From Sphingobacteriales bacterium 44-15 (GTDB lineage: Bacteria > Bacteroidota > Bacteroidia > Chitinophagales > Chitinophagaceae), in assembly GCA_001899685.1 (NCBI GenBank), contig MKWG01000011.1:334938-398937 (forward strand): a stretch of 64,000 bases of DNA, written 5' to 3'. Under the pieces are notes generated by a model. The model was not told the DNA's origin and made no database searches. It worked only from the letters and a program-made list of their open reading frames with translations. The position numbers and the translations under genes are program-made. Of the stretch, positions 1 to 64,000 are shown in pieces; the first letter of the stretch is position 1, and each line of letters opens with the position of its first letter.

Positions 1-11
1 ATTCCGTTGCT

Positions 12-19
12 TATTTTTG
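12..19 (+). promoter_or_regulatory. -7 promoter box of the his operon
   Basis: The octamer TATTTTTG fits the Bacteroidota -7 consensus TAnnTTTG. The matching -33 element would lie before the first base of the window, so it cannot be checked. Transcription would start roughly at positions 24-28, about 10-14 bases before the leader peptide start at 38. Confidence 0.6.
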
Positions 20-37
20 CGCCCGAAAATCAGGAGA

Positions 38-85
38 ATGAATATATATACACATCACCACCATCATACCTTACCCAAAGGGTGA
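38..85 (+). CDS. hisL: His operon leader peptide (five consecutive His codons)
   Basis: A 15-codon reading frame begins with ATG at 38 and stops with TGA at 83-85. Its peptide starts MNIYT, then has five consecutive histidines encoded CAT CAC CAC CAT CAT (53-67), then ends TLPKG. AGGAG at 32-36 is very close to the ATG. A run of His codons between a promoter and a Rho-independent terminator directly before hisG is the hallmark of a ribosome-mediated his attenuator. The peptide needs no function of its own; its translation rate senses charged tRNA-His. It is too short for ordinary gene callers. Confidence 0.88.
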   Translation: MNIYTHHHHHTLPKG

Positions 86-148
86 GCCGGGGGTGTGTAT
101 ATGCATAATATATCATTTAAAAGGCTTACCACCCGGTAGGTCTTTTTT
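46..148 (+). promoter_or_regulatory. Histidine attenuator: alternative RNA hairpins
   Basis: Three mutually exclusive pairings are visible. Bases 46-54 (ATATACACA, overlapping the start of the His run) pair perfectly with 94-102 (TGTGTATAT). Bases 81-88 (GGTGAGCC, overlapping the leader stop codon) pair with 123-130 (GGCTTACC) as an antiterminator. Bases 123-130 also pair with 135-142 (GGTAGGTC) as the terminator. A ribosome stalled on uncharged His codons would leave 81-88 free to form the antiterminator; a ribosome reaching the stop at 83-85 would cover 81-88 and allow termination. The pairings are seen by eye; the mechanism is inferred from classical his attenuators. Confidence 0.82.
123..148 (+). 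terminator. Rho-independent terminator of the his leader
   Basis: An 8-bp stem GGCTTACC/GGTAGGTC (with two G-U pairs), a 4-base loop ACCC, then six T residues at 143-148. It sits 22 bases before hisG, so it can only act as a leader terminator. Confidence 0.82.
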
Positions 149-170
149 ATTTAATACCAAATAACAGATC

Positions 171-1022
171 ATGCTTAAACTGGCAGTACAAAAATCAGGA
201 CGGTTGCACGAGGATTCCATGAGGCTTCTAAAAGAGTGCGGCATCGGCATTTCCAACGGCGCTAACAAGCTGAAAACGGAAGCGGGTAATTTTCCCCTGC
301 AGGTATTCTTTTTGAGAGATGATGATATACCGCAGTACGTGGAAGATGCCGTGGCTGATATCGGTATCGTTGGTGAGAATGTTGTATATGAAAAAAATAA
401 ATCCGTTGATGTAGTGGAAAAGCTGGGCTTCGGGAAATGCAGGCTTAGCTTTGCAGTAGCGAGAGGTGAGGAATATAGTAATATCCAATCACTGGAAGGT
501 AAACGCATCGCTACCAGCTATCCTTACCTTACCGGGCAATTCCTTTCTAAGAATAAAGTGAAAGCTGATATCCATGAGATCAGCGGCTCAGTGGAAATAG
601 CGCCGGGTATTGGCCTCGCAGATGCGATATGCGATCTTGTAAGCAGCGGCTCTACACTGCTTACCAATGGTCTGAAAGAAGTGGAGACCATTCTTCAATC
701 GGAAGCCATTCTCATCAGGAACAGGCAGCTTAACAAAGCGCAGCAACAGTTGCTGGATAAATTGCTGTTCAGGGTACACGCCGTTAAAAAAGCCAAAAAT
801 AACAAGTATATACTGCTCAATGCTCCCAACGATAAGCTCAATGAGATCATAGGGCTGCTGCCGGGCATGAAAAGCCCGACTGTACTGCCGCTTGCGGATA
901 AAGGATGGAGCTCCGTGCACAGCGTGCTCAGTGAAGATGAGTTCTGGGATAAGATAGAGCAGCTTAAGGATGCCGGTGCGCAGGGAATACTGGTGGTGCC
1001 TATAGAGAAGATGGTGATGTAA
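171..1022 (+). CDS. hisG: ATP phosphoribosyltransferase, long form
   Basis: Catalyses the first and committed step of histidine synthesis, joining ATP and PRPP, in the cytosol. The 283-residue length and the C-terminal domain from about residue 205 identify the long, hexameric HisG form that carries its own histidine-binding regulatory domain, so no HisZ partner is needed. The PRPP-binding loop is visible as DLVSSGSTL at about 155-163, and the ATSYPYL segment lies at about 114-120. It is the first gene after the His-codon attenuator and is followed by hisD and hisC on the same strand. Feedback by histidine (family knowledge) and attenuation (sequence) would act together. Confidence 0.97.
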   Translation: MLKLAVQKSGRLHEDSMRLLKECGIGISNGANKLKTEAGNFPLQVFFLRDDDIPQYVEDAVADIGIVGENVVYEKNKSVDVVEKLGFGKCRLSFAVARGEEYSNIQSLEGKRIATSYPYLTGQFLSKNKVKADIHEISGSVEIAPGIGLADAICDLVSSGSTLLTNGLKEVETILQSEAILIRNRQLNKAQQQLLDKLLFRVHAVKKAKNNKYILLNAPNDKLNEIIGLLPGMKSPTVLPLADKGWSSVHSVLSEDEFWDKIEQLKDAGAQGILVVPIEKMVM

Positions 1023-1048
1023 CGATGCATTGTGGTGCTGTATTGATC

Positions 1049-1120
1049 GTGAAAGGTGAGACGTGAGATCTCACTTCTCACCCCTGCCTCACCGGCAGGC
1101 AGGTTTCACGTCTCACGTAG
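1049..1120. repeat. GTGAGA/TCTCAC palindrome with REP-like core
   Basis: This hisG-hisD spacer holds GTGAGACGTGAGA at 1056-1068 facing TTTCACGTCTCACG at 1104-1117, with a perfect palindrome GTGAGATCTCAC at 1063-1074. In its middle is CCTGCC-TCACC-GGCAGG (about 1083-1099), a version of the CCTGnC...GnCAGG motif seen elsewhere in the window. It is a member of a dispersed intergenic family and could fold in the hisGDC mRNA. Confidence 0.75.
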
Positions 1121-1151
1121 TTTGTAAACTGATAAAATCATTGATCCCGAC

Positions 1152-2429
1152 ATGAACATTATTTCCAACCCACAGAGAAGCGACTGGGATGCATTGCTAA
1201 AGCGCCCGGCATTTGACAGCCGGTCGCTGGAGTCGGTTGTGCTGCCGGTATTGAATGCGGTGAAAGAGAACGGCGATAAAGCTTTGCTGGAATTTACCAC
1301 CCGTTTTGATAAAGTAGCGCTTACAGAAATGCAGGTGATGCCCGGAGAAACAGAAGAAGCGGAAAGCCTGCTGGGCGATGATCTGAAAGCGGCGATTATA
1401 CAGGCAAAACAAAATATTCATCTTTTTCATAGCAGGCAATTGCAATCGCCGGAAAAAGTGGAGACCATGCCGGGAGTGACCTGCTGGCGCAAAAGCGTTG
1501 GCATCGAAAAAGTAGGATTATATATCCCGGGAGGTTCAGCGCCGCTTTTCTCTACGGTGCTCATGCTGGGTATACCGGCAGCTATTGCAGGCTGCAGGGA
1601 GATCATACTGACAACGCCGCCCGGCAGGGAAGGGAGGATACATCCTGCTATTTTATTTGCGGCGCAACAGGCGGGCATTACCCGCATCTTCAAAGCGGGG
1701 GGGGCACAGGCCATCGCTGCAATGGCATATGGCACGGAAAGTATACCGGCAGTGTTCAAAATATTCGGACCCGGTAACCAGTATGTCACCTGCGCCAAGC
1801 AACTGGTGCAGCGCGACGGAGTTGCGATAGATATGCCTGCAGGACCGAGCGAAGTATGCGTGCTGGCAGACGAAACTGCTAACTCTGGTTATATAGCCGC
1901 TGATCTGTTGTCCCAGGCAGAGCATGGTCCCGACAGCCAGGTGCTGCTGGTCACTACTTCTGCAAAGCTGGCTCCGGAAGTGATGAAAGCCATAGAGACA
2001 CAGACCCTTGCTTTACCGAGGAAGCAGATCGTGGAAGGAGCTTTGCAGCACAGCAAGGTTATTATCGTAAAAGATATACAGGAAGCCGTAGCTATCGTTA
2101 ACGCCTATGCGCCGGAACACCTGATCATCAGTTGTGTAAATGATGAAGCGGTTGCCGAAAAAATTGTGAATGCAGGCTCGGTTTTCCTCGGCAATTATTC
2201 CCCCGAAAGCGCCGGCGACTATGCCAGCGGCACCAATCATACACTGCCCACTAACGGCTATGCGCGTGCCTATAGTGGAGTAAGTGTGGATAGCTTTGTA
2301 AAAAAGATCACTTACCAGAAACTCACCCGCGGCGGTCTTTCAGGGATAGCTCCTGTCATTATCCGCATGGCAGAAGCAGAAGGACTGGAGGCACATGCCA
2401 ATGCGGTGAGAGTGAGGATGGGGAAATAA
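1152..2429 (+). CDS. hisD: Histidinol dehydrogenase
   Basis: Oxidises L-histidinol to L-histidine in two NAD-dependent steps, the last reactions of the pathway. The 425-residue protein is full length. Family signatures include the GPGNQYVTCAK segment, the DMPAGPSEV segment, the QAEHGPDSQ motif that supplies zinc and substrate contacts, YAPEHLII, and the GTNHTLPTNG stretch near the C-terminus. It follows hisG after a 129-base spacer holding a palindromic repeat. Its stop codon TAA runs directly into a tandem heptamer repeat. Confidence 0.97.
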   Translation: MNIISNPQRSDWDALLKRPAFDSRSLESVVLPVLNAVKENGDKALLEFTTRFDKVALTEMQVMPGETEEAESLLGDDLKAAIIQAKQNIHLFHSRQLQSPEKVETMPGVTCWRKSVGIEKVGLYIPGGSAPLFSTVLMLGIPAAIAGCREIILTTPPGREGRIHPAILFAAQQAGITRIFKAGGAQAIAAMAYGTESIPAVFKIFGPGNQYVTCAKQLVQRDGVAIDMPAGPSEVCVLADETANSGYIAADLLSQAEHGPDSQVLLVTTSAKLAPEVMKAIETQTLALPRKQIVEGALQHSKVIIVKDIQEAVAIVNAYAPEHLIISCVNDEAVAEKIVNAGSVFLGNYSPESAGDYASGTNHTLPTNGYARAYSGVSVDSFVKKITYQKLTRGGLSGIAPVIIRMAEAEGLEAHANAVRVRMGK

Positions 2430-2500
2430 GTGATAAGTGATAAGTAGTAAGTGGTAAGTGTGCCTGATACCTGATACCTCAGAGCTGATACCTGATACCT
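2427..2500. repeat. Tandem heptamer repeats between hisD and hisC
   Basis: Beginning at the hisD stop codon there are about five copies of an AAGTGAT-like heptamer (variants AAGTAGT, AAGTGGT), followed by two clusters of CTGATAC heptamers separated by a few bases (2463-2479 and 2484-2500). The design recalls the short tandemly repeated repetitive sequences described in cyanobacteria. No gene is contained in it. Confidence 0.75.
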
Positions 2501-2512
2501 AAAACAACAACT

Positions 2513-3586
2513 ATGCATTTCAATATCAACGATCTTGTAAGAGAAAATATAAAAAAACTCGTTCCGTATGCTTCTGCAAGAGATGAGTTTAAAGGCGAAG
2601 CAAACATATTTCTGGATGCCAACGAGAACAGCCTCGGCTCTCCTTTGGGAGAAGGCGACAGCGTTTTCCGCCCTGCGTATAACCGCTATCCTGATCCCCT
2701 GCAAATGAAGATCAAGGAGAAGTTATCTTTCATAAAGAAAGTGCCTGTTGATAATATTTTTCTCGGCAATGGCAGCGATGAGTGTATTGATATTATCTAC
2801 CGCGCATTTTGCAACCCTGGTAAAGACAATGTGATCATCTGCCCGCCTACCTATGGCATGTACCAGGTGAGCGCGGATATCAATGATATCGAAGTGCGCA
2901 AAGCGCCCCTGCTGGAGGATTTCCAGCTTGATCTTGTACACATGGAAAACCTGGCTGATGATTTTACCAAGATTATCTGGCTGTGCTCTCCCAACAATCC
3001 CACAGCTAATGCGCTGCACAGGGAAGATATTGAAACGGTGTTGAATAATTTCCCCGGTATAGTCGTGATTGATGAAGCATATATCAACTTCTCACGCCAC
3101 CGGTCATTTATCCAGGAACTGGCGGAATATCCTAACCTGGTGGTATTACAAACCCTTTCCAAAGCCTGGGGGCTCGCCGGGCTCCGGCTGGGTATGGCTT
3201 TTGCGGATAAAACTATCATTGATATCTATAACAAGATAAAACCTCCTTACAATATCGGTCAGGCAACACAGGATATCGTATTGCACGCACTCGATCGTGT
3301 GGAAGAGGTGAATGGAATGATACAAACGCTGGTTGCGGAGAGGGAAGCACTGGCAACAGCCTTATCAGCCCTGCCTCAGGTAGAAAAAATCCATCCCTCA
3401 GAGGCAAATTTTATCCTGGTGAAAGTTGCCGATGCCAAAAAAACGTACCAATACCTGCTCTCTAAAGGTATTGTGGTAAGAGACAGGAGCAATGTTCAGT
3501 TGTGTGAAGGATGCCTTCGCATAACAGTAGGCACACCCGATGAAAACAAAGCGCTTGTTAACAGTTTGAGCGATTTCATGGCATAG
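2513..3586 (+). CDS. hisC: Histidinol-phosphate aminotransferase
   Basis: A PLP enzyme of aminotransferase fold type I that converts imidazole-acetol phosphate to histidinol phosphate. The Schiff-base lysine is K217 in TLSKAWGLAG, followed by the phosphate-binding arginine in LRLG. The substrate segment DANENSLGSP near residue 35 and CSPNNPTAN near 158 are typical. The 357-residue length is normal. It is the last his gene here: hisB, hisH, hisA, hisF and hisI do not follow, which is unusual for this group, where the pathway is often one long operon (family recollection). Confidence 0.96.
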   Translation: MHFNINDLVRENIKKLVPYASARDEFKGEANIFLDANENSLGSPLGEGDSVFRPAYNRYPDPLQMKIKEKLSFIKKVPVDNIFLGNGSDECIDIIYRAFCNPGKDNVIICPPTYGMYQVSADINDIEVRKAPLLEDFQLDLVHMENLADDFTKIIWLCSPNNPTANALHREDIETVLNNFPGIVVIDEAYINFSRHRSFIQELAEYPNLVVLQTLSKAWGLAGLRLGMAFADKTIIDIYNKIKPPYNIGQATQDIVLHALDRVEEVNGMIQTLVAEREALATALSALPQVEKIHPSEANFILVKVADAKKTYQYLLSKGIVVRDRSNVQLCEGCLRITVGTPDENKALVNSLSDFMA

Positions 3587-3618
3587 TTGTAATTTTATTC
3601 ACCATAAAGCAATACAAC

Positions 3619-4914
3619 ATGAAAAGTTTCTCATCTATAGTGACAGTGGTTGTATTAGCAACCACACATTTTTTATGCGCCTGTGCAGGCGAGCTTCCTG
3701 ATCAACCGGCCGGAGATACCACAACCACTCATTCCTCACCCGGAGATAATGCAGGGCTGACGCTTCCTTCCGGTTTTTCTGCTACCGTGGTGGCGGAGAA
3801 TCTCGGTGGCGTAAGGCATATTGTAGTAGACAGTAACGGTGACATATATGCGAAACTTTCGAAGCTTAAAGACGGGAAAGGAATATTGGAGCTGAAAGGC
3901 GGGGATGCCGGCCGTATCAGCAGCTTTGGCAACTATCCGGGTACCGGTATTGCAATAAAAAACGGGTATCTCTATGCATCTTCTAATACCAGTATATTCC
4001 GGTATAAGCTGGATGCCGGCAATCAGGTGATAGATCCCGACAAGCCGGAAACTATTGTAAAAGACCTTACCGACAGGGGACAACATAATTCCAAATCCAT
4101 AACGCTTGACAACGCCGGGAATATTTACGTGAATATCGGCGCTCCTTCCAATTCCTGCCAGGTGCAGGACAGGGCAGTGGGCTCTAAGGGACAGGATCCC
4201 TGTCCGCTTCTTGATTATGCCGGCGGTATATGGCAATTTAAAACAGATAAGCTGAACCAGACTATAAATGACGGCGTGCATTACGCTACCGGCATAAGAA
4301 ATACTGTGGGGCTCGACTGGAACAGTAGCGTTAACGAGCTGTATGTGATGCAGCATGGCCGCGACGACCTGCATCGTATGTTTGAACAGTATTATACGGT
4401 GAAGGATAATGCCGAACTGCCTGCGGAAGAATTCCTGCTGGTTAAAAAGGGTTCGGATTTTGGTTGGCCTTATTGTTATTTTGATCCTAAACAGGATAAA
4501 AAAATGCTGGCCCCCGAATATGGCGGTGACGGAAAAATACAGGGGCGTTGCGGTGAAATTGAAAAACCGCTTGTAGCATTTCCGGCGCATCTTGCACCGA
4601 ATGCCTTATTGTTTTATACAGGCGACCAGTTTCCTGAAAAATATAAAAACGGCGCTTTCATAGCTTTCCACGGATCATGGAACAGGGCGCCGGAGCCGCA
4701 GGCCGGTTATTTCGTGGCGTTTGTGCCTATGAAAGACGGAAAGCCCGGTGGTAACTGGGAGATATTTGCCGACGGGTTTGCAGGAGGTGATGATAAAAAA
4801 GCATCCGGCAGGGTGGATTACCGTCCCTGCGGACTGGCGCAGGGACCTGATGGTGCACTATACGTATCAGACGACCGTAAAGGGAATATCTGGAAAATAA
4901 CCTATAAAAAATAA
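3619..4914 (+). CDS. Sorbosone/glucose dehydrogenase-like lipoprotein
   Basis: Probably a periplasmic or outer-membrane-anchored PQQ-type sugar dehydrogenase with a six-bladed propeller. The N-terminus is a signal peptide ending in a lipobox LCAC with the lipidated cysteine at residue 22. Motifs of the glucose/sorbosone dehydrogenase family are SDFGWPYCYFDP (about residues 285-296), FHGSWNR and the final VDYRPCGLAQGPDGALYVSD. It lies 33 bases after hisC and may be read from the his transcript, though there is no functional link. The next gene is a cytochrome c only 12 bases downstream, a plausible electron acceptor. Substrate and cofactor are not shown by the sequence. Confidence 0.85.
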   Translation: MKSFSSIVTVVVLATTHFLCACAGELPDQPAGDTTTTHSSPGDNAGLTLPSGFSATVVAENLGGVRHIVVDSNGDIYAKLSKLKDGKGILELKGGDAGRISSFGNYPGTGIAIKNGYLYASSNTSIFRYKLDAGNQVIDPDKPETIVKDLTDRGQHNSKSITLDNAGNIYVNIGAPSNSCQVQDRAVGSKGQDPCPLLDYAGGIWQFKTDKLNQTINDGVHYATGIRNTVGLDWNSSVNELYVMQHGRDDLHRMFEQYYTVKDNAELPAEEFLLVKKGSDFGWPYCYFDPKQDKKMLAPEYGGDGKIQGRCGEIEKPLVAFPAHLAPNALLFYTGDQFPEKYKNGAFIAFHGSWNRAPEPQAGYFVAFVPMKDGKPGGNWEIFADGFAGGDDKKASGRVDYRPCGLAQGPDGALYVSDDRKGNIWKITYKK

Positions 4915-4926
4915 CTCATTCTATAT

Positions 4927-5361
4927 ATGCGAAGAAGACTGATCCCCGTGAATGTGGTAATAGCCTCGCTGCTTTTCATATTGCTGAGCCTGGAGCCTGA
5001 TCAGATCAAGCCTCCCAAAGCAGTGATGGACCGAGGCGAAACGATCTATGCTAAAGAATGCCTGGGTTGTCACCAGGCGGATGGGCTTGGTGTACAGGGG
5101 CTGAACCCACCTTTGGCAAAAACAAAATGGGTATTGGGACCCAGGGCACAAATGATACATATCGTATTAAAAGGACTTACTGACCCTATTGAAATTGACG
5201 GTGATACGTACAATAATCCCATGCCTCCGCATCTGCATCTGAATGACCAGGAAATTTCGGATGTGCTTACTTATGTAAGAAACAGCTTCGGCAACAACGC
5301 TAAACCCATTACTCCTGCGGATGTAAAAAAAGTAAGAGCTGCCATTGCCAAAGGGAAGTGA
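4927..5361 (+). CDS. Mono-haem class I cytochrome c
   Basis: A 144-residue exported c-type cytochrome. Residues 1-24 form a signal or anchor segment (MRRRL, then a hydrophobic run). One haem site C45-x-x-C48-H49 is present, and the likely sixth ligand is M99 in NNPMPPHLH. The C-terminal helix with DVLTYVRNSFG is typical of small cytochromes c. Being 12 bases after the sugar dehydrogenase gene, it probably takes electrons from that enzyme (inference). Confidence 0.9.
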   Translation: MRRRLIPVNVVIASLLFILLSLEPDQIKPPKAVMDRGETIYAKECLGCHQADGLGVQGLNPPLAKTKWVLGPRAQMIHIVLKGLTDPIEIDGDTYNNPMPPHLHLNDQEISDVLTYVRNSFGNNAKPITPADVKKVRAAIAKGK

Positions 5362-5446
5362 GAGAAGGTTCCGTGTTACAGGTTTCGAGTTTCAGGTGTA
5401 CACTGAGCTCATGTCCTGTAACTTTTCACGTTTCTCGTCTCACTTC
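5357..5446. repeat. GTGAGA/TCTCAC palindrome after the cytochrome gene
   Basis: The arm AAGTGAGAGAA starts inside the cytochrome stop codon region and faces CACGTTTCTCGTCTCACTT near 5428-5446. Between them TTACAGG and CCTGTAAC form an inner pair. It lies between the 3' ends of two convergent genes and might serve as a two-way terminator, although no T-run is present. Confidence 0.65.
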
Positions 5447-5492
5447 TGACAATAAACTCCCTTTTGCGATTCTCCCGGTTCATCTCATCCCT

Positions 5493-7046
5493 CTATCCCC
5501 TGCTTATTGACCCTCCAAGCTGGGTAACCATATTGTTTGTTGTAAAAATTGCAACGCTTGTGCCTCCGCTATAGGTGCCGCTTGTATAAAGCCCGTAGAA
5601 TGTAGTGCCAGAGGCGACTTCCCCGCCCGTATATACGGTGTAGCCCGTGTTTTGTTTTAGTTTTGAACCGGCAAATATCAATGTGCTGTAAGATATCGGT
5701 GCAAGAAAAGTGAGCGCTTCCGTACCGTCGGATGTTTCAATATGTATCAACTGCCCTGCACTGCCGCTGCCCATGATAACAGAAGGAACAGTTGAAGCGC
5801 TGGCACTGGGGCCGCTGGTGGCTCCCGCAATGCCGATGACTATACCTCCTGTTATCTTAAGTGTTCTCGCATCGCAATCTATGGAAGCTTCAGGCGCCCT
5901 TGCGCCTACCGCTACAATTTTGCCTCCGGTAATGGTGAAGATACCATTTGAATCCATGGCATCGTTGCCGGTACTATAAGCATATATGTTCCCGCCGTTG
6001 ATATAAATAGCAGTTCCTGCGTTCAGTCCGTCATCTGCTGTGGTAACGCTGATATTCCCATTGTTGATGGTAAGCTCCGACTTGCTTTCTATGCCTTCTC
6101 CTGCCGAGCTGTTAACGTTAATAGTCCCCCCGTTAATAGTGACATATGGAGTAATGCTTGCATCCTCTCCTTCATCATAAGAAGCGACAATCCCATCATC
6201 CCCCGTAGTCAGCGTCATCTCACCATCGTTGATGACAATATATCCTTCTTCGCATTCTATGCCATCACTTTCTGCTTTGATACTGAGCGTACCACCGTCT
6301 GCAATAAAGGCTTCATTGGTATGTATGCCGTCTTTTACAGCCCCGGAAACAGTGATGTTGCCAGAGATGATACGTATATAATCATCGCTGCAGATCGCAT
6401 GTTTATAATTACCTTTCACGGTAAGACTGCCGCTACCGCTGAATATCAGTTGACCTTCGCTGAAGAAAGCCGCTTTCATATCTTCGTCATTTACCGAAGC
6501 GGTGTATACACTACCATCGGCAAGCGTGTTGATTGACTGATCCGCCAGCACAACAAAAACTCTTTTGGAGGACTGTATGTTGATAGCCGGGCCTTCATTA
6601 TTAGTTATATTAGCATTATCCAGTACAAGCTTAAATTTATTGTCGCTGTATATCTTCAACGAGCCGTTTACCGTTGTTCCTGAAATAGTGTAGGACACTT
6701 CTTTGACCGTAGAAGTGATCACTACATTATTACCTGACACTGCTACGGCTACGCCCGCGCCATCCAACGGGTTTGTAATGCTTACTGTAGTACCGTATTC
6801 AATAAGAATGGTACTGCTGAAAGTGGAGTTTTTCACCAGGTCGTCTTCATTGTAGCCGGTTTCACTTGAGCCTTCCGCCGTGCCGGAAGTATAGCTGCTG
6901 TCTATGGAAGAAGGTGCGGAATTGCTGCCACCTGTAGCAGAGGCATCGTCTTTTTTGCAGGAAATCGAAAAAACAAATACCATGGAAATGCAAAATACTA
7001 CAATGGGTTTTGCCGGGTGCCTGAGCGCATAAGAAATTGCTGACAT
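5493..7046 (-). CDS. Carbohydrate-binding beta-helix lipoprotein (Cthe_2159-like)
   Basis: The start at 7046 (peptide MSAISYALRH) is preferred over an upstream ATG at 7082 because it gives a standard signal peptide with lipobox SISC followed by KKDD, a Bacteroidota lipoprotein pattern. The mature protein is about 490 residues, rich in Gly, Thr, Ser and Asn. It contains many rungs of the form GxxxINGGxIxxxSxxDGI, expected of a right-handed parallel beta-helix. This architecture fits the carbohydrate-binding domain family whose type member is Cthe_2159, an acidic sugar binder. Substrate unknown. It is convergent with the cytochrome gene and divergent from the Nif3-like gene. Confidence 0.75.
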   Translation of the reverse strand: MSAISYALRHPAKPIVVFCISMVFVFSISCKKDDASATGGSNSAPSSIDSSYTSGTAEGSSETGYNEDDLVKNSTFSSTILIEYGTTVSITNPLDGAGVAVAVSGNNVVITSTVKEVSYTISGTTVNGSLKIYSDNKFKLVLDNANITNNEGPAINIQSSKRVFVVLADQSINTLADGSVYTASVNDEDMKAAFFSEGQLIFSGSGSLTVKGNYKHAICSDDYIRIISGNITVSGAVKDGIHTNEAFIADGGTLSIKAESDGIECEEGYIVINDGEMTLTTGDDGIVASYDEGEDASITPYVTINGGTINVNSSAGEGIESKSELTINNGNISVTTADDGLNAGTAIYINGGNIYAYSTGNDAMDSNGIFTITGGKIVAVGARAPEASIDCDARTLKITGGIVIGIAGATSGPSASASTVPSVIMGSGSAGQLIHIETSDGTEALTFLAPISYSTLIFAGSKLKQNTGYTVYTGGEVASGTTFYGLYTSGTYSGGTSVAIFTTNNMVTQLGGSISRG

Positions 7047-7463
7047 AATTAAAACTGTTTTTAGTAAAATGTTCAGGTACAATTGCTGTGTATACGCGCT
7101 AAGTTTTAATGGTGTTGGGTGATAAGCTGTTTTTTTGTTCTTTGCAAAGATATATTGCGGGCTGCGTTAATAATGTAAAATGAGAGGAACTGAGAAAATG
7201 TGCCGGTAAATGCTATTCCGTACAATAACGCCACGAATTCCATAGGTCCGCAAGCAGACTGATTTATGAATACAACAAAGCCACGAATGCACCAATGAGT
7301 TTTTTTCAACTGACCATCTATTCGTGCATTTGTAGCTATATCTCCTTTTGTTGTACAGAATGCACGAATAAATATATTAAGATACATTCGTGGCTCCGTT
7401 TCTTTGTTTTTATATATTGCATTATTGCCGGAAGACTATTTTGATTTAGTTAAATACTTCGTT
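7047..7463. repeat. Divergent intergenic space with CCACGAATGCAC-type inverted repeats
   Basis: No gene is supported here. Between 7271 and 7396 there are facing elements: TACAACAAAG (7271-7280) against CTTTTGTTGTA (7344-7354), and GCCACGAATG (7280-7289) against CATTCGTGGC (7385-7394), with ATTCGTGCATTTG in between. An apparent 93-codon frame on the minus strand is made of these repeat words and is rejected. The rest should hold the promoters of the two divergent genes. Confidence 0.6.
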
Positions 7464-8366
7464 ATGACTTCAAAAGATATTTCTCCTGTTTCGCGAAGAA
7501 AATTTATTAGCCTCGCTGCAACTGCAGGTGTAAGCATGGCTGGTATTGTACCCGGCAATGCTTTTGCGCATACAAAAAATATCACTATCAGGGAAGCAAT
7601 AGACATTATTATCAAAAGCATACCTGTTGCACCTATTGATAATACTGTGGATACGGTAAAAGCCGGCAATCCCGACCAGGTACTGAAAGGTATTGTCACT
7701 ACCACCTTTGCTACTATTGAAGTGATAGAAAAAGCTGCTGCGCTTGGAGCAAATTTCATTATAGCCCATGAGCCCACTTTTTATAATCATCGTGATGATA
7801 CTGACTGGCTGGATCAGGATAAGGTTTTGGAGTATAAGCAGCAGCTCATACAAAAGACCGGGATTGTCATCTGGCGTTTTCATGATTACTGGCATTCCGA
7901 TATGCCAGATGGCGTATTGACCGGCGTGTTGCGGATGCTGGACTGGCAACGGTTTACAACGCCCGGCAAAGAAAATATCGTACACATTGCAGGAGCAACC
8001 TTCGGGAGTGTTTTGAAAGAAGTAAAGCAGAAGCTGAAAATACCTTTTGTAAAGGCGATCGGTATGCCCGGAGATAGCTGTGAAAAGATCCTGCTGATGC
8101 CAGGAGCAGAAGGTGGAAGGGCGCAAATCACTGCAATAGAAAAAGAACAGCCCGGTCTTTTGATCTGCGGGGAGTTGCAGGAGTGGGAGACGAGCGAGTA
8201 TATAAGAGATGCCCGCAGGAAAGGAGATAAAATATCTCTGATGGTATTAGGCCATTCCGTGAGCGAAGAGCCGGGAATGGTCTGGCTGGTATCCTGGCTT
8301 AAGCCAAAGCTACCGGGCATTGCTGTTACGCATATTGCATCACACAGTCCTTTTACATGGTATTGA
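7464..8366 (+). CDS. Nif3-like dinuclear metal-centre protein with Tat signal
   Basis: The start at 7464 (MTSKDIS) is chosen because it puts a twin-arginine motif SRRKFISLAA close to the N-terminus, followed by a hydrophobic stretch and AFA cleavage site. The mature region matches the Nif3/YbgI fold: a repeated alpha/beta unit with FIIAHEPTFYN early and GHSVSEEPGM late, expected metal-ligand positions. Most Nif3 proteins are cytosolic; an exported version is less usual. Biochemical role unknown; members have been described as GTP cyclohydrolase I type 2-like but this is not established. About 300 residues. Confidence 0.75.
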   Translation: MTSKDISPVSRRKFISLAATAGVSMAGIVPGNAFAHTKNITIREAIDIIIKSIPVAPIDNTVDTVKAGNPDQVLKGIVTTTFATIEVIEKAAALGANFIIAHEPTFYNHRDDTDWLDQDKVLEYKQQLIQKTGIVIWRFHDYWHSDMPDGVLTGVLRMLDWQRFTTPGKENIVHIAGATFGSVLKEVKQKLKIPFVKAIGMPGDSCEKILLMPGAEGGRAQITAIEKEQPGLLICGELQEWETSEYIRDARRKGDKISLMVLGHSVSEEPGMVWLVSWLKPKLPGIAVTHIASHSPFTWY

Positions 8367-8393
8367 CGAGGTGCCGGGATTTTTCTGCAATAT

Positions 8394-8765
8394 TCATTTC
8401 TTAAAGATAAAATATACCGCCCCGATCAATAGTATAAAAGCTATGAGGTGGTTCATCGTGAACTGTGTGTTCTTGAATGCCACGGCAGAAAAGATCACAA
8501 AAACAATGAGGGTAATTACCTCCTGTATTACTTTCAGTTGCATCAGGGAGAAAGGACCTCCGAGTTCAGCCGAACCAATGCGGTTAGCCGGCACCTGGAA
8601 GCAATATTCAAAAAAAGCTATGCCCCAGCTAACCAGGATGATCCACCAGAGGGAAGTTGAAGCATGCCCGGAGCTTTTACCAAAAAACTTAAGGTGCCCA
8701 TACCAGGCAAGTGTCATAAAAGTATTGGAAAGGAACAGCAGCAGGATAGTATATAATCCTCTCAT
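8394..8765 (-). CDS. Small DMT-type membrane protein (DUF486)
   Basis: A 123-residue protein with four hydrophobic segments, matching the DUF486 group of small drug/metabolite transporter-like proteins. Recognisable features are the early NTFMTLAWYGHLKF, the central WGIAFFEYCFQVPANRIG and the terminal GAVYFIFKK. It is on the same strand as the NHEJ genes, 73 bases after the LigD polymerase stop. No substrate can be assigned. Confidence 0.85.
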   Translation of the reverse strand: MRGLYTILLLFLSNTFMTLAWYGHLKFFGKSSGHASTSLWWIILVSWGIAFFEYCFQVPANRIGSAELGGPFSLMQLKVIQEVITLIVFVIFSAVAFKNTQFTMNHLIAFILLIGAVYFIFKK

Positions 8766-8838
8766 ATATCAGGGTGTGTTGTTTACGCATTTGATTTGAC
8801 GGCGCAAAGATGGAGATTTATATGATGCGAAAAAATTT

Positions 8839-9732
8839 TTATACATGGAGGCTTTTCAATGCATCCCTCATATTCATGCCTTTGCCTAAAACAGGAGCAA
8901 AAAGATCAGCAGGTTTTCGTTTCAACCGGGAGGGGATAGTTTTGATAGTGAACTGTGCAGGCAGCAAACCATGCTTTACCTCTTTCCAATCCAGCGGGGT
9001 AGAAACCGTTGCTCCGGGTCTTGGTCGCGCACTATATGCAGAAGCAAGAGTTTGACCACGGCTGTTTTGAAGATAATCTATATAGATCTGGTCATTGCGC
9101 CTTTTGGATAAAGAACGTTCCATAGTAGTGATGCCCGGAAGCTTATCATGCACCAGTGAAGCTATGATCTTAGCAAATGACCGCACTTCTTCGTATTTAT
9201 ATTTTTTGTTGCAGGGAATATATACATGCAGCCCCGTTGCCCCTGATGTTTTACAACAGCCTGTAATGCCGGCTTCGTCCAATACTTCCTTTACTGCCAG
9301 GGCGACGTCTATGACTTCATCAAAGGAGTTTTTTGCAGAGGGATCAATATCAATCACAAGATAGTCGGGATAGTCCTGTGTTGACACTACCGAATTCCAC
9401 GGGTTCATTTCAATACACCCGAGGTTTGCAATGAAAAGCAGGCTTTTTATATTATTGCATATAAGATAATGCACTATTTTTTTAGTAGACTCGGCATATA
9501 TTTCTGCTGTTTTGATCCATTCAGGCGCTATCTCTGCCGCGTCTTTCTGGTAAAAGCCTTCGTCTTTGATACCGTTGGGATTGCGTTTAAGCGAAAGCGG
9601 GCGGTTTTTCAGGTAAGGCAATATATAAGGAGCTATATACTGATAATAGTTCAGCAAGTCTCCTTTGGTAATGCCTTCTTCCGGCCAGAAAATCTTATCA
9701 GGATTGGAAAGCTCAACTTGTTCGTTCTTCAT
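8839..9732 (-). CDS. ligD: LigD polymerase (primase-like) domain protein
   Basis: A stand-alone NHEJ polymerase of the archaeo-eukaryotic primase superfamily. The catalytic aspartates are seen as D128 and D130 in LVIDIDPSAKN, with a third likely at D219 in IYIDYLQN. Other signatures are KIFWPEEGITKGDLLNYY near the start, MNPWNS and SAYSARPRPGATVSTPL. It would fill gaps and add nucleotides, including ribonucleotides, at broken ends held by Ku. Its start overlaps the stop of the phosphoesterase gene by four bases (ATGA), indicating translational coupling. The polymerase and phosphoesterase are separate proteins, and no ATP-dependent ligase domain is present. Confidence 0.92.
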   Translation of the reverse strand: MKNEQVELSNPDKIFWPEEGITKGDLLNYYQYIAPYILPYLKNRPLSLKRNPNGIKDEGFYQKDAAEIAPEWIKTAEIYAESTKKIVHYLICNNIKSLLFIANLGCIEMNPWNSVVSTQDYPDYLVIDIDPSAKNSFDEVIDVALAVKEVLDEAGITGCCKTSGATGLHVYIPCNKKYKYEEVRSFAKIIASLVHDKLPGITTMERSLSKRRNDQIYIDYLQNSRGQTLASAYSARPRPGATVSTPLDWKEVKHGLLPAQFTIKTIPSRLKRKPADLFAPVLGKGMNMRDALKSLHV

Positions 9733-10253
9733 AATTCGTATTTTTTTCTTACGGCATATTCATCATTATGTTTTATCAGCAGCCAGTTTTTGCCATCATT
9801 TTTAAATCGTACCAATACAAATTCTCCTGCAAGCTTATCTCCCTGCAAAATGATCTTGAGCTCCCCCTTTTTCAGCGCTGCCAGGGCCTGTCTTCCTGAT
9901 ATTTTTTCCAGTTTTTCATTTATGGGAAAAAATTTTCCTTTATCCCATATCTGTACGGTACCTGCGCCATAATGTCCTTTCGGTATCTCTCCTTCAAAGT
10001 CAATATAACCCACAGGATGGTCTTCCACCATCACTGCAAGCCGTTTGTCTGCAGGATTCATGGAAGGTCCCTTGGGCACCGCCCAGCTTTTCAGTACGCC
10101 GCCCAACTCAAGCCTGAAGTCGTAGTGCAGCCTGCTGGCGTCATGTCGCTGTACTACAAACCTGAAAGCTGCATCTCCTGATTTTTTTCCTTTAGGTTCA
10201 GGTGTGGCGGTGAAATCCCTTTTACTGTTATATGTGGTAAGAGCTGTTGTCAT
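9729..10253 (-). CDS. ligD: LigD 3'-phosphoesterase domain protein
   Basis: A 174-residue stand-alone phosphoesterase that trims 3'-phosphates and 3'-ribonucleotides at broken DNA ends. The metal-binding signature is complete: H37, H43 and D45 in RHDASRLHYDFRLE, H79 in VEDHPVGY and H94 in PKGHYGAGTV. It overlaps the Ku gene upstream and the LigD polymerase gene downstream by four bases each, so the three are one tight operon. In many bacteria this domain is fused with ligase and polymerase domains in one LigD chain. Confidence 0.92.
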   Translation of the reverse strand: MTTALTTYNSKRDFTATPEPKGKKSGDAAFRFVVQRHDASRLHYDFRLELGGVLKSWAVPKGPSMNPADKRLAVMVEDHPVGYIDFEGEIPKGHYGAGTVQIWDKGKFFPINEKLEKISGRQALAALKKGELKIILQGDKLAGEFVLVRFKNDGKNWLLIKHNDEYAVRKKYEL

Positions 10254-11029
10254 GACGCTTTTTTCCTGGCTGGTCTGCCGTTCAGGCTTTCTTTTAACTG
10301 GGCCATAAGATCACGGCTTTTCGAATGCACTACCCTTAATGTAGGAGCTTCCACTTTTTTCCCTTTGGCTTTTGCTTTTATCAGCTTCATCAGCTTATCC
10401 GAATAGGTATCCTTATATTTTTTTATGTCAAATTTTGTGGTCAGGTTATTTATCAGCTGGAGCGCCATCTTCATTTCTTCAGGCTTATTCCGGGCGGAAG
10501 GGATATCAATTTCGTTCGTATCTCTTATTTCCTGCTGAAAGCGTATTTTGTTCAATACCAGGATATCATTCATGGGTTTAAGCAGCACCAGGCTTTCTTT
10601 GTTGCGCATTACAAAAGCGCCGAGACCTGCTTTCCCCGATTTTTTTAAGGCGTCTCTTAAAAGCGTATAAGCTCTTACTCCTGATTTATCGGGTTGAATA
10701 TAATATGGCATTTCATAGTATATCCCGTCTATTTCTTTTGCATCAACAAAACTATCAATCCCGATCATCTTCGATTTTTCAGGGCTTGCCTTTTCAAAAT
10801 CTTCATTAGTAAGAATGACATACCTGTCGTTGATCTTATAACCTCTTATAATGTTTTCCCACGACACTTCGCGGCCGGTGTTGGCATTCACCCGTTTAAA
10901 TTTAATGTTAGCATGGTCTTTTTTGTCAAGCATATCAAGATCAGGCGTGCTGTCGCTAACGGCGCTATACAGCTTAACCGGTATGTTCACCAGGCCAAAT
11001 CCTATTGTTCCGCTCCATATCGCTTTCAT
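10250..11029 (-). CDS. ku: Ku-type DNA end-binding protein
   Basis: Bacterial Ku homodimer subunit that rings DNA double-strand ends and recruits LigD. The start at 11029 gives MKAIWSGTIGFGLVNIPVKLYSA, the conserved Ku N-terminus; an in-frame ATG at 11107 adds 26 residues unlike the family and is rejected. Other signatures are VSWENIIRGYKI, the YYIQPDKSG segment and FVMRNKESLVLL. The C-terminus is lysine-rich (KAKAKGKK and RPARKKAS), as in Ku tails that help DNA binding. The length, 259 residues, is normal. It is the first gene of the NHEJ operon. Confidence 0.94.
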   Translation of the reverse strand: MKAIWSGTIGFGLVNIPVKLYSAVSDSTPDLDMLDKKDHANIKFKRVNANTGREVSWENIIRGYKINDRYVILTNEDFEKASPEKSKMIGIDSFVDAKEIDGIYYEMPYYIQPDKSGVRAYTLLRDALKKSGKAGLGAFVMRNKESLVLLKPMNDILVLNKIRFQQEIRDTNEIDIPSARNKPEEMKMALQLINNLTTKFDIKKYKDTYSDKLMKLIKAKAKGKKVEAPTLRVVHSKSRDLMAQLKESLNGRPARKKAS

Positions 11030-11230
11030 ATATTTTTCTGAAAAGTTAAGAAATTTTTGTGCCATGCTTTCTCTATACATGCTGCTGTGCCGGCAATTTG
11101 GAAGCATGGCGATTCATTGCATAAAGCTTTGAGCAAAAAAGTCTACACCCTTCTGAGGATTTTTTGCCCGGCAGGAATATTCGCTATGAGAGGGCTGCTA
11201 TCTGTAAAAAAACATGAATTCCAGCGGTTT

Positions 11231-11621
11231 GGGTGCATTCCAAACCTATTTTATTTATGACAAAGGAAGAATATCTGGAACTCTGCTCCAAATGTTATGA
11301 CGAACTTGATGCGTTTCCACAGGCTATCACAACACATGATTATTATCACGCCTTATCAAGCCAATTCTTCCAGGATGGATTATCAAAAATATAGACAATT
11401 GGGCTGTGGCATTATAGGATCCGGAGCGATTGAATCGGCACATAGAACTGTGATACAAAAACGAATGAAACCATCAGGACAAAGATGGAGCATGGTGGGA
11501 GCTCAAAATATGCTTAACCTTAGAGTTATGAATAAAAATCACTAATGGAGCAAAATAATTGAAATGTCTAAATATGGATTAAAAGCTACCGGATGACATG
11601 TGACAATTTGGAATGCATCCC
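11231..11621 (+). mobile_element. Deleted transposon (391 bp) with terminal inverted repeats
   Basis: The left end GGGTGCATTCCAAA (11231-11244) faces TTTGGAATGCATCCC at the right end (11607-11621), so the termini share TGCATTCCAAA after a run of G. Between them are the first and last parts of one transposase gene with the middle missing. No clear target-site duplication is visible. The length and internal deletion make it a MITE-like derivative that could only be moved by a full-length relative elsewhere. Confidence 0.75.
11257..11545 (+). pseudogene. Internally deleted transposase
   Basis: The frame from ATG 11257 begins MTKEEYLELCSKCYDELDA, which looks like the start of a transposase, then runs into unrelated sequence and stops at 11394. 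In another frame, from about 11373 to 11545, is a transposase C-terminus with MDYQKYRQLGC, GSGAIESAHRTVIQKRM and GAQNMLNLRV; the E of GSGAIES would be the last acid of a DDE triad. The pattern resembles ISKra4 or related families, but I am unsure of the family. Roughly nine tenths of the gene is gone. Confidence 0.75.
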
Positions 11622-11707
11622 ACACATATTACATAGTAAAATACAAATATGCCGGGTAGGTTACGGGTTGTACGCGGCGGTGCTTTGCACTATATAAAAG
11701 CAAATTG

Positions 11708-11905
11708 ATGGAAGCGCAACAAACATTACCGAAAGTAAGAAAACTGACTGTATGCAATAAAGGGTTCCGCAGAGCGGGCATTAATTTTACGCATGGTTAT
11801 ACAGTGCTGCCTGTGATATGCCTTACGGGCAAATAGCTGGGAGAAATGGGCACACGGTGTTTTCGGTCTGCATGGTTTTACGAATTGAGCAATATACCGA
11901 CATAG
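11708..11905 (+). pseudogene. SymE-like toxin with nonsense mutation
   Basis: Starting MEAQQTLPKVRKLTVCNKG, the frame has the SymE fold signature: KLTV near the start, a variable loop, then VICLTGK. The family then has W-L (as in SGKWL); here the W codon is TAG at 11834-11836, consistent with a TGG to TAG change, after which LGEMG continues the expected pattern for a few codons. The frame closes at 11903-11905. It resembles the intact gene at 16307 (LTVCNKGF against MTVCSKGF). SymE proteins are AbrB-like type I toxins controlled by antisense RNA in E. coli. Confidence 0.65.
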
Positions 11906-11949
11906 TGTGAAAGTATTATGTTAAAGGGATCAACCTTTACCCTTTTGCC

Positions 11950-12090
11950 GTCATGGCGAGGCATCTTTTGAAGGTGTGATTACATGATGTTGCGTGCCGA
12001 AGCCATCTCTACTTTGAGTCCGTGAGAGACTGCTTTTCCGCCGCAACATTCATTAAATTAAATAAACTTACCGGCGGGCTCGCAGTGGCA
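11950..12090. repeat. GTCATGGCGAGG-type dispersed inverted repeat
   Basis: The left part reads GTCATGGCGAGG, then GCCGAAGCCATCTCT; the right part reads AGAGACTGCTTTTCCG and ends CTCGCAGTGGCA, so the outer and inner words face each other. This resembles a widely distributed bacterial intergenic repeat of the form TCATTGCGAGGA...GAAGCAATCTC (recollection, not checked). Non-coding. Confidence 0.55.
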
Positions 12091-12203
12091 AAACTGTTCT
12101 GTTTTTACAGCCAGTATCAAAGCAAAGTATATATTAACTTTTAAATCTACCAGATCGTTAGTTTTTCCTATAATGTTTGCATTATGTTACAATAGACGCC
12201 CTT

Positions 12204-12366
12204 TAAAATTTTGCCTTTTGTGCGTTGGCAAATGCGTGAGGGATAGAAGCGGAAAGCCCGCAACGAAGCGCAGCGTAGTGAGGACTTGCAGCGAATAGCC
12301 CGACCCCGGTTAGAAAAACAAGGCGAGGGTAGGAGCCGTAGTTTTTTCTTATCGGGGGCACGCCCA
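12204..12366. repeat. GC-rich structured intergenic element
   Basis: A GC-rich block in AT-rich surroundings. It holds GCGTGAGGGATAGAAGCGG, then GAAAGCCCGC and GAATAGCCCGACCCC, with short facing words (GCGG/CCGC, GGGG/CCCC). Its left edge, CTTTAAAATTTTGCC, reappears inverted near 17028-17041 on the far side of the island. I recall similar TCGGGCT...TCCCTCACGC elements between Bacteroidota genes, but cannot verify that here. It may be a structured RNA or a repeat. Confidence 0.45.
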
Positions 12367-12457
12367 AATACTTAACAATGTGCGCCATTATGTACCTTAA
12401 CAGTAAAGTATGACCAACCCGCTACAAATACTTGGGTGGTGGGTGGGTTTGGTTTCT

Positions 12458-12493
12458 TGGGTTAGTGGCGAAGCCGCATAACGGTTGCTGTTA
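12458..12493. repeat. 36-bp direct repeat, copy 1 (after arsC)
   Basis: Matches 14022-14057 at 35 of 36 positions. It contains the hairpin GCGGC-GAA-GCCGC (with one mismatch in this copy) flanked by GTTA on one side and ATAAC on the other, then GGTTGCTGTTA. It starts 17 bases after the arsC stop codon. The arrangement of one copy after each minus-strand operon resembles gene cassettes with recombination sites. Confidence 0.8.
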
Positions 12494-12510
12494 CTGTGGT
12501 TTAATTTTCT

Positions 12511-12924
12511 TTATAGATTATCTGCTACAAACTTTTGAGAATAGATTTTTATTTCTTCTCTTACTTGTATGAACTGTTCCTTAATTTCTTCATCTGTACC
12601 TGTTGCTTTTGCTGGGTCGGGAAAGTTCTGATGAAATTTCTTTGCGCTTGTCGGGAAAAAAGGACAACGTTCTTTTGCGTTGTCGCAAACTGTAATCACA
12701 AAATCAAAATCAATATGGCGATACTCGTCAATGTTATTTGAAGTATGGTTTGAAATATCAATACCCTCTTCCTGCATAGTGGCAATAGCTTTCGGATTTA
12801 CTCCGTGAGTTTCAACACCTGCGCTGTAAACTTCGGCTTTGCCGTCCGAAAAATGTCGTAAATATGCTTCGGCTATCTGGCTTCTGCAACTGTTTCCTGT
12901 ACAAAGGACTAAAATTTTTTTCAT
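12511..12924 (-). CDS. arsC: Arsenate reductase, thioredoxin-coupled
   Basis: Reduces arsenate to arsenite by a cysteine relay on the low-molecular-weight phosphatase fold. The P-loop is CTGNSCRS with nucleophile C8 (C13 is the arginine-loop cysteine), and the relay cysteines are C80 and C87 in VCDNAKERCPFFP, matching the Staphylococcus aureus ArsC triad. The 137-residue length is usual. It is the last gene of arsR - DUF6428 - small membrane peptide - arsC on the minus strand. No arsenite efflux pump (Acr3 or ArsB) lies next to it, so export would depend on a gene elsewhere. Confidence 0.95.
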   Translation of the reverse strand: MKKILVLCTGNSCRSQIAEAYLRHFSDGKAEVYSAGVETHGVNPKAIATMQEEGIDISNHTSNNIDEYRHIDFDFVITVCDNAKERCPFFPTSAKKFHQNFPDPAKATGTDEEIKEQFIQVREEIKIYSQKFVADNL

Positions 12925-12937
12925 TTTTTATCTGTAT

Positions 12938-13063
12938 TTAAACGAAGAGCCAAATAATATTGATGATGCAAAATTTCGGGTCAAATCCAAAAATGAGTTG
13001 CAAAACGATTACCGATGTGGCAATAATAATCGACTTTTTGTATTTAATGAATTGCTGTTTCAT
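12938..13063 (-). CDS. 41-residue single-span membrane peptide in the ars operon
   Basis: A small frame, ATG at 13063, stop TAA at 12938-12940. The peptide starts MKQQFIKYKKS, continues with a hydrophobic span IIIATSVIVLQLIFGF, then DPKFC and a second hydrophobic patch IINIIWLFV. It is packed 4 bases after the DUF6428 stop and 13 bases before arsC, so it fills an otherwise empty space in the operon, which supports a real gene. One cysteine (residue 32) follows the span. Function unknown; an accessory to arsenic stress at the membrane is only a guess. I have a faint recollection of similar peptides in Bacteroidota ars operons. Confidence 0.7.
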   Translation of the reverse strand: MKQQFIKYKKSIIIATSVIVLQLIFGFDPKFCIINIIWLFV

Positions 13064-13067
13064 AATT

Positions 13068-13541
13068 TTAGCAACAACCGCTATCAGGCGTACAACAAGA
13101 AGATGGAACGGTTTGTAATTCTGATAACCTTACTTTCTGTTTTTCCTGCGGAATGCCGCATTTGTCGCCTGCCAGGCAAGCCGTTGTTTTGCTTTGCAGC
13201 ATAAAATTTGTTCCGTTAAATTCCAAAGCATATTTACCTATTGTATCGCTCTGATATTCCACTTCAATTTCGGTATCTTCAATGTTTAAATGTTTCTCTG
13301 AAAGCGCTATGATTTTTAAAAGTTTTTCGGGCTTTAATCTGTGGTCAAAATCGTTTGCGTTCCAAAGTTGCAAACTCACCACTTTTTCTTTTCTGATAGT
13401 TCCGCCACAATCAATAAAATGCTTGTTTATGAAACCGACTTCGGTAACGTGAAAATGTTCAGGAACAAAAGTTCCATTCTCTAACTGAAATTGCACATTG
13501 TCTAATACGGGTAAGATTTCTTTTAGTTCTGATAATTTCAT
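13068..13541 (-). CDS. DUF6428 family protein, cysteine-rich C-terminus
   Basis: A 157-residue protein commonly placed between arsR and arsC in Bacteroidota. The body has VPEHFHVTEVGFI and a CGGTIRKE segment; the C-terminal third has CLAGDKCG and ends with SSCCTPDSGCC, so six or more thiols are available for arsenite or another metal. Its function is not known. It lies second in the operon, 58 bases after arsR. A chaperone or sensor of arsenite is possible from the cysteines and context, but not shown. Confidence 0.85.
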   Translation of the reverse strand: MKLSELKEILPVLDNVQFQLENGTFVPEHFHVTEVGFINKHFIDCGGTIRKEKVVSLQLWNANDFDHRLKPEKLLKIIALSEKHLNIEDTEIEVEYQSDTIGKYALEFNGTNFMLQSKTTACLAGDKCGIPQEKQKVRLSELQTVPSSCCTPDSGCC

Positions 13542-13599
13542 TTTATTTAGTTGTTCTGTTTTATTGCAATATTGCGATAATGAAAAGTAAAAAAAATGC

Positions 13600-13926
13600 T
13601 TAACAGCATTTTTGATTGGTTACAGTCAAAATAATTTTTGAAAAATAATCTTTCAGCACATTAAAGGTTTTTTCATCAATGCAGTAACAAACTGAATTAC
13701 CCTCGATATTACCCTTAATCAAACCTGCATTTTTCAACTCTTTTAAATGTTGTGAAACGGTTGGCTGTGCCAACGGCAATTCGTTCACTATGTCACCACA
13801 AATACATTCATTCACTTTCAGTAAATATTCTATAATGGCAATTCTCGCAGGATGTCCCAATGCCTTTGCGATTGTAGCAATTTGATTTTGTTTATTAGTA
13901 AAATGGTCTGTCTTAGTTGCACCCAT
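13600..13926 (-). CDS. arsR: ArsR-family arsenic-responsive repressor
   Basis: A 108-residue winged-helix repressor. The recognition region is [22 protein letters not shown]. The cysteine pair C41 and C43 in NECICGDIV lies just before the recognition helices, the usual place for an arsenite site; further cysteines are in SVCYC and at the C-terminus (KCC). It is the first gene of the operon, so it should repress its own transcript until arsenite binds. A TATCGCAATATTACGATT-like palindromic stretch upstream (about 13945-13965) could be its operator. Confidence 0.93.
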
Positions 13927-14021
13927 TAGTTTTTTAATTTAAAATCGCAATATTACGATTATATAATTTATCTACCAAATTCTTTAAAAACGCAGGAACC
14001 GAATTGTAAATATTGGGGGAC

Positions 14022-14057
14022 TGGGTTAGCGGCGAAGCCGCATAACGGTTGCTGTTA
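14022..14057. repeat. 36-bp direct repeat, copy 2 (after the SANT-like gene)
   Basis: Second copy of the repeat at 12458-12493, with a perfect GCGGC-GAA-GCCGC hairpin. It begins 29 bases after the stop codon of the gene at 14087 and lies just upstream of arsR, so the arsenic operon is framed exactly by the two copies, 1,564 bp apart. Confidence 0.8.
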
Positions 14058-14086
14058 TTTTGTATGAATGAAAAGTAGGGTAGGTG

Positions 14087-14674
14087 TTAACGGTCGTATT
14101 TTTCCCGAAGCTCTAACTTTTTAATTCTGGATTCTATGGCTCCTTCGTTTCTTGCAAAGATGGCTGATAGTTCTTTTACGGTTTTCCCTTCACAAAAAAG
14201 TAATTCCAGTTTTTCATCATCTTCTGTTGACCAGCGTTCGTAAGCGTTTTTATGAGCTTGTTGTTTTTCGGCTTTGGTATAGGTATCCTTTCCTGCTATT
14301 GAAAATTTAGGGCTTAGCATTTTTCGATATGCTTGCCTTACATCATCAAGCCTAATTCCTAATTGTTCGATGTCGTTATCATCGTAATTATCAGGATTGA
14401 CCCAGTATTCTGATTTGTGTTCGCAAATATTTGAAAGTTGCTCATCAAAATGCCTCATGGGTATTGCTGCTGCCGACCAATATTTTGAAAGCAAGGCTTC
14501 TCTTTCTAAATTGCGCTGACCACTATTATTTATATCTCTGTAATACAAAAAAGTTTCATCCAATGCATTTGAAATAACCCGCAAGGCACTATCCTTTAAC
14601 TCTCGCCTATCTTTTGAAAGGGTAGCTATTGGACCAAGAATTTTTGAAAGCCCGTCAAGTAATGTTTTAATCAT
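14087..14674 (-). CDS. Unknown protein with C-terminal Myb/SANT-like domain
   Basis: A 195-residue protein I do not recognise as a whole. Residues about 1-130 are helical and charged with no clear family. From about 145 there is a short tri-helical domain: YERWSTEDDEKLELLF, then a turn, KELSAIFARNEGAIESRIKKL. This is the bacterial Myb/SANT-like helix-turn-helix found at the end of varied nucleases and helicases, and suggests DNA or RNA contact. It is third in an operon after an XRE regulator and a HEPN-like protein (61-base gap) and is followed by a 36-bp repeat. Its base composition is AT-richer than the flanking core genes. Confidence 0.6.
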   Translation of the reverse strand: MIKTLLDGLSKILGPIATLSKDRRELKDSALRVISNALDETFLYYRDINNSGQRNLEREALLSKYWSAAAIPMRHFDEQLSNICEHKSEYWVNPDNYDDNDIEQLGIRLDDVRQAYRKMLSPKFSIAGKDTYTKAEKQQAHKNAYERWSTEDDEKLELLFCEGKTVKELSAIFARNEGAIESRIKKLELREKYDR

Positions 14675-14735
14675 AAGCTGGATTAAATCGAATTAAATAA
14701 CATAATTTTTACTGTCTTCTCTTAAAGCGAGATAA

Positions 14736-15782
14736 TTATTTCTTTCTAACTATTCGGCTGAAATCTATTTTTATAGATCGAGGCTTCATAAATACGTCTG
14801 ATTTTCCATCTATCTCCAAATCTTTTCTCATTTCTTCATAAATATCTATACCTAATTGAACAAGTTCTTTGTGTAAAGCTTTAGCTTTTATATCATCAAC
14901 CCCTAAAAAATCGTGAAATGGGATAATTCGCTTTTTGTATTCACCGATTTTGTTCCGTAATGTTTCAGACCCAAGTAGATATGTTTTTCCAAATATTCTA
15001 TTAAGCATTGTGAATTTTACTTCATTCGGTAAAGCAATAAATTCGCTATCACAGAAGAGGTTCATAGTTATTCCGATGACAGCTGAATAAGCTTCAAGTC
15101 TGCCTTTAAATCTTGGGTGCGATAAAAAAGACGGCTTTAGTCCGTCTGCTATTTTGATTAACAGTTCAATGCTATGAATGATATATGGTATTGTATCTAC
15201 ACTTTTAGTTATCTCATCAATTGATGTTAATAAATTTTTTCTTCCATCACCTAAATGTTTGCTTACAAGTTCTGCGTTTTTGTGTGCAATACCATTTCTA
15301 ATATGTGTAAGTTTTGTAGCAAATTTTACATCCTCGTCAGTCCATAATGAAATAGTCTTAAAATATTTAGCTATATCATTTAATGTTTTTTTTGAAAAAG
15401 AATCTTCAAGAAGAGATTTGGCTATATCATCTACGGCAATAAATTCACAAGCTTTATTTATACAGAACCTCTCAATCAATCCTTGTAATTCGATGAAAAG
15501 TGCAGAGTTATTACCAATAAAATATAATTCAAATGCACTGTCAAAAAGAAAATAAGTTAGCCCGTCCGCAGCTCCACGCTTAACAGAATTAGGAGGAAAC
15601 GATTTGTCAAGCTCTTTTTTAAGCTTATCAAATCGTTTTTTACCCGGTTCGATACTATTTATAATAGTATTTTGAACTTCTAACATCCTATTTTCGATAC
15701 CAACTGCTTTAACATACAGTTTTTTTTCTAAAAGGTCTATGTATTCTTTAGGTGGTTTTCTATGTTCATTTGGACTATCCAT
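14736..15782 (-). CDS. HEPN-like protein with R-x4-H motif
   Basis: A 348-residue, mainly helical protein, not assigned to a named family. The segment KLTHIRNGIAHKNAELV holds R162-N-G-I-A-H167, the R-N-x3-H type motif of HEPN ribonucleases, in a helical context. HEPN proteins are common toxic effectors in defence and toxin-antitoxin systems, but the motif also occurs in harmless membrane-associated helices, so nuclease activity is only proposed. It follows the XRE regulator by 26 bases and precedes the Myb/SANT-like protein, forming one operon. The region is AT-rich, consistent with acquired DNA. Confidence 0.55.
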   Translation of the reverse strand: MDSPNEHRKPPKEYIDLLEKKLYVKAVGIENRMLEVQNTIINSIEPGKKRFDKLKKELDKSFPPNSVKRGAADGLTYFLFDSAFELYFIGNNSALFIELQGLIERFCINKACEFIAVDDIAKSLLEDSFSKKTLNDIAKYFKTISLWTDEDVKFATKLTHIRNGIAHKNAELVSKHLGDGRKNLLTSIDEITKSVDTIPYIIHSIELLIKIADGLKPSFLSHPRFKGRLEAYSAVIGITMNLFCDSEFIALPNEVKFTMLNRIFGKTYLLGSETLRNKIGEYKKRIIPFHDFLGVDDIKAKALHKELVQLGIDIYEEMRKDLEIDGKSDVFMKPRSIKIDFSRIVRKK

Positions 15783-15808
15783 AAGATTAAATACAATTTA
15801 CCTTTTAC

Positions 15809-16243
15809 TTATTTTCCCCCAATCAACTTCTCCAACTTCTCAATCATTTCCCTTTGCAATTGAAACATTCGCTCATATAGCTTTTTATTTTCTTCTAAAG
15901 CTTCCATCCACTTTTCAATTGGATTGATATTAAATGTAGGAGTATGTCCGGTATTCACAAATGAGCCTTCCTGAAAAGTATTCGATATAATATTCACCGC
16001 CTGTTCTTCATCAAAATTCTGAATGGCTTCGGCAGGTATTTTTAAAGCGGTGGCAATTTGCTGCAGCAGGGTAGGGTCTATGGTTTCCTTTTGCTCCAGT
16101 AAAGAAATCTTTTGCTGGTTCCAGTCATCGCCCAAATCGGCAGCCAGCGCATCCTGTTTTATACCCAGCATTTCGCGGAAACGTTTGACGTTTCGGCCTT
16201 CATGTATTTTGTGGTTTGGCATAGTATCAGAAGTTATCATCAT
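15809..16243 (-). CDS. XRE-family regulator with coiled-coil tail
   Basis: A 144-residue DNA-binding protein. Residues about 16-70 are an XRE helix-turn-helix (VKRFREMLGIKQDALAADLG, then WNQQKISLLEQ). Residues about 110-144 are a heptad-like coiled coil (EKWMEALEENKKLYERMFQL), probably for dimerisation. ATG at 16222 (MPNHKIHEGRN) is an alternative start. It heads the operon with the HEPN-like and SANT-like genes and is divergent from the SymE-like toxin gene, with only 63 bases between starts. It may repress both directions. Confidence 0.8.
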   Translation of the reverse strand: MMITSDTMPNHKIHEGRNVKRFREMLGIKQDALAADLGDDWNQQKISLLEQKETIDPTLLQQIATALKIPAEAIQNFDEEQAVNIISNTFQEGSFVNTGHTPTFNINPIEKWMEALEENKKLYERMFQLQREMIEKLEKLIGGK

Positions 16244-16306
16244 GCAAATTTAATTATTCATATCACAAAAGATGAACCATTAAGCAAAGCAGCTCCAACA
16301 AGACGT

Positions 16307-16495
16307 ATGACCGTTTGCAGCAAAGGATTTGAGCGGTTAAGTGGGCGACGATGCGTGTTTTTTCCTATCATCAGCTTAAGCGGTAAATGGCTTCAGGATA
16401 GTGGTTTTAAAATTGGTCATACGGTAGATATTACTTGTGAGGATGGCAAGCTAACTATTACTGTGTCGAAAGAACAACGATACGTAGATATATAA
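16307..16495 (+). CDS. SymE-like toxin
   Basis: A 62-residue protein from ATG 16307: MTVCSKGFERLSG, then FPIISLSGKWLQDSGFKIGHTVDIT and a final strand GKLTITV. The SLSGKWL...GF..G signature is that of the SymE family, an AbrB-like fold toxin that in E. coli is induced by the SOS response and silenced by the antisense RNA SymR. The frame is open further upstream without a good start codon, so the true start could be a rare codon. It is divergent from the XRE regulator and followed 14 bases later by a 67-residue gene. Confidence 0.7.
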   Translation: MTVCSKGFERLSGRRCVFFPIISLSGKWLQDSGFKIGHTVDITCEDGKLTITVSKEQRYVDI

Positions 16496-16509
16496 ACCTC
16501 GAATCAGCA

Positions 16510-16713
16510 ATGAAAAAGTCGAAGTATTTTAAACAATGGCGGCAACAGCACCCGGCAAAGCGTGTAAATGGTCATTTGCGCCAGTTATTAGCCCATTACG
16601 TTAGTTTTTTCCCCGAAGGTTCTATATCTGAATTAAGTGAATTAGTATTGGATATAACTGCTTTAATGGAATTGATAGATATTTCGGAAAAGGAAAAACA
16701 TTATGTTAAGTAA
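16510..16713 (+). CDS. Small unknown protein following SymE-like gene
   Basis: A 67-residue protein, unrecognised. The first third is basic (MKKSKYFKQWRQQHPAKRVNGHLR), the rest helical and acidic (ISELSELVLDITALMELIDISEKE). It is 14 bases after the SymE-like gene on the same strand, so the two probably share a transcript. A partner or antitoxin role is possible only by position. The 3' end is followed by inverted repeats. Confidence 0.5.
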   Translation: MKKSKYFKQWRQQHPAKRVNGHLRQLLAHYVSFFPEGSISELSELVLDITALMELIDISEKEKHYVK

Positions 16714-16724
16714 GCGGATTTGCT

Positions 16725-17311
16725 CTAACGGCCTTAATGCCGCAGCGTTAAGAAAATGAGCGGAGTGAAGCGTTAAAAAATGCCTGCTGTCCGAAGCGTA
16801 GGCGTAGCCGTAGCAAGTTCAGGCATTTTAGCGAAACGTAGCTCATTTTTAGCGAGGCATTACAGCCTTGATTTTTTGGTTCTTTTGCATCAAGGCAAAA
16901 GAACATATAGATAAATACCGCGAGCGTCAGCCTGGAAAAATGCAAAAAAGAAAGCCGGCGAAGCGGCGCACATTGCATTTTTTACAGGCCAGCGAGCGAC
17001 CATTAAAAAAAGAAGCAGAGCAAAAAAGGCAAAAATTTTAAAGACATAAATACGTCATAGCGGAATTGGCGCCAGTAAAATTTTCCTGCGTAAGTTTTCA
17101 ATAACCGCAGGAAATTTTACCAGCCAATTAGGACAAAACGGATAAGCCCGAATTTTTGGAAAAAATTCACCATTGAGCCGAAGGCGTCCTTTATTTACCC
17201 GCAGGGCAAGCGTAGTGCAACGGAGCGCAGACATAATATAAATTATAGCTGACAAACGGCTTAGCCAGCCTCCGCAGCGACTGCTCGTTTTGTCCTATAA
17301 TTTATATTATG
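16725..17311. repeat. Cluster of nested inverted repeats
   Basis: Successive or nested palindromes: AAAATGAGC (16753-16761) with GCTCATTTT (16841-16849), enclosing AAAATGCCTG (16777-16786) with CAGGCATTTT (16820-16829); GTTCTTTTGC (16879-16888) with GCAAAAGAAC (16895-16904); AAAAATGCAA (16936-16945) with TTGCATTTTT (16973-16982); 17076-17090 with 17106-17119; AGGACAAAACG (17130-17140) with CGTTTTGTCCT (17286-17296), enclosing CATAATATAAATTATA (17232-17247) with its exact complement at 17296-17311. No credible gene. Such blocks recall the spacer DNA of Bacteroidota conjugative elements (recollection). Confidence 0.75.
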
Positions 17312-17557
17312 TTAAATATAAGATTCACCACATTCTCCTTCCTCCCCATCTGTCCCTATCCCAGAAATCCAGGGTAATGCACCTTAAGCTATAAGGCTAC
17401 AAATCATTTCTATAAAAATTTTTTAAATTATTATTCTGAATTACAATTGCCTTGGAATGTTATATAAAATCAATGGTTATATTTCAAGCACACAAAAGTT
17501 TTCTTTGCGCTCTTCGCTTCCTTTCCCGCTTTGCGCGAAATCCAATAATTTGCACAG
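17312..17557. other. Intergenic stretch upstream of the DUF6454 gene
   Basis: No gene seen. The last 75 bases contain CTTTGCGCTCTTCGC and CCGCTTTGCGCGAAATCC words that belong to the same loose repeat class as 40322-40510 and 55725-55765. Any promoter of the next gene must lie here, but no clean TAnnTTTG box is visible. Confidence 0.4.
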
Positions 17558-18496
17558 ATGAAACATTCCTTTCCCCGCTTTTTATTGCTCACTGCTTTAA
17601 CCTGGCATTCCACCGGATTTGCTCAGCCATCAAAACAGCTGGAAAAAGAACCTCAAACAACAGAGTTATTTTCAAAACTTTCTGAAAACAGTAAATGGAG
17701 AAAGATCGCAGCAATTCCGCTTGATTTCCATACCTGGCATCCGCAGGGACTCACCAAAGTGGGCGATGTCTTTTTTCTTACCGCGGTGAAAGTGATGCGC
17801 ACTCCCCGGAGGTATGAGCAGCCGGTGAACGGATTTGACCGCGACACCGGTGAAGGCGAAGGATTGCTGTTCAGGTTCAGTGCGGAAGGTAAGCTGCTCG
17901 ACAGCCTGCGCCTTGACCACGGCAGCATCTACCACCCGGGCGGCATTGACTTTGACGGTAAAAATATATGGGTGCCGGTTTGCGAGTACCGTCCTTTCGG
18001 GAACTCTATAATATATAAGGTAAATCCTTCCACCATGCAGGCCACGGCTATGGATACCCTCCATGATGCCATTGGCGCTGTGGCATATAACCGGCAATCT
18101 TCCACGCTTGCCGGCATGAACTGGGGCAGCCGAAAATTCTATCGCTGGCAGCTAAGGGAGCACCGGTTGCAACTGGAAAATAAGGAAGGAACAGTCAACC
18201 CCCATTTTTATGTAGATTACCAGGATTGCAATTATGCCGGCAACGGTCAGATGATCTGCTCGGGATTAAGAGCTTATCAAAACAGTACAGGTGAAAATAT
18301 CCGCCTCGGCGGACTGGAGATGATAGATATGCAGTCATATACTGCCACCATGCAGTGGCCGGTGACAGAATATTCTGCGAAAGGAACCGTTATGTCGCAA
18401 AACCCGTTCTATATAGAAAGCGTGAACGGTAAGCTGCAACTGTTTTTTATTCCTGATGACAATGTATCGGTCATGTATATTTACCGGTTGGAATAA
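17558..18496 (+). CDS. DUF6454 family secreted protein
   Basis: A 312-residue exported protein with a Sec signal peptide ending GFAQ near residue 23. The sequence contains propeller-like strands such as HPQGLTKVGDVFFLTAVKV, HPGGIDFDGKNIWVPVCEYRP and GAVAYNRQSSTLAGMNWGSRKFY, as in DUF6454 proteins. No enzymatic residues can be named. It stands alone and converges with the TPR gene; a shared hairpin lies between them. Confidence 0.75.
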   Translation: MKHSFPRFLLLTALTWHSTGFAQPSKQLEKEPQTTELFSKLSENSKWRKIAAIPLDFHTWHPQGLTKVGDVFFLTAVKVMRTPRRYEQPVNGFDRDTGEGEGLLFRFSAEGKLLDSLRLDHGSIYHPGGIDFDGKNIWVPVCEYRPFGNSIIYKVNPSTMQATAMDTLHDAIGAVAYNRQSSTLAGMNWGSRKFYRWQLREHRLQLENKEGTVNPHFYVDYQDCNYAGNGQMICSGLRAYQNSTGENIRLGGLEMIDMQSYTATMQWPVTEYSAKGTVMSQNPFYIESVNGKLQLFFIPDDNVSVMYIYRLE

Positions 18497-18513
18497 GCCT
18501 TAAGAAGGTACAT

Positions 18514-18545
18514 AAAAAACAGACCGCCCATAATGAGCGGTCTGT
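18514..18545 (-). terminator. Rho-independent terminator after the TPR gene
   Basis: A perfect stem ACAGACCGC (18519-18527) with GCGGTCTGT (18537-18545) and a 9-base loop. Read on the minus strand it is followed by six T residues (AAAAAA at 18513-18518 on the plus strand), so it serves the TPR gene; it may also slow transcription of the convergent DUF6454 gene. Confidence 0.85.
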
Positions 18546-18568
18546 ATAGTACTGGTCAAAAAAGGCGT

Positions 18569-19834
18569 TTATTTTGAATCAGCTTCATCATATTTCTTCT
18601 GGTAGAAATCAGCCTTGGCTTTATCTTTTTTCCTGTCGTAGCAATAAGCCAGGTTATTACATGCGGATTTATACTCCGACTTTTCAGAAAGCTTGAGGTT
18701 GGATTTGCTATCCAGTTCTTTGAACACTACTTCAAAAGGAGGAATAGCCTTTTCGCATAATGCTACTACTTGTGCTTTGATATCGGCTTTCTTTTTCACA
18801 TCATCAGGATTGGTGCCTTTGATTTTATTGGCATCATCTTCCAGAAACAAAGCCTGGTTGAAATAATGTTTAGCCAGGTTCAGGTTGGCTTCCAGGGCAT
18901 CAGGCTTGATCGCCAATGCTTTTTTATAAAGGTCTTCAATTTTTGCGCAACGCTCAGCATAATCGGCCGGGCGGTCTTTAGCTTCGCTCACATGCGTTTC
19001 GTTGAAAAGCTCGTTGGCATAGTCCAGGATCATATCATAATTCTGCGGGTTGGCAGCGATCAGCTCTTCGTATTTTGCATATATTGCTTTCTTATCGCCC
19101 TGGCTGCGCAGGTAATCAAACTCTACCAGCGGCAGGTAATCATCTTTAGGATACAATTCTTCGCCCTCTTTTACGTATTTCAGCATGTTCGGAATATCTT
19201 TTTTGTCGAGGTAGTGTTTCGCGAGATAACGGTAAATAGTTACATGTTCCGGCTTGGCGCCTACTTTAGCATCTGCCAGTTGCTGGAAAAGGCTTACAGC
19301 TTCATCTTCCTTTTTGGCATTCATGGCGCTCAGCGCTGAATAATAGGCCAGCGTGGTATCCAGTTTGGAAAGTCCCCATCCGTTAGAGAAAATAAAAGCG
19401 CTTATGGCATTGGATTTTTTAAAGCTTGCCAGGGCGTCTTCATATTTTTCTGCATTGTACTGGCTGGCGCCGAGATCGAAATAACCTGCATATAATTCAT
19501 AGACAGGTTTATAATTATCTAAGGTCAGGAGCGTTGTCGTTTCATTCTTGTCAATTTCCTGTGCTTTTTTTATGGCTTCAAAAGCATCGGCCCTGCCGTC
19601 GGGAACAAGAGTTTTGAATTTATCGCTGGCAGCAATGGCGCCGTATATCTTGGCTTTGGTGATCCACACATCAGCCTTTTTCTGCTGCTTGGGATTCGCC
19701 AGTAAATTATCTATGCCTTCCTTTGCTTTATCAAGCTCATTGTTCTTCAGCATATCTTTCACCTTGTCGATGTTTTGCGCCGAAGCCCCCAGTGTGATAA
19801 TTGCAAGTAAGGTTCCAAGGATTACTCTTTTCAT
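18569..19834 (-). CDS. Secreted tetratricopeptide-repeat protein
   Basis: A 421-residue periplasmic protein with a signal peptide (MKRVILGTLLAIITLGASAQ). Several helix-turn-helix units fit TPRs, for example DLGASQYNAEKYEDALASFKKS, LFQQLADAKVG...YRYLAKHYLDKKD and the C-terminal ACNNLAYCYDRKKDKAKADFYQKKYDEA. TPR proteins act as scaffolds; the partner is not shown. It is 41 bases after the gyrA stop on the same strand, so it may be cotranscribed with gyrA, and ends at a strong terminator. Confidence 0.85.
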   Translation of the reverse strand: MKRVILGTLLAIITLGASAQNIDKVKDMLKNNELDKAKEGIDNLLANPKQQKKADVWITKAKIYGAIAASDKFKTLVPDGRADAFEAIKKAQEIDKNETTTLLTLDNYKPVYELYAGYFDLGASQYNAEKYEDALASFKKSNAISAFIFSNGWGLSKLDTTLAYYSALSAMNAKKEDEAVSLFQQLADAKVGAKPEHVTIYRYLAKHYLDKKDIPNMLKYVKEGEELYPKDDYLPLVEFDYLRSQGDKKAIYAKYEELIAANPQNYDMILDYANELFNETHVSEAKDRPADYAERCAKIEDLYKKALAIKPDALEANLNLAKHYFNQALFLEDDANKIKGTNPDDVKKKADIKAQVVALCEKAIPPFEVVFKELDSKSNLKLSEKSEYKSACNNLAYCYDRKKDKAKADFYQKKYDEADSK

Positions 19835-19875
19835 GTTCTGTAGTTGATTTTATAATATAAACTGGTTAAGTAAAA

Positions 19876-22482
19876 TTATTCCGTGTCTGCAGAAGTGCTT
19901 TCTTCATTGCTGCTGCTTTCTCCCTGCCCGTTATCCTGCTGCACATTGCCTTCATTTTCAGTAACTGTGTGGTCATTCTCCGCTTCATATTTTGCCAGCT
20001 TGGTAATAGCGGCTATTTCATCCTCTTCATCTAAGCGTATCAGCTTCACACCCTGTGTAGCCCTTCCCTGCCGGCTTACCTGTGTCACAGACATCCGTAT
20101 GGTCAGTCCCGATCTGCAGGTGATCATCAGGTCTTCATCTTCCGCAACATCCAATATGCCCACCAAAGCCCCTGTTTTATCTGTAACATTAATAGTCTTC
20201 ACTCCTTTTCCGCCGCGGTTAGTGATCCGGTAAACATCTTCACCGCTTTCGTCTGTTATGGCAGTTCTTTTTCCAAACCCTTTTTCACTCACCACCAGCA
20301 CAGTTTTTGACCTGTCTTCCTTTTTGACACAAATCATGCCAACCACCGCATCATTGGCATCATCTACTTCTATTCCCGCGACGCCTATAGCGCCACGTCC
20401 CGTAGCACGGACTTTGCTCTCCGGGAATCTTATGGCCCTGCCGCTCTTCACAGCCATCATGATCTCGCTTTCGCCATCCGTCATTTTTGCTTCGAGCAGT
20501 TCATCTCCTTCTACGATGGTAATAGCATTGACACCGGTTGCACGCGGTCTGCTAAAATCTTCTAAAACTGTTTTCTTGATGATGCCTTTGCGTGTACAAA
20601 GAACAATATAGTGATTCTTAACAAAAGCTTCATCATCAAGATTTTTTACATCAATGATGGCTCTTACCTTATCGTCCTGCGGCAATTGTATAAGATTCTG
20701 AATAGCCCTTCCCTTACTGGTCTTATCGCCTTCCGGCAATTGATATACTTTCAGCCAGTAACAGCGCCCTTTTTCCGTAAAGAAAAGCATGGTATGATGC
20801 GTGGACGCCACAAAGAGATGCTCTATCCAGTCTTCTTCCTTGGTCTTACCACCGATAGCGCCGCGGCCGCCTCGGTTCTGCTGGCGGTATTCGGTAGCAG
20901 AAGTCCTCTTAATATACCCTTCATGCGATATGGTGATCACCACATCTTCTTCTTCTATCAGGTCTTCCACCCGCATCTCGTCGGCAAGATACTGGATCTC
21001 CGTTTTACGGGCATCGCCATACTTTTCCTTTATTTCGAGCAACTCGGTTTTTATAAGCTCATAGCGCTTGCCTTCATCTCCGAGCAGATCTTTCAGATAA
21101 GTGATGAGCTTCATGATCTCATCATACTCTTCTTTGATCTTATTGCGCTCCATACCGGTAAGGCGCTGCAATCTCAGTTCAAGTATCGCTTTTGCCTGCA
21201 CTTCATCCAATCCCCATCCTGCGCTGATCAGTCCTTCTTTAGCCGCTTCAGGCGTAGGTGAATTCCTTATAAGGGTGATCACTTCGTCTAAGTGATCCAG
21301 CGCTATCAGGTAACCCTGCAGGATATGCGCTTTTTTCTCTGCTTCCCTCAACTCGTATCTGGCTCTTCTCACCACTACTTCGTGCCGGAACTCTACAAAC
21401 TCGCTGATAAGGTCTTTTATGTTTAAGATCTTCGGTCTTCCTTTTACAATAGCTACATTGTTGATCCCGTAAGAGGTTTGCAGCTCAGTATGCTTGTACA
21501 ACTGGTTGATCACCACATTGGCAATAGCATCTCTTTTCAGGTCTACTACTATCCTGGTGCCGTCTTTTTCAGTAGATTCATTGTTGACATGAGCAATACC
21601 TTCTATGATCTTTTCATTTACCAGCTCACCTATTTTGTTGGTTAGCGTATCGCGGCTTACCTGGTAAGGCACTTCCGTAATGATCACCTGCTCCCTGCCG
21701 CTGGGTTTGGTATCTACCTGTAGTTTGCCCCGCAGCACTACCCTGCCCCGCCCGTAGTGCATGGCTGATCTTATTCCTTCATAACCGTAGATCACTCCAC
21801 CGGTGGGAAAATCAGGGGCTTTTACGATCTGGATGAGCTCTTCAATGGTAATATCTTTATTATCTATATAGGCGATACAACCTCCAATGACCTCAGTAAG
21901 ATTGTGCGGCATCATGTTGGTAGCCATACCCACGGCAATACCGCTTGAGCCATTGACCAGCAGTTGCGGGATGCGGGTGGGCAAAATGGTCGGCTCTTTT
22001 TCAGAGTCATCAAAATTGAGCTGAAAATCTACCGTATCTTTTTCTATATCGTCCAGCATGTGCTCAGCAAGCCGCTGAAGTCTTACCTCTGTATACCGCA
22101 TTGCCGCGGGGCCATCCCCGTCCTGGTTCCCGAAATTCCCCTGTTTGTCTACCAGGGTGTACCGCATGTTCCAGTCCTGCGCCATCCGCACCATGGCATC
22201 ATATACCGAGCTGTCTCCGTGAGGATGGTATTTACCCAGCACCTCTCCTACTACACGGGCTGATTTCTTATAGGGCCTGTTGTAATTAAGACCCAGCTCA
22301 TTCATAGCAAATAAGATCCTGCGATGCACCGGCTTCAACCCATCCCGCACATCAGGCAGGGCGCGGCCGACGATCACGCTCATTGAATAATCAATGTAGG
22401 CTGTTTTCATCTGCTCTTCAATATTCACCTGGATAATGCGGTCGCTGTCGTTGGTTTCGTGGGGCGTAATGTTCTCTTCCAT
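19876..22482 (-). CDS. gyrA: DNA gyrase subunit A
   Basis: The breakage-reunion subunit of gyrase, which supercoils DNA with GyrB. The start at 22482 ([10 protein letters not shown]) is preferred over 22548, whose extra residues overlap the promoter. Catalytic tyrosine is Y130 in AAMRYTEVR. The quinolone region reads [10 protein letters not shown], so the positions equal to E. coli S83 and D87 are the sensitive S91 and D95. The GyrA box is QNRGGRG in the C-terminal pinwheel domain. The tail of about 40 residues is acidic and low complexity. Length 868 residues. Confidence 0.97.
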
Positions 22483-22534
22483 AATGCTTTTTCCCTGTTC
22501 TGAACTTTGTAGTGTATGGTGATTAAAATACCTG

Positions 22535-22569
22535 CAAATGTACCGCATTTACAGCGCTTTTCGTCCAAA
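22535..22569 (-). promoter_or_regulatory. Promoter of gyrA
   Basis: On the minus strand, TACATTTG (22542-22535) fits the Bacteroidota -7 box TAnnTTTG, and TTTG (22569-22566) 23 bases upstream can be the -33 element. The start codon at 22482 follows after about 45 bases. Confidence 0.55.
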
Positions 22570-22660
22570 AGGATGGCTTTATTCTGTCCTTTTTTTCCAC
22601 GGATGTGCATATAATAACTCTGGAAATCACTTACATTGCCATATAAAAGCATTATCGCCG

Positions 22661-23953
22661 GTGAATAAGATTTTATTGATAGGGGCCGGGAAGTCCACCA
22701 CTGTGCTCATTGAATACCTGAAGAAAAAATGCCTTGAGCATGACTGGCATTTAACTGTTGCGGACAGCGATCTGAAGCTGGCGCAAAACAAGCTGAAGGG
22801 GGCTGCGAATACCGCTGCAATGCATATCAATATTCATAATGAGGAGCAAACAAGGACTGCTGTCCGTCAGGCAGATATTGTTATTTCGATGCTGCCCGCA
22901 TCACTTCACTTTTTGGTAGCGCAGGCCTGTATGGAAGCAGGCAGGCATCTGCTCACTGCTTCTTATGTTGATCCTAACATCCGTGCTTCTGCAGCAACCA
23001 TACAACAAAAAGGGCTGTTGTTTTTGTGTGAAATGGGGCTTGACCCCGGTATAGATCACATGAGCGCGATGCAGTTGATCCACCGTATACAAAAAGACGG
23101 TGGTAAAATAACATCCTTTCATTCACATTGTGGCGGACTGATAGCGCCTGAAAGTGATAATAACCCCTGGCATTATAAAATAAGCTGGAACCCGCGGAAT
23201 ATAGTACTGGCTGGAAAAGCAGGAGCGGTATACAAGAGCGAAGGCAGGATCATATACCTGCCGTATGAACTATTATTTGATGAAAACAGAACAATTGAAG
23301 TAGCAGGGGAAGGCCTATACGCGTGGTATCCCAACAGGGACGCGGTGAGCTATAGCAAGCTCTACGGGCTGGAAAACTGTGATACATTTATACGTACCAC
23401 CTTACGGCATCCTGATTTTTGTTTGGGATGGAAGAAAATAGTTGAGCTGAAGCTTACGGACGAGGATAAGCGCTATGATACCGCCAATCTTAGCTATGTT
23501 TCTTTTTTAAAGCAGCATCTTGCCCATCACCGGTTAACTGATGACGCCACTCCAAAGCAAAAAATGCTTTTATCCTACCTGGGTCTATACAGCAATGAGG
23601 TCATTGATAAAGGCTTGCTCACTGCTGCTGACATACTCCAGTCCTGCGCTGAAAATACATTGATGCTGCAGCCGGGCGACAGGGACATGATCATTATGAT
23701 GCATGAAATAGGCTGCCAAACCGGGAGAATACAAAGTAAAATTATAAGTTCCCTGGTTATAAAAGGAAAGAACAGCCTTGAGACCGCTATGGCAAAAACA
23801 GTAGGACTTCCGCTTGGCATTGCCGCTGTAATGATACTGAAAGGTAAGATCAGGCTGACGGGATTGCATATCCCTATAGTACCGGAGATCTATGAGCCGG
23901 TTTTAAAAGAGCTGGAGAATGAGGGAATAATATTTACGGAAGAAAAAAGATGA
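22661..23953 (+). CDS. Saccharopine dehydrogenase-like oxidoreductase
   Basis: The GTG at 22661 is chosen as start because it places the Rossmann motif (VNKILLIGAGKST, GxGxS/G type) at the very N-terminus; the frame is open upstream to 22538 but that part overlaps the gyrA promoter. N-terminal NAD(P) domain to about 130, then the saccharopine dehydrogenase C-terminal domain with FLCEMGLDPGIDHMSAM and SHCGGL. In bacteria such proteins act in lysine or polyamine (carboxyspermidine) metabolism; the substrate is not settled by sequence. About 430 residues, divergent from gyrA. Confidence 0.82.
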   Translation: MNKILLIGAGKSTTVLIEYLKKKCLEHDWHLTVADSDLKLAQNKLKGAANTAAMHINIHNEEQTRTAVRQADIVISMLPASLHFLVAQACMEAGRHLLTASYVDPNIRASAATIQQKGLLFLCEMGLDPGIDHMSAMQLIHRIQKDGGKITSFHSHCGGLIAPESDNNPWHYKISWNPRNIVLAGKAGAVYKSEGRIIYLPYELLFDENRTIEVAGEGLYAWYPNRDAVSYSKLYGLENCDTFIRTTLRHPDFCLGWKKIVELKLTDEDKRYDTANLSYVSFLKQHLAHHRLTDDATPKQKMLLSYLGLYSNEVIDKGLLTAADILQSCAENTLMLQPGDRDMIIMMHEIGCQTGRIQSKIISSLVIKGKNSLETAMAKTVGLPLGIAAVMILKGKIRLTGLHIPIVPEIYEPVLKELENEGIIFTEEKR

Positions 23954-24039
23954 ACCACTGAAGTCCGGGGGGGTGTTATTTGACGTTTATCGTTTGTAAG
24001 TTATGGAAAAGAGACAACTCATCAATATTTACGAGCGGC

Positions 24040-24735
24040 TTAATCCTCCCGATATTTTGCAAGCAATACAGTCAGCTCCTTCACTCCTGCTGTCGCCGGC
24101 TTTTCAATGGCTACTATATCACGAAGTGAAGAAGTGTATGGGATTTTCTTATCAATGAATTTGGGTATCTGATGCGGAGTATAATTGATCAGTCCTGCTG
24201 CGGGGTATGCCGCCAGTGATGTACCGATAACTGCAAAAATATCGGCAGAACCGGTCAGCCGCATTGCCGGCTCTATCATAGGAACTGCTTCTTCAAACCA
24301 CACAATATCAGGCCGGAGTTGTGCACCATCCCCTCCCCTGTCGCCTATTTGTATATCATTCCGTATATCATATACCAGGCTTTCATTTTTTTCACTGCGC
24401 ATTTTGAAAATTTCTCCATGCAGGTGCAGCACTTTGGAGGAGCCTGCACGCTCATGCAGATCATCAATATTCTGAGTGATTATATGCACATCAAAGTCCT
24501 TCTCCAGCGCTGCCAGGCCGTAATGCGCTGCATTGGGGTGGGCGTCTGCCACATTCTGCCGCCGCATATTATAAAAATCCAGCACCAGCTTCGGGTCTTT
24601 CCTCCACCCGCGGGGCGTGGCTACCTCTTCCACGTTGTAGCCCTCCCACAAACCATCACTATCCCTGAAAGTTTTCAACCCACTCTCCGCACTGATGCCT
24701 GCGCCGGTAAGCACCACCAGCTTTTTCTGTGCCAT
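24040..24735 (-). CDS. cobB: Sirtuin NAD-dependent deacylase without zinc cysteines
   Basis: A compact 231-residue Sir2 protein that removes acyl groups from lysines using NAD. Motifs: GAGISAESGLKTFRD (11-25), TQNIDDLHERAG (87-98) and the catalytic H106 in HLHGEIF. Y55 and R58 in FYNMRR match the Y-x-x-R acyl-acid-binding pair of class III sirtuins, so desuccinylase-type activity is likely. The usual four zinc-binding cysteines are absent: the region after H106 reads KMRSEKNESLVYDIRN. A C-terminal GTSLAAYPAAGL completes the NAD fold. Zinc-free class III members are known, so this is probably functional. Confidence 0.92.
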   Translation of the reverse strand: MAQKKLVVLTGAGISAESGLKTFRDSDGLWEGYNVEEVATPRGWRKDPKLVLDFYNMRRQNVADAHPNAAHYGLAALEKDFDVHIITQNIDDLHERAGSSKVLHLHGEIFKMRSEKNESLVYDIRNDIQIGDRGGDGAQLRPDIVWFEEAVPMIEPAMRLTGSADIFAVIGTSLAAYPAAGLINYTPHQIPKFIDKKIPYTSSLRDIVAIEKPATAGVKELTVLLAKYRED

Positions 24736-24770
24736 AATAAACCGTTTGATAAGCCGAATGTATAAAAAAA

Positions 24771-24843
24771 TTAGCTGTCAGCTTTGAGCTATCAGGTATC
24801 TGCGCTCATAGCCCACAGCTGACTGCTGATAGCTGACAGCTAA
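24771..24843. repeat. AGCTGTCAGCT palindrome
   Basis: A perfect 13-base inverted repeat: TTAGCTGTCAGCT (24771-24783) against AGCTGACAGCTAA (24831-24843). The interior has more words of the same kind (GAGCTATCAG, CTGATAGC). It lies between two same-strand genes and is a separate word family from the GTGAGA palindromes, but of the same design. Confidence 0.75.
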
Positions 24844-24870
24844 AACAAAGATGCAGGAAATTGAAGTTGA

Positions 24871-25347
24871 TTACTGAAGCGGCGCTGTTTCTTTTTCTAT
24901 ATCCAGTAAAAAATTATCCCCGTTGTCTATTATAAGCTTTCTGTAGTTATTCACTTTTACCCAATACACGATCCAGCAAACCAACGCTGCCAGTGAGCAC
25001 AGTCCACCCAGCATGGGTGCGGCCGACAGGTTATTCAGAGGAATAGAAACGATGTATAAAATACTCATCACTAACCCGAGCGCGAATGTGGGCCTGTTTT
25101 CAGTAAGCGGTATCTGCAGCCGTATACATTCATCCCTGATAGAGTCGGCGATGCGGGCAGTCATGATGAACTGCCAGACAATATTAAAAATAGGAATGAA
25201 TAAAAACCATACCTGTCCCGGCGCCATTTTCCGGCTTTCGATAGCAATGACTTCAAGCGTTCGCTGCAGCGTAAAAAGATAGAAAACAAAAGGGATAAGA
25301 ATCGCGAGGAACACAACTACGGCCAGGAGGTATACCATATTTTCCAT
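24871..25347 (-). CDS. Four-helix membrane protein, unknown
   Basis: A 158-residue integral membrane protein. Hydrophobic segments lie at about 4-26, 46-64, 86-106 and 110-130. Between the first two is TLEVIAIESRKMAPGQVWFLFIP, whose APGQVWFLFIPIFNIVW pattern recurs in Bacteroidota membrane proteins of unknown role. The tail after the last helix is hydrophilic (DNGDNFLLDIEKE). No transport or enzyme motif is visible. Confidence 0.75.
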   Translation of the reverse strand: MENMVYLLAVVVFLAILIPFVFYLFTLQRTLEVIAIESRKMAPGQVWFLFIPIFNIVWQFIMTARIADSIRDECIRLQIPLTENRPTFALGLVMSILYIVSIPLNNLSAAPMLGGLCSLAALVCWIVYWVKVNNYRKLIIDNGDNFLLDIEKETAPLQ

Positions 25348-25461
25348 TGACGGGAGGTTTTGTGATAAATATAACGAAATAATCAGGTTATTCTTTTATA
25401 AGCGGTATGTTGATTTACCGATCTTCCTATATTTTTATGCCATAAAAAATACATTCAGACT

Positions 25462-26256
25462 ATGCAGACAGCGCATGAAATTGATTATCGTATTTACGGG
25501 GAAGAAATGCAGTATGTAGATATTGAGCTTGATCCGGGTGAGACCGCTATGGCGGAGAGTGGTGCATTTATGATGATGGATGACGGTATCCAGATGCAAA
25601 CCATATTTGGCGACGGCTCCCAGAAATCGGGAGGCGGCATAATGAACAAATTGTTCAGCGCAGGCAAAAGACTGCTGACCGGCGAAAGTCTTTTTATGAC
25701 TGCATTCACCAATGTAGGTCAGGGGAAAAAGCGGGTGGCATTTGCCTCACCTTATCCCGGGAAGATCATTCCCCTCGACCTGTATGCGCTGGGAGGAAAA
25801 GTAGTGTGCCAGAAAGATGCATTCTTATGTGCAGCACGCGGGGTTAGTATCGGTATTGAGTTCCAGCGTCGCCTGGGCACGGGGCTTTTCGGCGGGGAAG
25901 GCTTTATTATGGAAAAGCTGGAGGGAGACGGGATGGCCTTTGTGCATGCCGGCGGTCATGTATTTGAAAGGATATTGCAGCCGGGAGAATTGCTGCGCAT
26001 AGATACAGGATGTCTCGTTGGCTATACTAAAGATATACACTACGACATTCAGTTCGTCGGCGGTATACGTAATACCATATTCGGCGGCGAAGGAGTATTC
26101 TTTGCCACGCTGCAGGGCCCCGGCAAAGTATGGATCCAGACGCTGCCGGTAAGCCGCCTTGCCAGCCGTATCCTTTCCTACGCCACCACCAAAAGAAAAG
26201 AAGAGGGCAGTATTCTTGGCGGCTTAGGCAACCTGCTGGACGGAGACGGGAGGTAA
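25462..26256 (+). CDS. AIM24 / TIGR00266 family protein
   Basis: A 264-residue all-beta protein of the AIM24 family, related in fold to tubby-like domains. The N-terminal half has YGEEMQYVDIELDPGETAMAESGAFMMMDDGI; later come FTNVGQGKKRVAFASPYPGKIIPLDL and GGEGVFFATLQGPGKVWIQTLP, the strongest family signature. Function is unclear; the yeast namesake helps mitochondrial inner-membrane organisation. It is a single-gene unit. Confidence 0.88.
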   Translation: MQTAHEIDYRIYGEEMQYVDIELDPGETAMAESGAFMMMDDGIQMQTIFGDGSQKSGGGIMNKLFSAGKRLLTGESLFMTAFTNVGQGKKRVAFASPYPGKIIPLDLYALGGKVVCQKDAFLCAARGVSIGIEFQRRLGTGLFGGEGFIMEKLEGDGMAFVHAGGHVFERILQPGELLRIDTGCLVGYTKDIHYDIQFVGGIRNTIFGGEGVFFATLQGPGKVWIQTLPVSRLASRILSYATTKRKEEGSILGGLGNLLDGDGR

Positions 26257-26321
26257 ACGTTTGGAATTTACTGTTTGTGATTTTTGGTTGTGATGGAAAA
26301 CAAAACGCTGCCGCATACAGG

Positions 26322-27281
26322 CTATATTTTATTCACCACATTTCTGGGCTTACCGTTCAGAAATGCTTTAATATTTTCTATGGATTCACCTAAAAGCCTT
26401 TGACGGGCTTCAATGGTTGCCCAGGCTATATGTGGCGTGATAATACAGTTTTTGGCAGTAAACATGGGATTGTCTTTGACAGGCGGCTCAGAGGACAAGA
26501 CGTCCAGCGCTGCCCCTGCAATACGGTTATTATTGAGCGCATCAGCAAGATCTTTTTCGTTGATCAGCGCACCGCGGGCTGTATTGATAAGCATTGCTGA
26601 AGGTTTCATGGTGGATAGCAGGGCTGCATTTACCATCTGCCTGGTTTCGTCGGTAAGCGGTGAATGGAGGCTTACAATATCACCCTCCCTGAAGCACTCT
26701 TCCCGGCTCACAAAACGAACTCCCGGTATAGTATACTTCTGCGGGTTCCGTACATTCGCAATGATCTCCATGCCAAAGGCCTGCCCTATCGCTGCCACAG
26801 CGCTTCCTATCTGCCCCAGGCCTATTAATCCCAGCTTTTTCCCCTGCAGCTCAAAAAGCCCTGCATGCCCGAAGCAGAAATCTTTGCTCTTTACCCAGGC
26901 GCCATCATATACTTCGCCGGAACGCTGACTGGTTTTACATACCAGCTCCAGGATCAGCGCCCAGGTCAGTTGCGCCACAGACATCGTGCTGTACCCCGGC
27001 ACATTGCATACCGGGATATTGCGAAACGCAGCTTCTTTGATATCAATATTATCATACCCGGTTGCCAGTTCTCCGATATATTTCAGGTCTGGGAGTTTTT
27101 TAATAGTGTCTCCGGATACTTTCGCTTTATTGGTAAGCACCAGTTGTGCCCCGCTGCATCTTTCTGCCACTTCTTCTGCCGGAGTTCTGTCATACACGGT
27201 CAGTTCTCCCAGCGCTTCCAGTCCTTCCCATGTAAGATCGCCGGGATTAATGGTATACCCGTCAAGAATTACAATTTTCAT
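26322..27281 (-). CDS. D-2-hydroxyacid dehydrogenase
   Basis: A 319-residue NAD-dependent D-isomer 2-hydroxyacid dehydrogenase, perhaps glycerate/hydroxypyruvate-type. The NAD fold begins GKKLGLIGLGQIGSAVA. The catalytic arginine is in LINTARGALINE, the acid in the following segment, and the histidine in ITPHIAWATIEAR. SEPPV near the end is typical. It converts 2-oxoacids and D-2-hydroxyacids; the precise substrate cannot be told. Divergent from the serine hydrolase gene. Confidence 0.88.
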   Translation of the reverse strand: MKIVILDGYTINPGDLTWEGLEALGELTVYDRTPAEEVAERCSGAQLVLTNKAKVSGDTIKKLPDLKYIGELATGYDNIDIKEAAFRNIPVCNVPGYSTMSVAQLTWALILELVCKTSQRSGEVYDGAWVKSKDFCFGHAGLFELQGKKLGLIGLGQIGSAVAAIGQAFGMEIIANVRNPQKYTIPGVRFVSREECFREGDIVSLHSPLTDETRQMVNAALLSTMKPSAMLINTARGALINEKDLADALNNNRIAGAALDVLSSEPPVKDNPMFTAKNCIITPHIAWATIEARQRLLGESIENIKAFLNGKPRNVVNKI

Positions 27282-27329
27282 ACAAGTATTTATTTTATCT
27301 TAGTAAGCAACATAAAGTGATAAAGGTAA

Positions 27330-28451
27330 ATGAATAGAGCCCTAAAAATCCTTTTGATAATCATAATCGTGATAATTGTTTTGCCTTCGCTTACCGGCAA
27401 ACAATACCTCTATAAAGCAGTTTATCACAATTTTGCTAACATAGACGACTACACGATATTTGATAATGATACCGTATTCGCAGGAAGCGAAATACCCTGG
27501 GCGTTATCTCTCCAATATGGAAAGGTAAAGATCCCTGACGATCTTGATCAATATTTAGAGCGCCTGCAATCCGTTGCCTTGCTGGTAGTACAAAACAGGG
27601 AGATACTGGCAGAAAAATACTGGCAGGGATATAGTGACAGCTCCCTGTCTGGTTCTTTCTCCATGGCAAAAAGCATTACAGGCTTACTGATCGGCGCTGC
27701 CCTTCATGAAGGGAAGATCGGTTCCGTAAATGACGCTGTGGCAAAATACCTGCCTGAATTTGCTAACGGTGAAAAAGCGAAAGTAAAGATAGCAGACCTG
27801 CTGACCATGAGCAGCGGCAGCAACTGGGATGAAAGCTATGCCAATCCTCTTTCTGTTACTACTGAATTATATTATGGCAATGACGTACGCAAAACGGCCA
27901 CTTCTGTCAATATTATTACCACGCCCGGTACCCTGCACCGCTATAAAAGCGGGGATACCCAATTACTGGGATTAATTGTAGAAAAAGCTACGGGAAAAAC
28001 GATGAGCCAATATGCTTCTGAAAAGCTGTGGCAACCGCTCGGAGCGGAATACCCGGCGCTATGGAGTACTGATCATCCGGGTGGCAGCGAAAAAGCCTAT
28101 TGCTGTTTCAATAGCAATGCCAGGGATTTTGCAAGGCTTGGACAACTGATGCTTGACAGCGGAAAAATAAACGGCGCAGCCGTTATAGACAGCGCCTATT
28201 TCACTGCTTCTGTTACCCCCAATATGATAAAGGATGAATCCGGGACACCCTGCAACTATTACGGATACCAGTGGTGGATCATTCCCGGCAGACCGGATAT
28301 CTTCTATGCCCGCGGTATACTCGGGCAATATATTATTTGTATTCCCAAAAAGAATATGGTCATTGTTCGCCTCGGAGAAAAAAGAGATGAAAAGATCAAT
28401 AATGTGCCGCAGGAAGTGAGCAGGCTGATCGCATGGGGAGAGAGCCTGTAG
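27330..28451 (+). CDS. Membrane-anchored serine hydrolase (beta-lactamase fold)
   Basis: A 373-residue class C beta-lactamase-like hydrolase. Residues 7-20 are a signal anchor (ILLIIIIVIIVLPS). The nucleophile S111 is in SMAKS (SxxK with K114). The second motif is Y205-K-S207, matching YxS/N. A tail with GYQWWIIPGRPDIFYARGILGQ is typical of 6-aminohexanoate dimer hydrolase-like members. The substrate is unknown and there is no evidence for drug resistance. Confidence 0.85.
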   Translation: MNRALKILLIIIIVIIVLPSLTGKQYLYKAVYHNFANIDDYTIFDNDTVFAGSEIPWALSLQYGKVKIPDDLDQYLERLQSVALLVVQNREILAEKYWQGYSDSSLSGSFSMAKSITGLLIGAALHEGKIGSVNDAVAKYLPEFANGEKAKVKIADLLTMSSGSNWDESYANPLSVTTELYYGNDVRKTATSVNIITTPGTLHRYKSGDTQLLGLIVEKATGKTMSQYASEKLWQPLGAEYPALWSTDHPGGSEKAYCCFNSNARDFARLGQLMLDSGKINGAAVIDSAYFTASVTPNMIKDESGTPCNYYGYQWWIIPGRPDIFYARGILGQYIICIPKKNMVIVRLGEKRDEKINNVPQEVSRLIAWGESL

Positions 28452-28496
28452 CCGGCTGTATACACTTATTAGTATCATATCATGCCAGTATATTAT

Positions 28497-28532
28497 CGTG
28501 AAAAGTGAGATTTTCACGTTTGACTTTTCACG
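28497..28532. repeat. GTGAGA-family palindrome between convergent genes
   Basis: CGTGAAAAGT (28497-28506) faces ACTTTTCACG (28523-28532), a perfect 10-bp inverted repeat, followed by CGTCTCGCGATTG. It sits between the 3' ends of the serine hydrolase and response regulator genes. Confidence 0.75.
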
Positions 28533-28555
28533 TCTCGCGATTGACATAGTATTGG

Positions 28556-29170
28556 TTATATCAATTTATGCACCACGGCAATTTTGATAAGTGCAGAAGT
28601 GTTTTTAACATCGTATTTAGCCAGCATATTTTTCCGGTGTGAGTCTACGGTAGATACTTCTATAAATAAATTTTCAGCGATTTCTTTATTGGTGAGCCCA
28701 TCGGCTATCAGGGTCAGGATCTCCTTCTCCCTGCGGGTGAGCGCAGGCACTGCAGATTTATCAGGCTTGCGCATAGCTGCGGCGGCGGACCGGCTGAAAA
28801 ATTGTTTTCCCTTTATTACAGTAGTGATGGCATTAATTAATTCATATTTATCCGCGTCTTTCAACACAAAACCGCTGGCGCCATGCTCGATCATCTTCCT
28901 GATAACCCCCGGTTGGTTATTAATGCTCAAAGCAATAATAAATATGGCCGGGTACAGATGTTTCACTTCCCTGCACAGATCAATACCGCTTGCATCCGGC
29001 AGGTTAATATCCATCAGTATCACATCCGGCTGCTGCTGCTTTAAAAAATGCAAAAGCGCAGCCCCGGTAGCACAATAGTGTATACAGGTAATGCCATGCT
29101 CTGTAGCAAGCATAGCCCTTACCCCTTCCGTAACAAACGAATGATCTTCTACCAGCACCAGGTTAATCAT
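28556..29170 (-). CDS. NarL/LuxR-type response regulator
   Basis: A 204-residue regulator. The start at 29170 (MINLVLVEDHSF) fits the receiver domain; the upstream ATG at 29212 is unlikely. The receiver has acidic pocket VEDHS, the phosphoacceptor aspartate in VILMDINLPDASG and the lysine in GFVLKDADK. The C-terminal LuxR helix-turn-helix reads LTRREKEILTLIADGLTNKEIAENLF. Its start overlaps the stop of the histidine kinase gene by eight bases, so they are a coupled pair. Confidence 0.92.
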   Translation of the reverse strand: MINLVLVEDHSFVTEGVRAMLATEHGITCIHYCATGAALLHFLKQQQPDVILMDINLPDASGIDLCREVKHLYPAIFIIALSINNQPGVIRKMIEHGASGFVLKDADKYELINAITTVIKGKQFFSRSAAAAMRKPDKSAVPALTRREKEILTLIADGLTNKEIAENLFIEVSTVDSHRKNMLAKYDVKNTSALIKIAVVHKLI

Positions 29171-31151
29171 GTTGCAGCGGTATTTGTATATAAACAGATG
29201 TTCCTTTTCCAATCTCCGAACTTACATCAATTTTTCCCTTTAAGAATTCAACCCTGTTGCTGATATTTTTATACCCGATCCCTTTAGCGCTGTCAAGCAT
29301 GGCTGTATCAAACCCTCTGCCGTCATCTTCAACAGCGATACTTAGCTCGCGATCTTTGACTATCACCTGCACTACTGCGCTTTTTGCCGATGCGTGTTTA
29401 ATAATATTATTAATAAGCTCCTGCACAATACGATATACGGTTATTTTAACGGTATGGTCTGTTTCAACGTCGTTCAGTCCAAATCCCTGGTAGGTAATGT
29501 CCAGGGCATCGCTGTTGGTGATCTGCTGGCAATAGTCCTGCAAAGCATCGTTAAGATCGAGCTTCAGCAGGCTTTCCGGCATCATATTGTGCGCCACTCT
29601 TCTCAATTCAGCAATGGAATGGTCGAGCATGCCTATCGTCCTGTCAATGGTAGACGCATGCTCTTCACCTGTAACAATATGTTCCTTCATGCTGCCCAAC
29701 AGGTAGCGTGTTCCGGATAAAATGCCGCCAAGCCCGTCGTGCAGATCCCGCGCCATACGCACCCGCTCTTCTTCCTGGCCTTTTATTACCGCTTCCGTTG
29801 CCGACAATTGCTTTTCCTGCTGCAGCTGAAGGATCTGCTGGTGCTGCAATGCCTGCCTGCGGCGGTTATTTCTCAGCAACAGCCAGCCAACCAGTAATAC
29901 CATCGCGAGCAATAGTATAAGCAGGAAGATCACTGTTTTTCTTTTCTGCAGGGCCAGTTGCTGCACCTGCTGCGCTGTTTCCAGTTGGTTGATACGAAGT
30001 TCTTTCTTTGTAGTTTCAAACTGCATTTGCAACGCGAGAATACTTCGGTTAATATGATCGTTTTCGATCTCTTCTTTTACCAGGTCAACCTCACGATCCA
30101 TCATGGCAGCTTTTTGGTAATCATGATTGGCATAAGCTATTTTAGAAAGGAGGAAATAACCCGTTTGCCGGTTTTCTTTTTGGTTGTTTTCTTTTGCAAT
30201 TACCAGGCCGCTGTCTGCATATAATCCTGCCTTATGCAGTTGATTTTGATGAAGAACCCATGTAGCCAATGCATACAGGGACTGTGCTTCATATTCTTTT
30301 TGCCCAAGTGTTCTGGCAAGATATAAAGCCCTGCCGGCAAGCATTTTTACGCTGTCATCATAGTGTTCCATTAAAAAATATGCATCCGCGAGATTAATGG
30401 TCGTGGTAAGCTCATTATAGCCGGAATGAGTTGTTTTGCTGATCGCAAGCGCTTCTTTTAAAAGAGGAAGACTTTTTTCGGGCTGGTAAATGGCAAGATA
30501 GCTGCCTGCCAGGTTGGATAAGGGAGATACCGATTGAGCACCGAGATGGAGCTGATGATAAATATCCACGGCCTTCTTTCCATATTGAATCGCATTAGCA
30601 TATTGCGCCAGGTGACGGTAAGCCAATTGCATTTCATTGTAACAGAGCCCGGCGCTTTTTCCATTATGCCGGCTTTCATAATAGTCGGCCGCCTGCAGCA
30701 ATAAAGGAATAGCAGCCGTATAATCTTCCAGTCCGTCATAGCTCACGCCCGCGGTAAAATTGCCCTGCATCATGCGGGCGGTATCTTTTAACTGCTGAGC
30801 CAGGGCAATGGCCTGCCGGCTGTACCGGAGACTGGAGTCATATTGCCCCTGCTGTACTAAAATATCCAGGTAGTAAAATAAATAATTGAATATTCCCGCG
30901 TGATAGTGTAATTGCCCGCTCAGCTCACCGGCTTTTTTATACCAGGCTTTTGCCGTTTCAGGATCATTATCGTCAAACTGGTAACTATCGCCAATATTAA
31001 GCAGCAGGTTCACTTTAAGCGTATCCGGCGCTGCTTTCGACAAAGCCATCATCAAACTGTCTTTTGTCAATAAATGCTGTGCGTTGCCTTTGCCGGGCAA
31101 TAATATAAATACAGCTATAATAAAGACAAACAGGTACTTCATCTGGTGCAA
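29163..31151 (-). CDS. TPR sensor histidine kinase (HisKA_3)
   Basis: A 662-residue sensor. Signal peptide 1-24, then a periplasmic region of TPR units (for example ALATWVLHQNQLHKAGLYADSG and GYFLLSKIAYANHDYQKAA). A transmembrane helix lies near 408-426 (FLLILLLAMVLLVGWLLL). The dimerisation domain follows with EERVRMARDLHDGLGGILSG, where the histidine is phosphorylated, and then the ATPase domain with the N box INNIIKHASAKSA and the G box VEDDGRGFD. The ligand cannot be inferred. It precedes its response regulator with an 8-base overlap. Confidence 0.92.
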   Translation of the reverse strand: MHQMKYLFVFIIAVFILLPGKGNAQHLLTKDSLMMALSKAAPDTLKVNLLLNIGDSYQFDDNDPETAKAWYKKAGELSGQLHYHAGIFNYLFYYLDILVQQGQYDSSLRYSRQAIALAQQLKDTARMMQGNFTAGVSYDGLEDYTAAIPLLLQAADYYESRHNGKSAGLCYNEMQLAYRHLAQYANAIQYGKKAVDIYHQLHLGAQSVSPLSNLAGSYLAIYQPEKSLPLLKEALAISKTTHSGYNELTTTINLADAYFLMEHYDDSVKMLAGRALYLARTLGQKEYEAQSLYALATWVLHQNQLHKAGLYADSGLVIAKENNQKENRQTGYFLLSKIAYANHDYQKAAMMDREVDLVKEEIENDHINRSILALQMQFETTKKELRINQLETAQQVQQLALQKRKTVIFLLILLLAMVLLVGWLLLRNNRRRQALQHQQILQLQQEKQLSATEAVIKGQEEERVRMARDLHDGLGGILSGTRYLLGSMKEHIVTGEEHASTIDRTIGMLDHSIAELRRVAHNMMPESLLKLDLNDALQDYCQQITNSDALDITYQGFGLNDVETDHTVKITVYRIVQELINNIIKHASAKSAVVQVIVKDRELSIAVEDDGRGFDTAMLDSAKGIGYKNISNRVEFLKGKIDVSSEIGKGTSVYIQIPLQHD

Positions 31152-31305
31152 ATTATTAAAAAGTATTATTTAAGAACACAATTCGATTTATAAGGGTATG
31201 CAAAGTTGAATGAAGCAACTGTTTAAAAACTTACCGTTTTTAGGGGATATTCTGCTTGCCGGCTGCATGGTAGTTTTGGATCAATATTTACTTAAAAATA
31301 AAAGG

Positions 31306-32553
31306 ATGAAAAGACAAATAATCATTATCGCCTGCATATTATTTGCAGGTTATTTGCACGCCCAGGTCGTTAATCCTGGGCAGGCAGGTAAAGAGGCAGC
31401 TACTAATCATGCCAATAACGATATCAATAGTGCGGCAGATAATGCCGCGTCTAAAGCCGAGAATACCGTCAAGGGGCTTTTCAAAAAGAAGAACAAAACG
31501 GAGCCTGCCGCAGATAAGCAACCTGCTACTGATCAATCTAAAGGCAGTACTTCTGATCCAAATATAGCGGGCGATCAAAATATAAAGTCTTATCAGAACT
31601 ACGATTTTGTGCCAGGCGATAAGATCCTTTTTGAAGACCATTTTGAGGATGACCAGGACGGTGAATTCCCGGCGCACTGGGAATTGGATAAAGGGCAGGC
31701 TGTACTGAATAAGATGTCCGGAAAAGAAGCACTGGTTTTCACTTCAGGCAATTATGTGTATGCCACGCCGAGAATGAAAAAAGCAGATTACCTCACAGAC
31801 CCTTTTACCGTGGAATATGATACTTATATGCCTGGCGACGGCTACCCGGTTAACCTGTTTTTCAAAACGGCAGGCTCAACAAATGATTTTGATGCCATGG
31901 TAAGCATTCACTCCGAAGAAGCAGATTATGAAAACAACACAGATGGCAAAAGTTTTTCTATCAACGGCAAATTACCCGACGCTATTAACGCCGATAACTA
32001 CAAAAACAAATGGCATCATATTGCCATGGCATACAGGAACAATCAGCTTAAAATATATGTCGACCAATACCGGGTGCTGATAGTGCCTGATATAAAAATG
32101 ATCCCTGCATCGCTGCGTTTTGGCGGTATCGGCGACCAGAATGCACCGATGGTGCTTGCCAATGTACGCTTAGCTTCCGGCGGCAATATGAACATGATCG
32201 GGAAGAAATTTACCGAAAGTAAGATCGTAACGCATGGTATCACTTTTGATATTGATAAAGCCAATGTCAAACCCGAAAGCATGGGCACGCTGAATATTAT
32301 CGTTCAGGTAATGAAAGATAACCCCGATGTGAAGTTTGAAGTGGATGGTCATACGGACAATACAGGAACTGCAGCACACAATCTCACTTTATCACAACAA
32401 AGAGCAGATGCTGTAAAAACGCAACTGGTAAGCATGGGCATTGATGCTGCACGCCTTACTTCAAAAGGACTCGGTGATACCAAACCTGTCAGCGATAACA
32501 ATACATTAGAAGGAAAAGCAAACAACAGGAGAGTAGAATTTGTAAAACAATAA
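31306..32553 (+). CDS. OmpA-family protein with lectin-like middle domain
   Basis: Start at 31306 (MKRQIIIIACILFAGYLHAQ) gives a clean signal peptide; an ATG at 31210 would add an unlikely extension. After a low-complexity Asn/Ala/Lys linker comes a jelly-roll-like domain (FEDHFEDDQDGEFPAHWELD ... FTVEYDTYMPGD ... WHHIAMAYRNNQLKIYVDQ), similar to LamG/concanavalin-type folds. The last 110 residues form an OmpA peptidoglycan-binding domain (GITFDIDKANVKPES, DGHTDNTG, LSQQRADAVK, NRRVEF). It is the first of four exported proteins on this strand. Confidence 0.88.
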   Translation: MKRQIIIIACILFAGYLHAQVVNPGQAGKEAATNHANNDINSAADNAASKAENTVKGLFKKKNKTEPAADKQPATDQSKGSTSDPNIAGDQNIKSYQNYDFVPGDKILFEDHFEDDQDGEFPAHWELDKGQAVLNKMSGKEALVFTSGNYVYATPRMKKADYLTDPFTVEYDTYMPGDGYPVNLFFKTAGSTNDFDAMVSIHSEEADYENNTDGKSFSINGKLPDAINADNYKNKWHHIAMAYRNNQLKIYVDQYRVLIVPDIKMIPASLRFGGIGDQNAPMVLANVRLASGGNMNMIGKKFTESKIVTHGITFDIDKANVKPESMGTLNIIVQVMKDNPDVKFEVDGHTDNTGTAAHNLTLSQQRADAVKTQLVSMGIDAARLTSKGLGDTKPVSDNNTLEGKANNRRVEFVKQ

Positions 32554-32589
32554 TTTTAAAAAATTTTCTCTCCCTGTAAACAAAAGAAT

Positions 32590-33387
32590 ATGGATAATAA
32601 ATATCCTGCCCGTATTTGTGTTCACCAGGCTTTTTGTGCTATAGCTTGTACCTTTTTAACAATTTTCTTTACCTGTTCCTGTCTTTTCTCTTCTGCGCAA
32701 AGCAACAGGGCGCCTACGCCGGAGGAAAGAACGGCAATAGACCGCACTGTACATGCCGTGTTGCCGGTAATGCAACAGTTTACAGATGAAAACTGGACGA
32801 TTATTAAGGGGGACACCGACAGTCCCGATGATTATTCTGTTAGTACAAAGCCGCAGGTTCCTGTCAATACAGCACCTTTCAATACCTGGCAATTTTCAGT
32901 AAAAGAAAATTCTCCGCTATGGAATGAAAAACTGCACCCTTTGTTTGAAAAGCTGATGCACCCGCCGGCAGAGTACAATGATTCAACACAAATGAAGGCG
33001 TGGAAGCGGCTCTCAAAAGAATATCATAACCTGAAAGATATTTTTGTTGAAGTGGAGGTAAACCGTCCCGGATTGCTGGTAAATCCTGACAAAAACAGTA
33101 AGGAAAATCTTAGAATTCCCGGTTGCGCTTTTGTCGCTAAGCTGCCGCACGACCATTGGATGGGTATTGACCGAAGCCTTGAAGCAGGCTATGTGCTTTC
33201 TTTCGGCAACTGGAGCACGGCGAAGTTCCGGCAGGGATACAACGATTACCGGTTTCATTTCGTTCACCCGAACAACAGCCCATTTATAGAAAATATTGTC
33301 ATTATTATAATGGGAAATGAGCAAAGGATAAAAGAGTTATTGTCAAAAATTAACTGGAATGATATTAACAATGGCTTATCACTTTAA
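32590..33387 (+). CDS. Secreted protein of unknown function
   Basis: A 265-residue protein, not recognised. The N-terminus is basic then strongly hydrophobic (FCAIACTFLTIFFTCSCLFSSAQ), a signal peptide with cysteines that could allow lipidation. The mature part has few repeats and features EENSPLWNEKLHPLFEKLMHP and FGNWSTAKFRQGYNDYRFHFVHP. It is 36 bases after the OmpA gene and 3 bases before the next gene, so it is cotranscribed. Confidence 0.75.
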   Translation: MDNKYPARICVHQAFCAIACTFLTIFFTCSCLFSSAQSNRAPTPEERTAIDRTVHAVLPVMQQFTDENWTIIKGDTDSPDDYSVSTKPQVPVNTAPFNTWQFSVKENSPLWNEKLHPLFEKLMHPPAEYNDSTQMKAWKRLSKEYHNLKDIFVEVEVNRPGLLVNPDKNSKENLRIPGCAFVAKLPHDHWMGIDRSLEAGYVLSFGNWSTAKFRQGYNDYRFHFVHPNNSPFIENIVIIIMGNEQRIKELLSKINWNDINNGLSL

Positions 33388-33390
33388 AAA

Positions 33391-34341
33391 ATGAAAAAAA
33401 TATTATCAACATTGTTTTCGGCGGTCATTTCGCTGGCAAACATACATGCCCAACGTTGCTTTGATATGCACACTGCCGTGGTTACGGAATTTAATGCCGT
33501 CCCTAGCTCTGCTATGGAATCGTTTAAAGCCTGCACAACAAAGCCGGGCGAACGCTCCGGCGCAAAAGATATAGTGGATTACGGTGTAAACTACAAAAAG
33601 ATAGACGATTATATTAAGCAAAAAGAAGCGGAATTTACAAATGTCACTTATAAGAGTCTTGCCGCACCGGAGGCGCCTTCTTCTTCCCAGGTAGAAGGTG
33701 CAAAGCAATTAGCCGAAACGCTGAACAGTATGACGGACGATCAGAAAAAAGCATTTGCCGTGAAGATGGCGCAGCAGCAGATGCAGCGCCGGAGCAATGA
33801 GCCTGCTATACAGGACGACGGCGCCACAACGGCTTTGGTCGGCAAAACGATGCAGCTATCCCTGGACGTAAATGCTTTGATGAAAGCATTTACAGACCGG
33901 TTGCATGCCATAAGTGATTCAGCCGATAGGGCATTGCAGGATCTAAAAAAGCCTGACTGCAACTGTTCGCCTGCAGATAATACAGGAAACGTTTCCTGTG
34001 CATGCGTCAATCAGCAACGGCAGCCCTATCTTAAACAAAGAGTGGATTGTATAGATAAATACAATAAGCAGAAGATAAATGTATATAACGAATATCTCCC
34101 GAAAGTAAAAGCGATCTGCGCTCAGATAGATGCCGGTATTAACAGTTTAAAAATGGGTGATGCAGTAAAAACACCCAATTTGAAAAAACAGTTGTTCAGT
34201 GCACAGGGAGGCGCCTTTGCAGCGGCTTCACAACTGGCACTCAGCGAAGAGAATATACGGAAAACAGGCGCAGACGTATACACTGAATATTACAATTCGC
34301 TGCATGGCGTATATGACGGTAATTGTACCGGTTGCTTTTAA
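33391..34341 (+). CDS. Secreted protein of unknown function, cysteine-containing
   Basis: A 316-residue exported protein (signal MKKILSTLFSAVISLANIHAQ). It has mostly helical, charged segments and three cysteine clusters: ESFKACTTKPGE, KPDCNCSPADNTGNVSCACVNQ and the C-terminal DGNCTGCF, which suggest disulphide bonds. No family was recognised. It begins 3 bases after the previous gene's stop. Confidence 0.75.
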   Translation: MKKILSTLFSAVISLANIHAQRCFDMHTAVVTEFNAVPSSAMESFKACTTKPGERSGAKDIVDYGVNYKKIDDYIKQKEAEFTNVTYKSLAAPEAPSSSQVEGAKQLAETLNSMTDDQKKAFAVKMAQQQMQRRSNEPAIQDDGATTALVGKTMQLSLDVNALMKAFTDRLHAISDSADRALQDLKKPDCNCSPADNTGNVSCACVNQQRQPYLKQRVDCIDKYNKQKINVYNEYLPKVKAICAQIDAGINSLKMGDAVKTPNLKKQLFSAQGGAFAAASQLALSEENIRKTGADVYTEYYNSLHGVYDGNCTGCF

Positions 34342-34370
34342 ACTGTTAACCGGGAAATGTCAGCAGTCAA

Positions 34371-34431
34371 ACCTGTCTGCCGACAGGCAGGCGTGAAAGT
34401 CTCACCTTTCACTTTTCACCTCTCACAATTG
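34371..34431. repeat. REP-like palindrome joined to TCTCAC repeat
   Basis: CCTGTC-TGCC-GACAGG followed by CAGG (about 34371-34390) has the CCTGnC-TGCC-GnCAGG-CAGG design also seen at 55689. It is joined to a TCTCACCTTTCACTTTTCACC stretch of the GTGAGA family written in one orientation only. Confidence 0.7.
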
Positions 34432-34470
34432 TTTACAGTACAATAATCCTAACTTAATACTCTACAAACA

Positions 34471-36846
34471 ATGACCATAAGACAGTTTACACGGGGGGCG
34501 CTGGTATGTTTGATAATGATGTTTGCTTCCTCCGGCTTTACACAGAACCTTGACCAGTTGCTTAAGGATGCAAAAAAAGCGGCTGCGGACGCAAAGAAAA
34601 GCACACCCGGTAACCGGAAAGACCAGAATGATGGACTGCCACCTGGTTATGACAATTCCTGGAGAATAAATATAAAGTATAGTGCAACGGAACAATCCCA
34701 TTACCATAGCACCTCAGGCGGTGACTGCCCTGTTACGAGAGACGGCTCATCCGGTTATTCCGTGCAGGCTGACCTATTCTCCGGCAGGAATGTTGGCTTC
34801 TCATCGGCAGATGAAGTAGATATATCGTCGTATGCGGCAACAGGTGACCGGTTTCAAAAGTTTTCTGATCCGCTAAATGGAAGTAATCATATCAACTGGC
34901 GGGTATATAACAGTTCAAGTTCCTGCGACAGCCATAGCTCCGGCCTGATGACCGGCAACGGGCAAGTGGATCCGGGTATATTTGAAATAACTTTTCGCTA
35001 TAATAAGCGCACTAAAGAAGGGACGCTTAACATAGAAGGTGGCGACTTCAACGCTCCTGTTAATCATATTTCTGCCGGCGGGGAAACTGTTCCTGCTCTT
35101 GACGCATCTACGATCAAAGAAAGCTCTATGGGGATGGGCGGGGCGTTCTGGGGATGCGCTGTTCGTAATATCGGGCTGAGTACTACACAGTCCCTGGCGG
35201 CTACCTGCCAGTTTCTTGGTGGAAAACTCGAGGTGACTGAAACTAAGAATGGATATGAAGCCGACTACACTGCTACAAAGGACTATACCAATAACGACGG
35301 TGAGAAAACAACCTGGTCCATCAATATATATATTTCCATTACCCGGGGCAATACTCCGGAATATGAGGCCGTCATTGAACCCTTTCCAATGCCGGGGTTA
35401 GCTCCCGATAATTATGATGACTGGATACCCCAGGGGCCGCCGGTAAATGCTGGCAACGCTCAAAATCCATTGAATAATAAGGGCAACACTATTGCATTTC
35501 ATGTACGCCTATTGGATAAAAAGAGCGGTAAAGATGTTACCGACATACATCCTTTCAGCGTAAAATATTTGCTGGAGCAGGTTTCAGACTATAAAGGGTA
35601 TTGCATGAATTTTCCCAAAAAGGAAGACGCCGACAGCAAACCAGACCTTCGATGGGATTCTTTATACTACCAAAACAGCACACACTATACAGAAAAAACG
35701 GGAACCTCTTTAACATCAAAAGACAAAGAAGGTGGTCAGTTAGATGCGGTGATCACCAGCTATGATTACGCCGCCTTCGGCGAGTTAAGAGCGCATGTGC
35801 ACCTTAATGATGATGATATTGACCTGGAAGCGCATCTTAAGGGCAGTCCTGACGAACTTGCCATTACCATACCTAAAGATGAAAACAGGAACAGGATTGC
35901 CGACAAATGGGAAAAAGATGTGGGTATGTATAATAAAACAAGCGATGCTGATTTTGACGAGGATGCTTATCCTAAAAATCAAAGGCGTAACGGCGACGGA
36001 TACACTCTCTTTGAAGAATACCGGGGCTTTAAGGTAGAAGACAACCTGGTACCACAGGGCGGTCACGAAACCTTTAAAAACGGACATCTTCGTATGGATC
36101 CCGGCTACAAGGATATTTTCATTTGGGATGAAGACGAATTATTCAGGCAATATTATGAACCCTACAATCCATCTGATCTGTGCTGGCATTATATTAATAA
36201 GGATGAAATGATCTTTACTGCCAGTAGTACAGACCCGGAAAACCGGTGGACAAACTTCAACAAAACGGACCATTTTTACGCTAAGCAGTATGCGGCAATA
36301 CTGAAAATACAACCTGCATATACAGTTTCTCATGACAATAAGATAATGTATGGCTCCTGTTATGCCGGTACGCCGTCCATTCAGTATTATGATACCCCGG
36401 GAACTTATACCGCAGATATATCGGTTGGTGACAATGCTTATGGGCTTGATCAATCCCTGAAAAAAACGAGCGTTATCTTAATTTATACTGGCAACATTGC
36501 TAAATCTTTCTCGTGGGCTGTTCAACAGTGGACACAATTTACCGTCAATCATGAGATAGGACACCTGATAGGCATCCGTCATCATTGGGGTAATGATAAT
36601 GGTGATAGTGAGGCGGATCTATTCAAAGGCGCTACAAACTGTACCATGCGTTATCCAAGCGACACCGAACAGCAGCATCACTCGGTAGCTGGCAAACCTT
36701 ACTACTGCCGTAAGAACGACGCATGGAAAGAAATAGTTAATACTCCTCCGGCTTCCGATAACCCAGGTAAGGCTGTTCCGTTAAAAACAATTACACATGC
36801 TTCCGATAACTGCTACGGGCAGATTGATGTTAAATCAGACCCGTGA
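34471..36846 (+). CDS. Large secreted protein with metzincin zinc motif
   Basis: A 791-residue exported protein (signal MTIRQFTRGALVCLIMMFAS). The first 600 residues are beta-rich with no family I recognise. Near the C-terminus is H694-E-I-G-H698-L-I-G701-I-R-H704, an exact HExxHxxGxxH zinc signature of metzincin proteases; a following Met-turn candidate is TMRYPS about 30 residues later. A calcium-loop-like stretch (DENRNRIADKWEKD, with DADFDEDAYP) lies around 470-495. A secreted protease or a surface adhesin with protease activity is likely. Fourth of the exported cluster, 129 bases after the previous gene. Confidence 0.7.
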   Translation: MTIRQFTRGALVCLIMMFASSGFTQNLDQLLKDAKKAAADAKKSTPGNRKDQNDGLPPGYDNSWRINIKYSATEQSHYHSTSGGDCPVTRDGSSGYSVQADLFSGRNVGFSSADEVDISSYAATGDRFQKFSDPLNGSNHINWRVYNSSSSCDSHSSGLMTGNGQVDPGIFEITFRYNKRTKEGTLNIEGGDFNAPVNHISAGGETVPALDASTIKESSMGMGGAFWGCAVRNIGLSTTQSLAATCQFLGGKLEVTETKNGYEADYTATKDYTNNDGEKTTWSINIYISITRGNTPEYEAVIEPFPMPGLAPDNYDDWIPQGPPVNAGNAQNPLNNKGNTIAFHVRLLDKKSGKDVTDIHPFSVKYLLEQVSDYKGYCMNFPKKEDADSKPDLRWDSLYYQNSTHYTEKTGTSLTSKDKEGGQLDAVITSYDYAAFGELRAHVHLNDDDIDLEAHLKGSPDELAITIPKDENRNRIADKWEKDVGMYNKTSDADFDEDAYPKNQRRNGDGYTLFEEYRGFKVEDNLVPQGGHETFKNGHLRMDPGYKDIFIWDEDELFRQYYEPYNPSDLCWHYINKDEMIFTASSTDPENRWTNFNKTDHFYAKQYAAILKIQPAYTVSHDNKIMYGSCYAGTPSIQYYDTPGTYTADISVGDNAYGLDQSLKKTSVILIYTGNIAKSFSWAVQQWTQFTVNHEIGHLIGIRHHWGNDNGDSEADLFKGATNCTMRYPSDTEQQHHSVAGKPYYCRKNDAWKEIVNTPPASDNPGKAVPLKTITHASDNCYGQIDVKSDP

Positions 36847-37418
36847 TCAGTATGTAAGACATCTTTACTTCTGTTGATCACAATATGCCGCGCTCTTCCT
36901 GTAATAAAATAAAAAAGGTCTTTGCATAGATATTTGGACAGGTGGTTCTCAGATGTTTTCCCGGCTGTATCTGTAAGAAGAGCACAGCTCCGCCCATTAC
37001 TGCCTGGCTTGCCATGGCAGGAGCTGCATATAACTATGCTTAATGCATTTCAGAGATCATTGGTCGGAATAAGCACGGACCGGAGATAAACATTTCGCAA
37101 AATGTTCATCTTTTAACGAGTACACTTATAAAGAAGGGAAAAACGGATAAGGTGTTTTGGGTAACCAGCATTCCTTTTGTAAAGACATTGTGAATGATGA
37201 ACCGTGTTAAGCTCTTAATGCCATATATGACGGGAAACGAGGAAAAAAGGTTGCATAAACAATTAAAAAGGGCAATGAGGTCAGGCAATGGTGAATGGGC
37301 AATGGTGAATGGGTGAAAAGATAAACGTCAAAAGTGAGAGGATAAACGTGAGAGATGAAAGCTTCACGTTTATCCTCTCACTTTTCATCTCTTATACCTT
37401 ACTCCTCTTTGCCCTCCC
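36847..37418. repeat. Intergenic space with a 22-bp perfect inverted repeat
   Basis: No gene is supported. At 37330-37351 and 37364-37385 lie two exact complementary arms of 22 bases (AAAGTGAGAGGATAAACG words), separated by 12 bases, the cleanest member of the GTGAGA family. Just before it are tandem GGTGAATGGGCAAT heptamer-like words (about 37288-37315). Upstream, 37110-37290 contains short coding-like fragments broken by stops in every frame, perhaps a decayed gene, but I cannot name it. Confidence 0.65.
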
Positions 37419-38156
37419 TCATGTATCCTTCTGTATAAAAGCATCGAAGCTACTGATGCCGGTCACTTTTTCTGTAGTGAAACCTTCGGCATAGGGAACA
37501 CCTATCATCTTGCCAAACATGGCCTGGCGGCCTATGATAGCATTCAGAAATTCCGGTGAGGAAATATAAGTTTGCGGCTCATCTTCGGTATAGGCTTCCG
37601 AGTAAAACTGGGAGGCGTATGCTTTAATGGATGCTAACTTCCTTTCAAATACAGGTGAAATATCGTATACAAAATCAGGGTTGTAGTACCTGTCCTGGAT
37701 ATAATGAAACACATATTTGGGGCGCCAGTGCGGCTGTATATTTCCATCCTCGTCGCTGGTCTCAATTTTTCTTAACCCGCTCAAAAAACAGGCATCCTTA
37801 ATAAGATGGCCGGCGCGGCCATGATCAGGATGTCGGTCATCCAGCGCATTTGCCAGCACGATCTCGGGCTGGTACTTTCTTATGGACTGGATCAGGCGAC
37901 GCTGGTGCGCTTCATCATTCTTAAAAAAGCCATCTGCCATCCCGAGATTCTCCCTGGCATCAAGTTGCATGATCTCTGCAGCTTTTGCAGCTTCTTCTTT
38001 TCTTATCTCTACGCTTCCTCTTGTTCCCAGCTCTCCGTAAGTAAGATCAACTACACCTGTTTTCTTGCCATTCAGCTTTTCCATCATCAAAACGCCTGCG
38101 CATCCCAGTTCTACATCATCAGGGTGCACCGCTATTGCCAGTAAATCCAGTTTCAT
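37419..38156 (-). CDS. bshB1: Bacillithiol biosynthesis deacetylase BshB1
   Basis: Zinc-dependent LmbE-family N-acetylglucosaminyl-malate deacetylase, the second step of bacillithiol synthesis. The start at 38156 (MKLDLLAIAVHPDDVELG) matches the family; the frame is open to 38225 but that would overlap prpB. Metal ligands: H and D in AVHPDD, and H in DRHPDHGRAGHL. Features LTYGELGTRGS and FYSEAYTEDEP are typical of BshB1. Length 245 residues. The promoter box lies only 5 bases before the start, so the mRNA is probably nearly leaderless. Confidence 0.93.
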   Translation of the reverse strand: MKLDLLAIAVHPDDVELGCAGVLMMEKLNGKKTGVVDLTYGELGTRGSVEIRKEEAAKAAEIMQLDARENLGMADGFFKNDEAHQRRLIQSIRKYQPEIVLANALDDRHPDHGRAGHLIKDACFLSGLRKIETSDEDGNIQPHWRPKYVFHYIQDRYYNPDFVYDISPVFERKLASIKAYASQFYSEAYTEDEPQTYISSPEFLNAIIGRQAMFGKMIGVPYAEGFTTEKVTGISSFDAFIQKDT

Positions 38157-38161
38157 GGGCG

Positions 38162-38169
38162 CAAAAGTA
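38162..38169 (-). promoter_or_regulatory. -7 box of bshB1
   Basis: On the minus strand TACTTTTG fits TAnnTTTG. It is 5 bases before the bshB1 start codon, implying a leaderless or nearly leaderless transcript. A good -33 element is not obvious. Confidence 0.5.
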
Positions 38170-38203
38170 TAAAATATACCAGTTATTAGGCTAAATTGCA
38201 CGC

Positions 38204-39103
38204 ATGACAGCAGGAAATACTTCATTGGTATCAGCCGGTAAACGTTTCAGGGAAGCGATGGCAGCAGAAGTGCCGCTGCAGGTGGTAGGAACTATCAATG
38301 CCAATCACGCTCTGCTTGCCACACAGGCCGGGTTCAAAGCTATTTATCTTTCCGGTGGAGGTGTGGCAGCGGGATCTCTTGGTATACCGGACCTGGGCAT
38401 TACCACACTTGAAGATGTATTGACGGATATATATCGTATTACTAACGTTACCGATACGCCGCTGCTTGTAGATGTGGACACCGGCTTCGGCCCTTCTGCT
38501 TTTAATGTGGCACGCACAGTAAAATCCCTGATCAAAGCCGGGGCAGGTGCATTGCATATTGAAGACCAGGTGGGCGCCAAACGCTGCGGTCACCGGCCGG
38601 GAAAAGAAATTGTGAGCAAAGAAGAAATGACAGACAGGATAAAAGCCGCCGCTGATGCCCGCACCGATCCTTTCTTTGTAATAGGCGCCCGCACTGATGC
38701 TCTGGCCGGTGAAGGACTGGATAAAGCACTGGAAAGAGCTGTGGCTTATAAAGAAGCCGGCGCTGATTTTATTTTTGCTGAAGCAGTGAAGGAGCTATGG
38801 CAATATCAAAAATTTGTTGATGCTGCAGGCATTCCGGTATTGGCCAATATAACTGAATTTGGGATGACGCCTTTATGGACAAAAGAAGAATTAAAAGAAG
38901 CCGGCGTTGGGCTGATCCTCTACCCGCTTTCCGCTTTCCGCGCCGCCAATAAAGCTGCGGAAACAGTTTTTAATACCATCCGTAAAGAGGGAACGCAAAA
39001 GAATATTACCGGCATGATGCAGACCCGCACCGAGCTGTACGACAGCATCGGCTATTATGCTTTTGAGAAAAAGCTGGATGACCTTTTTAAAATCAAAAAA
39101 TGA
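38204..39103 (+). CDS. prpB: Methylisocitrate lyase
   Basis: Splits 2-methylisocitrate into pyruvate and succinate in propionate breakdown. It belongs to the isocitrate lyase / PEP mutase superfamily: catalytic cysteine in [14 protein letters not shown], metal-binding DVDTGFG, and the ARTDA and EAVKE segments. The length of 299 residues is usual. It is 8 bases upstream of prpC; prpD is not next to them. Confidence 0.95.
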
Positions 39104-39111
39104 TATGAGCT

Positions 39112-40269
39112 ATGAGCGAGCCTGCAAATACAGCAACTGCATTTAAACCCAAAAAAAGTGTAGCCCTTTCCGGCGTTGCTGCCGGCAATACAGCACTGTG
39201 CACCGTAGGTAAAAGCGGCAATGACCTTCACTATCGCGGCTACGATATTCTTGACCTTGCGGAAGGTGCATCGTTTGAAGAAGTAGCTTACCTGCTTATT
39301 CATGGGGTGTTGCCTGGCCAGGCAAAGCTGAATGCTTACAAAGCAAAATTACAATCACTTAGAGGGCTGCCTGCAGCAGCTAAAAAGGTATTGGAGCAAA
39401 TCCCGGCTTCCGCGCATCCCATGGATGTGCTGCGCACGTATACCTCGGTACTGGGAACGGTGAGCCCCGAAAAAGAAGATCATAATCCTGCCGGGGCAAG
39501 AGATATCGCAGACAAGCTCCTGGCCTCCTATGCCTCTGCCCTCCTCTACTGGTATCATTTTTCCCACAACGGCAAAAAGATTGAAACGGAGACTGATGAT
39601 GAAACCGTTGGTGCGCATTTTCTGCATTTACTACACGGGAAAAAAGTACCCGCTTCCTGGGAAAAAGCGATGCAGGTTTCGCTCAACCTGTATGCAGAGC
39701 ACGAGTTCAATGCTTCCACCTTTACCGCCCGCGTCATTGCAGGAACAGGTTCTGATATGTATTCTGCCGTAACAGGAGCTATAGGTGCATTGAGAGGACC
39801 AAAGCACGGCGGCGCCAATGAAGTGGCATTCGACATTCAAAGCCGCTATGGATCGGTTGCGGAGGCCCTGGCGGATATCAAAGCAAGGCTGGAGAAAAAA
39901 GAAGTCATTATTGGTTTCGGTCACCCGGTATATACTGTGTCCGACCCGAGGAATAAAGTGATCAAAGAAGTGGCACGCAGACTTTCAAAAGAAGCCGGAG
40001 ATACCCTTCTTTTTGATATTGCAGAAAACCTTGAAACACTGATGTGGAATGAAAAGAAAATGTTCCCCAACCTCGACTGGTTTTCCGCGGTTTCCTACCA
40101 TCTTATGGGTGTACCTACCTTATTTTTTACCCCACTTTTTGTGATCGCCCGTGTTACCGGCTGGAGTGCTCATGTTATTGAGCAACGCCAGGATGGAAAG
40201 ATCATCCGGCCAAGCGCTAATTATACCGGGCCGGAGAACAGGGAGTTCCTTCCTGTTGAAAAGAGGTGA
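39112..40269 (+). CDS. prpC: 2-methylcitrate synthase
   Basis: Condenses propionyl-CoA and oxaloacetate to 2-methylcitrate. A 385-residue citrate synthase-family protein with [15 protein letters not shown] (typical of methylcitrate synthases), catalytic histidines in [11 protein letters not shown] and GFGHPVYT, and a catalytic aspartate in FPNLDWFSA. Directly follows prpB. The 2-methylcitrate cycle would also need a methylcitrate dehydratase elsewhere. Confidence 0.94.
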
Positions 40270-40321
40270 TTTGAAATGTTGATAAGCTGGCTGGGCGTCT
40301 TTAACTAATAGCAGGCTTTTC

Positions 40322-40510
40322 GTGAAACTCCTTGAACCACGAAGGCACGGAGGCACAAAGGTTCACAAAGTTTTTTTCTTTGCGTCGCCGCTCCTCTGCG
40401 CCCGTTGCGTGAAACTCATTGAACCACAAAGGCACGGAGACATAAAGGTTCACAAAGGATTTTCTTTGCAGACTTTGCTTCCTTTGCAGGCTTTGTGTGA
40501 AATTCATTGC
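40322..40510. repeat. Tandem 87-bp repeat of GAACCACGAAGGCACGGAG type
   Basis: Two near-identical units starting at 40322 and 40409 each read GTGAAACTC, then a GAACCAC-AAGGCACGGAG word and GGTTCACAAAG. A third partial copy begins at about 40497 (GTGAAATTCATTG). This is a non-coding repeat of a kind often seen between genes in Bacteroidota. Minus-strand frames through it are artefacts. Confidence 0.75.
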
Positions 40511-40608
40511 TGCCGGCATGAAATTGCAGATGCAGAAATGTTTTCAAAAAATAATTTCCGACGCAACGTTTTTAGTTTTTAAATAGTCAGTCATTAAAAC
40601 ACGCTTGC

Positions 40609-41139
40609 ATGAAATCCAATTTGCTTTTGCTTACTTTACTGCTGATGGGAACATTATTTGTTTCGTGTAAAAAAGAGGATTTCAGGCATCAAAACGATTT
40701 TGAAAATAGTTTTCAAAAGTGGCTGGATTTTAAAGAAGCGTCTGATAATTCCTACCGCTACCGGATTGCCGGCGGCTCCTGGACTGGCACCGGCTGGGAA
40801 ACAATCATTACGGTAAGCAAAGGGAAAGTGGTACAAAGGTATTATAAATTCAGTTTCCCGGTTGGATGGACGGGTACTATTCCTGGTAATGATGAGACAG
40901 AATGGACGGAAAATGAAAGTGAGATCAATTCCCATGAACATACTGGAGCTGCAGGAGCGGTAACGTTGGATCAGGTTTATGAAGAGGCTCGTAATAACTG
41001 GCTGAGGAAAAGAAGTAATGCCGAAACATATTTTGAAGCAAAAAACAATGGTATCATTTCTTCGTGCGGATATGTGGAAGATGGTTGCCAGGACGACTGT
41101 TTTAATGGGATTACCATAACTTTTGTTGAGGCATTATAA
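40609..41139 (+). CDS. Hypothetical lipoprotein
   Basis: A 176-residue protein with a lipoprotein signal: MKSNLLLLTLLLMGTLFVSC, lipobox FVSC, then KKED. The mature protein has a beta-rich middle (RYRIAGGSWTGTGWETIITVS) and four cysteines at the C-terminus (SSCGYVEDGCQDDCF), probably disulphide bonded. No family was recognised. Confidence 0.75.
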   Translation: MKSNLLLLTLLLMGTLFVSCKKEDFRHQNDFENSFQKWLDFKEASDNSYRYRIAGGSWTGTGWETIITVSKGKVVQRYYKFSFPVGWTGTIPGNDETEWTENESEINSHEHTGAAGAVTLDQVYEEARNNWLRKRSNAETYFEAKNNGIISSCGYVEDGCQDDCFNGITITFVEAL

Positions 41140-41226
41140 TTTAAAGAGATGAGAAGACATTCTTTTCCTGTTCGGATTAAATGTGGTTCCTGGTAATAAA
41201 AGCAGCGTTATATATTATCAATGTAT

Positions 41227-43038
41227 TTAATCAAACTGGCTTATATATAGCTTATAATATTTCCCTTTCAATGCCAGCAGCTCCCGGTGTGTGCCCCGCT
41301 CAATAATTTTTCCCTGGTCAATCACACAGATAATGTCTGCATTGCAAATGGTTGACAAACGGTGTGCGATCACAAAACTTGTCCTGCCCTGCATCAGCCC
41401 GTCTATTCCCTGCTGGATAGCGATCTCTGTCCTGGTATCAATGGAACTGGTTGCCTCGTCCAGTATAAGAATAGGCGCATTGGCAACAGTGGCGCGGGCA
41501 ATGTTCAGCAATTGCCGTTGCCCCTGACTGAGATTAGCACCATCGCCGGTCAATACAGTTTGATATCCGTGTGGTAATTGTGTAATGAAACTATCTGCCG
41601 CCGCCAGCTTTGCGGCATTTATCACTTCTTCATCAGTGGCATCCAATCTCCCATAACGGATATTTTCCATTACGGTGCCGGTAAATAAATGCGTATCCTG
41701 GAATACAATGGACATTTCTTTGCGAAGGGTATCACGGTCGAGCCGGTATATGGAAGTGCCGTCTACATCAATATCGCCTGCGTCAATAGCATAAAACCTC
41801 GGCAAAAGATTAATGATAGTTGACTTACCCGCGCCCGTTTCTCCAACAAAAGCGATCTTCTGACCCGGCAATGCCTGTATGTTGATATCGGAAAGCACCT
41901 GCTTTTCCGGCACATAACTGAAATCAACATGCTCAAAAACAATATTGCCTTTTACCGGTTCGCTGACAGGTACAGGATTTTCCGTTTGACTTTCAGGCGT
42001 TGTCTCAATCACAGCGAATATGCGTTCTGCTCCCGCAAGCGCCGCCTGCAGGCTGTTGTACTGGCTGGAAATTTCATTCACCGGCCGGCCGAACTGCCGC
42101 GCATATTGCAGAAAAGCAGCCAGCCCGCCCAGGTCAAGTCCGCGGGTAATAGCCAGAATGCCTCCAACAATAGTAGTAAGCGCATAATTGATCGTGCTCA
42201 TATTCACCATCAGCGGCATCATCATGCCTGAATAAAATTGTGCTTTGCCCGCCTTGTCGCGAAGGTTTTCATTAAGCAGATCAAATTGTTCCATTGCCCG
42301 TTGCTCATGCCCGAATACCTGTACTACTTTTTGTCCTGCTATCATTTCTTCCACATAACCGTTGGTGTTTCCTATGGCAGCCTGGTTGGCTACAAAATAA
42401 AGCTTGCTTTTATTGATGATGGCTTTGGCCGCCCAAAGCATGGCAGGGATCATAATGAGCGAAACAACAGACAACAGCGGGCTGATGTATAACATCAGTA
42501 ATAATGTGCCTGTCAGTGTAATGCTGCTTACAATGATCTGCGTGATGCTGTTGTTCAATGCATCGCTCACTGTATCCATATCATTGGTAAAGCGGCTCAT
42601 CAGGTCGCCATGCTGGTGCGTATCGTAAAATTTTACCGGCAGGTGCTGCAATTTATCAAACAGCTCTTTTCTCAACTGCGCCACCGTTAACTGTGCCACT
42701 TTAATGGTAAGTCTGTTCTGCAGCATGATAAATAAGCTGCCCAGCACATACACGGCAAGCATTGCCAGGCATATTTTTAATAAGCCGCTAAGATCATGCT
42801 TCAGCACATAATCATTAATGGCAGGACGTACAAGATAGTTGCCGGCCAACGAGCCTGCTGTGCCCAATACCAGCGAAATGCCTACCAGCACCAGCAACCA
42901 CTTGTGTGAAGCATAGTACCGCAACAAACGCAACAAAGCCTGTGCGCCGTTTTGTGGCTTTTCTGTTTTGATCTGGCGGAATTTATTGCCCGGTATATTA
43001 GCGGGTATCGTTGCTTTATCGTTTGCTTTCATGCTCAT
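41227..43038 (-). CDS. ABC exporter subunit with active nucleotide site
   Basis: A 603-residue half-transporter: six transmembrane helices in about residues 40-340, then the ATPase domain. Walker A GETGAGKST, Walker B ILILDEATSSID with the catalytic glutamate, and the switch histidine in VIAHRLSTI. The signature motif is LSQGQ rather than LSGGQ. It overlaps the upstream subunit by four bases (ATGA), and the two form a heterodimer like TmrAB, LmrCD or BmrCD. Substrate (drug, lipid or peptide) unknown. Confidence 0.9.
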   Translation of the reverse strand: MSMKANDKATIPANIPGNKFRQIKTEKPQNGAQALLRLLRYYASHKWLLVLVGISLVLGTAGSLAGNYLVRPAINDYVLKHDLSGLLKICLAMLAVYVLGSLFIMLQNRLTIKVAQLTVAQLRKELFDKLQHLPVKFYDTHQHGDLMSRFTNDMDTVSDALNNSITQIIVSSITLTGTLLLMLYISPLLSVVSLIMIPAMLWAAKAIINKSKLYFVANQAAIGNTNGYVEEMIAGQKVVQVFGHEQRAMEQFDLLNENLRDKAGKAQFYSGMMMPLMVNMSTINYALTTIVGGILAITRGLDLGGLAAFLQYARQFGRPVNEISSQYNSLQAALAGAERIFAVIETTPESQTENPVPVSEPVKGNIVFEHVDFSYVPEKQVLSDINIQALPGQKIAFVGETGAGKSTIINLLPRFYAIDAGDIDVDGTSIYRLDRDTLRKEMSIVFQDTHLFTGTVMENIRYGRLDATDEEVINAAKLAAADSFITQLPHGYQTVLTGDGANLSQGQRQLLNIARATVANAPILILDEATSSIDTRTEIAIQQGIDGLMQGRTSFVIAHRLSTICNADIICVIDQGKIIERGTHRELLALKGKYYKLYISQFD

Positions 43039-44780
43039 ACCGTCTCTTCTTTATTCAGGTATTGCGACTGATAAATTTCCTGGTAAATGGCATTGTCGTT
43101 CAATAGTGATGCATGCTGACCCATACCGGCAACACGTCCTTCATCCAATACTATGATCTTATCGGCATGCTGCACGCTGCTGATGCGTTGCGCAATAATG
43201 AGCACTGTAGTATTGCTCAGGTATTTATCAAGTCCTTCGCGTATATTCCGGTCGGTAGTAATATCCAGGGCGCTGGTGCTGTCATCCAGTATCAGTATTG
43301 CAGGTTTTTTGAGCAGCGTGCGGGCTATACATATCCGTTGCTTTTGCCCGCCGGATAGATTTACACCTCCCTGGCCAAGCATGGTTTGATAACCATCGGG
43401 AAATGAACGGATAAAATCATCGGCGCTTGCAATCCGTGCCGCTTCGGTAATTTCCGCTTCGGAGGCGTTGGGATCGCCCCATTTCAGGTTGTCGTAAATA
43501 GTGCCGGAGAACAACTGGTTTTGCTGCAGCACAATACCGATGCTGCTGCGCAATTCCGCCAGTGTATAATCTTTTACATTCACTCCGTCAATGCATACGG
43601 CGCCACTGCTTACATCATATAAGCGGGGTATCAGTTGTACCAGGGTGCTTTTTCCAGAACCTGTTCCTCCAATGATGGCAACTGTTGACCCGGCTTCAAT
43701 ATCAAAGCTGATATGCTCCAGGTTGGCCTTTTCACTTCCGGCGCTGTAACGGAAGGAAACATGGTCAAAACGGATGCTGCCATGCTTTACTTTCAATCCT
43801 TTTTCTGCAGCGCCGGGTGTATTGGTGAGGGAAGATGCTTTCAGCAAAACTTCTTCAATACGGTCGCCGGAAGCAATGGCTCTTGACAGCATCATAAAGG
43901 TCATGGATAATATCATCAGCGCGATCAGTATCTGGGCGATATAACTGAGAAAGGACATCAGTCCTCCCAATGGCAATGAACCTGCCATTACTTTTTGCCC
44001 GCCAAACCATGTTACCGCCACCAGCGAGATACCCATGATCAATTGCATTACGGGCATGATCATAATTACAATCCCTGAGGCTTTTTCCGCAATGGTCATC
44101 AGGTCTGTATTTACTTTTTCAAACTTTTCTTTCTCAAAGTCCTGTCGTACAAACGCCTTTACTACCCGCACATTCAGCAGGTTTTCCTGAACGGTTGCAT
44201 TCAGCCTGTCGACCCTTTTTTGCATTTTAATAAAATAAGGAAGTCCTTTACGCAACAGTAAATAGATGCTGATGGCCAATACAGGGATAGAAAAAGCCAG
44301 CACTAAGGCCAGCTCTTTATTGATCATGATGGCGAACACCACGGCAAAGATCAGCATCAGCGGCGCCCGAAGTAACATGCGCAGGCTCATCATGAGCACC
44401 TGCTGTAATACGTTCGCGTCATTGGTGATGCGGGTAGTGAGCGATGCGGAACTGAAATAGTCTGTGTCGGCAAAGGAAAAGGTTTGTATTTTATAAAACA
44501 ATCCTCTTCTCAGGCTTGTAACAAAACCTACTGAAGCTGCTGAGGAATAGTAAATATTGCCAAGATTGGCTAATATGGCAACCAGTGCCAGACCGATCAT
44601 CGCCAACCCTGTTTTTAAAACATAATGAAGATCTTTATTCAATATCCCCCCGTCAACCACCGCAGACATCAGCCTGGGTTGTGATATTTCACACACTACA
44701 TCTATCAATACAAAAAGGGGTATAATAATAAAAGATCTTTTATACGGCTTAAGGTAAGGATAGAAGTTGCGTATGTTCAT
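43035..44780 (-). CDS. ABC exporter subunit with degenerate nucleotide site
   Basis: Start at 44780 (MNIRNFYPYLKPYKRS) fits the family. About 581 residues with six transmembrane helices then ATPase domain. Walker A GGTGSGKST and signature LSGGQKQR are canonical, but the catalytic glutamate is replaced by D in ILILDDSTSALD and the switch histidine by Q in IIAQRISSV. These are the marks of the degenerate site subunit in heterodimeric exporters, which regulates rather than hydrolyses. Upstream partner of the 603-residue subunit. Confidence 0.9.
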   Translation of the reverse strand: MNIRNFYPYLKPYKRSFIIIPLFVLIDVVCEISQPRLMSAVVDGGILNKDLHYVLKTGLAMIGLALVAILANLGNIYYSSAASVGFVTSLRRGLFYKIQTFSFADTDYFSSASLTTRITNDANVLQQVLMMSLRMLLRAPLMLIFAVVFAIMINKELALVLAFSIPVLAISIYLLLRKGLPYFIKMQKRVDRLNATVQENLLNVRVVKAFVRQDFEKEKFEKVNTDLMTIAEKASGIVIMIMPVMQLIMGISLVAVTWFGGQKVMAGSLPLGGLMSFLSYIAQILIALMILSMTFMMLSRAIASGDRIEEVLLKASSLTNTPGAAEKGLKVKHGSIRFDHVSFRYSAGSEKANLEHISFDIEAGSTVAIIGGTGSGKSTLVQLIPRLYDVSSGAVCIDGVNVKDYTLAELRSSIGIVLQQNQLFSGTIYDNLKWGDPNASEAEITEAARIASADDFIRSFPDGYQTMLGQGGVNLSGGQKQRICIARTLLKKPAILILDDSTSALDITTDRNIREGLDKYLSNTTVLIIAQRISSVQHADKIIVLDEGRVAGMGQHASLLNDNAIYQEIYQSQYLNKEETV

Positions 44781-44826
44781 GCAATAAAAATAGGTTTTAG
44801 TTCTCTGCCGCAAAAAATCAGAAGGT

Positions 44827-45774
44827 TTAGATCTTCCCTGCCTTATTCAGCAAATCAATATCAGCCTCATCCAGCTTTATATTGGGTGCGTCAAAAATGG
44901 TTTGCAGCTGGGATTCGCTTGTCGCACTTACTATAGGCGCTGTTACCAGCGGATTGGCAAGCAGCCAGGCTAAAGCCACAGTTGCCTGCGGGGTATTGTG
45001 CTTCGCGGCTACCCTGTCAAGCGCAGAGAGAACAGCTTTACCCCTGTTATCAAAATATTTCTTTATTCCCCCGCCTCTTGCGGTTTTAGCAAAATCTTCT
45101 TCCGTTCTGTATTTCCCTGTGAGAAAGCCTGCTTCCAGTGACCAATAGGTAAATACGCTTAAGTCATATTCCTTTACCACGGGTGCATATGACGTTTCAA
45201 ATTCTTCGCGTACCAGTACATTGTAATGTGGTTGCAGTGCCACATACCGGGGGAGACCCTTCTCCGCGGCCACATCAAAAGATGCTTTAATACGCTCAGG
45301 TGAAACGTTGGATACGGCGATATACCGGACCTTGCCTGCTTTTACGATCTCATCGTATGCTTCGAGGGTTTCTTCCACCGCTGTCCTGTTATCATCAAAA
45401 TGCGTATAATACAGGTCAATATAATCGGTCTGCAGTCTTGCCAGTGATTCATCAACTGATCTGAGAATATGCTTTTTGCTGATATCATACGGATGCTCTT
45501 TTGTTTGAGAGCCTACTTTCGTTGCTATTACCATTTTACTACGATGACCACGTGTCTTCAACCAGTTCCCGATAATAGTTTCAGATTGCCCTCCACTGCC
45601 ATTCACCCACCATGCATAAGTATCTGCGGTATCAATAAAATTAAATCCGCCACCTGTAAATTTGTCAAGGATATTGAAGGATTGCCCCTCATCTAAGGTC
45701 CAGCCAAATACATTACTGCCAAGGTTGATGGGTGCAATTTCCAGGTCTGTATTTTTAATTCTTCTCTTTTCCAT
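44827..45774 (-). CDS. Aldo/keto reductase
   Basis: A 315-residue NADPH-dependent oxidoreductase with the TIM-barrel fold. Catalytic residues are D and Y in IDTADTYAWW, K in MVIATKVG and H in YYTHFDD. NADP-binding segments are ATSESQLQTIF near the C-terminus. It belongs to the AKR group close to YakC/Tas or the voltage-channel beta-like clade; the substrate is not predictable. Stop is 46 bases from the ABC operon start on the same strand. Confidence 0.9.
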   Translation of the reverse strand: MEKRRIKNTDLEIAPINLGSNVFGWTLDEGQSFNILDKFTGGGFNFIDTADTYAWWVNGSGGQSETIIGNWLKTRGHRSKMVIATKVGSQTKEHPYDISKKHILRSVDESLARLQTDYIDLYYTHFDDNRTAVEETLEAYDEIVKAGKVRYIAVSNVSPERIKASFDVAAEKGLPRYVALQPHYNVLVREEFETSYAPVVKEYDLSVFTYWSLEAGFLTGKYRTEEDFAKTARGGGIKKYFDNRGKAVLSALDRVAAKHNTPQATVALAWLLANPLVTAPIVSATSESQLQTIFDAPNIKLDEADIDLLNKAGKI

Positions 45775-45858
45775 AAAACTATATTTACATTTATTTGAAT
45801 ACTAAAATTATTTTGCGGCAAAGCAATGCTGTTTACCTCTTTTTAATTAAATAGCAGT

Positions 45859-46659
45859 ATGAATATTCCTGACTATAAAGCAAGAAAAATTTCTTCTTCT
45901 ATTATTGTTGACGGCAATATTAATAAAAAACCGTGGCTAAGCGCAACATGGAGCAGTCGCTTTGTTGATATTGTAACCGGCGAACCGGGCATTTATAATA
46001 CACAAACAGCAGTGCTGTGGAACGAGGAGCATTTATATATCGCGTTTTCCGCGGAGGAGCCTTTTGTAGAAGCAAGATTAACGGAACGGGATAGTATTAT
46101 CTTTTTAGAGAATGATCTGGAAATGCTCATTGATGGCGGTGATTGCTATTATGAGCTGGAAGTAAATGCCGCAGGTACAATATACGAAGTCTTTTTTATC
46201 TGGCGTGACGCCTTTACCAAAGGTAGCCGCTTTGATATCCCGTTGTTTGATGTGCATCACCCACAGGCGTATACATTCGGTGGCGATTACGACCGTAGTG
46301 GCACCACCTTCTGGAAAGGTAATCATCCGCGGGGTATCCGCTGGGCATTTACTCATTTTGATATGCCGGGTTTACAGGTGGCTACCACAATAGATGGTAC
46401 GTTAAATGACCATAGCGATATTGATAAAGGCTGGACGCTGGAAATAGCCATTCCCTGGAGTAGCCTTCAGCTATTAGCTAACGGTAAGACCGTACCTCCG
46501 TCGCACGGCGATATATGGAATATGTTCCTTGGCAGGTTCCAGAAATTAATGATTGGCGGCAAAGAAGTCATTCCGCATCCGGCTATGGCATTAAACAGTC
46601 ATGGAGTGTATGATACACACCTGCCCGACAAATGGAGCAGGATTGAATTTGTGGAATAA
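45859..46659 (+). CDS. CBM9-like carbohydrate-binding domain protein
   Basis: A 266-residue protein with no signal peptide, a jelly-roll CBM9-like domain over most of its length. Signatures: SSSIIVDGNINKKPWLSATWS at the start, AVLWNEEHLYIAFSAEEP, FLENDLEMLIDGGDCYYELEVN and WTLEIAIPWSSLQ. Domains of this type bind sugar ends; stand-alone members in Bacteroidota have no clear role. Confidence 0.85.
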   Translation: MNIPDYKARKISSSIIVDGNINKKPWLSATWSSRFVDIVTGEPGIYNTQTAVLWNEEHLYIAFSAEEPFVEARLTERDSIIFLENDLEMLIDGGDCYYELEVNAAGTIYEVFFIWRDAFTKGSRFDIPLFDVHHPQAYTFGGDYDRSGTTFWKGNHPRGIRWAFTHFDMPGLQVATTIDGTLNDHSDIDKGWTLEIAIPWSSLQLLANGKTVPPSHGDIWNMFLGRFQKLMIGGKEVIPHPAMALNSHGVYDTHLPDKWSRIEFVE

Positions 46660-46668
46660 TAAGCCATG

Positions 46669-46735
46669 TCAAACGTGAAATGTAAAAAGTGAGAAGACAG
46701 ACATTACTTTCGCTTCTATCCTCTCACTTCTCACG
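46669..46735. repeat. GTGAGA-family palindrome
   Basis: Contains CAAACGTGAAATG at the left and CTCTCACTTCTCACGATT at the right, with GTGAGAAG (46690-46697) facing CTTCTCAC (46727-46734). It separates the convergent CBM9-like and protease genes. Confidence 0.7.
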
Positions 46736-46773
46736 ATTAATAACATATCCGCATCACTTGCCGGACTCCAGTC

Positions 46774-47871
46774 CTAATATCCTTTAACCATAAATACACA
46801 CTCCCGTATTTTTTTTACCTGCTGTACCCTGTCGGTATTTTTGAGAGAAGAGGTAGGAGGAAGCTTGATATGGATATCGGGGCTATCCTTTTTCAGGGCG
46901 TCTATTGCTTTGAAAATATTTTTAGTTTTTATGGCAAATACCACTCCTTCAGCAGTGGTTTGCCTTGTGCTCAATACGCCGATGACTTCCCCGTCTTTGT
47001 TAATAACGGGACCGCCGCTGTTGCCGGGGTTGGCAGATACAGAGATCTGGCAGGTAAGCGAATCGCCGTTGAAGCCGGTATTGGCGCTCAGGTATCCCTC
47101 TCCATATACAATCTCATCGCGGGGATATCCTAAAGTAAAGATCGGTTCCGAGAGCTCGGCTGATACTTTTTTGGTAACAGCATAGGGAAGCGTAGCAAAA
47201 CCCTTAAAGAGTGAATCCTCAATCTTCAGGATCGCAATATCAAGCGTATCATCCAAAAAAAGAGTTCTTGTGCTCATTTCCACACCGCTCTCACTTTGCA
47301 CGCTCACTTTTTCAGCCTTACTGATCACATGCGCATTGGTTACTATATAGCCCTTCCCGTCAATTAAAAAGCCGGTACCACCAAACTTGGCAGGCTCGCC
47401 GGGTATCTCAATCCTGTTTTTTACATCGCTCAGCTCACGGCGGGTATGATTCTGGCTCATTTCAAGCATATTGATCTTCCTGCCGAGATTTTCTATCTGT
47501 GCCTTGTCGGTTTTTGGGGAAAGCGCAGTAAATACACCGCTGATCATAAGGGCAGTAATACCGGCAATAGAGGCTGCCACAGCAATAGTTCGTTTGTAGC
47601 GGTTCCAAAGATACACTACCTTGTTATTGCCGTTGAAAGGTTTAAGCTTCTTTTCAAGCAGGAGCCTGTCATGTATTTCATTTAAAGAAGCCTGGAATTT
47701 CTTGTCTTCGCCAAAACGATCCAGCTGGTTAATAAAAAAATGATGTTCCACGACCATCTGATCCACTTCGGCATTGGTTCTCCTCAGCTCATTGAAAAGT
47801 ATCTTTTCTTCCTCCGACATTTCGTCCGAGAGATACCGTTCAACCATTTCTAACAACCGGATATTATCCAT
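46774..47871 (-). CDS. Anti-sigma-like membrane protein fused to trypsin-like protease
   Basis: Start at 47871 (MDNIRLLEMVERYLSDEMSEEEK) is chosen because it overlaps the sigma gene by eight bases; 365 residues. The first 90 residues resemble the cytosolic part of anti-sigma factors. A membrane span lies at 95-116, then a coiled coil (about 122-152). From about 160 an S1C/HtrA-type protease has a full triad: H181 in VTNAHV, D211 in DTLDIAILK and S285 in ANPGNSGGPV. There is no PDZ domain. It likely senses envelope stress and controls the partner sigma factor. Confidence 0.82.
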   Translation of the reverse strand: MDNIRLLEMVERYLSDEMSEEEKILFNELRRTNAEVDQMVVEHHFFINQLDRFGEDKKFQASLNEIHDRLLLEKKLKPFNGNNKVVYLWNRYKRTIAVAASIAGITALMISGVFTALSPKTDKAQIENLGRKINMLEMSQNHTRRELSDVKNRIEIPGEPAKFGGTGFLIDGKGYIVTNAHVISKAEKVSVQSESGVEMSTRTLFLDDTLDIAILKIEDSLFKGFATLPYAVTKKVSAELSEPIFTLGYPRDEIVYGEGYLSANTGFNGDSLTCQISVSANPGNSGGPVINKDGEVIGVLSTRQTTAEGVVFAIKTKNIFKAIDALKKDSPDIHIKLPPTSSLKNTDRVQQVKKIRECVFMVKGY

Positions 47872-48481
47872 TTGTATTATCACTTTTATATTGTGCAAAA
47901 AACAATTTTCTTAACCGCATAAGGCACTTGTACTTTTGGTTCTTGGCGTTGTCGGCATTGGTATACCCAAAAGCGTCAGCGATCTCCTGCATATTCTGTT
48001 TCCCGATATAGTACGCTTCAAGCAGGCTCTTGCAGGGCTCTCCTATCATCGCCAGGGCATGCTCCATCATCCCAAACTGGCTGTTCCTCTTTTCGTGCAG
48101 GGCAATATCATCTTCCACAGTTACGGCTTCTTCTGCCCCGTTCTCTATAAGATCATACCGGCTCCTGTTTTGAAGCCTTTTAAGCCACAGGCGTTTGCTC
48201 ACGGCATATATATAGGTCCTGATCTGGCAATTGAGCTCAAAAACCCCCGATTTTGACTTCTCGTACAATACGATCAGCGCTTCCTGGAATATATCCTTCG
48301 CATCATCTTCCGAGCCGCTGTTGTTGATAACCAGGTTTTGTATCAGTCCGTAATTATCCTTATAAATAGCTTCAATAGCGGTCTTATCATCGAGTGCCAG
48401 CCCTTTTATCAGTTCTTGTTCCTTCTGGTTATTGCTCACACGTGCATTATTAATACTCAAATATCCTAATTGGTAACCCAA
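47864..48481 (-). CDS. ECF sigma factor
   Basis: A 205-residue extracytoplasmic-function sigma factor. Region 2 includes NNSGSEDDAKDIFQEALIVLYEKS and region 4 the final helix-turn-helix EIADAFGYTNADNAKNQKYKCLMRLRK. It is cotranscribed with the anti-sigma-protease fusion, whose start overlaps its stop, so the two form a sensing pair. The first 16 residues are weakly conserved, so the true start might be internal. Confidence 0.9.
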   Translation of the reverse strand: MGYQLGYLSINNARVSNNQKEQELIKGLALDDKTAIEAIYKDNYGLIQNLVINNSGSEDDAKDIFQEALIVLYEKSKSGVFELNCQIRTYIYAVSKRLWLKRLQNRSRYDLIENGAEEAVTVEDDIALHEKRNSQFGMMEHALAMIGEPCKSLLEAYYIGKQNMQEIADAFGYTNADNAKNQKYKCLMRLRKLFFAQYKSDNTNG

Positions 48482-48582
48482 AATTGGCTAAAAAATAAAT
48501 TTTAAAAAATAGTGGGTTACTTTTTTTAAGGTTCTGTATTAAAGATAAATTTCATTATCAAACTATTCAAAATCTATTAAGA

Positions 48583-48777
48583 ATGAAAAAGTTATTAGTT
48601 ATCCTGGCTATCGGCGCTTTTGCAGCTTGTAACAACGCATCTGAAACTCCTGCTGAATCAACTGTAGATTCTCCTAAAGTTGAAGCTCCTGCAGAACCTG
48701 CTGCTCCTGCTGCTGCAGACACCACTACCGTAAAGCCTGACAGCACTGCCGCTGCTGCTGATACTACTAAGAAATAA
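48583..48777 (+). CDS. Small Ala/Pro/Thr-rich lipoprotein
   Basis: A 64-residue protein: signal peptide MKKLLVILAIGAFAAC with lipobox FAAC, then NNASETPAE and a low-complexity tail of Ala, Pro, Thr, Asp and Lys (AAPAAADTTTVKPDSTAAAA). Probably an abundant small surface lipoprotein; its codons favour GCT and ACT, suggesting high expression. Followed by a strong terminator at 48815. Function unknown. Confidence 0.8.
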   Translation: MKKLLVILAIGAFAACNNASETPAESTVDSPKVEAPAEPAAPAAADTTTVKPDSTAAAADTTKK

Positions 48778-48814
48778 GAGATTTACGATTTTCATATGGC
48801 AAGCAATCGTTGAG

Positions 48815-48845
48815 GCCACTCCTGTCCAGGGGTGGCATTTTTTTT
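48815..48845 (+). terminator. Terminator of the small lipoprotein gene
   Basis: GCCACTCC (48815-48822), a 6-base loop, GGGGTGGC (48829-48836) with one G-U pair, then A and eight T residues. It ends the lipoprotein transcript before the aromatic operon promoter. Confidence 0.88.
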
Positions 48846-48868
48846 CTAAAAAAATTTTCCCGGTTATA

Positions 48869-48897
48869 TTGTTGAATAGTTTTTAATCTTATTTTTG
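48869..48897 (+). promoter_or_regulatory. Promoter of the aromatic amino acid operon
   Basis: TTG at 48869-48871 and TATTTTTG at 48890-48897 fit the -33 and -7 (TAnnTTTG) boxes with an 18-base gap. Transcription should begin within a few bases of the leader peptide ATG at 48905, making the leader peptide mRNA almost leaderless. The his leader uses the same -7 octamer. Confidence 0.75.
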
Positions 48898-48904
48898 CTT
48901 CGCA

Positions 48905-48988
48905 ATGAAGATCTCAAAAGCATACCGTTTTTTTTATTTTTATTTCTACTTTACCGGTAGACCGGGATTGCTTTTGTTGAAAAAATAA
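48905..48988 (+). CDS. pheL: Phe/Tyr leader peptide (eight consecutive aromatic codons)
   Basis: A 27-codon frame: MKISKAYR, then F-F-Y-F-Y-F-Y-F (48929-48952, eight aromatic codons in a row, plus Y7), then TGRPGLLLLKK and TAA at 48986-48988. It lies between a clear promoter and a terminator hairpin, 88 bases before pheA. Its Phe and Tyr codons make the ribosome a sensor of charged tRNA-Phe and tRNA-Tyr, the two end products of the genes behind it. The peptide itself needs no function. The symbol pheL is used by analogy. Confidence 0.92.
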   Translation: MKISKAYRFFYFYFYFTGRPGLLLLKK

Positions 48989-49042
48989 AACAAATAAAGA
49001 AGTTCAACATAGTCAGTCCCGGCACAAAGCCGGGATTTTTTT
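48962..49042 (+). promoter_or_regulatory. Phe/Tyr attenuator: antiterminator and terminator
   Basis: Antiterminator: 48962-48970 (CCGGGATTG) pairs with 49014-49022 (CAGTCCCGG, one G-U), stacked on a second stem 48975-48981 (TGTTGAA) with 49003-49009 (TTCAACA). Terminator: 49017-49023 (TCCCGGC), loop ACAAA, 49029-49035 (GCCGGGA), seven T residues. The two share 49017-49022, so only one can form. A ribosome stalled in the aromatic run leaves 48962-48981 free (read-through); one that reaches the stop at 48986 covers them (termination). Pairings seen; mechanism inferred. Confidence 0.9.
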
Positions 49043-49076
49043 GTGGCTGAACCCCCTAAAACACAGGTATTATTAT

Positions 49077-49994
49077 ATGACATCTACAACCAGCCTGATA
49101 AAGCCGGAAGAACCAGAGCAGTCCCCGGGCGATGCTCCCGGCAGAAAAAAAGGATCCCGCAATGCAGTAGCAGTGGCTATCCAGGGATATGAAGGCAGCT
49201 TTCATCATTTGGCGGCCAATCAATTTTTTGATAACAAGGCAGAAGTCATTTGCTGCAATACGTTCCGGGAGGTAGTAAAAGTGGCCTCCGACAAAAAGCG
49301 AAGCGACGGCGGGGTCATGGCAATTGAAAACTCTATCGCCGGCAGCATTCTCCCCAATTATAACTTATTACAGAAAAGCAAGCTTAAGATAGTAGGTGAA
49401 ATTTACCTGCATGTCGGGCAAAACCTGATGGTAAGCCCGGGTGTAAAGCTGGAAGATATAAAAGAGGTACACTCCCACCCCATGGCGCTGCTGCAATGTA
49501 TTGAGTACCTCGACAAGCACGACTGGAAGCTGGTGGAAACAGAAGATACTGCTTTAAGTGCCAAACTTCTGCACCAGCACAAAAGCAAGCATATAGCAGC
49601 CATTGCCAGCACCCTCGCTGCCAGGCTTTTCCAGTTGGATATACTGGCCCCCAATATTCATACGCAAAAGAATAACTATACCCGCTTCCTGATCCTGCAG
49701 CACGAAGACCTTGCTGAGATCATAGAAAATGCCAGCAAGGCTTCTGTCAATTTTCATACCGATCATTCCCGCGGCAGCCTGGCCAGGGCATTGACCCGCA
49801 TTGCTGACGGCGGCATCAACCTCAGCAAGCTGCAGAGCTTTCCCATTCCCGGCTCGGATTTCAGGTATTCCTTTCACGCAGATATGGAGTTTGACTCGCT
49901 TACCCGGTTTTATGATGTGATCAGGGATCTGAAAGATTATACGGAAGACCTTAAAATTTACGGCGTATACAAAAAAGGAGAACATTTCGCTTAA
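49077..49994 (+). CDS. pheA: Prephenate dehydratase
   Basis: Converts prephenate to phenylpyruvate for phenylalanine. The start at 49077 (MTSTTSLIKPEEPEQ) is the first after the attenuator. 305 residues with the catalytic TRF motif in NNYTRFLIL and an ACT regulatory domain from about 225. The usual ESRP motif of the Phe-binding ACT loop is LQSFPIPG here, so feedback by Phe may differ. Monofunctional: no chorismate mutase domain, as that is fused to DAHP synthase downstream. Confidence 0.94.
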   Translation: MTSTTSLIKPEEPEQSPGDAPGRKKGSRNAVAVAIQGYEGSFHHLAANQFFDNKAEVICCNTFREVVKVASDKKRSDGGVMAIENSIAGSILPNYNLLQKSKLKIVGEIYLHVGQNLMVSPGVKLEDIKEVHSHPMALLQCIEYLDKHDWKLVETEDTALSAKLLHQHKSKHIAAIASTLAARLFQLDILAPNIHTQKNNYTRFLILQHEDLAEIIENASKASVNFHTDHSRGSLARALTRIADGGINLSKLQSFPIPGSDFRYSFHADMEFDSLTRFYDVIRDLKDYTEDLKIYGVYKKGEHFA

Positions 49995-50035
49995 AAAATA
50001 CAGTTTATATAATTCACACTCTTATTTAACGTCAC

Positions 50036-51223
50036 ATGATTGCAACGGCTAAAAGACTAGAAGGAATAGGTGAATATTATTTTTCCAGAAAGCTGAGAGA
50101 GATCGATGAGCTTAACCGGCAGGGAAAAGCGATCATTAACCTGGGTATTGGCAGCCCCGACCAGCCGCCCCACCCCGATGTCATTAAAATACTGCAGGAA
50201 GAAAGCGCAAAACCCAACGTGCATGGCTACCAGAACTATAAAGGCGCGCCGGCATTGCGCAAAGCCATAGCCGGCTGGTATGATACCTGGTATAATGTAG
50301 CGCTCGATCCCGAAACAGAGATATTACCGCTTATCGGCAGCAAAGAAGGTATTATGCATGTGTGCATGACCTACATCAACGAAGGCGATAACGTATATGT
50401 GCCCAACCCCGGCTACCCTACTTACCGGAGTGCGGCAACACTGGCAGGAGGGAATATTATTGAATATACGCTTAGTGAAAAAAACGGGTGGCTGCCTGAT
50501 CTTGCAGCATTGGGATCTCTGGTAAAAGCCAATGACAAAGGCGATGGCAGGGCATCCATTTTCTTTGTCAACTACCCCCATATGCCTACCGGGCAACTGC
50601 CGGCATTTTCTTTTTTTGAAGCGCTGGTAGCCTTTGCAAAAGAAAATAACCTTTTGCTGGTGCACGACAATCCTTACAGCTTTATTCTTAATAATAAGCC
50701 GTTGAGCATACTGGCGGCAGAAGGCGCAAAAGAGGTTGCGGTAGAATTAAACTCATTGAGTAAATCGCAGAACATGGCCGGATGGCGGATCGGGATGCTT
50801 TGCGGGGCAAAACAGCGTATCGAAGAAGTATTGCGTTTTAAGAGCAATATGGACAGCGGTATGTTCCTGCCTATGCAGCTTGCTGCCGCAAAAGCGCTAT
50901 CGCTTGGTAAAGACTGGTACGACAGCGTGAATGCAGTGTACAAAAAAAGAAGGATAAAAGTATTTGAGCTGCTGGAGCTGCTGAACTGTACTTTTTCCAC
51001 CGGGCAGGCCGGCATGTTTGTGTGGGCGGCGATACCGGCCGGTTATGAAAATGGGTATGCACTGAGCGATGAAGTATTGTACCGGTCCGGCGTATTTATC
51101 ACTCCCGGCGGTATATTCGGCAGCGCCGGTGATAACTACGTGAGAGTAAGCCTCTGCTGTACGGAAGAAAAGATACAGGAAAGCATTGACAGGATAAAAG
51201 CAACATTGAAAAGTAAAAATTAA
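50036..51223 (+). CDS. Class I/II aminotransferase
   Basis: A 395-residue PLP aminotransferase. The lysine is in LNSLSKSQNMAGWRIG; the NxP-type segment is VNYPHMPTGQ. It sits between pheA and tyrA, 41 bases after pheA and 3 before tyrA, so it is likely the aromatic or prephenate/aspartate transaminase that finishes Phe and Tyr. Related families include LL-diaminopimelate and aspartate aminotransferases; position favours the aromatic role (inference). Confidence 0.85.
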   Translation: MIATAKRLEGIGEYYFSRKLREIDELNRQGKAIINLGIGSPDQPPHPDVIKILQEESAKPNVHGYQNYKGAPALRKAIAGWYDTWYNVALDPETEILPLIGSKEGIMHVCMTYINEGDNVYVPNPGYPTYRSAATLAGGNIIEYTLSEKNGWLPDLAALGSLVKANDKGDGRASIFFVNYPHMPTGQLPAFSFFEALVAFAKENNLLLVHDNPYSFILNNKPLSILAAEGAKEVAVELNSLSKSQNMAGWRIGMLCGAKQRIEEVLRFKSNMDSGMFLPMQLAAAKALSLGKDWYDSVNAVYKKRRIKVFELLELLNCTFSTGQAGMFVWAAIPAGYENGYALSDEVLYRSGVFITPGGIFGSAGDNYVRVSLCCTEEKIQESIDRIKATLKSKN

Positions 51224-51226
51224 GCC

Positions 51227-52075
51227 ATGTTCCGGACCATAACGATTGTAGGAGTAGGTCTCATCAGCGGTTCATTCAGCCTGATACTGAAAAATAAAAA
51301 ATTAGTCGAGCGTGTCATTGGCGTAAGCCGGACAGAACAGAGCCTGAAGCGGGCTATGGAGCTGGGTATTATTGACGAAGCGCTGCCGCTGGAAGAGGCG
51401 GTAAAGCAAAGCGACCTGATCTATGTGGCCATTCCTGTGGACGCTACCATACCTATGATGCGGCGCATTATGGACCTTATTACCGACAAGCAGATCGTTG
51501 CGGATGCAGGTTCCACTAAAAAAGCGTTGTGTGAAGCGTTGGCCCACCACCCCATGAGGCACAGGTTCGTAGCTACCCACCCGATGTGGGGTACAGAATA
51601 CAGCGGCCCTGAAGCGGCAGTGCTTGATGCTTTTGCCGGCAGGACATGTGTGATCTGTGAAAAGGAAAAAAGCGACCCGGATGCCGTGGAAACCATGGAA
51701 AAGATATACAAGCTGCTGGGTATGCATGTAACCTATATGGATGCCGACAGCCACGATATGCATGCGGCCTATGTGAGCCATATATCCCATATCACTTCCT
51801 TTGCCCTGGCCAATACCGTACTGGAAAAAGAAAAAGAAGAAGATGCCATATTTAAGCTTGCCGGTGGCGGCTTTGAAAGCACCGTGAGACTGGCCAAAAG
51901 CAGTCCGGCCATGTGGCTGCCCATCTTCAGGCAAAACCGGGAGCATGTACTGGATGTACTTAATGAGCATATCACGCAGCTGAGAAAGTTCAAGAGCTGT
52001 ATAGAGAAGGAAAACTATGAATACCTGAATGAGCTTATGGAAAACGCCAATAAAATAAGCAGGATCATAAAATAA
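51227..52075 (+). CDS. tyrA: Prephenate dehydrogenase
   Basis: Oxidatively decarboxylates prephenate to 4-hydroxyphenylpyruvate for tyrosine. The NAD fold begins ITIVGVGLISGSFSL. Catalytic and substrate histidines are in VATHPMWGTEYSGP and SHISHITSFALAN. The length, 282 residues, is that of a monofunctional enzyme. It follows the aminotransferase by 3 bases. Confidence 0.94.
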   Translation: MFRTITIVGVGLISGSFSLILKNKKLVERVIGVSRTEQSLKRAMELGIIDEALPLEEAVKQSDLIYVAIPVDATIPMMRRIMDLITDKQIVADAGSTKKALCEALAHHPMRHRFVATHPMWGTEYSGPEAAVLDAFAGRTCVICEKEKSDPDAVETMEKIYKLLGMHVTYMDADSHDMHAAYVSHISHITSFALANTVLEKEKEEDAIFKLAGGGFESTVRLAKSSPAMWLPIFRQNREHVLDVLNEHITQLRKFKSCIEKENYEYLNELMENANKISRIIK

Positions 52076-52151
52076 CTGCCACAGAGAGAAAAATGGCTGA
52101 AAACCTGTAGCACAAAATGGCAAATAATAAGGTAATCAGCTAAATCGTGGC

Positions 52152-52159
52152 TATCTTTG
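52152..52159 (+). promoter_or_regulatory. -7 box before the DEAD-box helicase gene
   Basis: TATCTTTG fits TAnnTTTG, 19 bases before the helicase ATG at 52179. A -33 TTG is not clear. The helicase, and perhaps the downstream aro genes, may thus have a promoter independent of the attenuator. Confidence 0.45.
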
Positions 52160-52178
52160 CGAAAATTTTTTTTAATAT

Positions 52179-53864
52179 ATGATGACATTTGAAGGGTTGG
52201 GTTTAGACGAGAGGTTGGTACAGGCTACCGATGCTTTAGGATTTACGCAACCAACGCCCATACAGGAAAAAGCTATTCCTGTTTTACTGAGTGGCACCAA
52301 AGACCTGGTGGGGTTGGCACAGACCGGTACCGGAAAAACGGCAGCTTTTGGTTTACCATTGCTGCACCTGATCAACGAAAAAGACAAATTTCCACAAGCG
52401 CTGGTAGTATGCCCTACAAGGGAGCTCTGCCTGCAGATCGTGAATGAAGTAGAGCTTTTTAAGAAATTCATGCCCGGCATGCATGTAATCGCAGTGTATG
52501 GAGGCTCCTCTATTGGTATGCAGATACGGGATCTGAAAAGAGGGGTGCAAATCGTAGTAGCTACCCCGGGAAGACTGATAGACCTTATTGAAAGAAAAGC
52601 TATTGACCTGCAGCAGATAAAATACGTGGTGCTTGATGAAGCCGATGAAATGCTGAACATGGGTTTCCAGGATGATATAGAATTCATTCTTCAGAACACG
52701 CCCAACAGGGAAAGCACCTGGTTGTTCAGCGCTACCATGCCGCCGGAGATCAGGAGAGTGAGCAAGAAGTATATGGAGCAGCCGGTAGAGATAACCGTAG
52801 GTAAAGTGAATACGGCGAACAAAAATATTGATCACCAGTATTATGTTACAAGCGCCCAGCTCCGTTATGAGGCGCTGAAACGGCTGATTGATTTTAATCC
52901 GGGTATTTACGGCATTATTTTTACACGCACCAAAGCCGATGCGCAAAACATTGCCGAAAAGCTTACCCGCGAGGGGTATGATATTGATGCGCTGCACGGC
53001 GATCTTACCCAGCAGCAGCGCGATAAAGTGATGGGCGAATTCAGGGACAAAACGCTGCAGCTCCTGATTGCAACGGATGTGGCTGCAAGGGGCATTGATG
53101 TACAGGGGATCACTCATGTGATCAACTACGAGCTTCCTGATGATGTGGAAGTATACACCCACCGCAGCGGCCGTACGGGAAGAGCAGGCAATACAGGTAT
53201 ATGTATGTCCATCATACATACCCGAGAAACAGGCAAGATCAGGCAGATCGAAAGAATGGTGCAGGTGCCTTTTCACAAGCTGGAAATACCCGCAGGCAAG
53301 GACGTATGCCGGAAGCAGTTCTATCATTTCATGGATAACCTGCTGCAACTGGATATAGATGATACCGGCTATGAGCCTTATATCCCTATGCTGGAAGAAA
53401 AGTTTGCCGATATATCCAAAGAGGAAATACTCAAAAGGCTGGCAGCCCAGGAATTCAACCGTTTTCTGAAATATTACGAGAACGCTGAAGATCTCAATGT
53501 AAGGGAAAGAGTGCGTGAACCCCGTGGTGGAGAGAGCAGATCATCTTATGGAGACAGACGGGATGGTGACCGCAGAAGGGATATGAATGGACGTGGCAGG
53601 AATTATGCCGCAAACGGAGGCGAGTATGCCAGGCTTTTTGTAAACCTCGGCACAAAAGACGGATTTTATAAAGCCAGCTTTTTACAATTCATTCTTGACA
53701 TGAGCGATCTCCGCAAAGAGGTGCTCGGAAGAATAGATATGAAGGAGATGAACAGCTGGATCGAGGTGGATAAAAAAGCTGCGGGGCAGATGATACGGTC
53801 TATTGACGGCAAAAAATACCGGGGCAGAAGCATCAGGATGAATGATGCGGACAGCAGGAGATAA
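52179..53864 (+). CDS. DEAD-box RNA helicase with DbpA-type C-terminal domain
   Basis: A 561-residue ATP-dependent RNA helicase. Motifs: AQTGTGKT, PTRELCLQI, VLDEADEML, SATMP, TDVAARGIDVQ and HRSGRTGRAGN. A basic Arg/Gly/Asp linker (residues about 445-480) joins a C-terminal RNA-binding domain (YARLFVNLGTKDGFYKASFLQF ... YRGRSIRMNDA), similar to DbpA/CsdA tails. It likely acts in ribosome assembly or cold shock. It lies between tyrA and the DAHP synthase gene and may have its own promoter. Confidence 0.95.
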   Translation: MMTFEGLGLDERLVQATDALGFTQPTPIQEKAIPVLLSGTKDLVGLAQTGTGKTAAFGLPLLHLINEKDKFPQALVVCPTRELCLQIVNEVELFKKFMPGMHVIAVYGGSSIGMQIRDLKRGVQIVVATPGRLIDLIERKAIDLQQIKYVVLDEADEMLNMGFQDDIEFILQNTPNRESTWLFSATMPPEIRRVSKKYMEQPVEITVGKVNTANKNIDHQYYVTSAQLRYEALKRLIDFNPGIYGIIFTRTKADAQNIAEKLTREGYDIDALHGDLTQQQRDKVMGEFRDKTLQLLIATDVAARGIDVQGITHVINYELPDDVEVYTHRSGRTGRAGNTGICMSIIHTRETGKIRQIERMVQVPFHKLEIPAGKDVCRKQFYHFMDNLLQLDIDDTGYEPYIPMLEEKFADISKEEILKRLAAQEFNRFLKYYENAEDLNVRERVREPRGGESRSSYGDRRDGDRRRDMNGRGRNYAANGGEYARLFVNLGTKDGFYKASFLQFILDMSDLRKEVLGRIDMKEMNSWIEVDKKAAGQMIRSIDGKKYRGRSIRMNDADSRR

Positions 53865-53885
53865 TGGCCAAGAAACCAGTGTTAG

Positions 53886-53947
53886 GTCAAACGTGAAGCG
53901 ACAGACGATAAATGTAAGAATCTCACATCTATCGTCTCACTTCTCAC
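53886..53947. repeat. GTGAGA-family palindrome
   Basis: Begins GTCAAACGTGAAGCG and ends CGTCTCACTTCTCAC, with AGACGATA (about 53902-53909) facing TATCGTCT. It shares its first 12 bases with the copy at 46669. Confidence 0.7.
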
Positions 53948-54032
53948 AAAAGATAGGAAAAGCCGTTGTTGATATAGCACTAACCAACCTTACAAGTACA
54001 CAATAATTTTAAAAACATAAACTATCAATTAT

Positions 54033-55121
54033 ATGCAAGCGGTTGAAAACAATCCCAAAGCTGTAGTGCTGGAAAAGCTGAACAAAAAACCTCTTATTAT
54101 TGCCGGCCCCTGCAGTGCGGAAACAGAGGCTCAGGTGCTGGAAACAGCCCAGCGCCTGGCGAAGACCGGGAAAGTGGATATGCTCCGCGCCGGGATATGG
54201 AAGCCACGCACCCGCCCCGGGAGCTTTGAGGGAATAGGCACTAAAGGACTTCCCTGGCTGCAGCAGGCTAAAAAGCTTACAGGTCTGCCTACAACAGTGG
54301 AAGTAGCTACGGGAAAGCAGGTAGAAGACGCTTTGCATTTTGAGGTGGATATGCTGTGGATCGGCGCCCGTACCACGGTGAATCCTTTCAGTGTGCAGGA
54401 AGTAGCGGATGCGCTGCGGGGCTCGGATGTTCCTGTTTTAATAAAAAATCCCATCAATCCTGATCTTGAATTATGGACAGGCGCCGTAGAGCGCGTGGCA
54501 AAAGCAGGTATCAAGAAGATCGGGCTCATACATCGAGGGTTCAGCGCCTATGGCAATACGGAATACCGTAACGCGCCCATGTGGCACCTCGCCATTGAAA
54601 TGAAACGCCGTAACCCCGAGCTGATCATGATCAATGATCCCTCCCATATCTGCGGCCGCAGGGATATTCTGATGGATGTGGCACAAAAAGCCATAGACCT
54701 CGACTATGACGGGCTTATGATCGAAAGCCATATAGACCCCGATAATGCATGGAGCGATGCCAAGCAGCAGGTAACGCCGGAGCGCCTTGCGGAAATGCTT
54801 GAGGCCATTGTATGGAGAAAGGAAGATGTAAATTCAGAAGAATTTCATGCTGCCCTGGAAAAGCTTCGCCAGCAGATCAACCACCTCGATGATGAAATGA
54901 TGCAGATCCTCAGCCAGCGCATGAAGCTTGCTGAAAAGATCGGCTTGTACAAGAAAGAAAATAATATTACTATCCTGCAAACATCGCGCTGGAATGAAAT
55001 ACTGGAGAGGGCTTTTAACAGGGGCGAAAAGATCGGGCTGAGCAAAGAGTTCATCACCAAATATTTTGACGCAGTGCACATGGAGTCTATCAATCATCAG
55101 AATAAGATCATGAACGCCTGA
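54033..55121 (+). CDS. aroG: Bifunctional DAHP synthase - chorismate mutase (type II)
   Basis: A 362-residue fusion. Residues 1-260 are a DAHP synthase (PLIIAGPCSAET, GIWKPRTRPGSFEGIG, VLIKNPINPDLELW, MINDPSHICGRRD), which joins PEP and erythrose 4-phosphate to enter the shikimate pathway. Residues about 275-355 are an AroQ-type chorismate mutase (LEKLRQQINHLDDEMMQILSQRM, IGLYKKEN). The mutase end can act as a sensor of chorismate/prephenate. The fusion is typical of Bacteroidota. Confidence 0.95.
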   Translation: MQAVENNPKAVVLEKLNKKPLIIAGPCSAETEAQVLETAQRLAKTGKVDMLRAGIWKPRTRPGSFEGIGTKGLPWLQQAKKLTGLPTTVEVATGKQVEDALHFEVDMLWIGARTTVNPFSVQEVADALRGSDVPVLIKNPINPDLELWTGAVERVAKAGIKKIGLIHRGFSAYGNTEYRNAPMWHLAIEMKRRNPELIMINDPSHICGRRDILMDVAQKAIDLDYDGLMIESHIDPDNAWSDAKQQVTPERLAEMLEAIVWRKEDVNSEEFHAALEKLRQQINHLDDEMMQILSQRMKLAEKIGLYKKENNITILQTSRWNEILERAFNRGEKIGLSKEFITKYFDAVHMESINHQNKIMNA

Positions 55122-55156
55122 TGCCGGGCAGATACATGATGTAATTGTGCCTGAAC

Positions 55157-55591
55157 ATGCAGGAAGGAACACATTCTTTTATCTACATACACACAATCTG
55201 GGCAACCCGTAACAGGGAGAAGCTGCTGACCCCCATATTGCGGAAAGTGTTGTTTCCCGTCCTGACACAGTCCGCCGGCGCAGGAGGAATACAGGTGATT
55301 GGCATCAATGGTGTGGAAGATCATGTACATGCGCTGGTAAAGCTGATGCCTGTGCAGAATATTGCGGAGGTGATCAGGCAGCTCAAAGAGATATCTTCCG
55401 GCTGGCTGAACGACAGCAGGCTGCTGCAACAGGCTTTTGAATGGGATGCCGATTATGCTGCATATTCTGTAAGTCCTTCAACCATTGATAAATCCATAGA
55501 GTATCTGAGCAGGCAGGAAGCATATCATCAAACCAGGTCGCTGGATGAAGAACTGGCAGCATTTGAAAAAATGGCTGGTCAGACGATATAG
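55157..55591 (+). CDS. Y1 (IS200/RAYT-like) transposase
   Basis: A 144-residue single-strand HUH transposase. The HUH pair is in GVEDHVHALVKL and the nucleophile tyrosine is likely in KSIEYLSRQEAYH. The start at 55157 (MQEGTHSFIYIHTIWAT) fits the family; an upstream in-frame ATG at 55145 is less likely. It has no TnpB partner or obvious IS ends, and lies between aroG and aroB in the same orientation. The nearby CCTGACTGCCGTCAGG palindrome suggests a REP-associated tyrosine transposase. Confidence 0.88.
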   Translation: MQEGTHSFIYIHTIWATRNREKLLTPILRKVLFPVLTQSAGAGGIQVIGINGVEDHVHALVKLMPVQNIAEVIRQLKEISSGWLNDSRLLQQAFEWDADYAAYSVSPSTIDKSIEYLSRQEAYHQTRSLDEELAAFEKMAGQTI

Positions 55592-55688
55592 TTATATTTC
55601 AAATTGGGAGCGGGTATGCTTGCAAAACATGAGATTGCTTTGTGGTCTTTGCCTGCCCGATCTGAAGATCATTCAGGCGGGCGAAAAA

Positions 55689-55708
55689 CCTGACTGCCGT
55701 CAGGCAGG
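55689..55708. repeat. REP-like palindrome after the Y1 transposase
   Basis: CCTGAC-TGCC-GTCAGG-CAGG with extra flanking A/T pairing (AAAA before, TTTT after). The same design occurs at 34371, and a partial inverted copy (CCTGCCTGACGGCA) occurs at about 61763. Another GCCCG...CGGGC hairpin lies just before it (about 55657-55684). Confidence 0.7.
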
Positions 55709-55812
55709 TTTTGTATTTCCTTTGCGGTTATATTTTACCGCAAAGCGCGCAAAGCCCGGCTGTACAAAGCTGATAATTTTTGACATATTTTATTTCCCGG
55801 AAAAACATACGG

Positions 55813-56832
55813 ATGAAACCTGAAACATATCATTTTGGTAATGCATTAACGAAATATTATTTCGCTGCCGGCTTTTCGAAGCTCAAAGAAATAGTCTCGC
55901 CCGCATCTGCCATTATCATTACGGATGAAAACATTTTCAATGCGTATCCCAAAAAGTTTAAAGGCTGGAATACCATTGTCCTGAAAGCAGGGGAAGCGTA
56001 CAAAGTACAGGCTACCGTGGATACCGTGATTGAACAGATGATCGCCCTGGAAGCAGACCGTAAAACAACCCTGGTGGGCGTAGGAGGAGGCGTGATCACA
56101 GACATAACTGGCTATGCAGCTTCAGTATACATGCGGGGCATTTCTTTCGGCTTTGTTCCTACATCGGTATTAGGAATGGTGGATGCCAGTATCGGGGGTA
56201 AGAATGGAATTGATGTAGGCATATATAAAAATATGGTAGGTATAATAAGGCAACCCTCATTCATCCTGCATGATATGCTTTTCGTGAATACACTGCCACA
56301 GGCGGAATGGGAAAATGGTTTTGCTGAGATCATCAAGCATGCCTGCATCAAAGACGCCCGTATGTTTGCAGAATTAGAAGCAGGGTCGCTTAAAGCGTAC
56401 CGGCGCAGTAAATCTAAATTTTGTGACCTGGTGCGTCGTAATGCACTCATCAAAATAAAAGTAGTTCAGAAAGACCAGTTTGAACAGGGAGACCGCAAGC
56501 TGCTGAATTTTGGTCATACGCTGGGTCATGCGCTGGAAAATCAATATGAGCTGTCGCACGGGCAGGCTATCTCCATCGGCATGACTTATGCGAGCCATAT
56601 TTCTGCTGCGCTTTGTGGCTTTAAGCATGTGGAAAGAGTGGTTTCTCTTCTGGAAAAATACGGGCTTCCCACTTATGCTTCTTTCGATAAGAAAGCTGTG
56701 CTGGAAGTGCTTAAAATGGATAAGAAAAGAGTACGTAAAGAAATGAATTATGTGCTGCTTGAAAAAATAGGGAAAGGCATCGTCCGGCCGATACCCCTGA
56801 CTGAATTAGAAGAAATGATAACTGCATTATAA
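55813..56832 (+). CDS. aroB: 3-dehydroquinate synthase
   Basis: Second step of the shikimate pathway, converting DAHP to 3-dehydroquinate with NAD and a divalent metal. The start at 55813 (MKPETYHFGNALTKYYFAAGF) gives 339 residues. Signatures: the GVGGGVITDITGYAASVYMRG segment, GFAEIIKHACIKD (metal-ligand E) and LNFGHTLGHALENQY (metal-ligand H). It is 221 bases after the Y1 transposase; 2 bases separate it from aroA. Confidence 0.95.
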   Translation: MKPETYHFGNALTKYYFAAGFSKLKEIVSPASAIIITDENIFNAYPKKFKGWNTIVLKAGEAYKVQATVDTVIEQMIALEADRKTTLVGVGGGVITDITGYAASVYMRGISFGFVPTSVLGMVDASIGGKNGIDVGIYKNMVGIIRQPSFILHDMLFVNTLPQAEWENGFAEIIKHACIKDARMFAELEAGSLKAYRRSKSKFCDLVRRNALIKIKVVQKDQFEQGDRKLLNFGHTLGHALENQYELSHGQAISIGMTYASHISAALCGFKHVERVVSLLEKYGLPTYASFDKKAVLEVLKMDKKRVRKEMNYVLLEKIGKGIVRPIPLTELEEMITAL

Positions 56833-56834
56833 TT

Positions 56835-58142
56835 ATGATCGCTACTATTCAACCATCAGTGCTGTCTGGCGCCATAACCGCTCCCGCTTCTAAAAGTTCT
56901 ATGCAGCGGGCATGTGCGGCTGCACTGGTTGCCAAAACAAAAGTTATCATCCGCAACCCCGGACATTCCAACGACGATAAGGCGGCGATTGAACTGATCA
57001 GTACCATTGGCGCCCGGGTGAACGTTGCTGCCCCGGATATGCTGGAGGTGGACAGTACTGCGGTGGACCTTGGATCTCCGGGCGGAGGCACAGGCAACCT
57101 GGAAGTCAGTTGCGGTGAAAGCGGCCTGGGTATCCGGATGTTCACCCCTATCCTGTCGCTCAGCAAAAATACGGTTACCATTAAAGGAGAAGGAAGCCTT
57201 GTTACACGGCCCATGGATTTCTTTGATGAGATATTGCCGGAGCTCGGGGTCTCTATTCAATCCAATGAAGGCCGGTTGCCTCTTATTGTAAAAGGACCGG
57301 TGAAGCCCCGTGATATTGAAATTGACGGTTCTCTCTCTTCCCAGTTCCTTACCGGCTTATTGCTCGCGTATGCTGCGTCGGGCGCGGAAAACGTTACCAT
57401 AACAGTGAACAACCTGAAGAGCCTGCCTTATATTGATCTTACGTTGAAAGTGATGGAGCATTTCGGGCTCAGGGCGCCACGCAATAATGACTACCGGTCT
57501 TTTCATTTTGAGCCTTCAGCAAAAAGGCCTGCCCCATCCCCTATAACTTATACCGTGGAAGGCGACTGGAGCGGCGGTGCATTTTTGCTGGTAGCCGGCG
57601 CTATTGCCGGTAATATTGAGGTCATTGGCCTGGATCCGGCCTCGCCGCAGGCAGATAAAAAAATACTTGAAGCGTTGAAAGATGCAGGGGCAGCTATGAG
57701 CGTAACCGATGAAAAAATTGTATTACAGCAAAGCATACTTAGAGGATTCTCTTTTGATGCCACGCATTGTCCCGACCTGTTCCCTCCGCTTGTGGCACTG
57801 GCGGCATATTGCGAAGGACAAACCGTAATAAAGGGAGTAAGCAGGCTGGCGCATAAAGAAAGCGACCGCGGTACAACATTGAAGGAAGAATTTGGCAAGA
57901 TGGGATTGGAGGTGCAGCTTGATGGTGATATCATGACCATTGATGGCGTAAAAGCATTGAAAGCGTCAACAGTACATTCGCGGCACGACCACCGTATTGC
58001 AATGGCATGCGCTGTTGCTGCGCTTCGTGCCAACGGCAGCGTGCGCATTCAAGATGCAGAAGCCATCAACAAATCCTATCCTGATTTTTATACTGATATT
58101 CAAAAGCTTGGTGCAGCGGTAAAGGTGGTGAATAGTGAATAG
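56835..58142 (+). CDS. aroA: 3-phosphoshikimate 1-carboxyvinyltransferase (EPSP synthase)
   Basis: Adds enolpyruvate to shikimate 3-phosphate. 435 residues. Active-site segments: PASKSSMQRACAAAL (residues 15-29), ESGLGIRM, DGSLSSQFLTGLLLAYA, VEGDWSGGAFLL, and HSRHDHRIAMACAVA near the end. The glyphosate-contact loop is CGESGLGIRMF, lacking the common GNAGTxxR sequence, so inhibitor response cannot be inferred. The last codons run into a tandem repeat at 58128, so the C-terminus (KVVNSE) is repeat-derived. Confidence 0.94.
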   Translation: MIATIQPSVLSGAITAPASKSSMQRACAAALVAKTKVIIRNPGHSNDDKAAIELISTIGARVNVAAPDMLEVDSTAVDLGSPGGGTGNLEVSCGESGLGIRMFTPILSLSKNTVTIKGEGSLVTRPMDFFDEILPELGVSIQSNEGRLPLIVKGPVKPRDIEIDGSLSSQFLTGLLLAYAASGAENVTITVNNLKSLPYIDLTLKVMEHFGLRAPRNNDYRSFHFEPSAKRPAPSPITYTVEGDWSGGAFLLVAGAIAGNIEVIGLDPASPQADKKILEALKDAGAAMSVTDEKIVLQQSILRGFSFDATHCPDLFPPLVALAAYCEGQTVIKGVSRLAHKESDRGTTLKEEFGKMGLEVQLDGDIMTIDGVKALKASTVHSRHDHRIAMACAVAALRANGSVRIQDAEAINKSYPDFYTDIQKLGAAVKVVNSE

Positions 58143-58186
58143 TCAATGGTGAATGGATTCACTATTCACCATTGACCATTCACAAT
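58128..58186. repeat. Tandem and inverted GTGAATAGTGAAT repeat
   Basis: Starts inside the aroA 3' end (GGTGAATAGTGAATAG) and continues with GTCAATGGTGAATGG; the right half is ATTCACTATTCACCATT then GACCATTCACAAT, the complement of the left. A heptamer GTGAATA-like unit is both tandem and inverted. It sits between aroA and aroC. Confidence 0.75.
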
Positions 58187-58220
58187 ATTTATTAATGCAT
58201 ATTTCATTCAACAAACAGAT

Positions 58221-59219
58221 ATGAACTCTTTCGGCAGAATATTTCGTGTGCATATTTTTGGTGAATCCCATGGGGAAAGCGTGGGCTTGTGTATTGACGG
58301 ATGCCCGGCAGGATTGCCTTTGAAGGTAGATGATTTTTTGCCTGATATTGAACGGCGGAAAGGCGGTACCCAAAAGGGCACTACTCCCCGGCAGGAATCC
58401 GATCTCCCTATATTTAAGAGTGGCATCTTCAATGATACTACCACCGGCGCTCCAATCACCATTCTGTTTGAAAACAACAATACCCGCTCCGGCGATTACC
58501 AGAAGCAGCGGTCCGTGCCGCGGCCGGGGCATGCGGATTTTGTAGCGCATGAAAAATTCGGCGGGTATGAAGACTATCGTGGCGGTGGCCATTTCAGCGG
58601 GCGGCTTACCGTGGCGCTTGTGGCAGCCGGGGTAATTGCCAAAAAGATCCTGGCAACAAAAAGCATTGGTATAACTGCCGAAATACTGGAGATCGGCGGA
58701 GAACAGGACCTGGAGAAAGGACTGCAAAAAGCCATAGATGCAAAAGACAGCATTGGCGGTATTGTAGAATGCCGCTCAGCCAATTTACCGCTGGGATTAG
58801 GAGAACCTTTTTTTGATTCCGCGGAATCATTATTAAGCCATGCCGCATTTGCCATACCTGCTGTAAAAGGTATAGAGTTCGGTACCGGCTTTGCTGCTGC
58901 GAGAATGTTTGGCAGCGACCATAATGATGCGCTGGAGAATATGAGCGGTAAAACAAGAACCAATCATGCCGGGGGTATTGTTGGCGGCATCAGCAATGGC
59001 AATGAGCTGGTTTTCCGTATCGCTGTCAAGCCCACTTCTTCCACCCCTAAAATACAACACACACTGAACTGGGAGACCGGGGTAACAGAAGATTTTTCAG
59101 TAAAAGGACGGCATGACCTGTGTATAGCGCTGAGGGTGCCCGTAGTGCTGGAAGCCGTGACAGCATTCGTTCTGTGCGACCTGATGTTGCTCGAACAGCG
59201 CATATCCCGTATATTGTGA
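58221..59219 (+). CDS. aroC: Chorismate synthase
   Basis: Last common step of aromatic synthesis, forming chorismate with reduced FMN. 332 residues, slightly short versus 350-390 but complete. Signatures: FGESHGESVGLCIDGCPAG, RQESDLP, YRGGGHFSGRLT and NHAGGIVGGISNG. It is the last shikimate gene of the cluster; aroE, aroK and aroQ/D are not here. Confidence 0.95.
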   Translation: MNSFGRIFRVHIFGESHGESVGLCIDGCPAGLPLKVDDFLPDIERRKGGTQKGTTPRQESDLPIFKSGIFNDTTTGAPITILFENNNTRSGDYQKQRSVPRPGHADFVAHEKFGGYEDYRGGGHFSGRLTVALVAAGVIAKKILATKSIGITAEILEIGGEQDLEKGLQKAIDAKDSIGGIVECRSANLPLGLGEPFFDSAESLLSHAAFAIPAVKGIEFGTGFAAARMFGSDHNDALENMSGKTRTNHAGGIVGGISNGNELVFRIAVKPTSSTPKIQHTLNWETGVTEDFSVKGRHDLCIALRVPVVLEAVTAFVLCDLMLLEQRISRIL

Positions 59220-59226
59220 ATGTAAA

Positions 59227-59535
59227 ATGATTGCCATGCCATTTATTTATCACATCGCTACCAAAGCAGACTGGGATAACGCTATAAAAAAAGGGTATTA
59301 CGAATCTCCTGCATTAAAAGAAGAAGGTTTCATTCATTGCTGCGAAGAACGGCAGGTTCCCGACGTGCTGCAACGTTATTTTTCCGGTAAAACGAACCTC
59401 GTAAAATTACGCATAGATACTGACAAGTTAACCAGCCAATTGATATACGACTGGTCAAATGCCATAGAAGATACCTTCCCGCATATATATGGAACCATTA
59501 ATCCCGACGCCGTAACAGAGGTTACGGAAATCTAA
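59227..59535 (+). CDS. DUF952 family protein
   Basis: A 102-residue cytosolic protein of the DUF952 fold: IYHIATKADWDNAIKKGYYESPAL, EGFIHCCEERQV, LIYDWSNAIEDTFPHIYGTI. An alternative start at 59236 (MPFIYHI) is also good. Enzyme activity unknown. It follows aroC by 7 bases and may be on its transcript. Confidence 0.85.
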   Translation: MIAMPFIYHIATKADWDNAIKKGYYESPALKEEGFIHCCEERQVPDVLQRYFSGKTNLVKLRIDTDKLTSQLIYDWSNAIEDTFPHIYGTINPDAVTEVTEI

Positions 59536-59737
59536 GTATTTCCCTTCTGACCTTCGCTCCCGTTGATCTTTATCAAAGAGAACAGCAGAAAAGCTGACAC
59601 CTGGTTGAGCTATGGTAAAATGCATGCACCTGTAGCAATATATATAGCAGATCATGCAGTTTTCTGTAGACCTCAACGTATTTTTACGTACCCTATTCGG
59701 GATAATACTCATCGTTCACGACCCTAAAACACATTGT

Positions 59738-60421
59738 ATGAAAGCGCTATTGATTGTAACCGGTATTATCCTAATATCCTTCCAGATTAACCGCATTTTA
59801 GTAAGCAATGCTGACGGCAGCCTGATCCGTTCAGAAGTCAAGATCCTGGATGAAAATTTCGCCGGGAATACACCGTTGCCTGCAATAGATTCTACTTACA
59901 GGTCTGCAAAATCTATAAAGAAAGTTGCTGCGGCCGATGTATCTGTTGCTGTAGTTGAAAAGACTGTCAAAGCTGTTGCAAAAACAACAGTAAAGGCTAA
60001 TCACAGTTTTGCGGTAAGCTTTTCCGCGGAAAAGAATAACAATTTTAAAATGCTTCACAAACTGATCAAAGAAACAAAGACATACCTGTCTTTCACTACC
60101 GTGGAATTTGATTTCGATAAATATAATGCGCTCAGCACGGAAGCATTCAATGAAATTCTTCAGTATGCAGATCAATTAATGTATGATTCTTCCTTAAAAG
60201 TGAGTGTAGCGGGTTTTGCAGACAGCACAGGCAGCGCTGAATATAACGAGCAGCTCTCCTGGATGCGCGCTAATGATATTAAAAATTATATGATTGACCT
60301 TGGTGTTAATGAAGACCAGATCATGATATCAGCCAACGGCAGTGCCGATCCTGTAGCTTCCAACGCTACTGCTGACGGAAGGTCAGAAAACAGGCGTGTG
60401 GAGCTTGCTCTTTTGAAATAA
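59738..60421 (+). CDS. OmpA-family protein
   Basis: Start at 59738 (MKALLIVTGIILISFQ) gives a signal anchor, 227 residues. After a variable linker the last 120 residues are an OmpA peptidoglycan-binding domain: TTVEFDFDKYNALSTEAF, VAGFADSTGSAEYN, LSWMRANDIKNYMIDLGV, SENRRVELALLK. Probably ties the envelope to peptidoglycan. An upstream frame to 59654 adds a non-signal extension and is disfavoured. Confidence 0.85.
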   Translation: MKALLIVTGIILISFQINRILVSNADGSLIRSEVKILDENFAGNTPLPAIDSTYRSAKSIKKVAAADVSVAVVEKTVKAVAKTTVKANHSFAVSFSAEKNNNFKMLHKLIKETKTYLSFTTVEFDFDKYNALSTEAFNEILQYADQLMYDSSLKVSVAGFADSTGSAEYNEQLSWMRANDIKNYMIDLGVNEDQIMISANGSADPVASNATADGRSENRRVELALLK

Positions 60422-60434
60422 GAGTATTGCGGGA

Positions 60435-60485
60435 GGCGAGAGGTGAAAGCCATCTCTCACCTCTCACGTTTATCCTCTCACGATT
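60435..60485. repeat. GTGAGA-family palindrome
   Basis: GCGAGAGGTGA faces TCACCTCTCACG, followed by TTTATCCTCTCACGATT. It separates the convergent OmpA and queA genes. Confidence 0.7.
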
Positions 60486-60508
60486 AACATACAGGCATTA
60501 TTCGTTTT

Positions 60509-61558
60509 TTACAACACCAGCATAGCATCACCATAACTGAAAAAGCGATATTTATCTTTTATCGCTTTTTTATATGCCTCCATAGCAAGTTCATATCCCG
60601 CAAAAGCGCAGGTCATGATCAGCAGACTGGTCTTGGGCAAATGAAAGTTTGTGATAAGTGAATCAGCGATAGAGAAAGTATATGGAGGGTGAATAAATGT
60701 ATTGGTCCATCCTTCCGAAGGTTTCAGCAGCTTTTCGGCAGTGAATGAAGATTCCAGCGCTCTCATGGTAGTGGTGCCTATAGAGCAGATCCTGTTGCCG
60801 TTTGTCCTCGCCTTATTCACAATGGTACATGCCTTATCTTCTATCCGGTAATATTCTGCATCCATCTTATGTTTGCTGAGATCTTCCACTTCTATCGGCC
60901 GGAACGTGCCTAAACCTGTATGCAGGGTTACTTCCGCAAAACGGATGCCTTTTATTTCCAGTCTTTTTATCAGCTCAATACTAAAATGAAGCCCCGCTGT
61001 AGGCGCAGCCACGGCTCCTTCGTGCTTTGCATATACCGTCTGGTAGCGCTCGCGGTCTTCTTCATCGGGCTTGCGCTTGATATATTTGGGCAATGGCGTT
61101 TCACCGAGAGTGTTCAGCACCTGCTTAAACTCTTCATCGGTGCCATCAAACAGGAAACGGATCGTTCTTCCGCGGGAAGTAGTGTTGTCAATCACTTCGG
61201 CTACCAGTTCTTCCGCATCTCCAAAATAAAGCTTGTTACCCACCCTTATTTTCCTTGCGGGATCAACGATAACATCCCACAGTTTATTCTGATGGTTGAG
61301 CTCGCGAAGCAGGAACACTTCGATCTTTGCCCCTGTCTTTTCCTTCCTGCCATACATACGGGCCGGGAATACTTTGGTATTATTTACAACAAAAACATCT
61401 TTATCGTCAAAATAATCCAGCACATCGCGGAAGTGCTTGTTTTCTATATTACCTGTGTCGCGGTGCACCACCATCATACGGGCGTCTTCTCTTTTTTTGG
61501 CAGGATGTTGGGCAATAAGATTAAGCGGGAGGTCAAAACGGAATTGTGATAGTTTCAT
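60509..61558 (-). CDS. queA: tRNA preQ1 S-adenosylmethionine ribosyltransferase-isomerase
   Basis: Transfers the ribosyl part of S-adenosylmethionine onto preQ1 in tRNA, giving epoxyqueuosine. 349 residues, with [30 protein letters not shown] at the start, [34 protein letters not shown] and [17 protein letters not shown]. The other queuosine genes are not near. A 5' region of about 130 bases precedes it. Confidence 0.96.
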
Positions 61559-61585
61559 TGGAGTCTTTATTATTATTTAGCAGTC

Positions 61586-61661
61586 ACATGAAACTTATCA
61601 CCAGAGCAGCCGGAGATTTATGAAATTCTACAACCTGATCTTACGGCACCAGGTTTCATGT
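61586..61661 (-). promoter_or_regulatory. Possible structured leader of queA
   Basis: In the 5' untranslated region, ACATGAAAC (61586-61594) and GTTTCATGT (61653-61661) are exact complements, closing a 76-base region that also holds the inner pair CCTG/CAGG. A -7 box TACCTTTG on the minus strand lies at 61694-61687. It does not look like the known small preQ1-I motif. Could be a structured leader or a chance palindrome. Confidence 0.35.
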
Positions 61662-61686
61662 AATTGTGTCTGTGTTTGACAGCGGG

Positions 61687-61694
61687 CAAAGGTA
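61687..61694 (-). promoter_or_regulatory. -7 box of queA
   Basis: TACCTTTG on the minus strand fits TAnnTTTG. It lies about 128 bases before the start codon. The -33 box is not obvious at the usual distance. Confidence 0.4.
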
Positions 61695-61743
61695 AGTAAA
61701 TAAACAAATCATCTATTATTATTTTTTTATCCTGCTGTTATGG

Positions 61744-61797
61744 CAAACGTGAAATGGCAGACCTGCCTGACGGCAATAAATGTGAGATCTTCACATT
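61744..61797. repeat. GTGAGA-family repeat with inverted REP core
   Basis: Reads CAAACGTGAAATGGCAG, then CCTGCCTGACGGCA (the inverted complement of the REP core at 55693-55708), then GTGAGATCTTCAC. It combines both repeat families, as at 1049 and 34371. Confidence 0.65.
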
Positions 61798-61800
61798 GGT

Positions 61801-63555
61801 TCATCTGCGTATGGATGGAATAGCGGCAATAAGCTTACGGGTATATTCCTGCTGCGGGTTGTTGTAGATCTCTTCCGCGTCGCCGGATTCTTCTATTTTG
61901 CCGTTGCGCATCACCAGCATGCGGTCGCTTATATAGCGCACTACCGAAAGGTCGTGGGAGATGAACAGCAATGAAAAGCCAAATGCTTTCTTCAGGTCAT
62001 TGAGCAGGTTGAGCACCTGCGCCTGCACGCTTACATCAAGGGCAGATACAGACTCATCGCAAATGATAAAAGAGGGAGTTAAAGCAAGCGCCCGGGCAAT
62101 GCCTATACGTTGTCGCTGCCCGCCGCTGAACTGGTGCGGGTAATGATGATAATGTCCCGGCAGCAGCCCTACTTTTTTCAACAGGTCCATGATCATCTCA
62201 GTCCTTTCCTGTTTGCGCTCTCCTATGCCGTGTACCTTCATAGCCTCGTCTATGGCATCGCCGACGGTAAGCCGTGGATTAAGCGAAGAAAAAGGATCCT
62301 GGAAAATGATCTGCATATCCTTCCGTTTCTTTCTCAGCTCTTCTGTCTTCAGGCCGAGGATATCCCCGCCATTAAAAACGATCCTTCCCGAAGCCGGTTC
62401 TATAAGCCTCAGCAGGCTTCTGCCGAGCGTGGTCTTACCGCAGCCGGACTCTCCTACCAGGCCCATAGTCTCCCCTTTCCTTATATCAAAACTGACGCCA
62501 TTCACCGCTTTAAAATATTCCTGCGCTTTCCCCCCGGGGCTTTTCTTTACGGGAAACCATACATGCAGGTCATGTGCTTCCAGCAAAGCCGGCGCCTGCG
62601 CTTTCCCCGGGGATGGGGTATCATTGAGTGAATACGATGTTGCAGGGCGGGTAGGCCTGACCGGTAGAATGCCCGGATCTTTTGTAATAACCGCTCCGCC
62701 GGCATCTACTTCCATAAAGTCGCTTACAACAGGCAGCCTTTCGCCCCTGGGATGCAGCGAGGGCCTGCAGGCAAGCAATGCCCTGGTATAGGGGTGTTGC
62801 GGGTTTTCAAAAATACTTTTTGCTGATCCCTGCTCCACTATAGCGCCTTTATACATCACAATGATACGATCGGCGATCTCTCCTACCAGCCCCAGGTCAT
62901 GGCTGATGAAGATCACGCTGATATTTCTTTCCGCCTGCAGCGTTTTTATCAGTTGCAGTATGCTCTTTTGTACAGTAACATCAAGCGCTGTGGTAGGCTC
63001 ATCCGCTATCAGCAGCGCAGGCCGGCAACTGATGGCTATTGCGATCATTACCCTCTGCTTTTGGCCGCCGCTGATCTCATGGGGATACCTGTAAAATATT
63101 TTTTCCGGTTCAGGCAACTGAACTTTTTTAAACAGATCAATAGCCATGGCCTTTGCTTCTTTTTTGCTTTTTTGCTGATGAAGAATAATAGCTTCAGCTA
63201 CCTGGTCGCCGCAGGTAAACAAAGGATTAAGGGAAGTCATGGGCTCCTGGAATACCATCGAGATCTTGTTGCCGCGGAGCTTTCTCAATGCGGAAGCCGG
63301 CTGCCGCAGGATATCGCTGCCATCATCGCTGCCTGCAAACAGTATTTTGCCGCTTTTATATTTTGCAGGTGGCGTATCAAGAAGCCGGAGCACGGATAAT
63401 GAGGTTACGGATTTTCCCGAGCCCGATTCACCCACTATCGCTACCACTTCCCTTTCCCGCACAGAAAAGGAAATGTCTTTCAGCGCGTGGCTGATACCCT
63501 GATCAGATACGAAATCAACGCTCAGGTGCTCCACAGATAAAAGATGTTCGGGCAA
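61801..63555 (-). CDS. Tandem oligopeptide-type ABC transporter ATPase
   Basis: A 584-residue protein with two fused ATPase domains of the DppD/DppF type (GsiA-like). First: [37 protein letters not shown]. Second: [43 protein letters not shown]. Each ends with the HPYTRALLA or QEYTRKLIA oligopeptide signature. It would energise a peptide or nickel permease whose other genes are not in the window. Confidence 0.93.
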
Positions 63556-64000
63556 AATAGGTGAATTTAATTTTAGTTGTTGTTAATGTCTTTGTCGAAG
63601 GCTATTCCGGCGCCACATGGGATACCAGGTCATACCAACAGCGTAGCTTTCTGCATTTGATAATGGACTATGTATTGGTAATAAAGATCCGCCAGCCGAA
63701 TGTAATACAAAAGTTTAATAAGTAAAATAATTCGATACATTTCAAATTGACCGCTGCAGTTATACCTGCAAAAAAATATGGGTATACCGGGGGGAGGCGA
63801 AAGAATGTATTATTTGTAAACCTGAATTATTGAAAGTTACAGAGTTATCAACCTCTTGTGGTCATCGCGTGCATAAAGCGATCTATTTCCCTGTAAGGCT
63901 CCCGACGTAATAGTCGTTTTTATAATGAAGCATATTGCAGTTGGATAGCAGTGATGTTGCGGGAGTGCTTTGTTTTGTAACTGCCATTTCCTGCACTGGA
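63556..64000. other. Intergenic end of window
   Basis: No gene, RNA or repeat of the families seen elsewhere is evident. Possible promoters of the ABC ATPase on the minus strand and of a gene beyond the window would fall here. Confidence 0.4.

Follow-up and report, generated by a model that had tools for sequence, protein, structure and literature searches.

Upstream of the prephenate dehydratase gene (pheA) in a Chitinophagaceae genome lies a short open reading frame rich in aromatic codons, which raises the question of whether, and how, this frame could control the aromatic amino acid genes that follow. The window analyzed is the whole 64,000-nucleotide stretch containing this locus. Of the loci fetched, the nearest one from a named organism belongs to Terrimonas sp. 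NS-102, with 80% PheA identity (these loci include the best 80 of 586 matches, and the window's own genome was possibly left out). The first-pass annotation had assigned positions 48869-49076, from the promoter to the last base ahead of the pheA ATG (49077), to an attenuator sensing phenylalanine and tyrosine. This interpretation is well supported by the sequence comparisons described below. The region is very probably a classical four-segment, ribosome-mediated Phe/Tyr attenuator of transcription, through which pheA-aminotransferase-tyrA would be transcribed less with Phe-tRNA and Tyr-tRNA both charged. The features of the locus are as follows.

48789..48845, + strand: intrinsic terminator for the preceding transcription unit, with the conserved flank CATATGGCAAGCAATCGTT (terminator scan, conserved copies)
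48872..48897, + strand: likely sigma-A promoter of the Bacteroidota type, TTG near -33 (48872-48874) and TATTTTTG, an instance of TAnnTTTG (48890-48897)
48905..48988, + strand: leader peptide ORF, 27 codons from ATG to TAA, MKISKAYRFFYFYFYFTGRPGLLLLKK (sequence, ORF list)
48911..48928, + strand: segment 1 (codons 3-8), partner of segment 2 in the protector hairpin, whose loop holds the control codons
48962..48981, + strand: segment 2, within the leader ORF, codes for PGLLLLK and pairs with segment 1 or 3
49003..49022, + strand: segment 3, pairs with segment 2 (antiterminator) and, by its 3' part, with segment 4 (terminator)
49015..49042, + strand: intrinsic terminator, 3:4 hairpin and seven T at 49036-49042 (terminator scan, covariation, folding)
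49077..49994, + strand: pheA, prephenate dehydratase without a chorismate mutase part (best NCBIfam match 193.7 bits, under the cut-off of 219)
50036..51223, + strand: PLP-dependent aminotransferase (best NCBIfam matches to LL-diaminopimelate aminotransferase, under cut-off)
51227..52075, + strand: tyrA, prephenate dehydrogenase (NCBIfam NF006307, over cut-off)
52179-53864: DEAD-box RNA helicase gene (NCBIfam)
54033..55121, + strand: DAHP synthase-chorismate mutase fusion (NCBIfam matches under cut-off)

The gene order pheA-aminotransferase-tyrA, proposed earlier from the translations, agrees with the NCBIfam matches to prephenate dehydratase, aminotransferase and prephenate dehydrogenase; among the genes from pheA to the DAHP synthase-chorismate mutase gene only prephenate dehydrogenase passes its cut-off. 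The aminotransferase is, judging by its context, a probable aromatic transaminase. The fusion gene belongs to the same pathway and is parted from tyrA by the helicase gene. In five other loci (L018, L024, L047, L054, L230) the end of a similar helicase gene was seen by eye upstream of the aromatic leader instead.

Codons 9-16 of the leader ORF (48929-48952) are eight Phe/Tyr codons in a row, exactly as the first-pass annotation had described, and the operon's product amino acids are thus those for which the short ORF carries a codon run. Runs of at least six F/Y/W codons occur only twice in all six frames of the window: the leader run, and six F on the minus strand near 51841, antisense within tyrA.

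The RNA of this region can form three mutually exclusive pairings, segment 2 being common to 1:2 and 2:3, and segment 3 to 2:3 and 3:4. Folded apart, the antiterminator 2:3 (48962-49022) reaches -21.1 kcal/mol (z -5.3) and the terminator 3:4 (49010-49042) -16.0 kcal/mol (z -5.2), while the entire leader folds at -35.9 kcal/mol (z -4.1); in each case 0 of 200 shuffles were as good. For the protector hairpin 1:2 (48905-48988) the values are -15.3 kcal/mol and z -1.8, with 8 of 200 shuffles as good. Two exclusive folds with a seven-T terminator had been proposed for the locus. The stems, their overlap and the T run are all present, but the pairings are three, not two, as the 1:2 protector has to be added. 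A reading without any 1:2 hairpin was dropped, since cognate 1:2 energies and covariation over the relatives show this pairing. The location of segment 2 within the ORF could explain why the peptide tail PGLLLLK is conserved: the RNA rather than the peptide would be kept.

Conservation was assessed in two sets of pheA loci. The first set comprised 58 genomes, 35 of them with a PheA match, from which 30 loci were fetched; the second added 80 loci from named genomes, the best 80 of 586 matches. All loci with at least 150 nt upstream of pheA, 109 in total, were counted, and one (L107) was too short and was left out. An aromatic leader precedes pheA in 107 of the 109, so that the predicted leader frame with aromatic runs is indeed kept in relatives. 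The script found 105 of these leaders; two more (L047 and L054), missed by it owing to a window cut-off and a GTG start, were recognized by eye, and their terminators are unscored. L029 and L081 have pheA without a recognizable leader. At least six F, Y or W in ten residues were found in 106/109 real upstream regions, compared to 56 of 4360 dinucleotide shuffles (1.3%) and 9 of 1098 control stretches, and at least eight in 89/109 regions versus a single shuffle of 4360. Genomes of the same genus keep the leader with few changes. At the class level PheA was found in 42 of 149 genomes, and 30 of these loci were fetched, four repeating genomes already seen. A run of at least seven in ten was present in 21 of the 30 (17 with a detected terminator and four without), two had five in ten and seven had at most three, all as raw counts.

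Covariation was studied in 114 leaders from 104 loci. This set excludes the second candidate ORF in each of L012 and L091 (no terminator) and in L030 (terminator present, judged a non-leader), as well as L045, where no terminator was detected. For 100 distinct terminators, 2:3 duplexes have a mean energy of -18.1 kcal/mol with the cognate partner and -13.8 with swapped ones, a cognate mean that none of 5000 permutations reached, and against shuffled segment 2 z is below -2 in 90/100. For 110 distinct leaders the cognate 1:2 mean is -13.7 kcal/mol compared to -10.8 for swapped partners, with 0 of 10000 as low. Pairing was further examined in an alignment of 52 rows (A2), hand-picked from 70 references with near-duplicate and divergent rows dropped; the 70 themselves were without minus-strand, tandem and other divergent loci. 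In A2 the paired fraction is 96.4% for 3:4, 70.1% for 2:3 (65% of cells in its inner helix) and 71.8% for 1:2, each above all 500 shuffles and every slid version.

Compensatory change, which the first-pass annotation had named as a check on the stems, is above shuffles on most measures in A2. Double-changed cells number 21 for 3:4 (3.3 in shuffles), 26 for 2:3 (15.1) and 82 for 1:2 (46.0), and no shuffle of 500 was as high in any of the three. The mutually exclusive antiterminator and intrinsic terminator thus both show compensatory change; out of five shuffle measures 2:3 fails one, the number of pairs with a double change (175 of 500 shuffles as high), and one slid control exceeds it (29 double-changed cells at -3 against 26). 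The 1:2 hairpin, weak in the single sequence, stands out from shuffles in the family on three of five measures; pairs with a double change (190/500) and further pair types (324/500) do not, and a slid control exceeds it on pair types (29 at +3 against 27). At one pair of 1:2, 28 rows of A2 have G-C and 20 have A-U. Mapped on a PheA tree with 48 proteins (four short PheA rows omitted), each state changes six times by parsimony, with 5-7 changes for G-C and 5-6 for A-U over bootstraps that had not settled; well-supported branches force only one and two changes, and related sequences are not independent. Two coordinated designs, read from the leaders, recur: AAAGCAUAC with UGCUUUUG, and GCAAAUACA with UGUAUUUGC.

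A covariance model (R1, with rough E-values), derived from A2 and including the pairs of 1:2 and 3:4, was run on 116 genomes of the family, an even sample of a larger group. It matched one site in each of 75 genomes, while PheA was found, with the same settings, in 84 of the 116. As the model was trained on pheA leaders, the search is blind only as to place: 74 of the 75 sites adjoin PheA and share its strand, at positions between 32 nt within the start of the PheA match and 161 nt upstream of that start. The remaining site (L230) lies in a genome without a PheA match, its aromatic leader standing about 140 nt upstream of an ORF similar, on visual inspection, to the aminotransferase of the window. 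Ten genomes have PheA and no model match. In eight of them a leader is recognized by its ORF (G029, G284, G281, G289, G208, G275, G017, which is L027, and G025, which is L026), and two (G218, G247) have pheA with neither a model match nor a leader ORF.

The frame, the eight control codons and the conserved, covarying pairings before pheA can be read from the sequence; termination, and read-through in response to Phe and Tyr, would follow by analogy with classical attenuators. While a ribosome lingered anywhere within codons 9-16, 1:2 would be barred, so that 2:3 would form and RNA polymerase would read on. A ribosome that reached the stop codon would cover segment 2, allowing 3:4 to form and transcription to end, and in an untranslated leader 1:2 would form and transcription would likewise end. 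The leader may therefore act as an OR gate for the two amino acids, because shortage of either would stall the ribosome. The control codons are placed so that a stalled ribosome could free segment 2 and a terminating one the terminator. The last control codon begins a median of 10 nt before the 5' side of segment 2 (5-95% range 7-14; 114 leaders), the duplex search having started after this codon, so that distances below 3 were impossible. Between the end of the stop codon and the terminator lie at least 15 nt (median 24, maximum 49 nt, in the same leaders). A ribosome is described, in a part of PMC4833913, as covering as much as 12 nt past the stop codon, and the spacing of at least 15 nt is therefore compatible with ribosome cover.

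The mixture of Phe and Tyr codons bears on which amino acids are sensed. Tyr codons could be neutral filler in a Phe run, the codons being U- and A-rich, with starvation for Phe alone relieving termination. Such an arrangement would resemble E. coli pheL, where only Phe is used, and would fit the excess of Phe over Tyr codons (641 versus 404 over the 114 leaders) and the identity of the last control codon, which is Phe in 90/114. It is nevertheless unlikely: 112 of the 114 leaders have two or more codons for each of Phe and Tyr, these are mostly interleaved along the runs inspected, and tyrA lies downstream in the same direction. A metabolite- or protein-sensing riboswitch, owning the terminator and the hairpins beside an incidental aromatic ORF, would produce equally strong structure z-scores. 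We consider it highly improbable, given the aromatic ORF in nearly all loci, the fit of the spacing to a ribosome, and the His-rich leaders before hisG and Trp-rich ones before trpE in the same genus; moreover, an Rfam scan of the whole window gave no match, and hence no riboswitch family, at the gathering threshold.

The role of 1:2 is touched by loci in which the attenuator is doubled. Two leaders, each with its own terminator, were found in 10 of the 109 pheA loci, six from Chitinophaga or its kin (L027, L092, L093, L094, L096, L098) and four from Hymenobacter (L095, L097, L099, L100); G275 also has two leaders, and L238 is among the serial Phe/Tyr attenuator loci. In all ten scored tandem loci the cognate 1:2 of the upstream leader is weaker than the median with swapped partners. 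Together with the insignificance of 1:2 in the window sequence taken alone, this would suit a device without a protector, where an untranslated leader is read through by default and termination occurs only with a ribosome on segment 2. We regard that as quite unlikely, as 1:2 covaries over the single-leader loci and the state of the pair described above changes about six times by parsimony. The four-segment attenuator with its protector hairpin remains the preferred reading.

The upstream terminator, the T run of which ends near 48845, leaves about 60 bases in which the leader promoter must lie. The sole promoter-like element between this point and pheA is TATTTTTG, followed by seven bases and the leader ATG. 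A motif definition given in a part of PMC7366714 places TAnnTTTG in the -7 region; the start of transcription thus likely falls no more than a few bases from the ATG, judging by promoter spacing, and the ribosome would probably start close to the 5' end of the RNA. A sigma-70 promoter scan of the locus gave nothing useful, the promoter type being wrong for the host. In 69 of 84 Chitinophagaceae-type leaders, TAnnTTTG ends 3-10 nt ahead of the ATG (at 7 nt in 36 of them), but in none of 30 other leaders, the division into the two types following a hand-made list. The same spacing occurs in 0/62 ORFs of the window and 3/497 ORFs of the loci; many of these control ORFs are no true genes or lack their own promoter, and a fairer control is the 18 that have the motif, three of them in range. 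The earlier suggestion of nearly leaderless reading is therefore likely to hold for the window locus and fits the spacing in most leaders of its type, but not in all leaders. In the same genome the trp leader lies seven bases from a one-mismatch form of TAnnTTTG, and the his leader, with a gap of 18 bases, would be an exception. In B. thetaiotaomicron about 3.7% of 5' UTRs are shorter than 10 nt, and the same part of PMC7366714 reports leaderless or near-leaderless mRNAs as rare and classical Shine-Dalgarno (SD) sequences as absent from Bacteroidota mRNAs; for F. psychrophilum the leaderless share is 5.5% according to a section of PMC9723704. A broader picture may tentatively be drawn, although we hold it somewhat more open to doubt than to belief: Chitinophagaceae would use near-leaderless attenuators with selected promoter-ATG spacing, the first ribosome (70S or SD-free) loading on the emerging 5' end in step with RNA polymerase, with the Phe/Tyr leader as a two-input OR gate doubled into serial attenuators in Chitinophaga and Hymenobacter. 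A leader both conserved and near-leaderless would offer a small reporter in which SD-free initiation, keeping pace with transcription, can be tested.

Further elements were observed in the window and its relatives. At the window edge, a second attenuator with the leader MNIYTHHHHHTLPKG (38-85) precedes hisG, a likely terminator being seen by eye at about 123-148. Leaders with four or five His in a row were found before hisG in all 11 loci inspected, ten belonging to the same genus and one to the same order, and a Trp leader (YWWWHTN) before trpE in nine of ten same-genus loci (L152-L160). In the tenth trpE locus (L161) no Trp leader was found, and the stretch is possibly misplaced. Among ten regions upstream of ilvD, one (L175) has an Ile/Val-rich leader, one (L168) a possible leader and the other eight none. 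At the terminator upstream of the Phe/Tyr leader, CATATGGCAAGCAATCGTT is followed by a GC hairpin, the loop of which is often GUUUCUAC, and a T run. One copy of the CATATGGCAAGCAATCGTT element was found in 11/12 same-genus genomes (at most two mismatches in 25), and one to four copies, with differing neighbor genes, in 25/113 family genomes (one mismatch to an 18-mer). Two stretches scanned gave no Rfam match to it near the gathering score, and the element may be the 3' end shared by a family of small RNAs.

Attenuation in bacteria was reportedly treated for many phyla by Lopatovskaya in 2010. In the enterobacterial Phe leader a run of Phe codons and alternative hairpins precede pheA. The Rfam model of this leader (Phe_leader, RF01859) has a full-length match in the window at 48912-49044, with 30.9 bits, below the gathering threshold of 55; the window leader differs in its interleaved Tyr codons, and the window pheA is unfused to chorismate mutase. 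Widely conserved in Chitinophagaceae, the Phe/Tyr leader is without an Rfam entry of its own, and no prior account of its Phe/Tyr residues, three pairings or tandem copies was found in the open-licence literature. For annotators, the short ORF before pheA is given an identity.

Within the phylum, leader-peptide attenuation has already been reported: a section of PMC9723704 describes strong clues for it before amino acid operons of F. psychrophilum, with structured elements before pheA and hisG that are present in other Flavobacteriaceae and have no Rfam hits. The pheA element of that species shares with the window element the phylum, the gene and the kind of mechanism proposed; the section contains no leader sequence, residues or pairings. 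In the part of PMC7298713 on the trpL attenuator of Sinorhizobium meliloti, the RNA 5' end starts with the leader ATG, a likeness of arrangement in a Trp-sensing, alphaproteobacterial system. The tandem attenuators of Salmonella mgtCBR, as described in a part of PMC3641672, place two short ORFs in series, like the pheA loci of Chitinophaga and Hymenobacter, but control other genes, and the window locus has a single attenuator. The window locus is thus a further instance of leader-peptide attenuation in Bacteroidota, from another family of the phylum. To the known cases it adds covariation of three alternative states, the use of Phe together with Tyr in nearly all leaders and the tandem copies in ten loci, and it provides a worked family-wide case with a covariance model that finds the leader.
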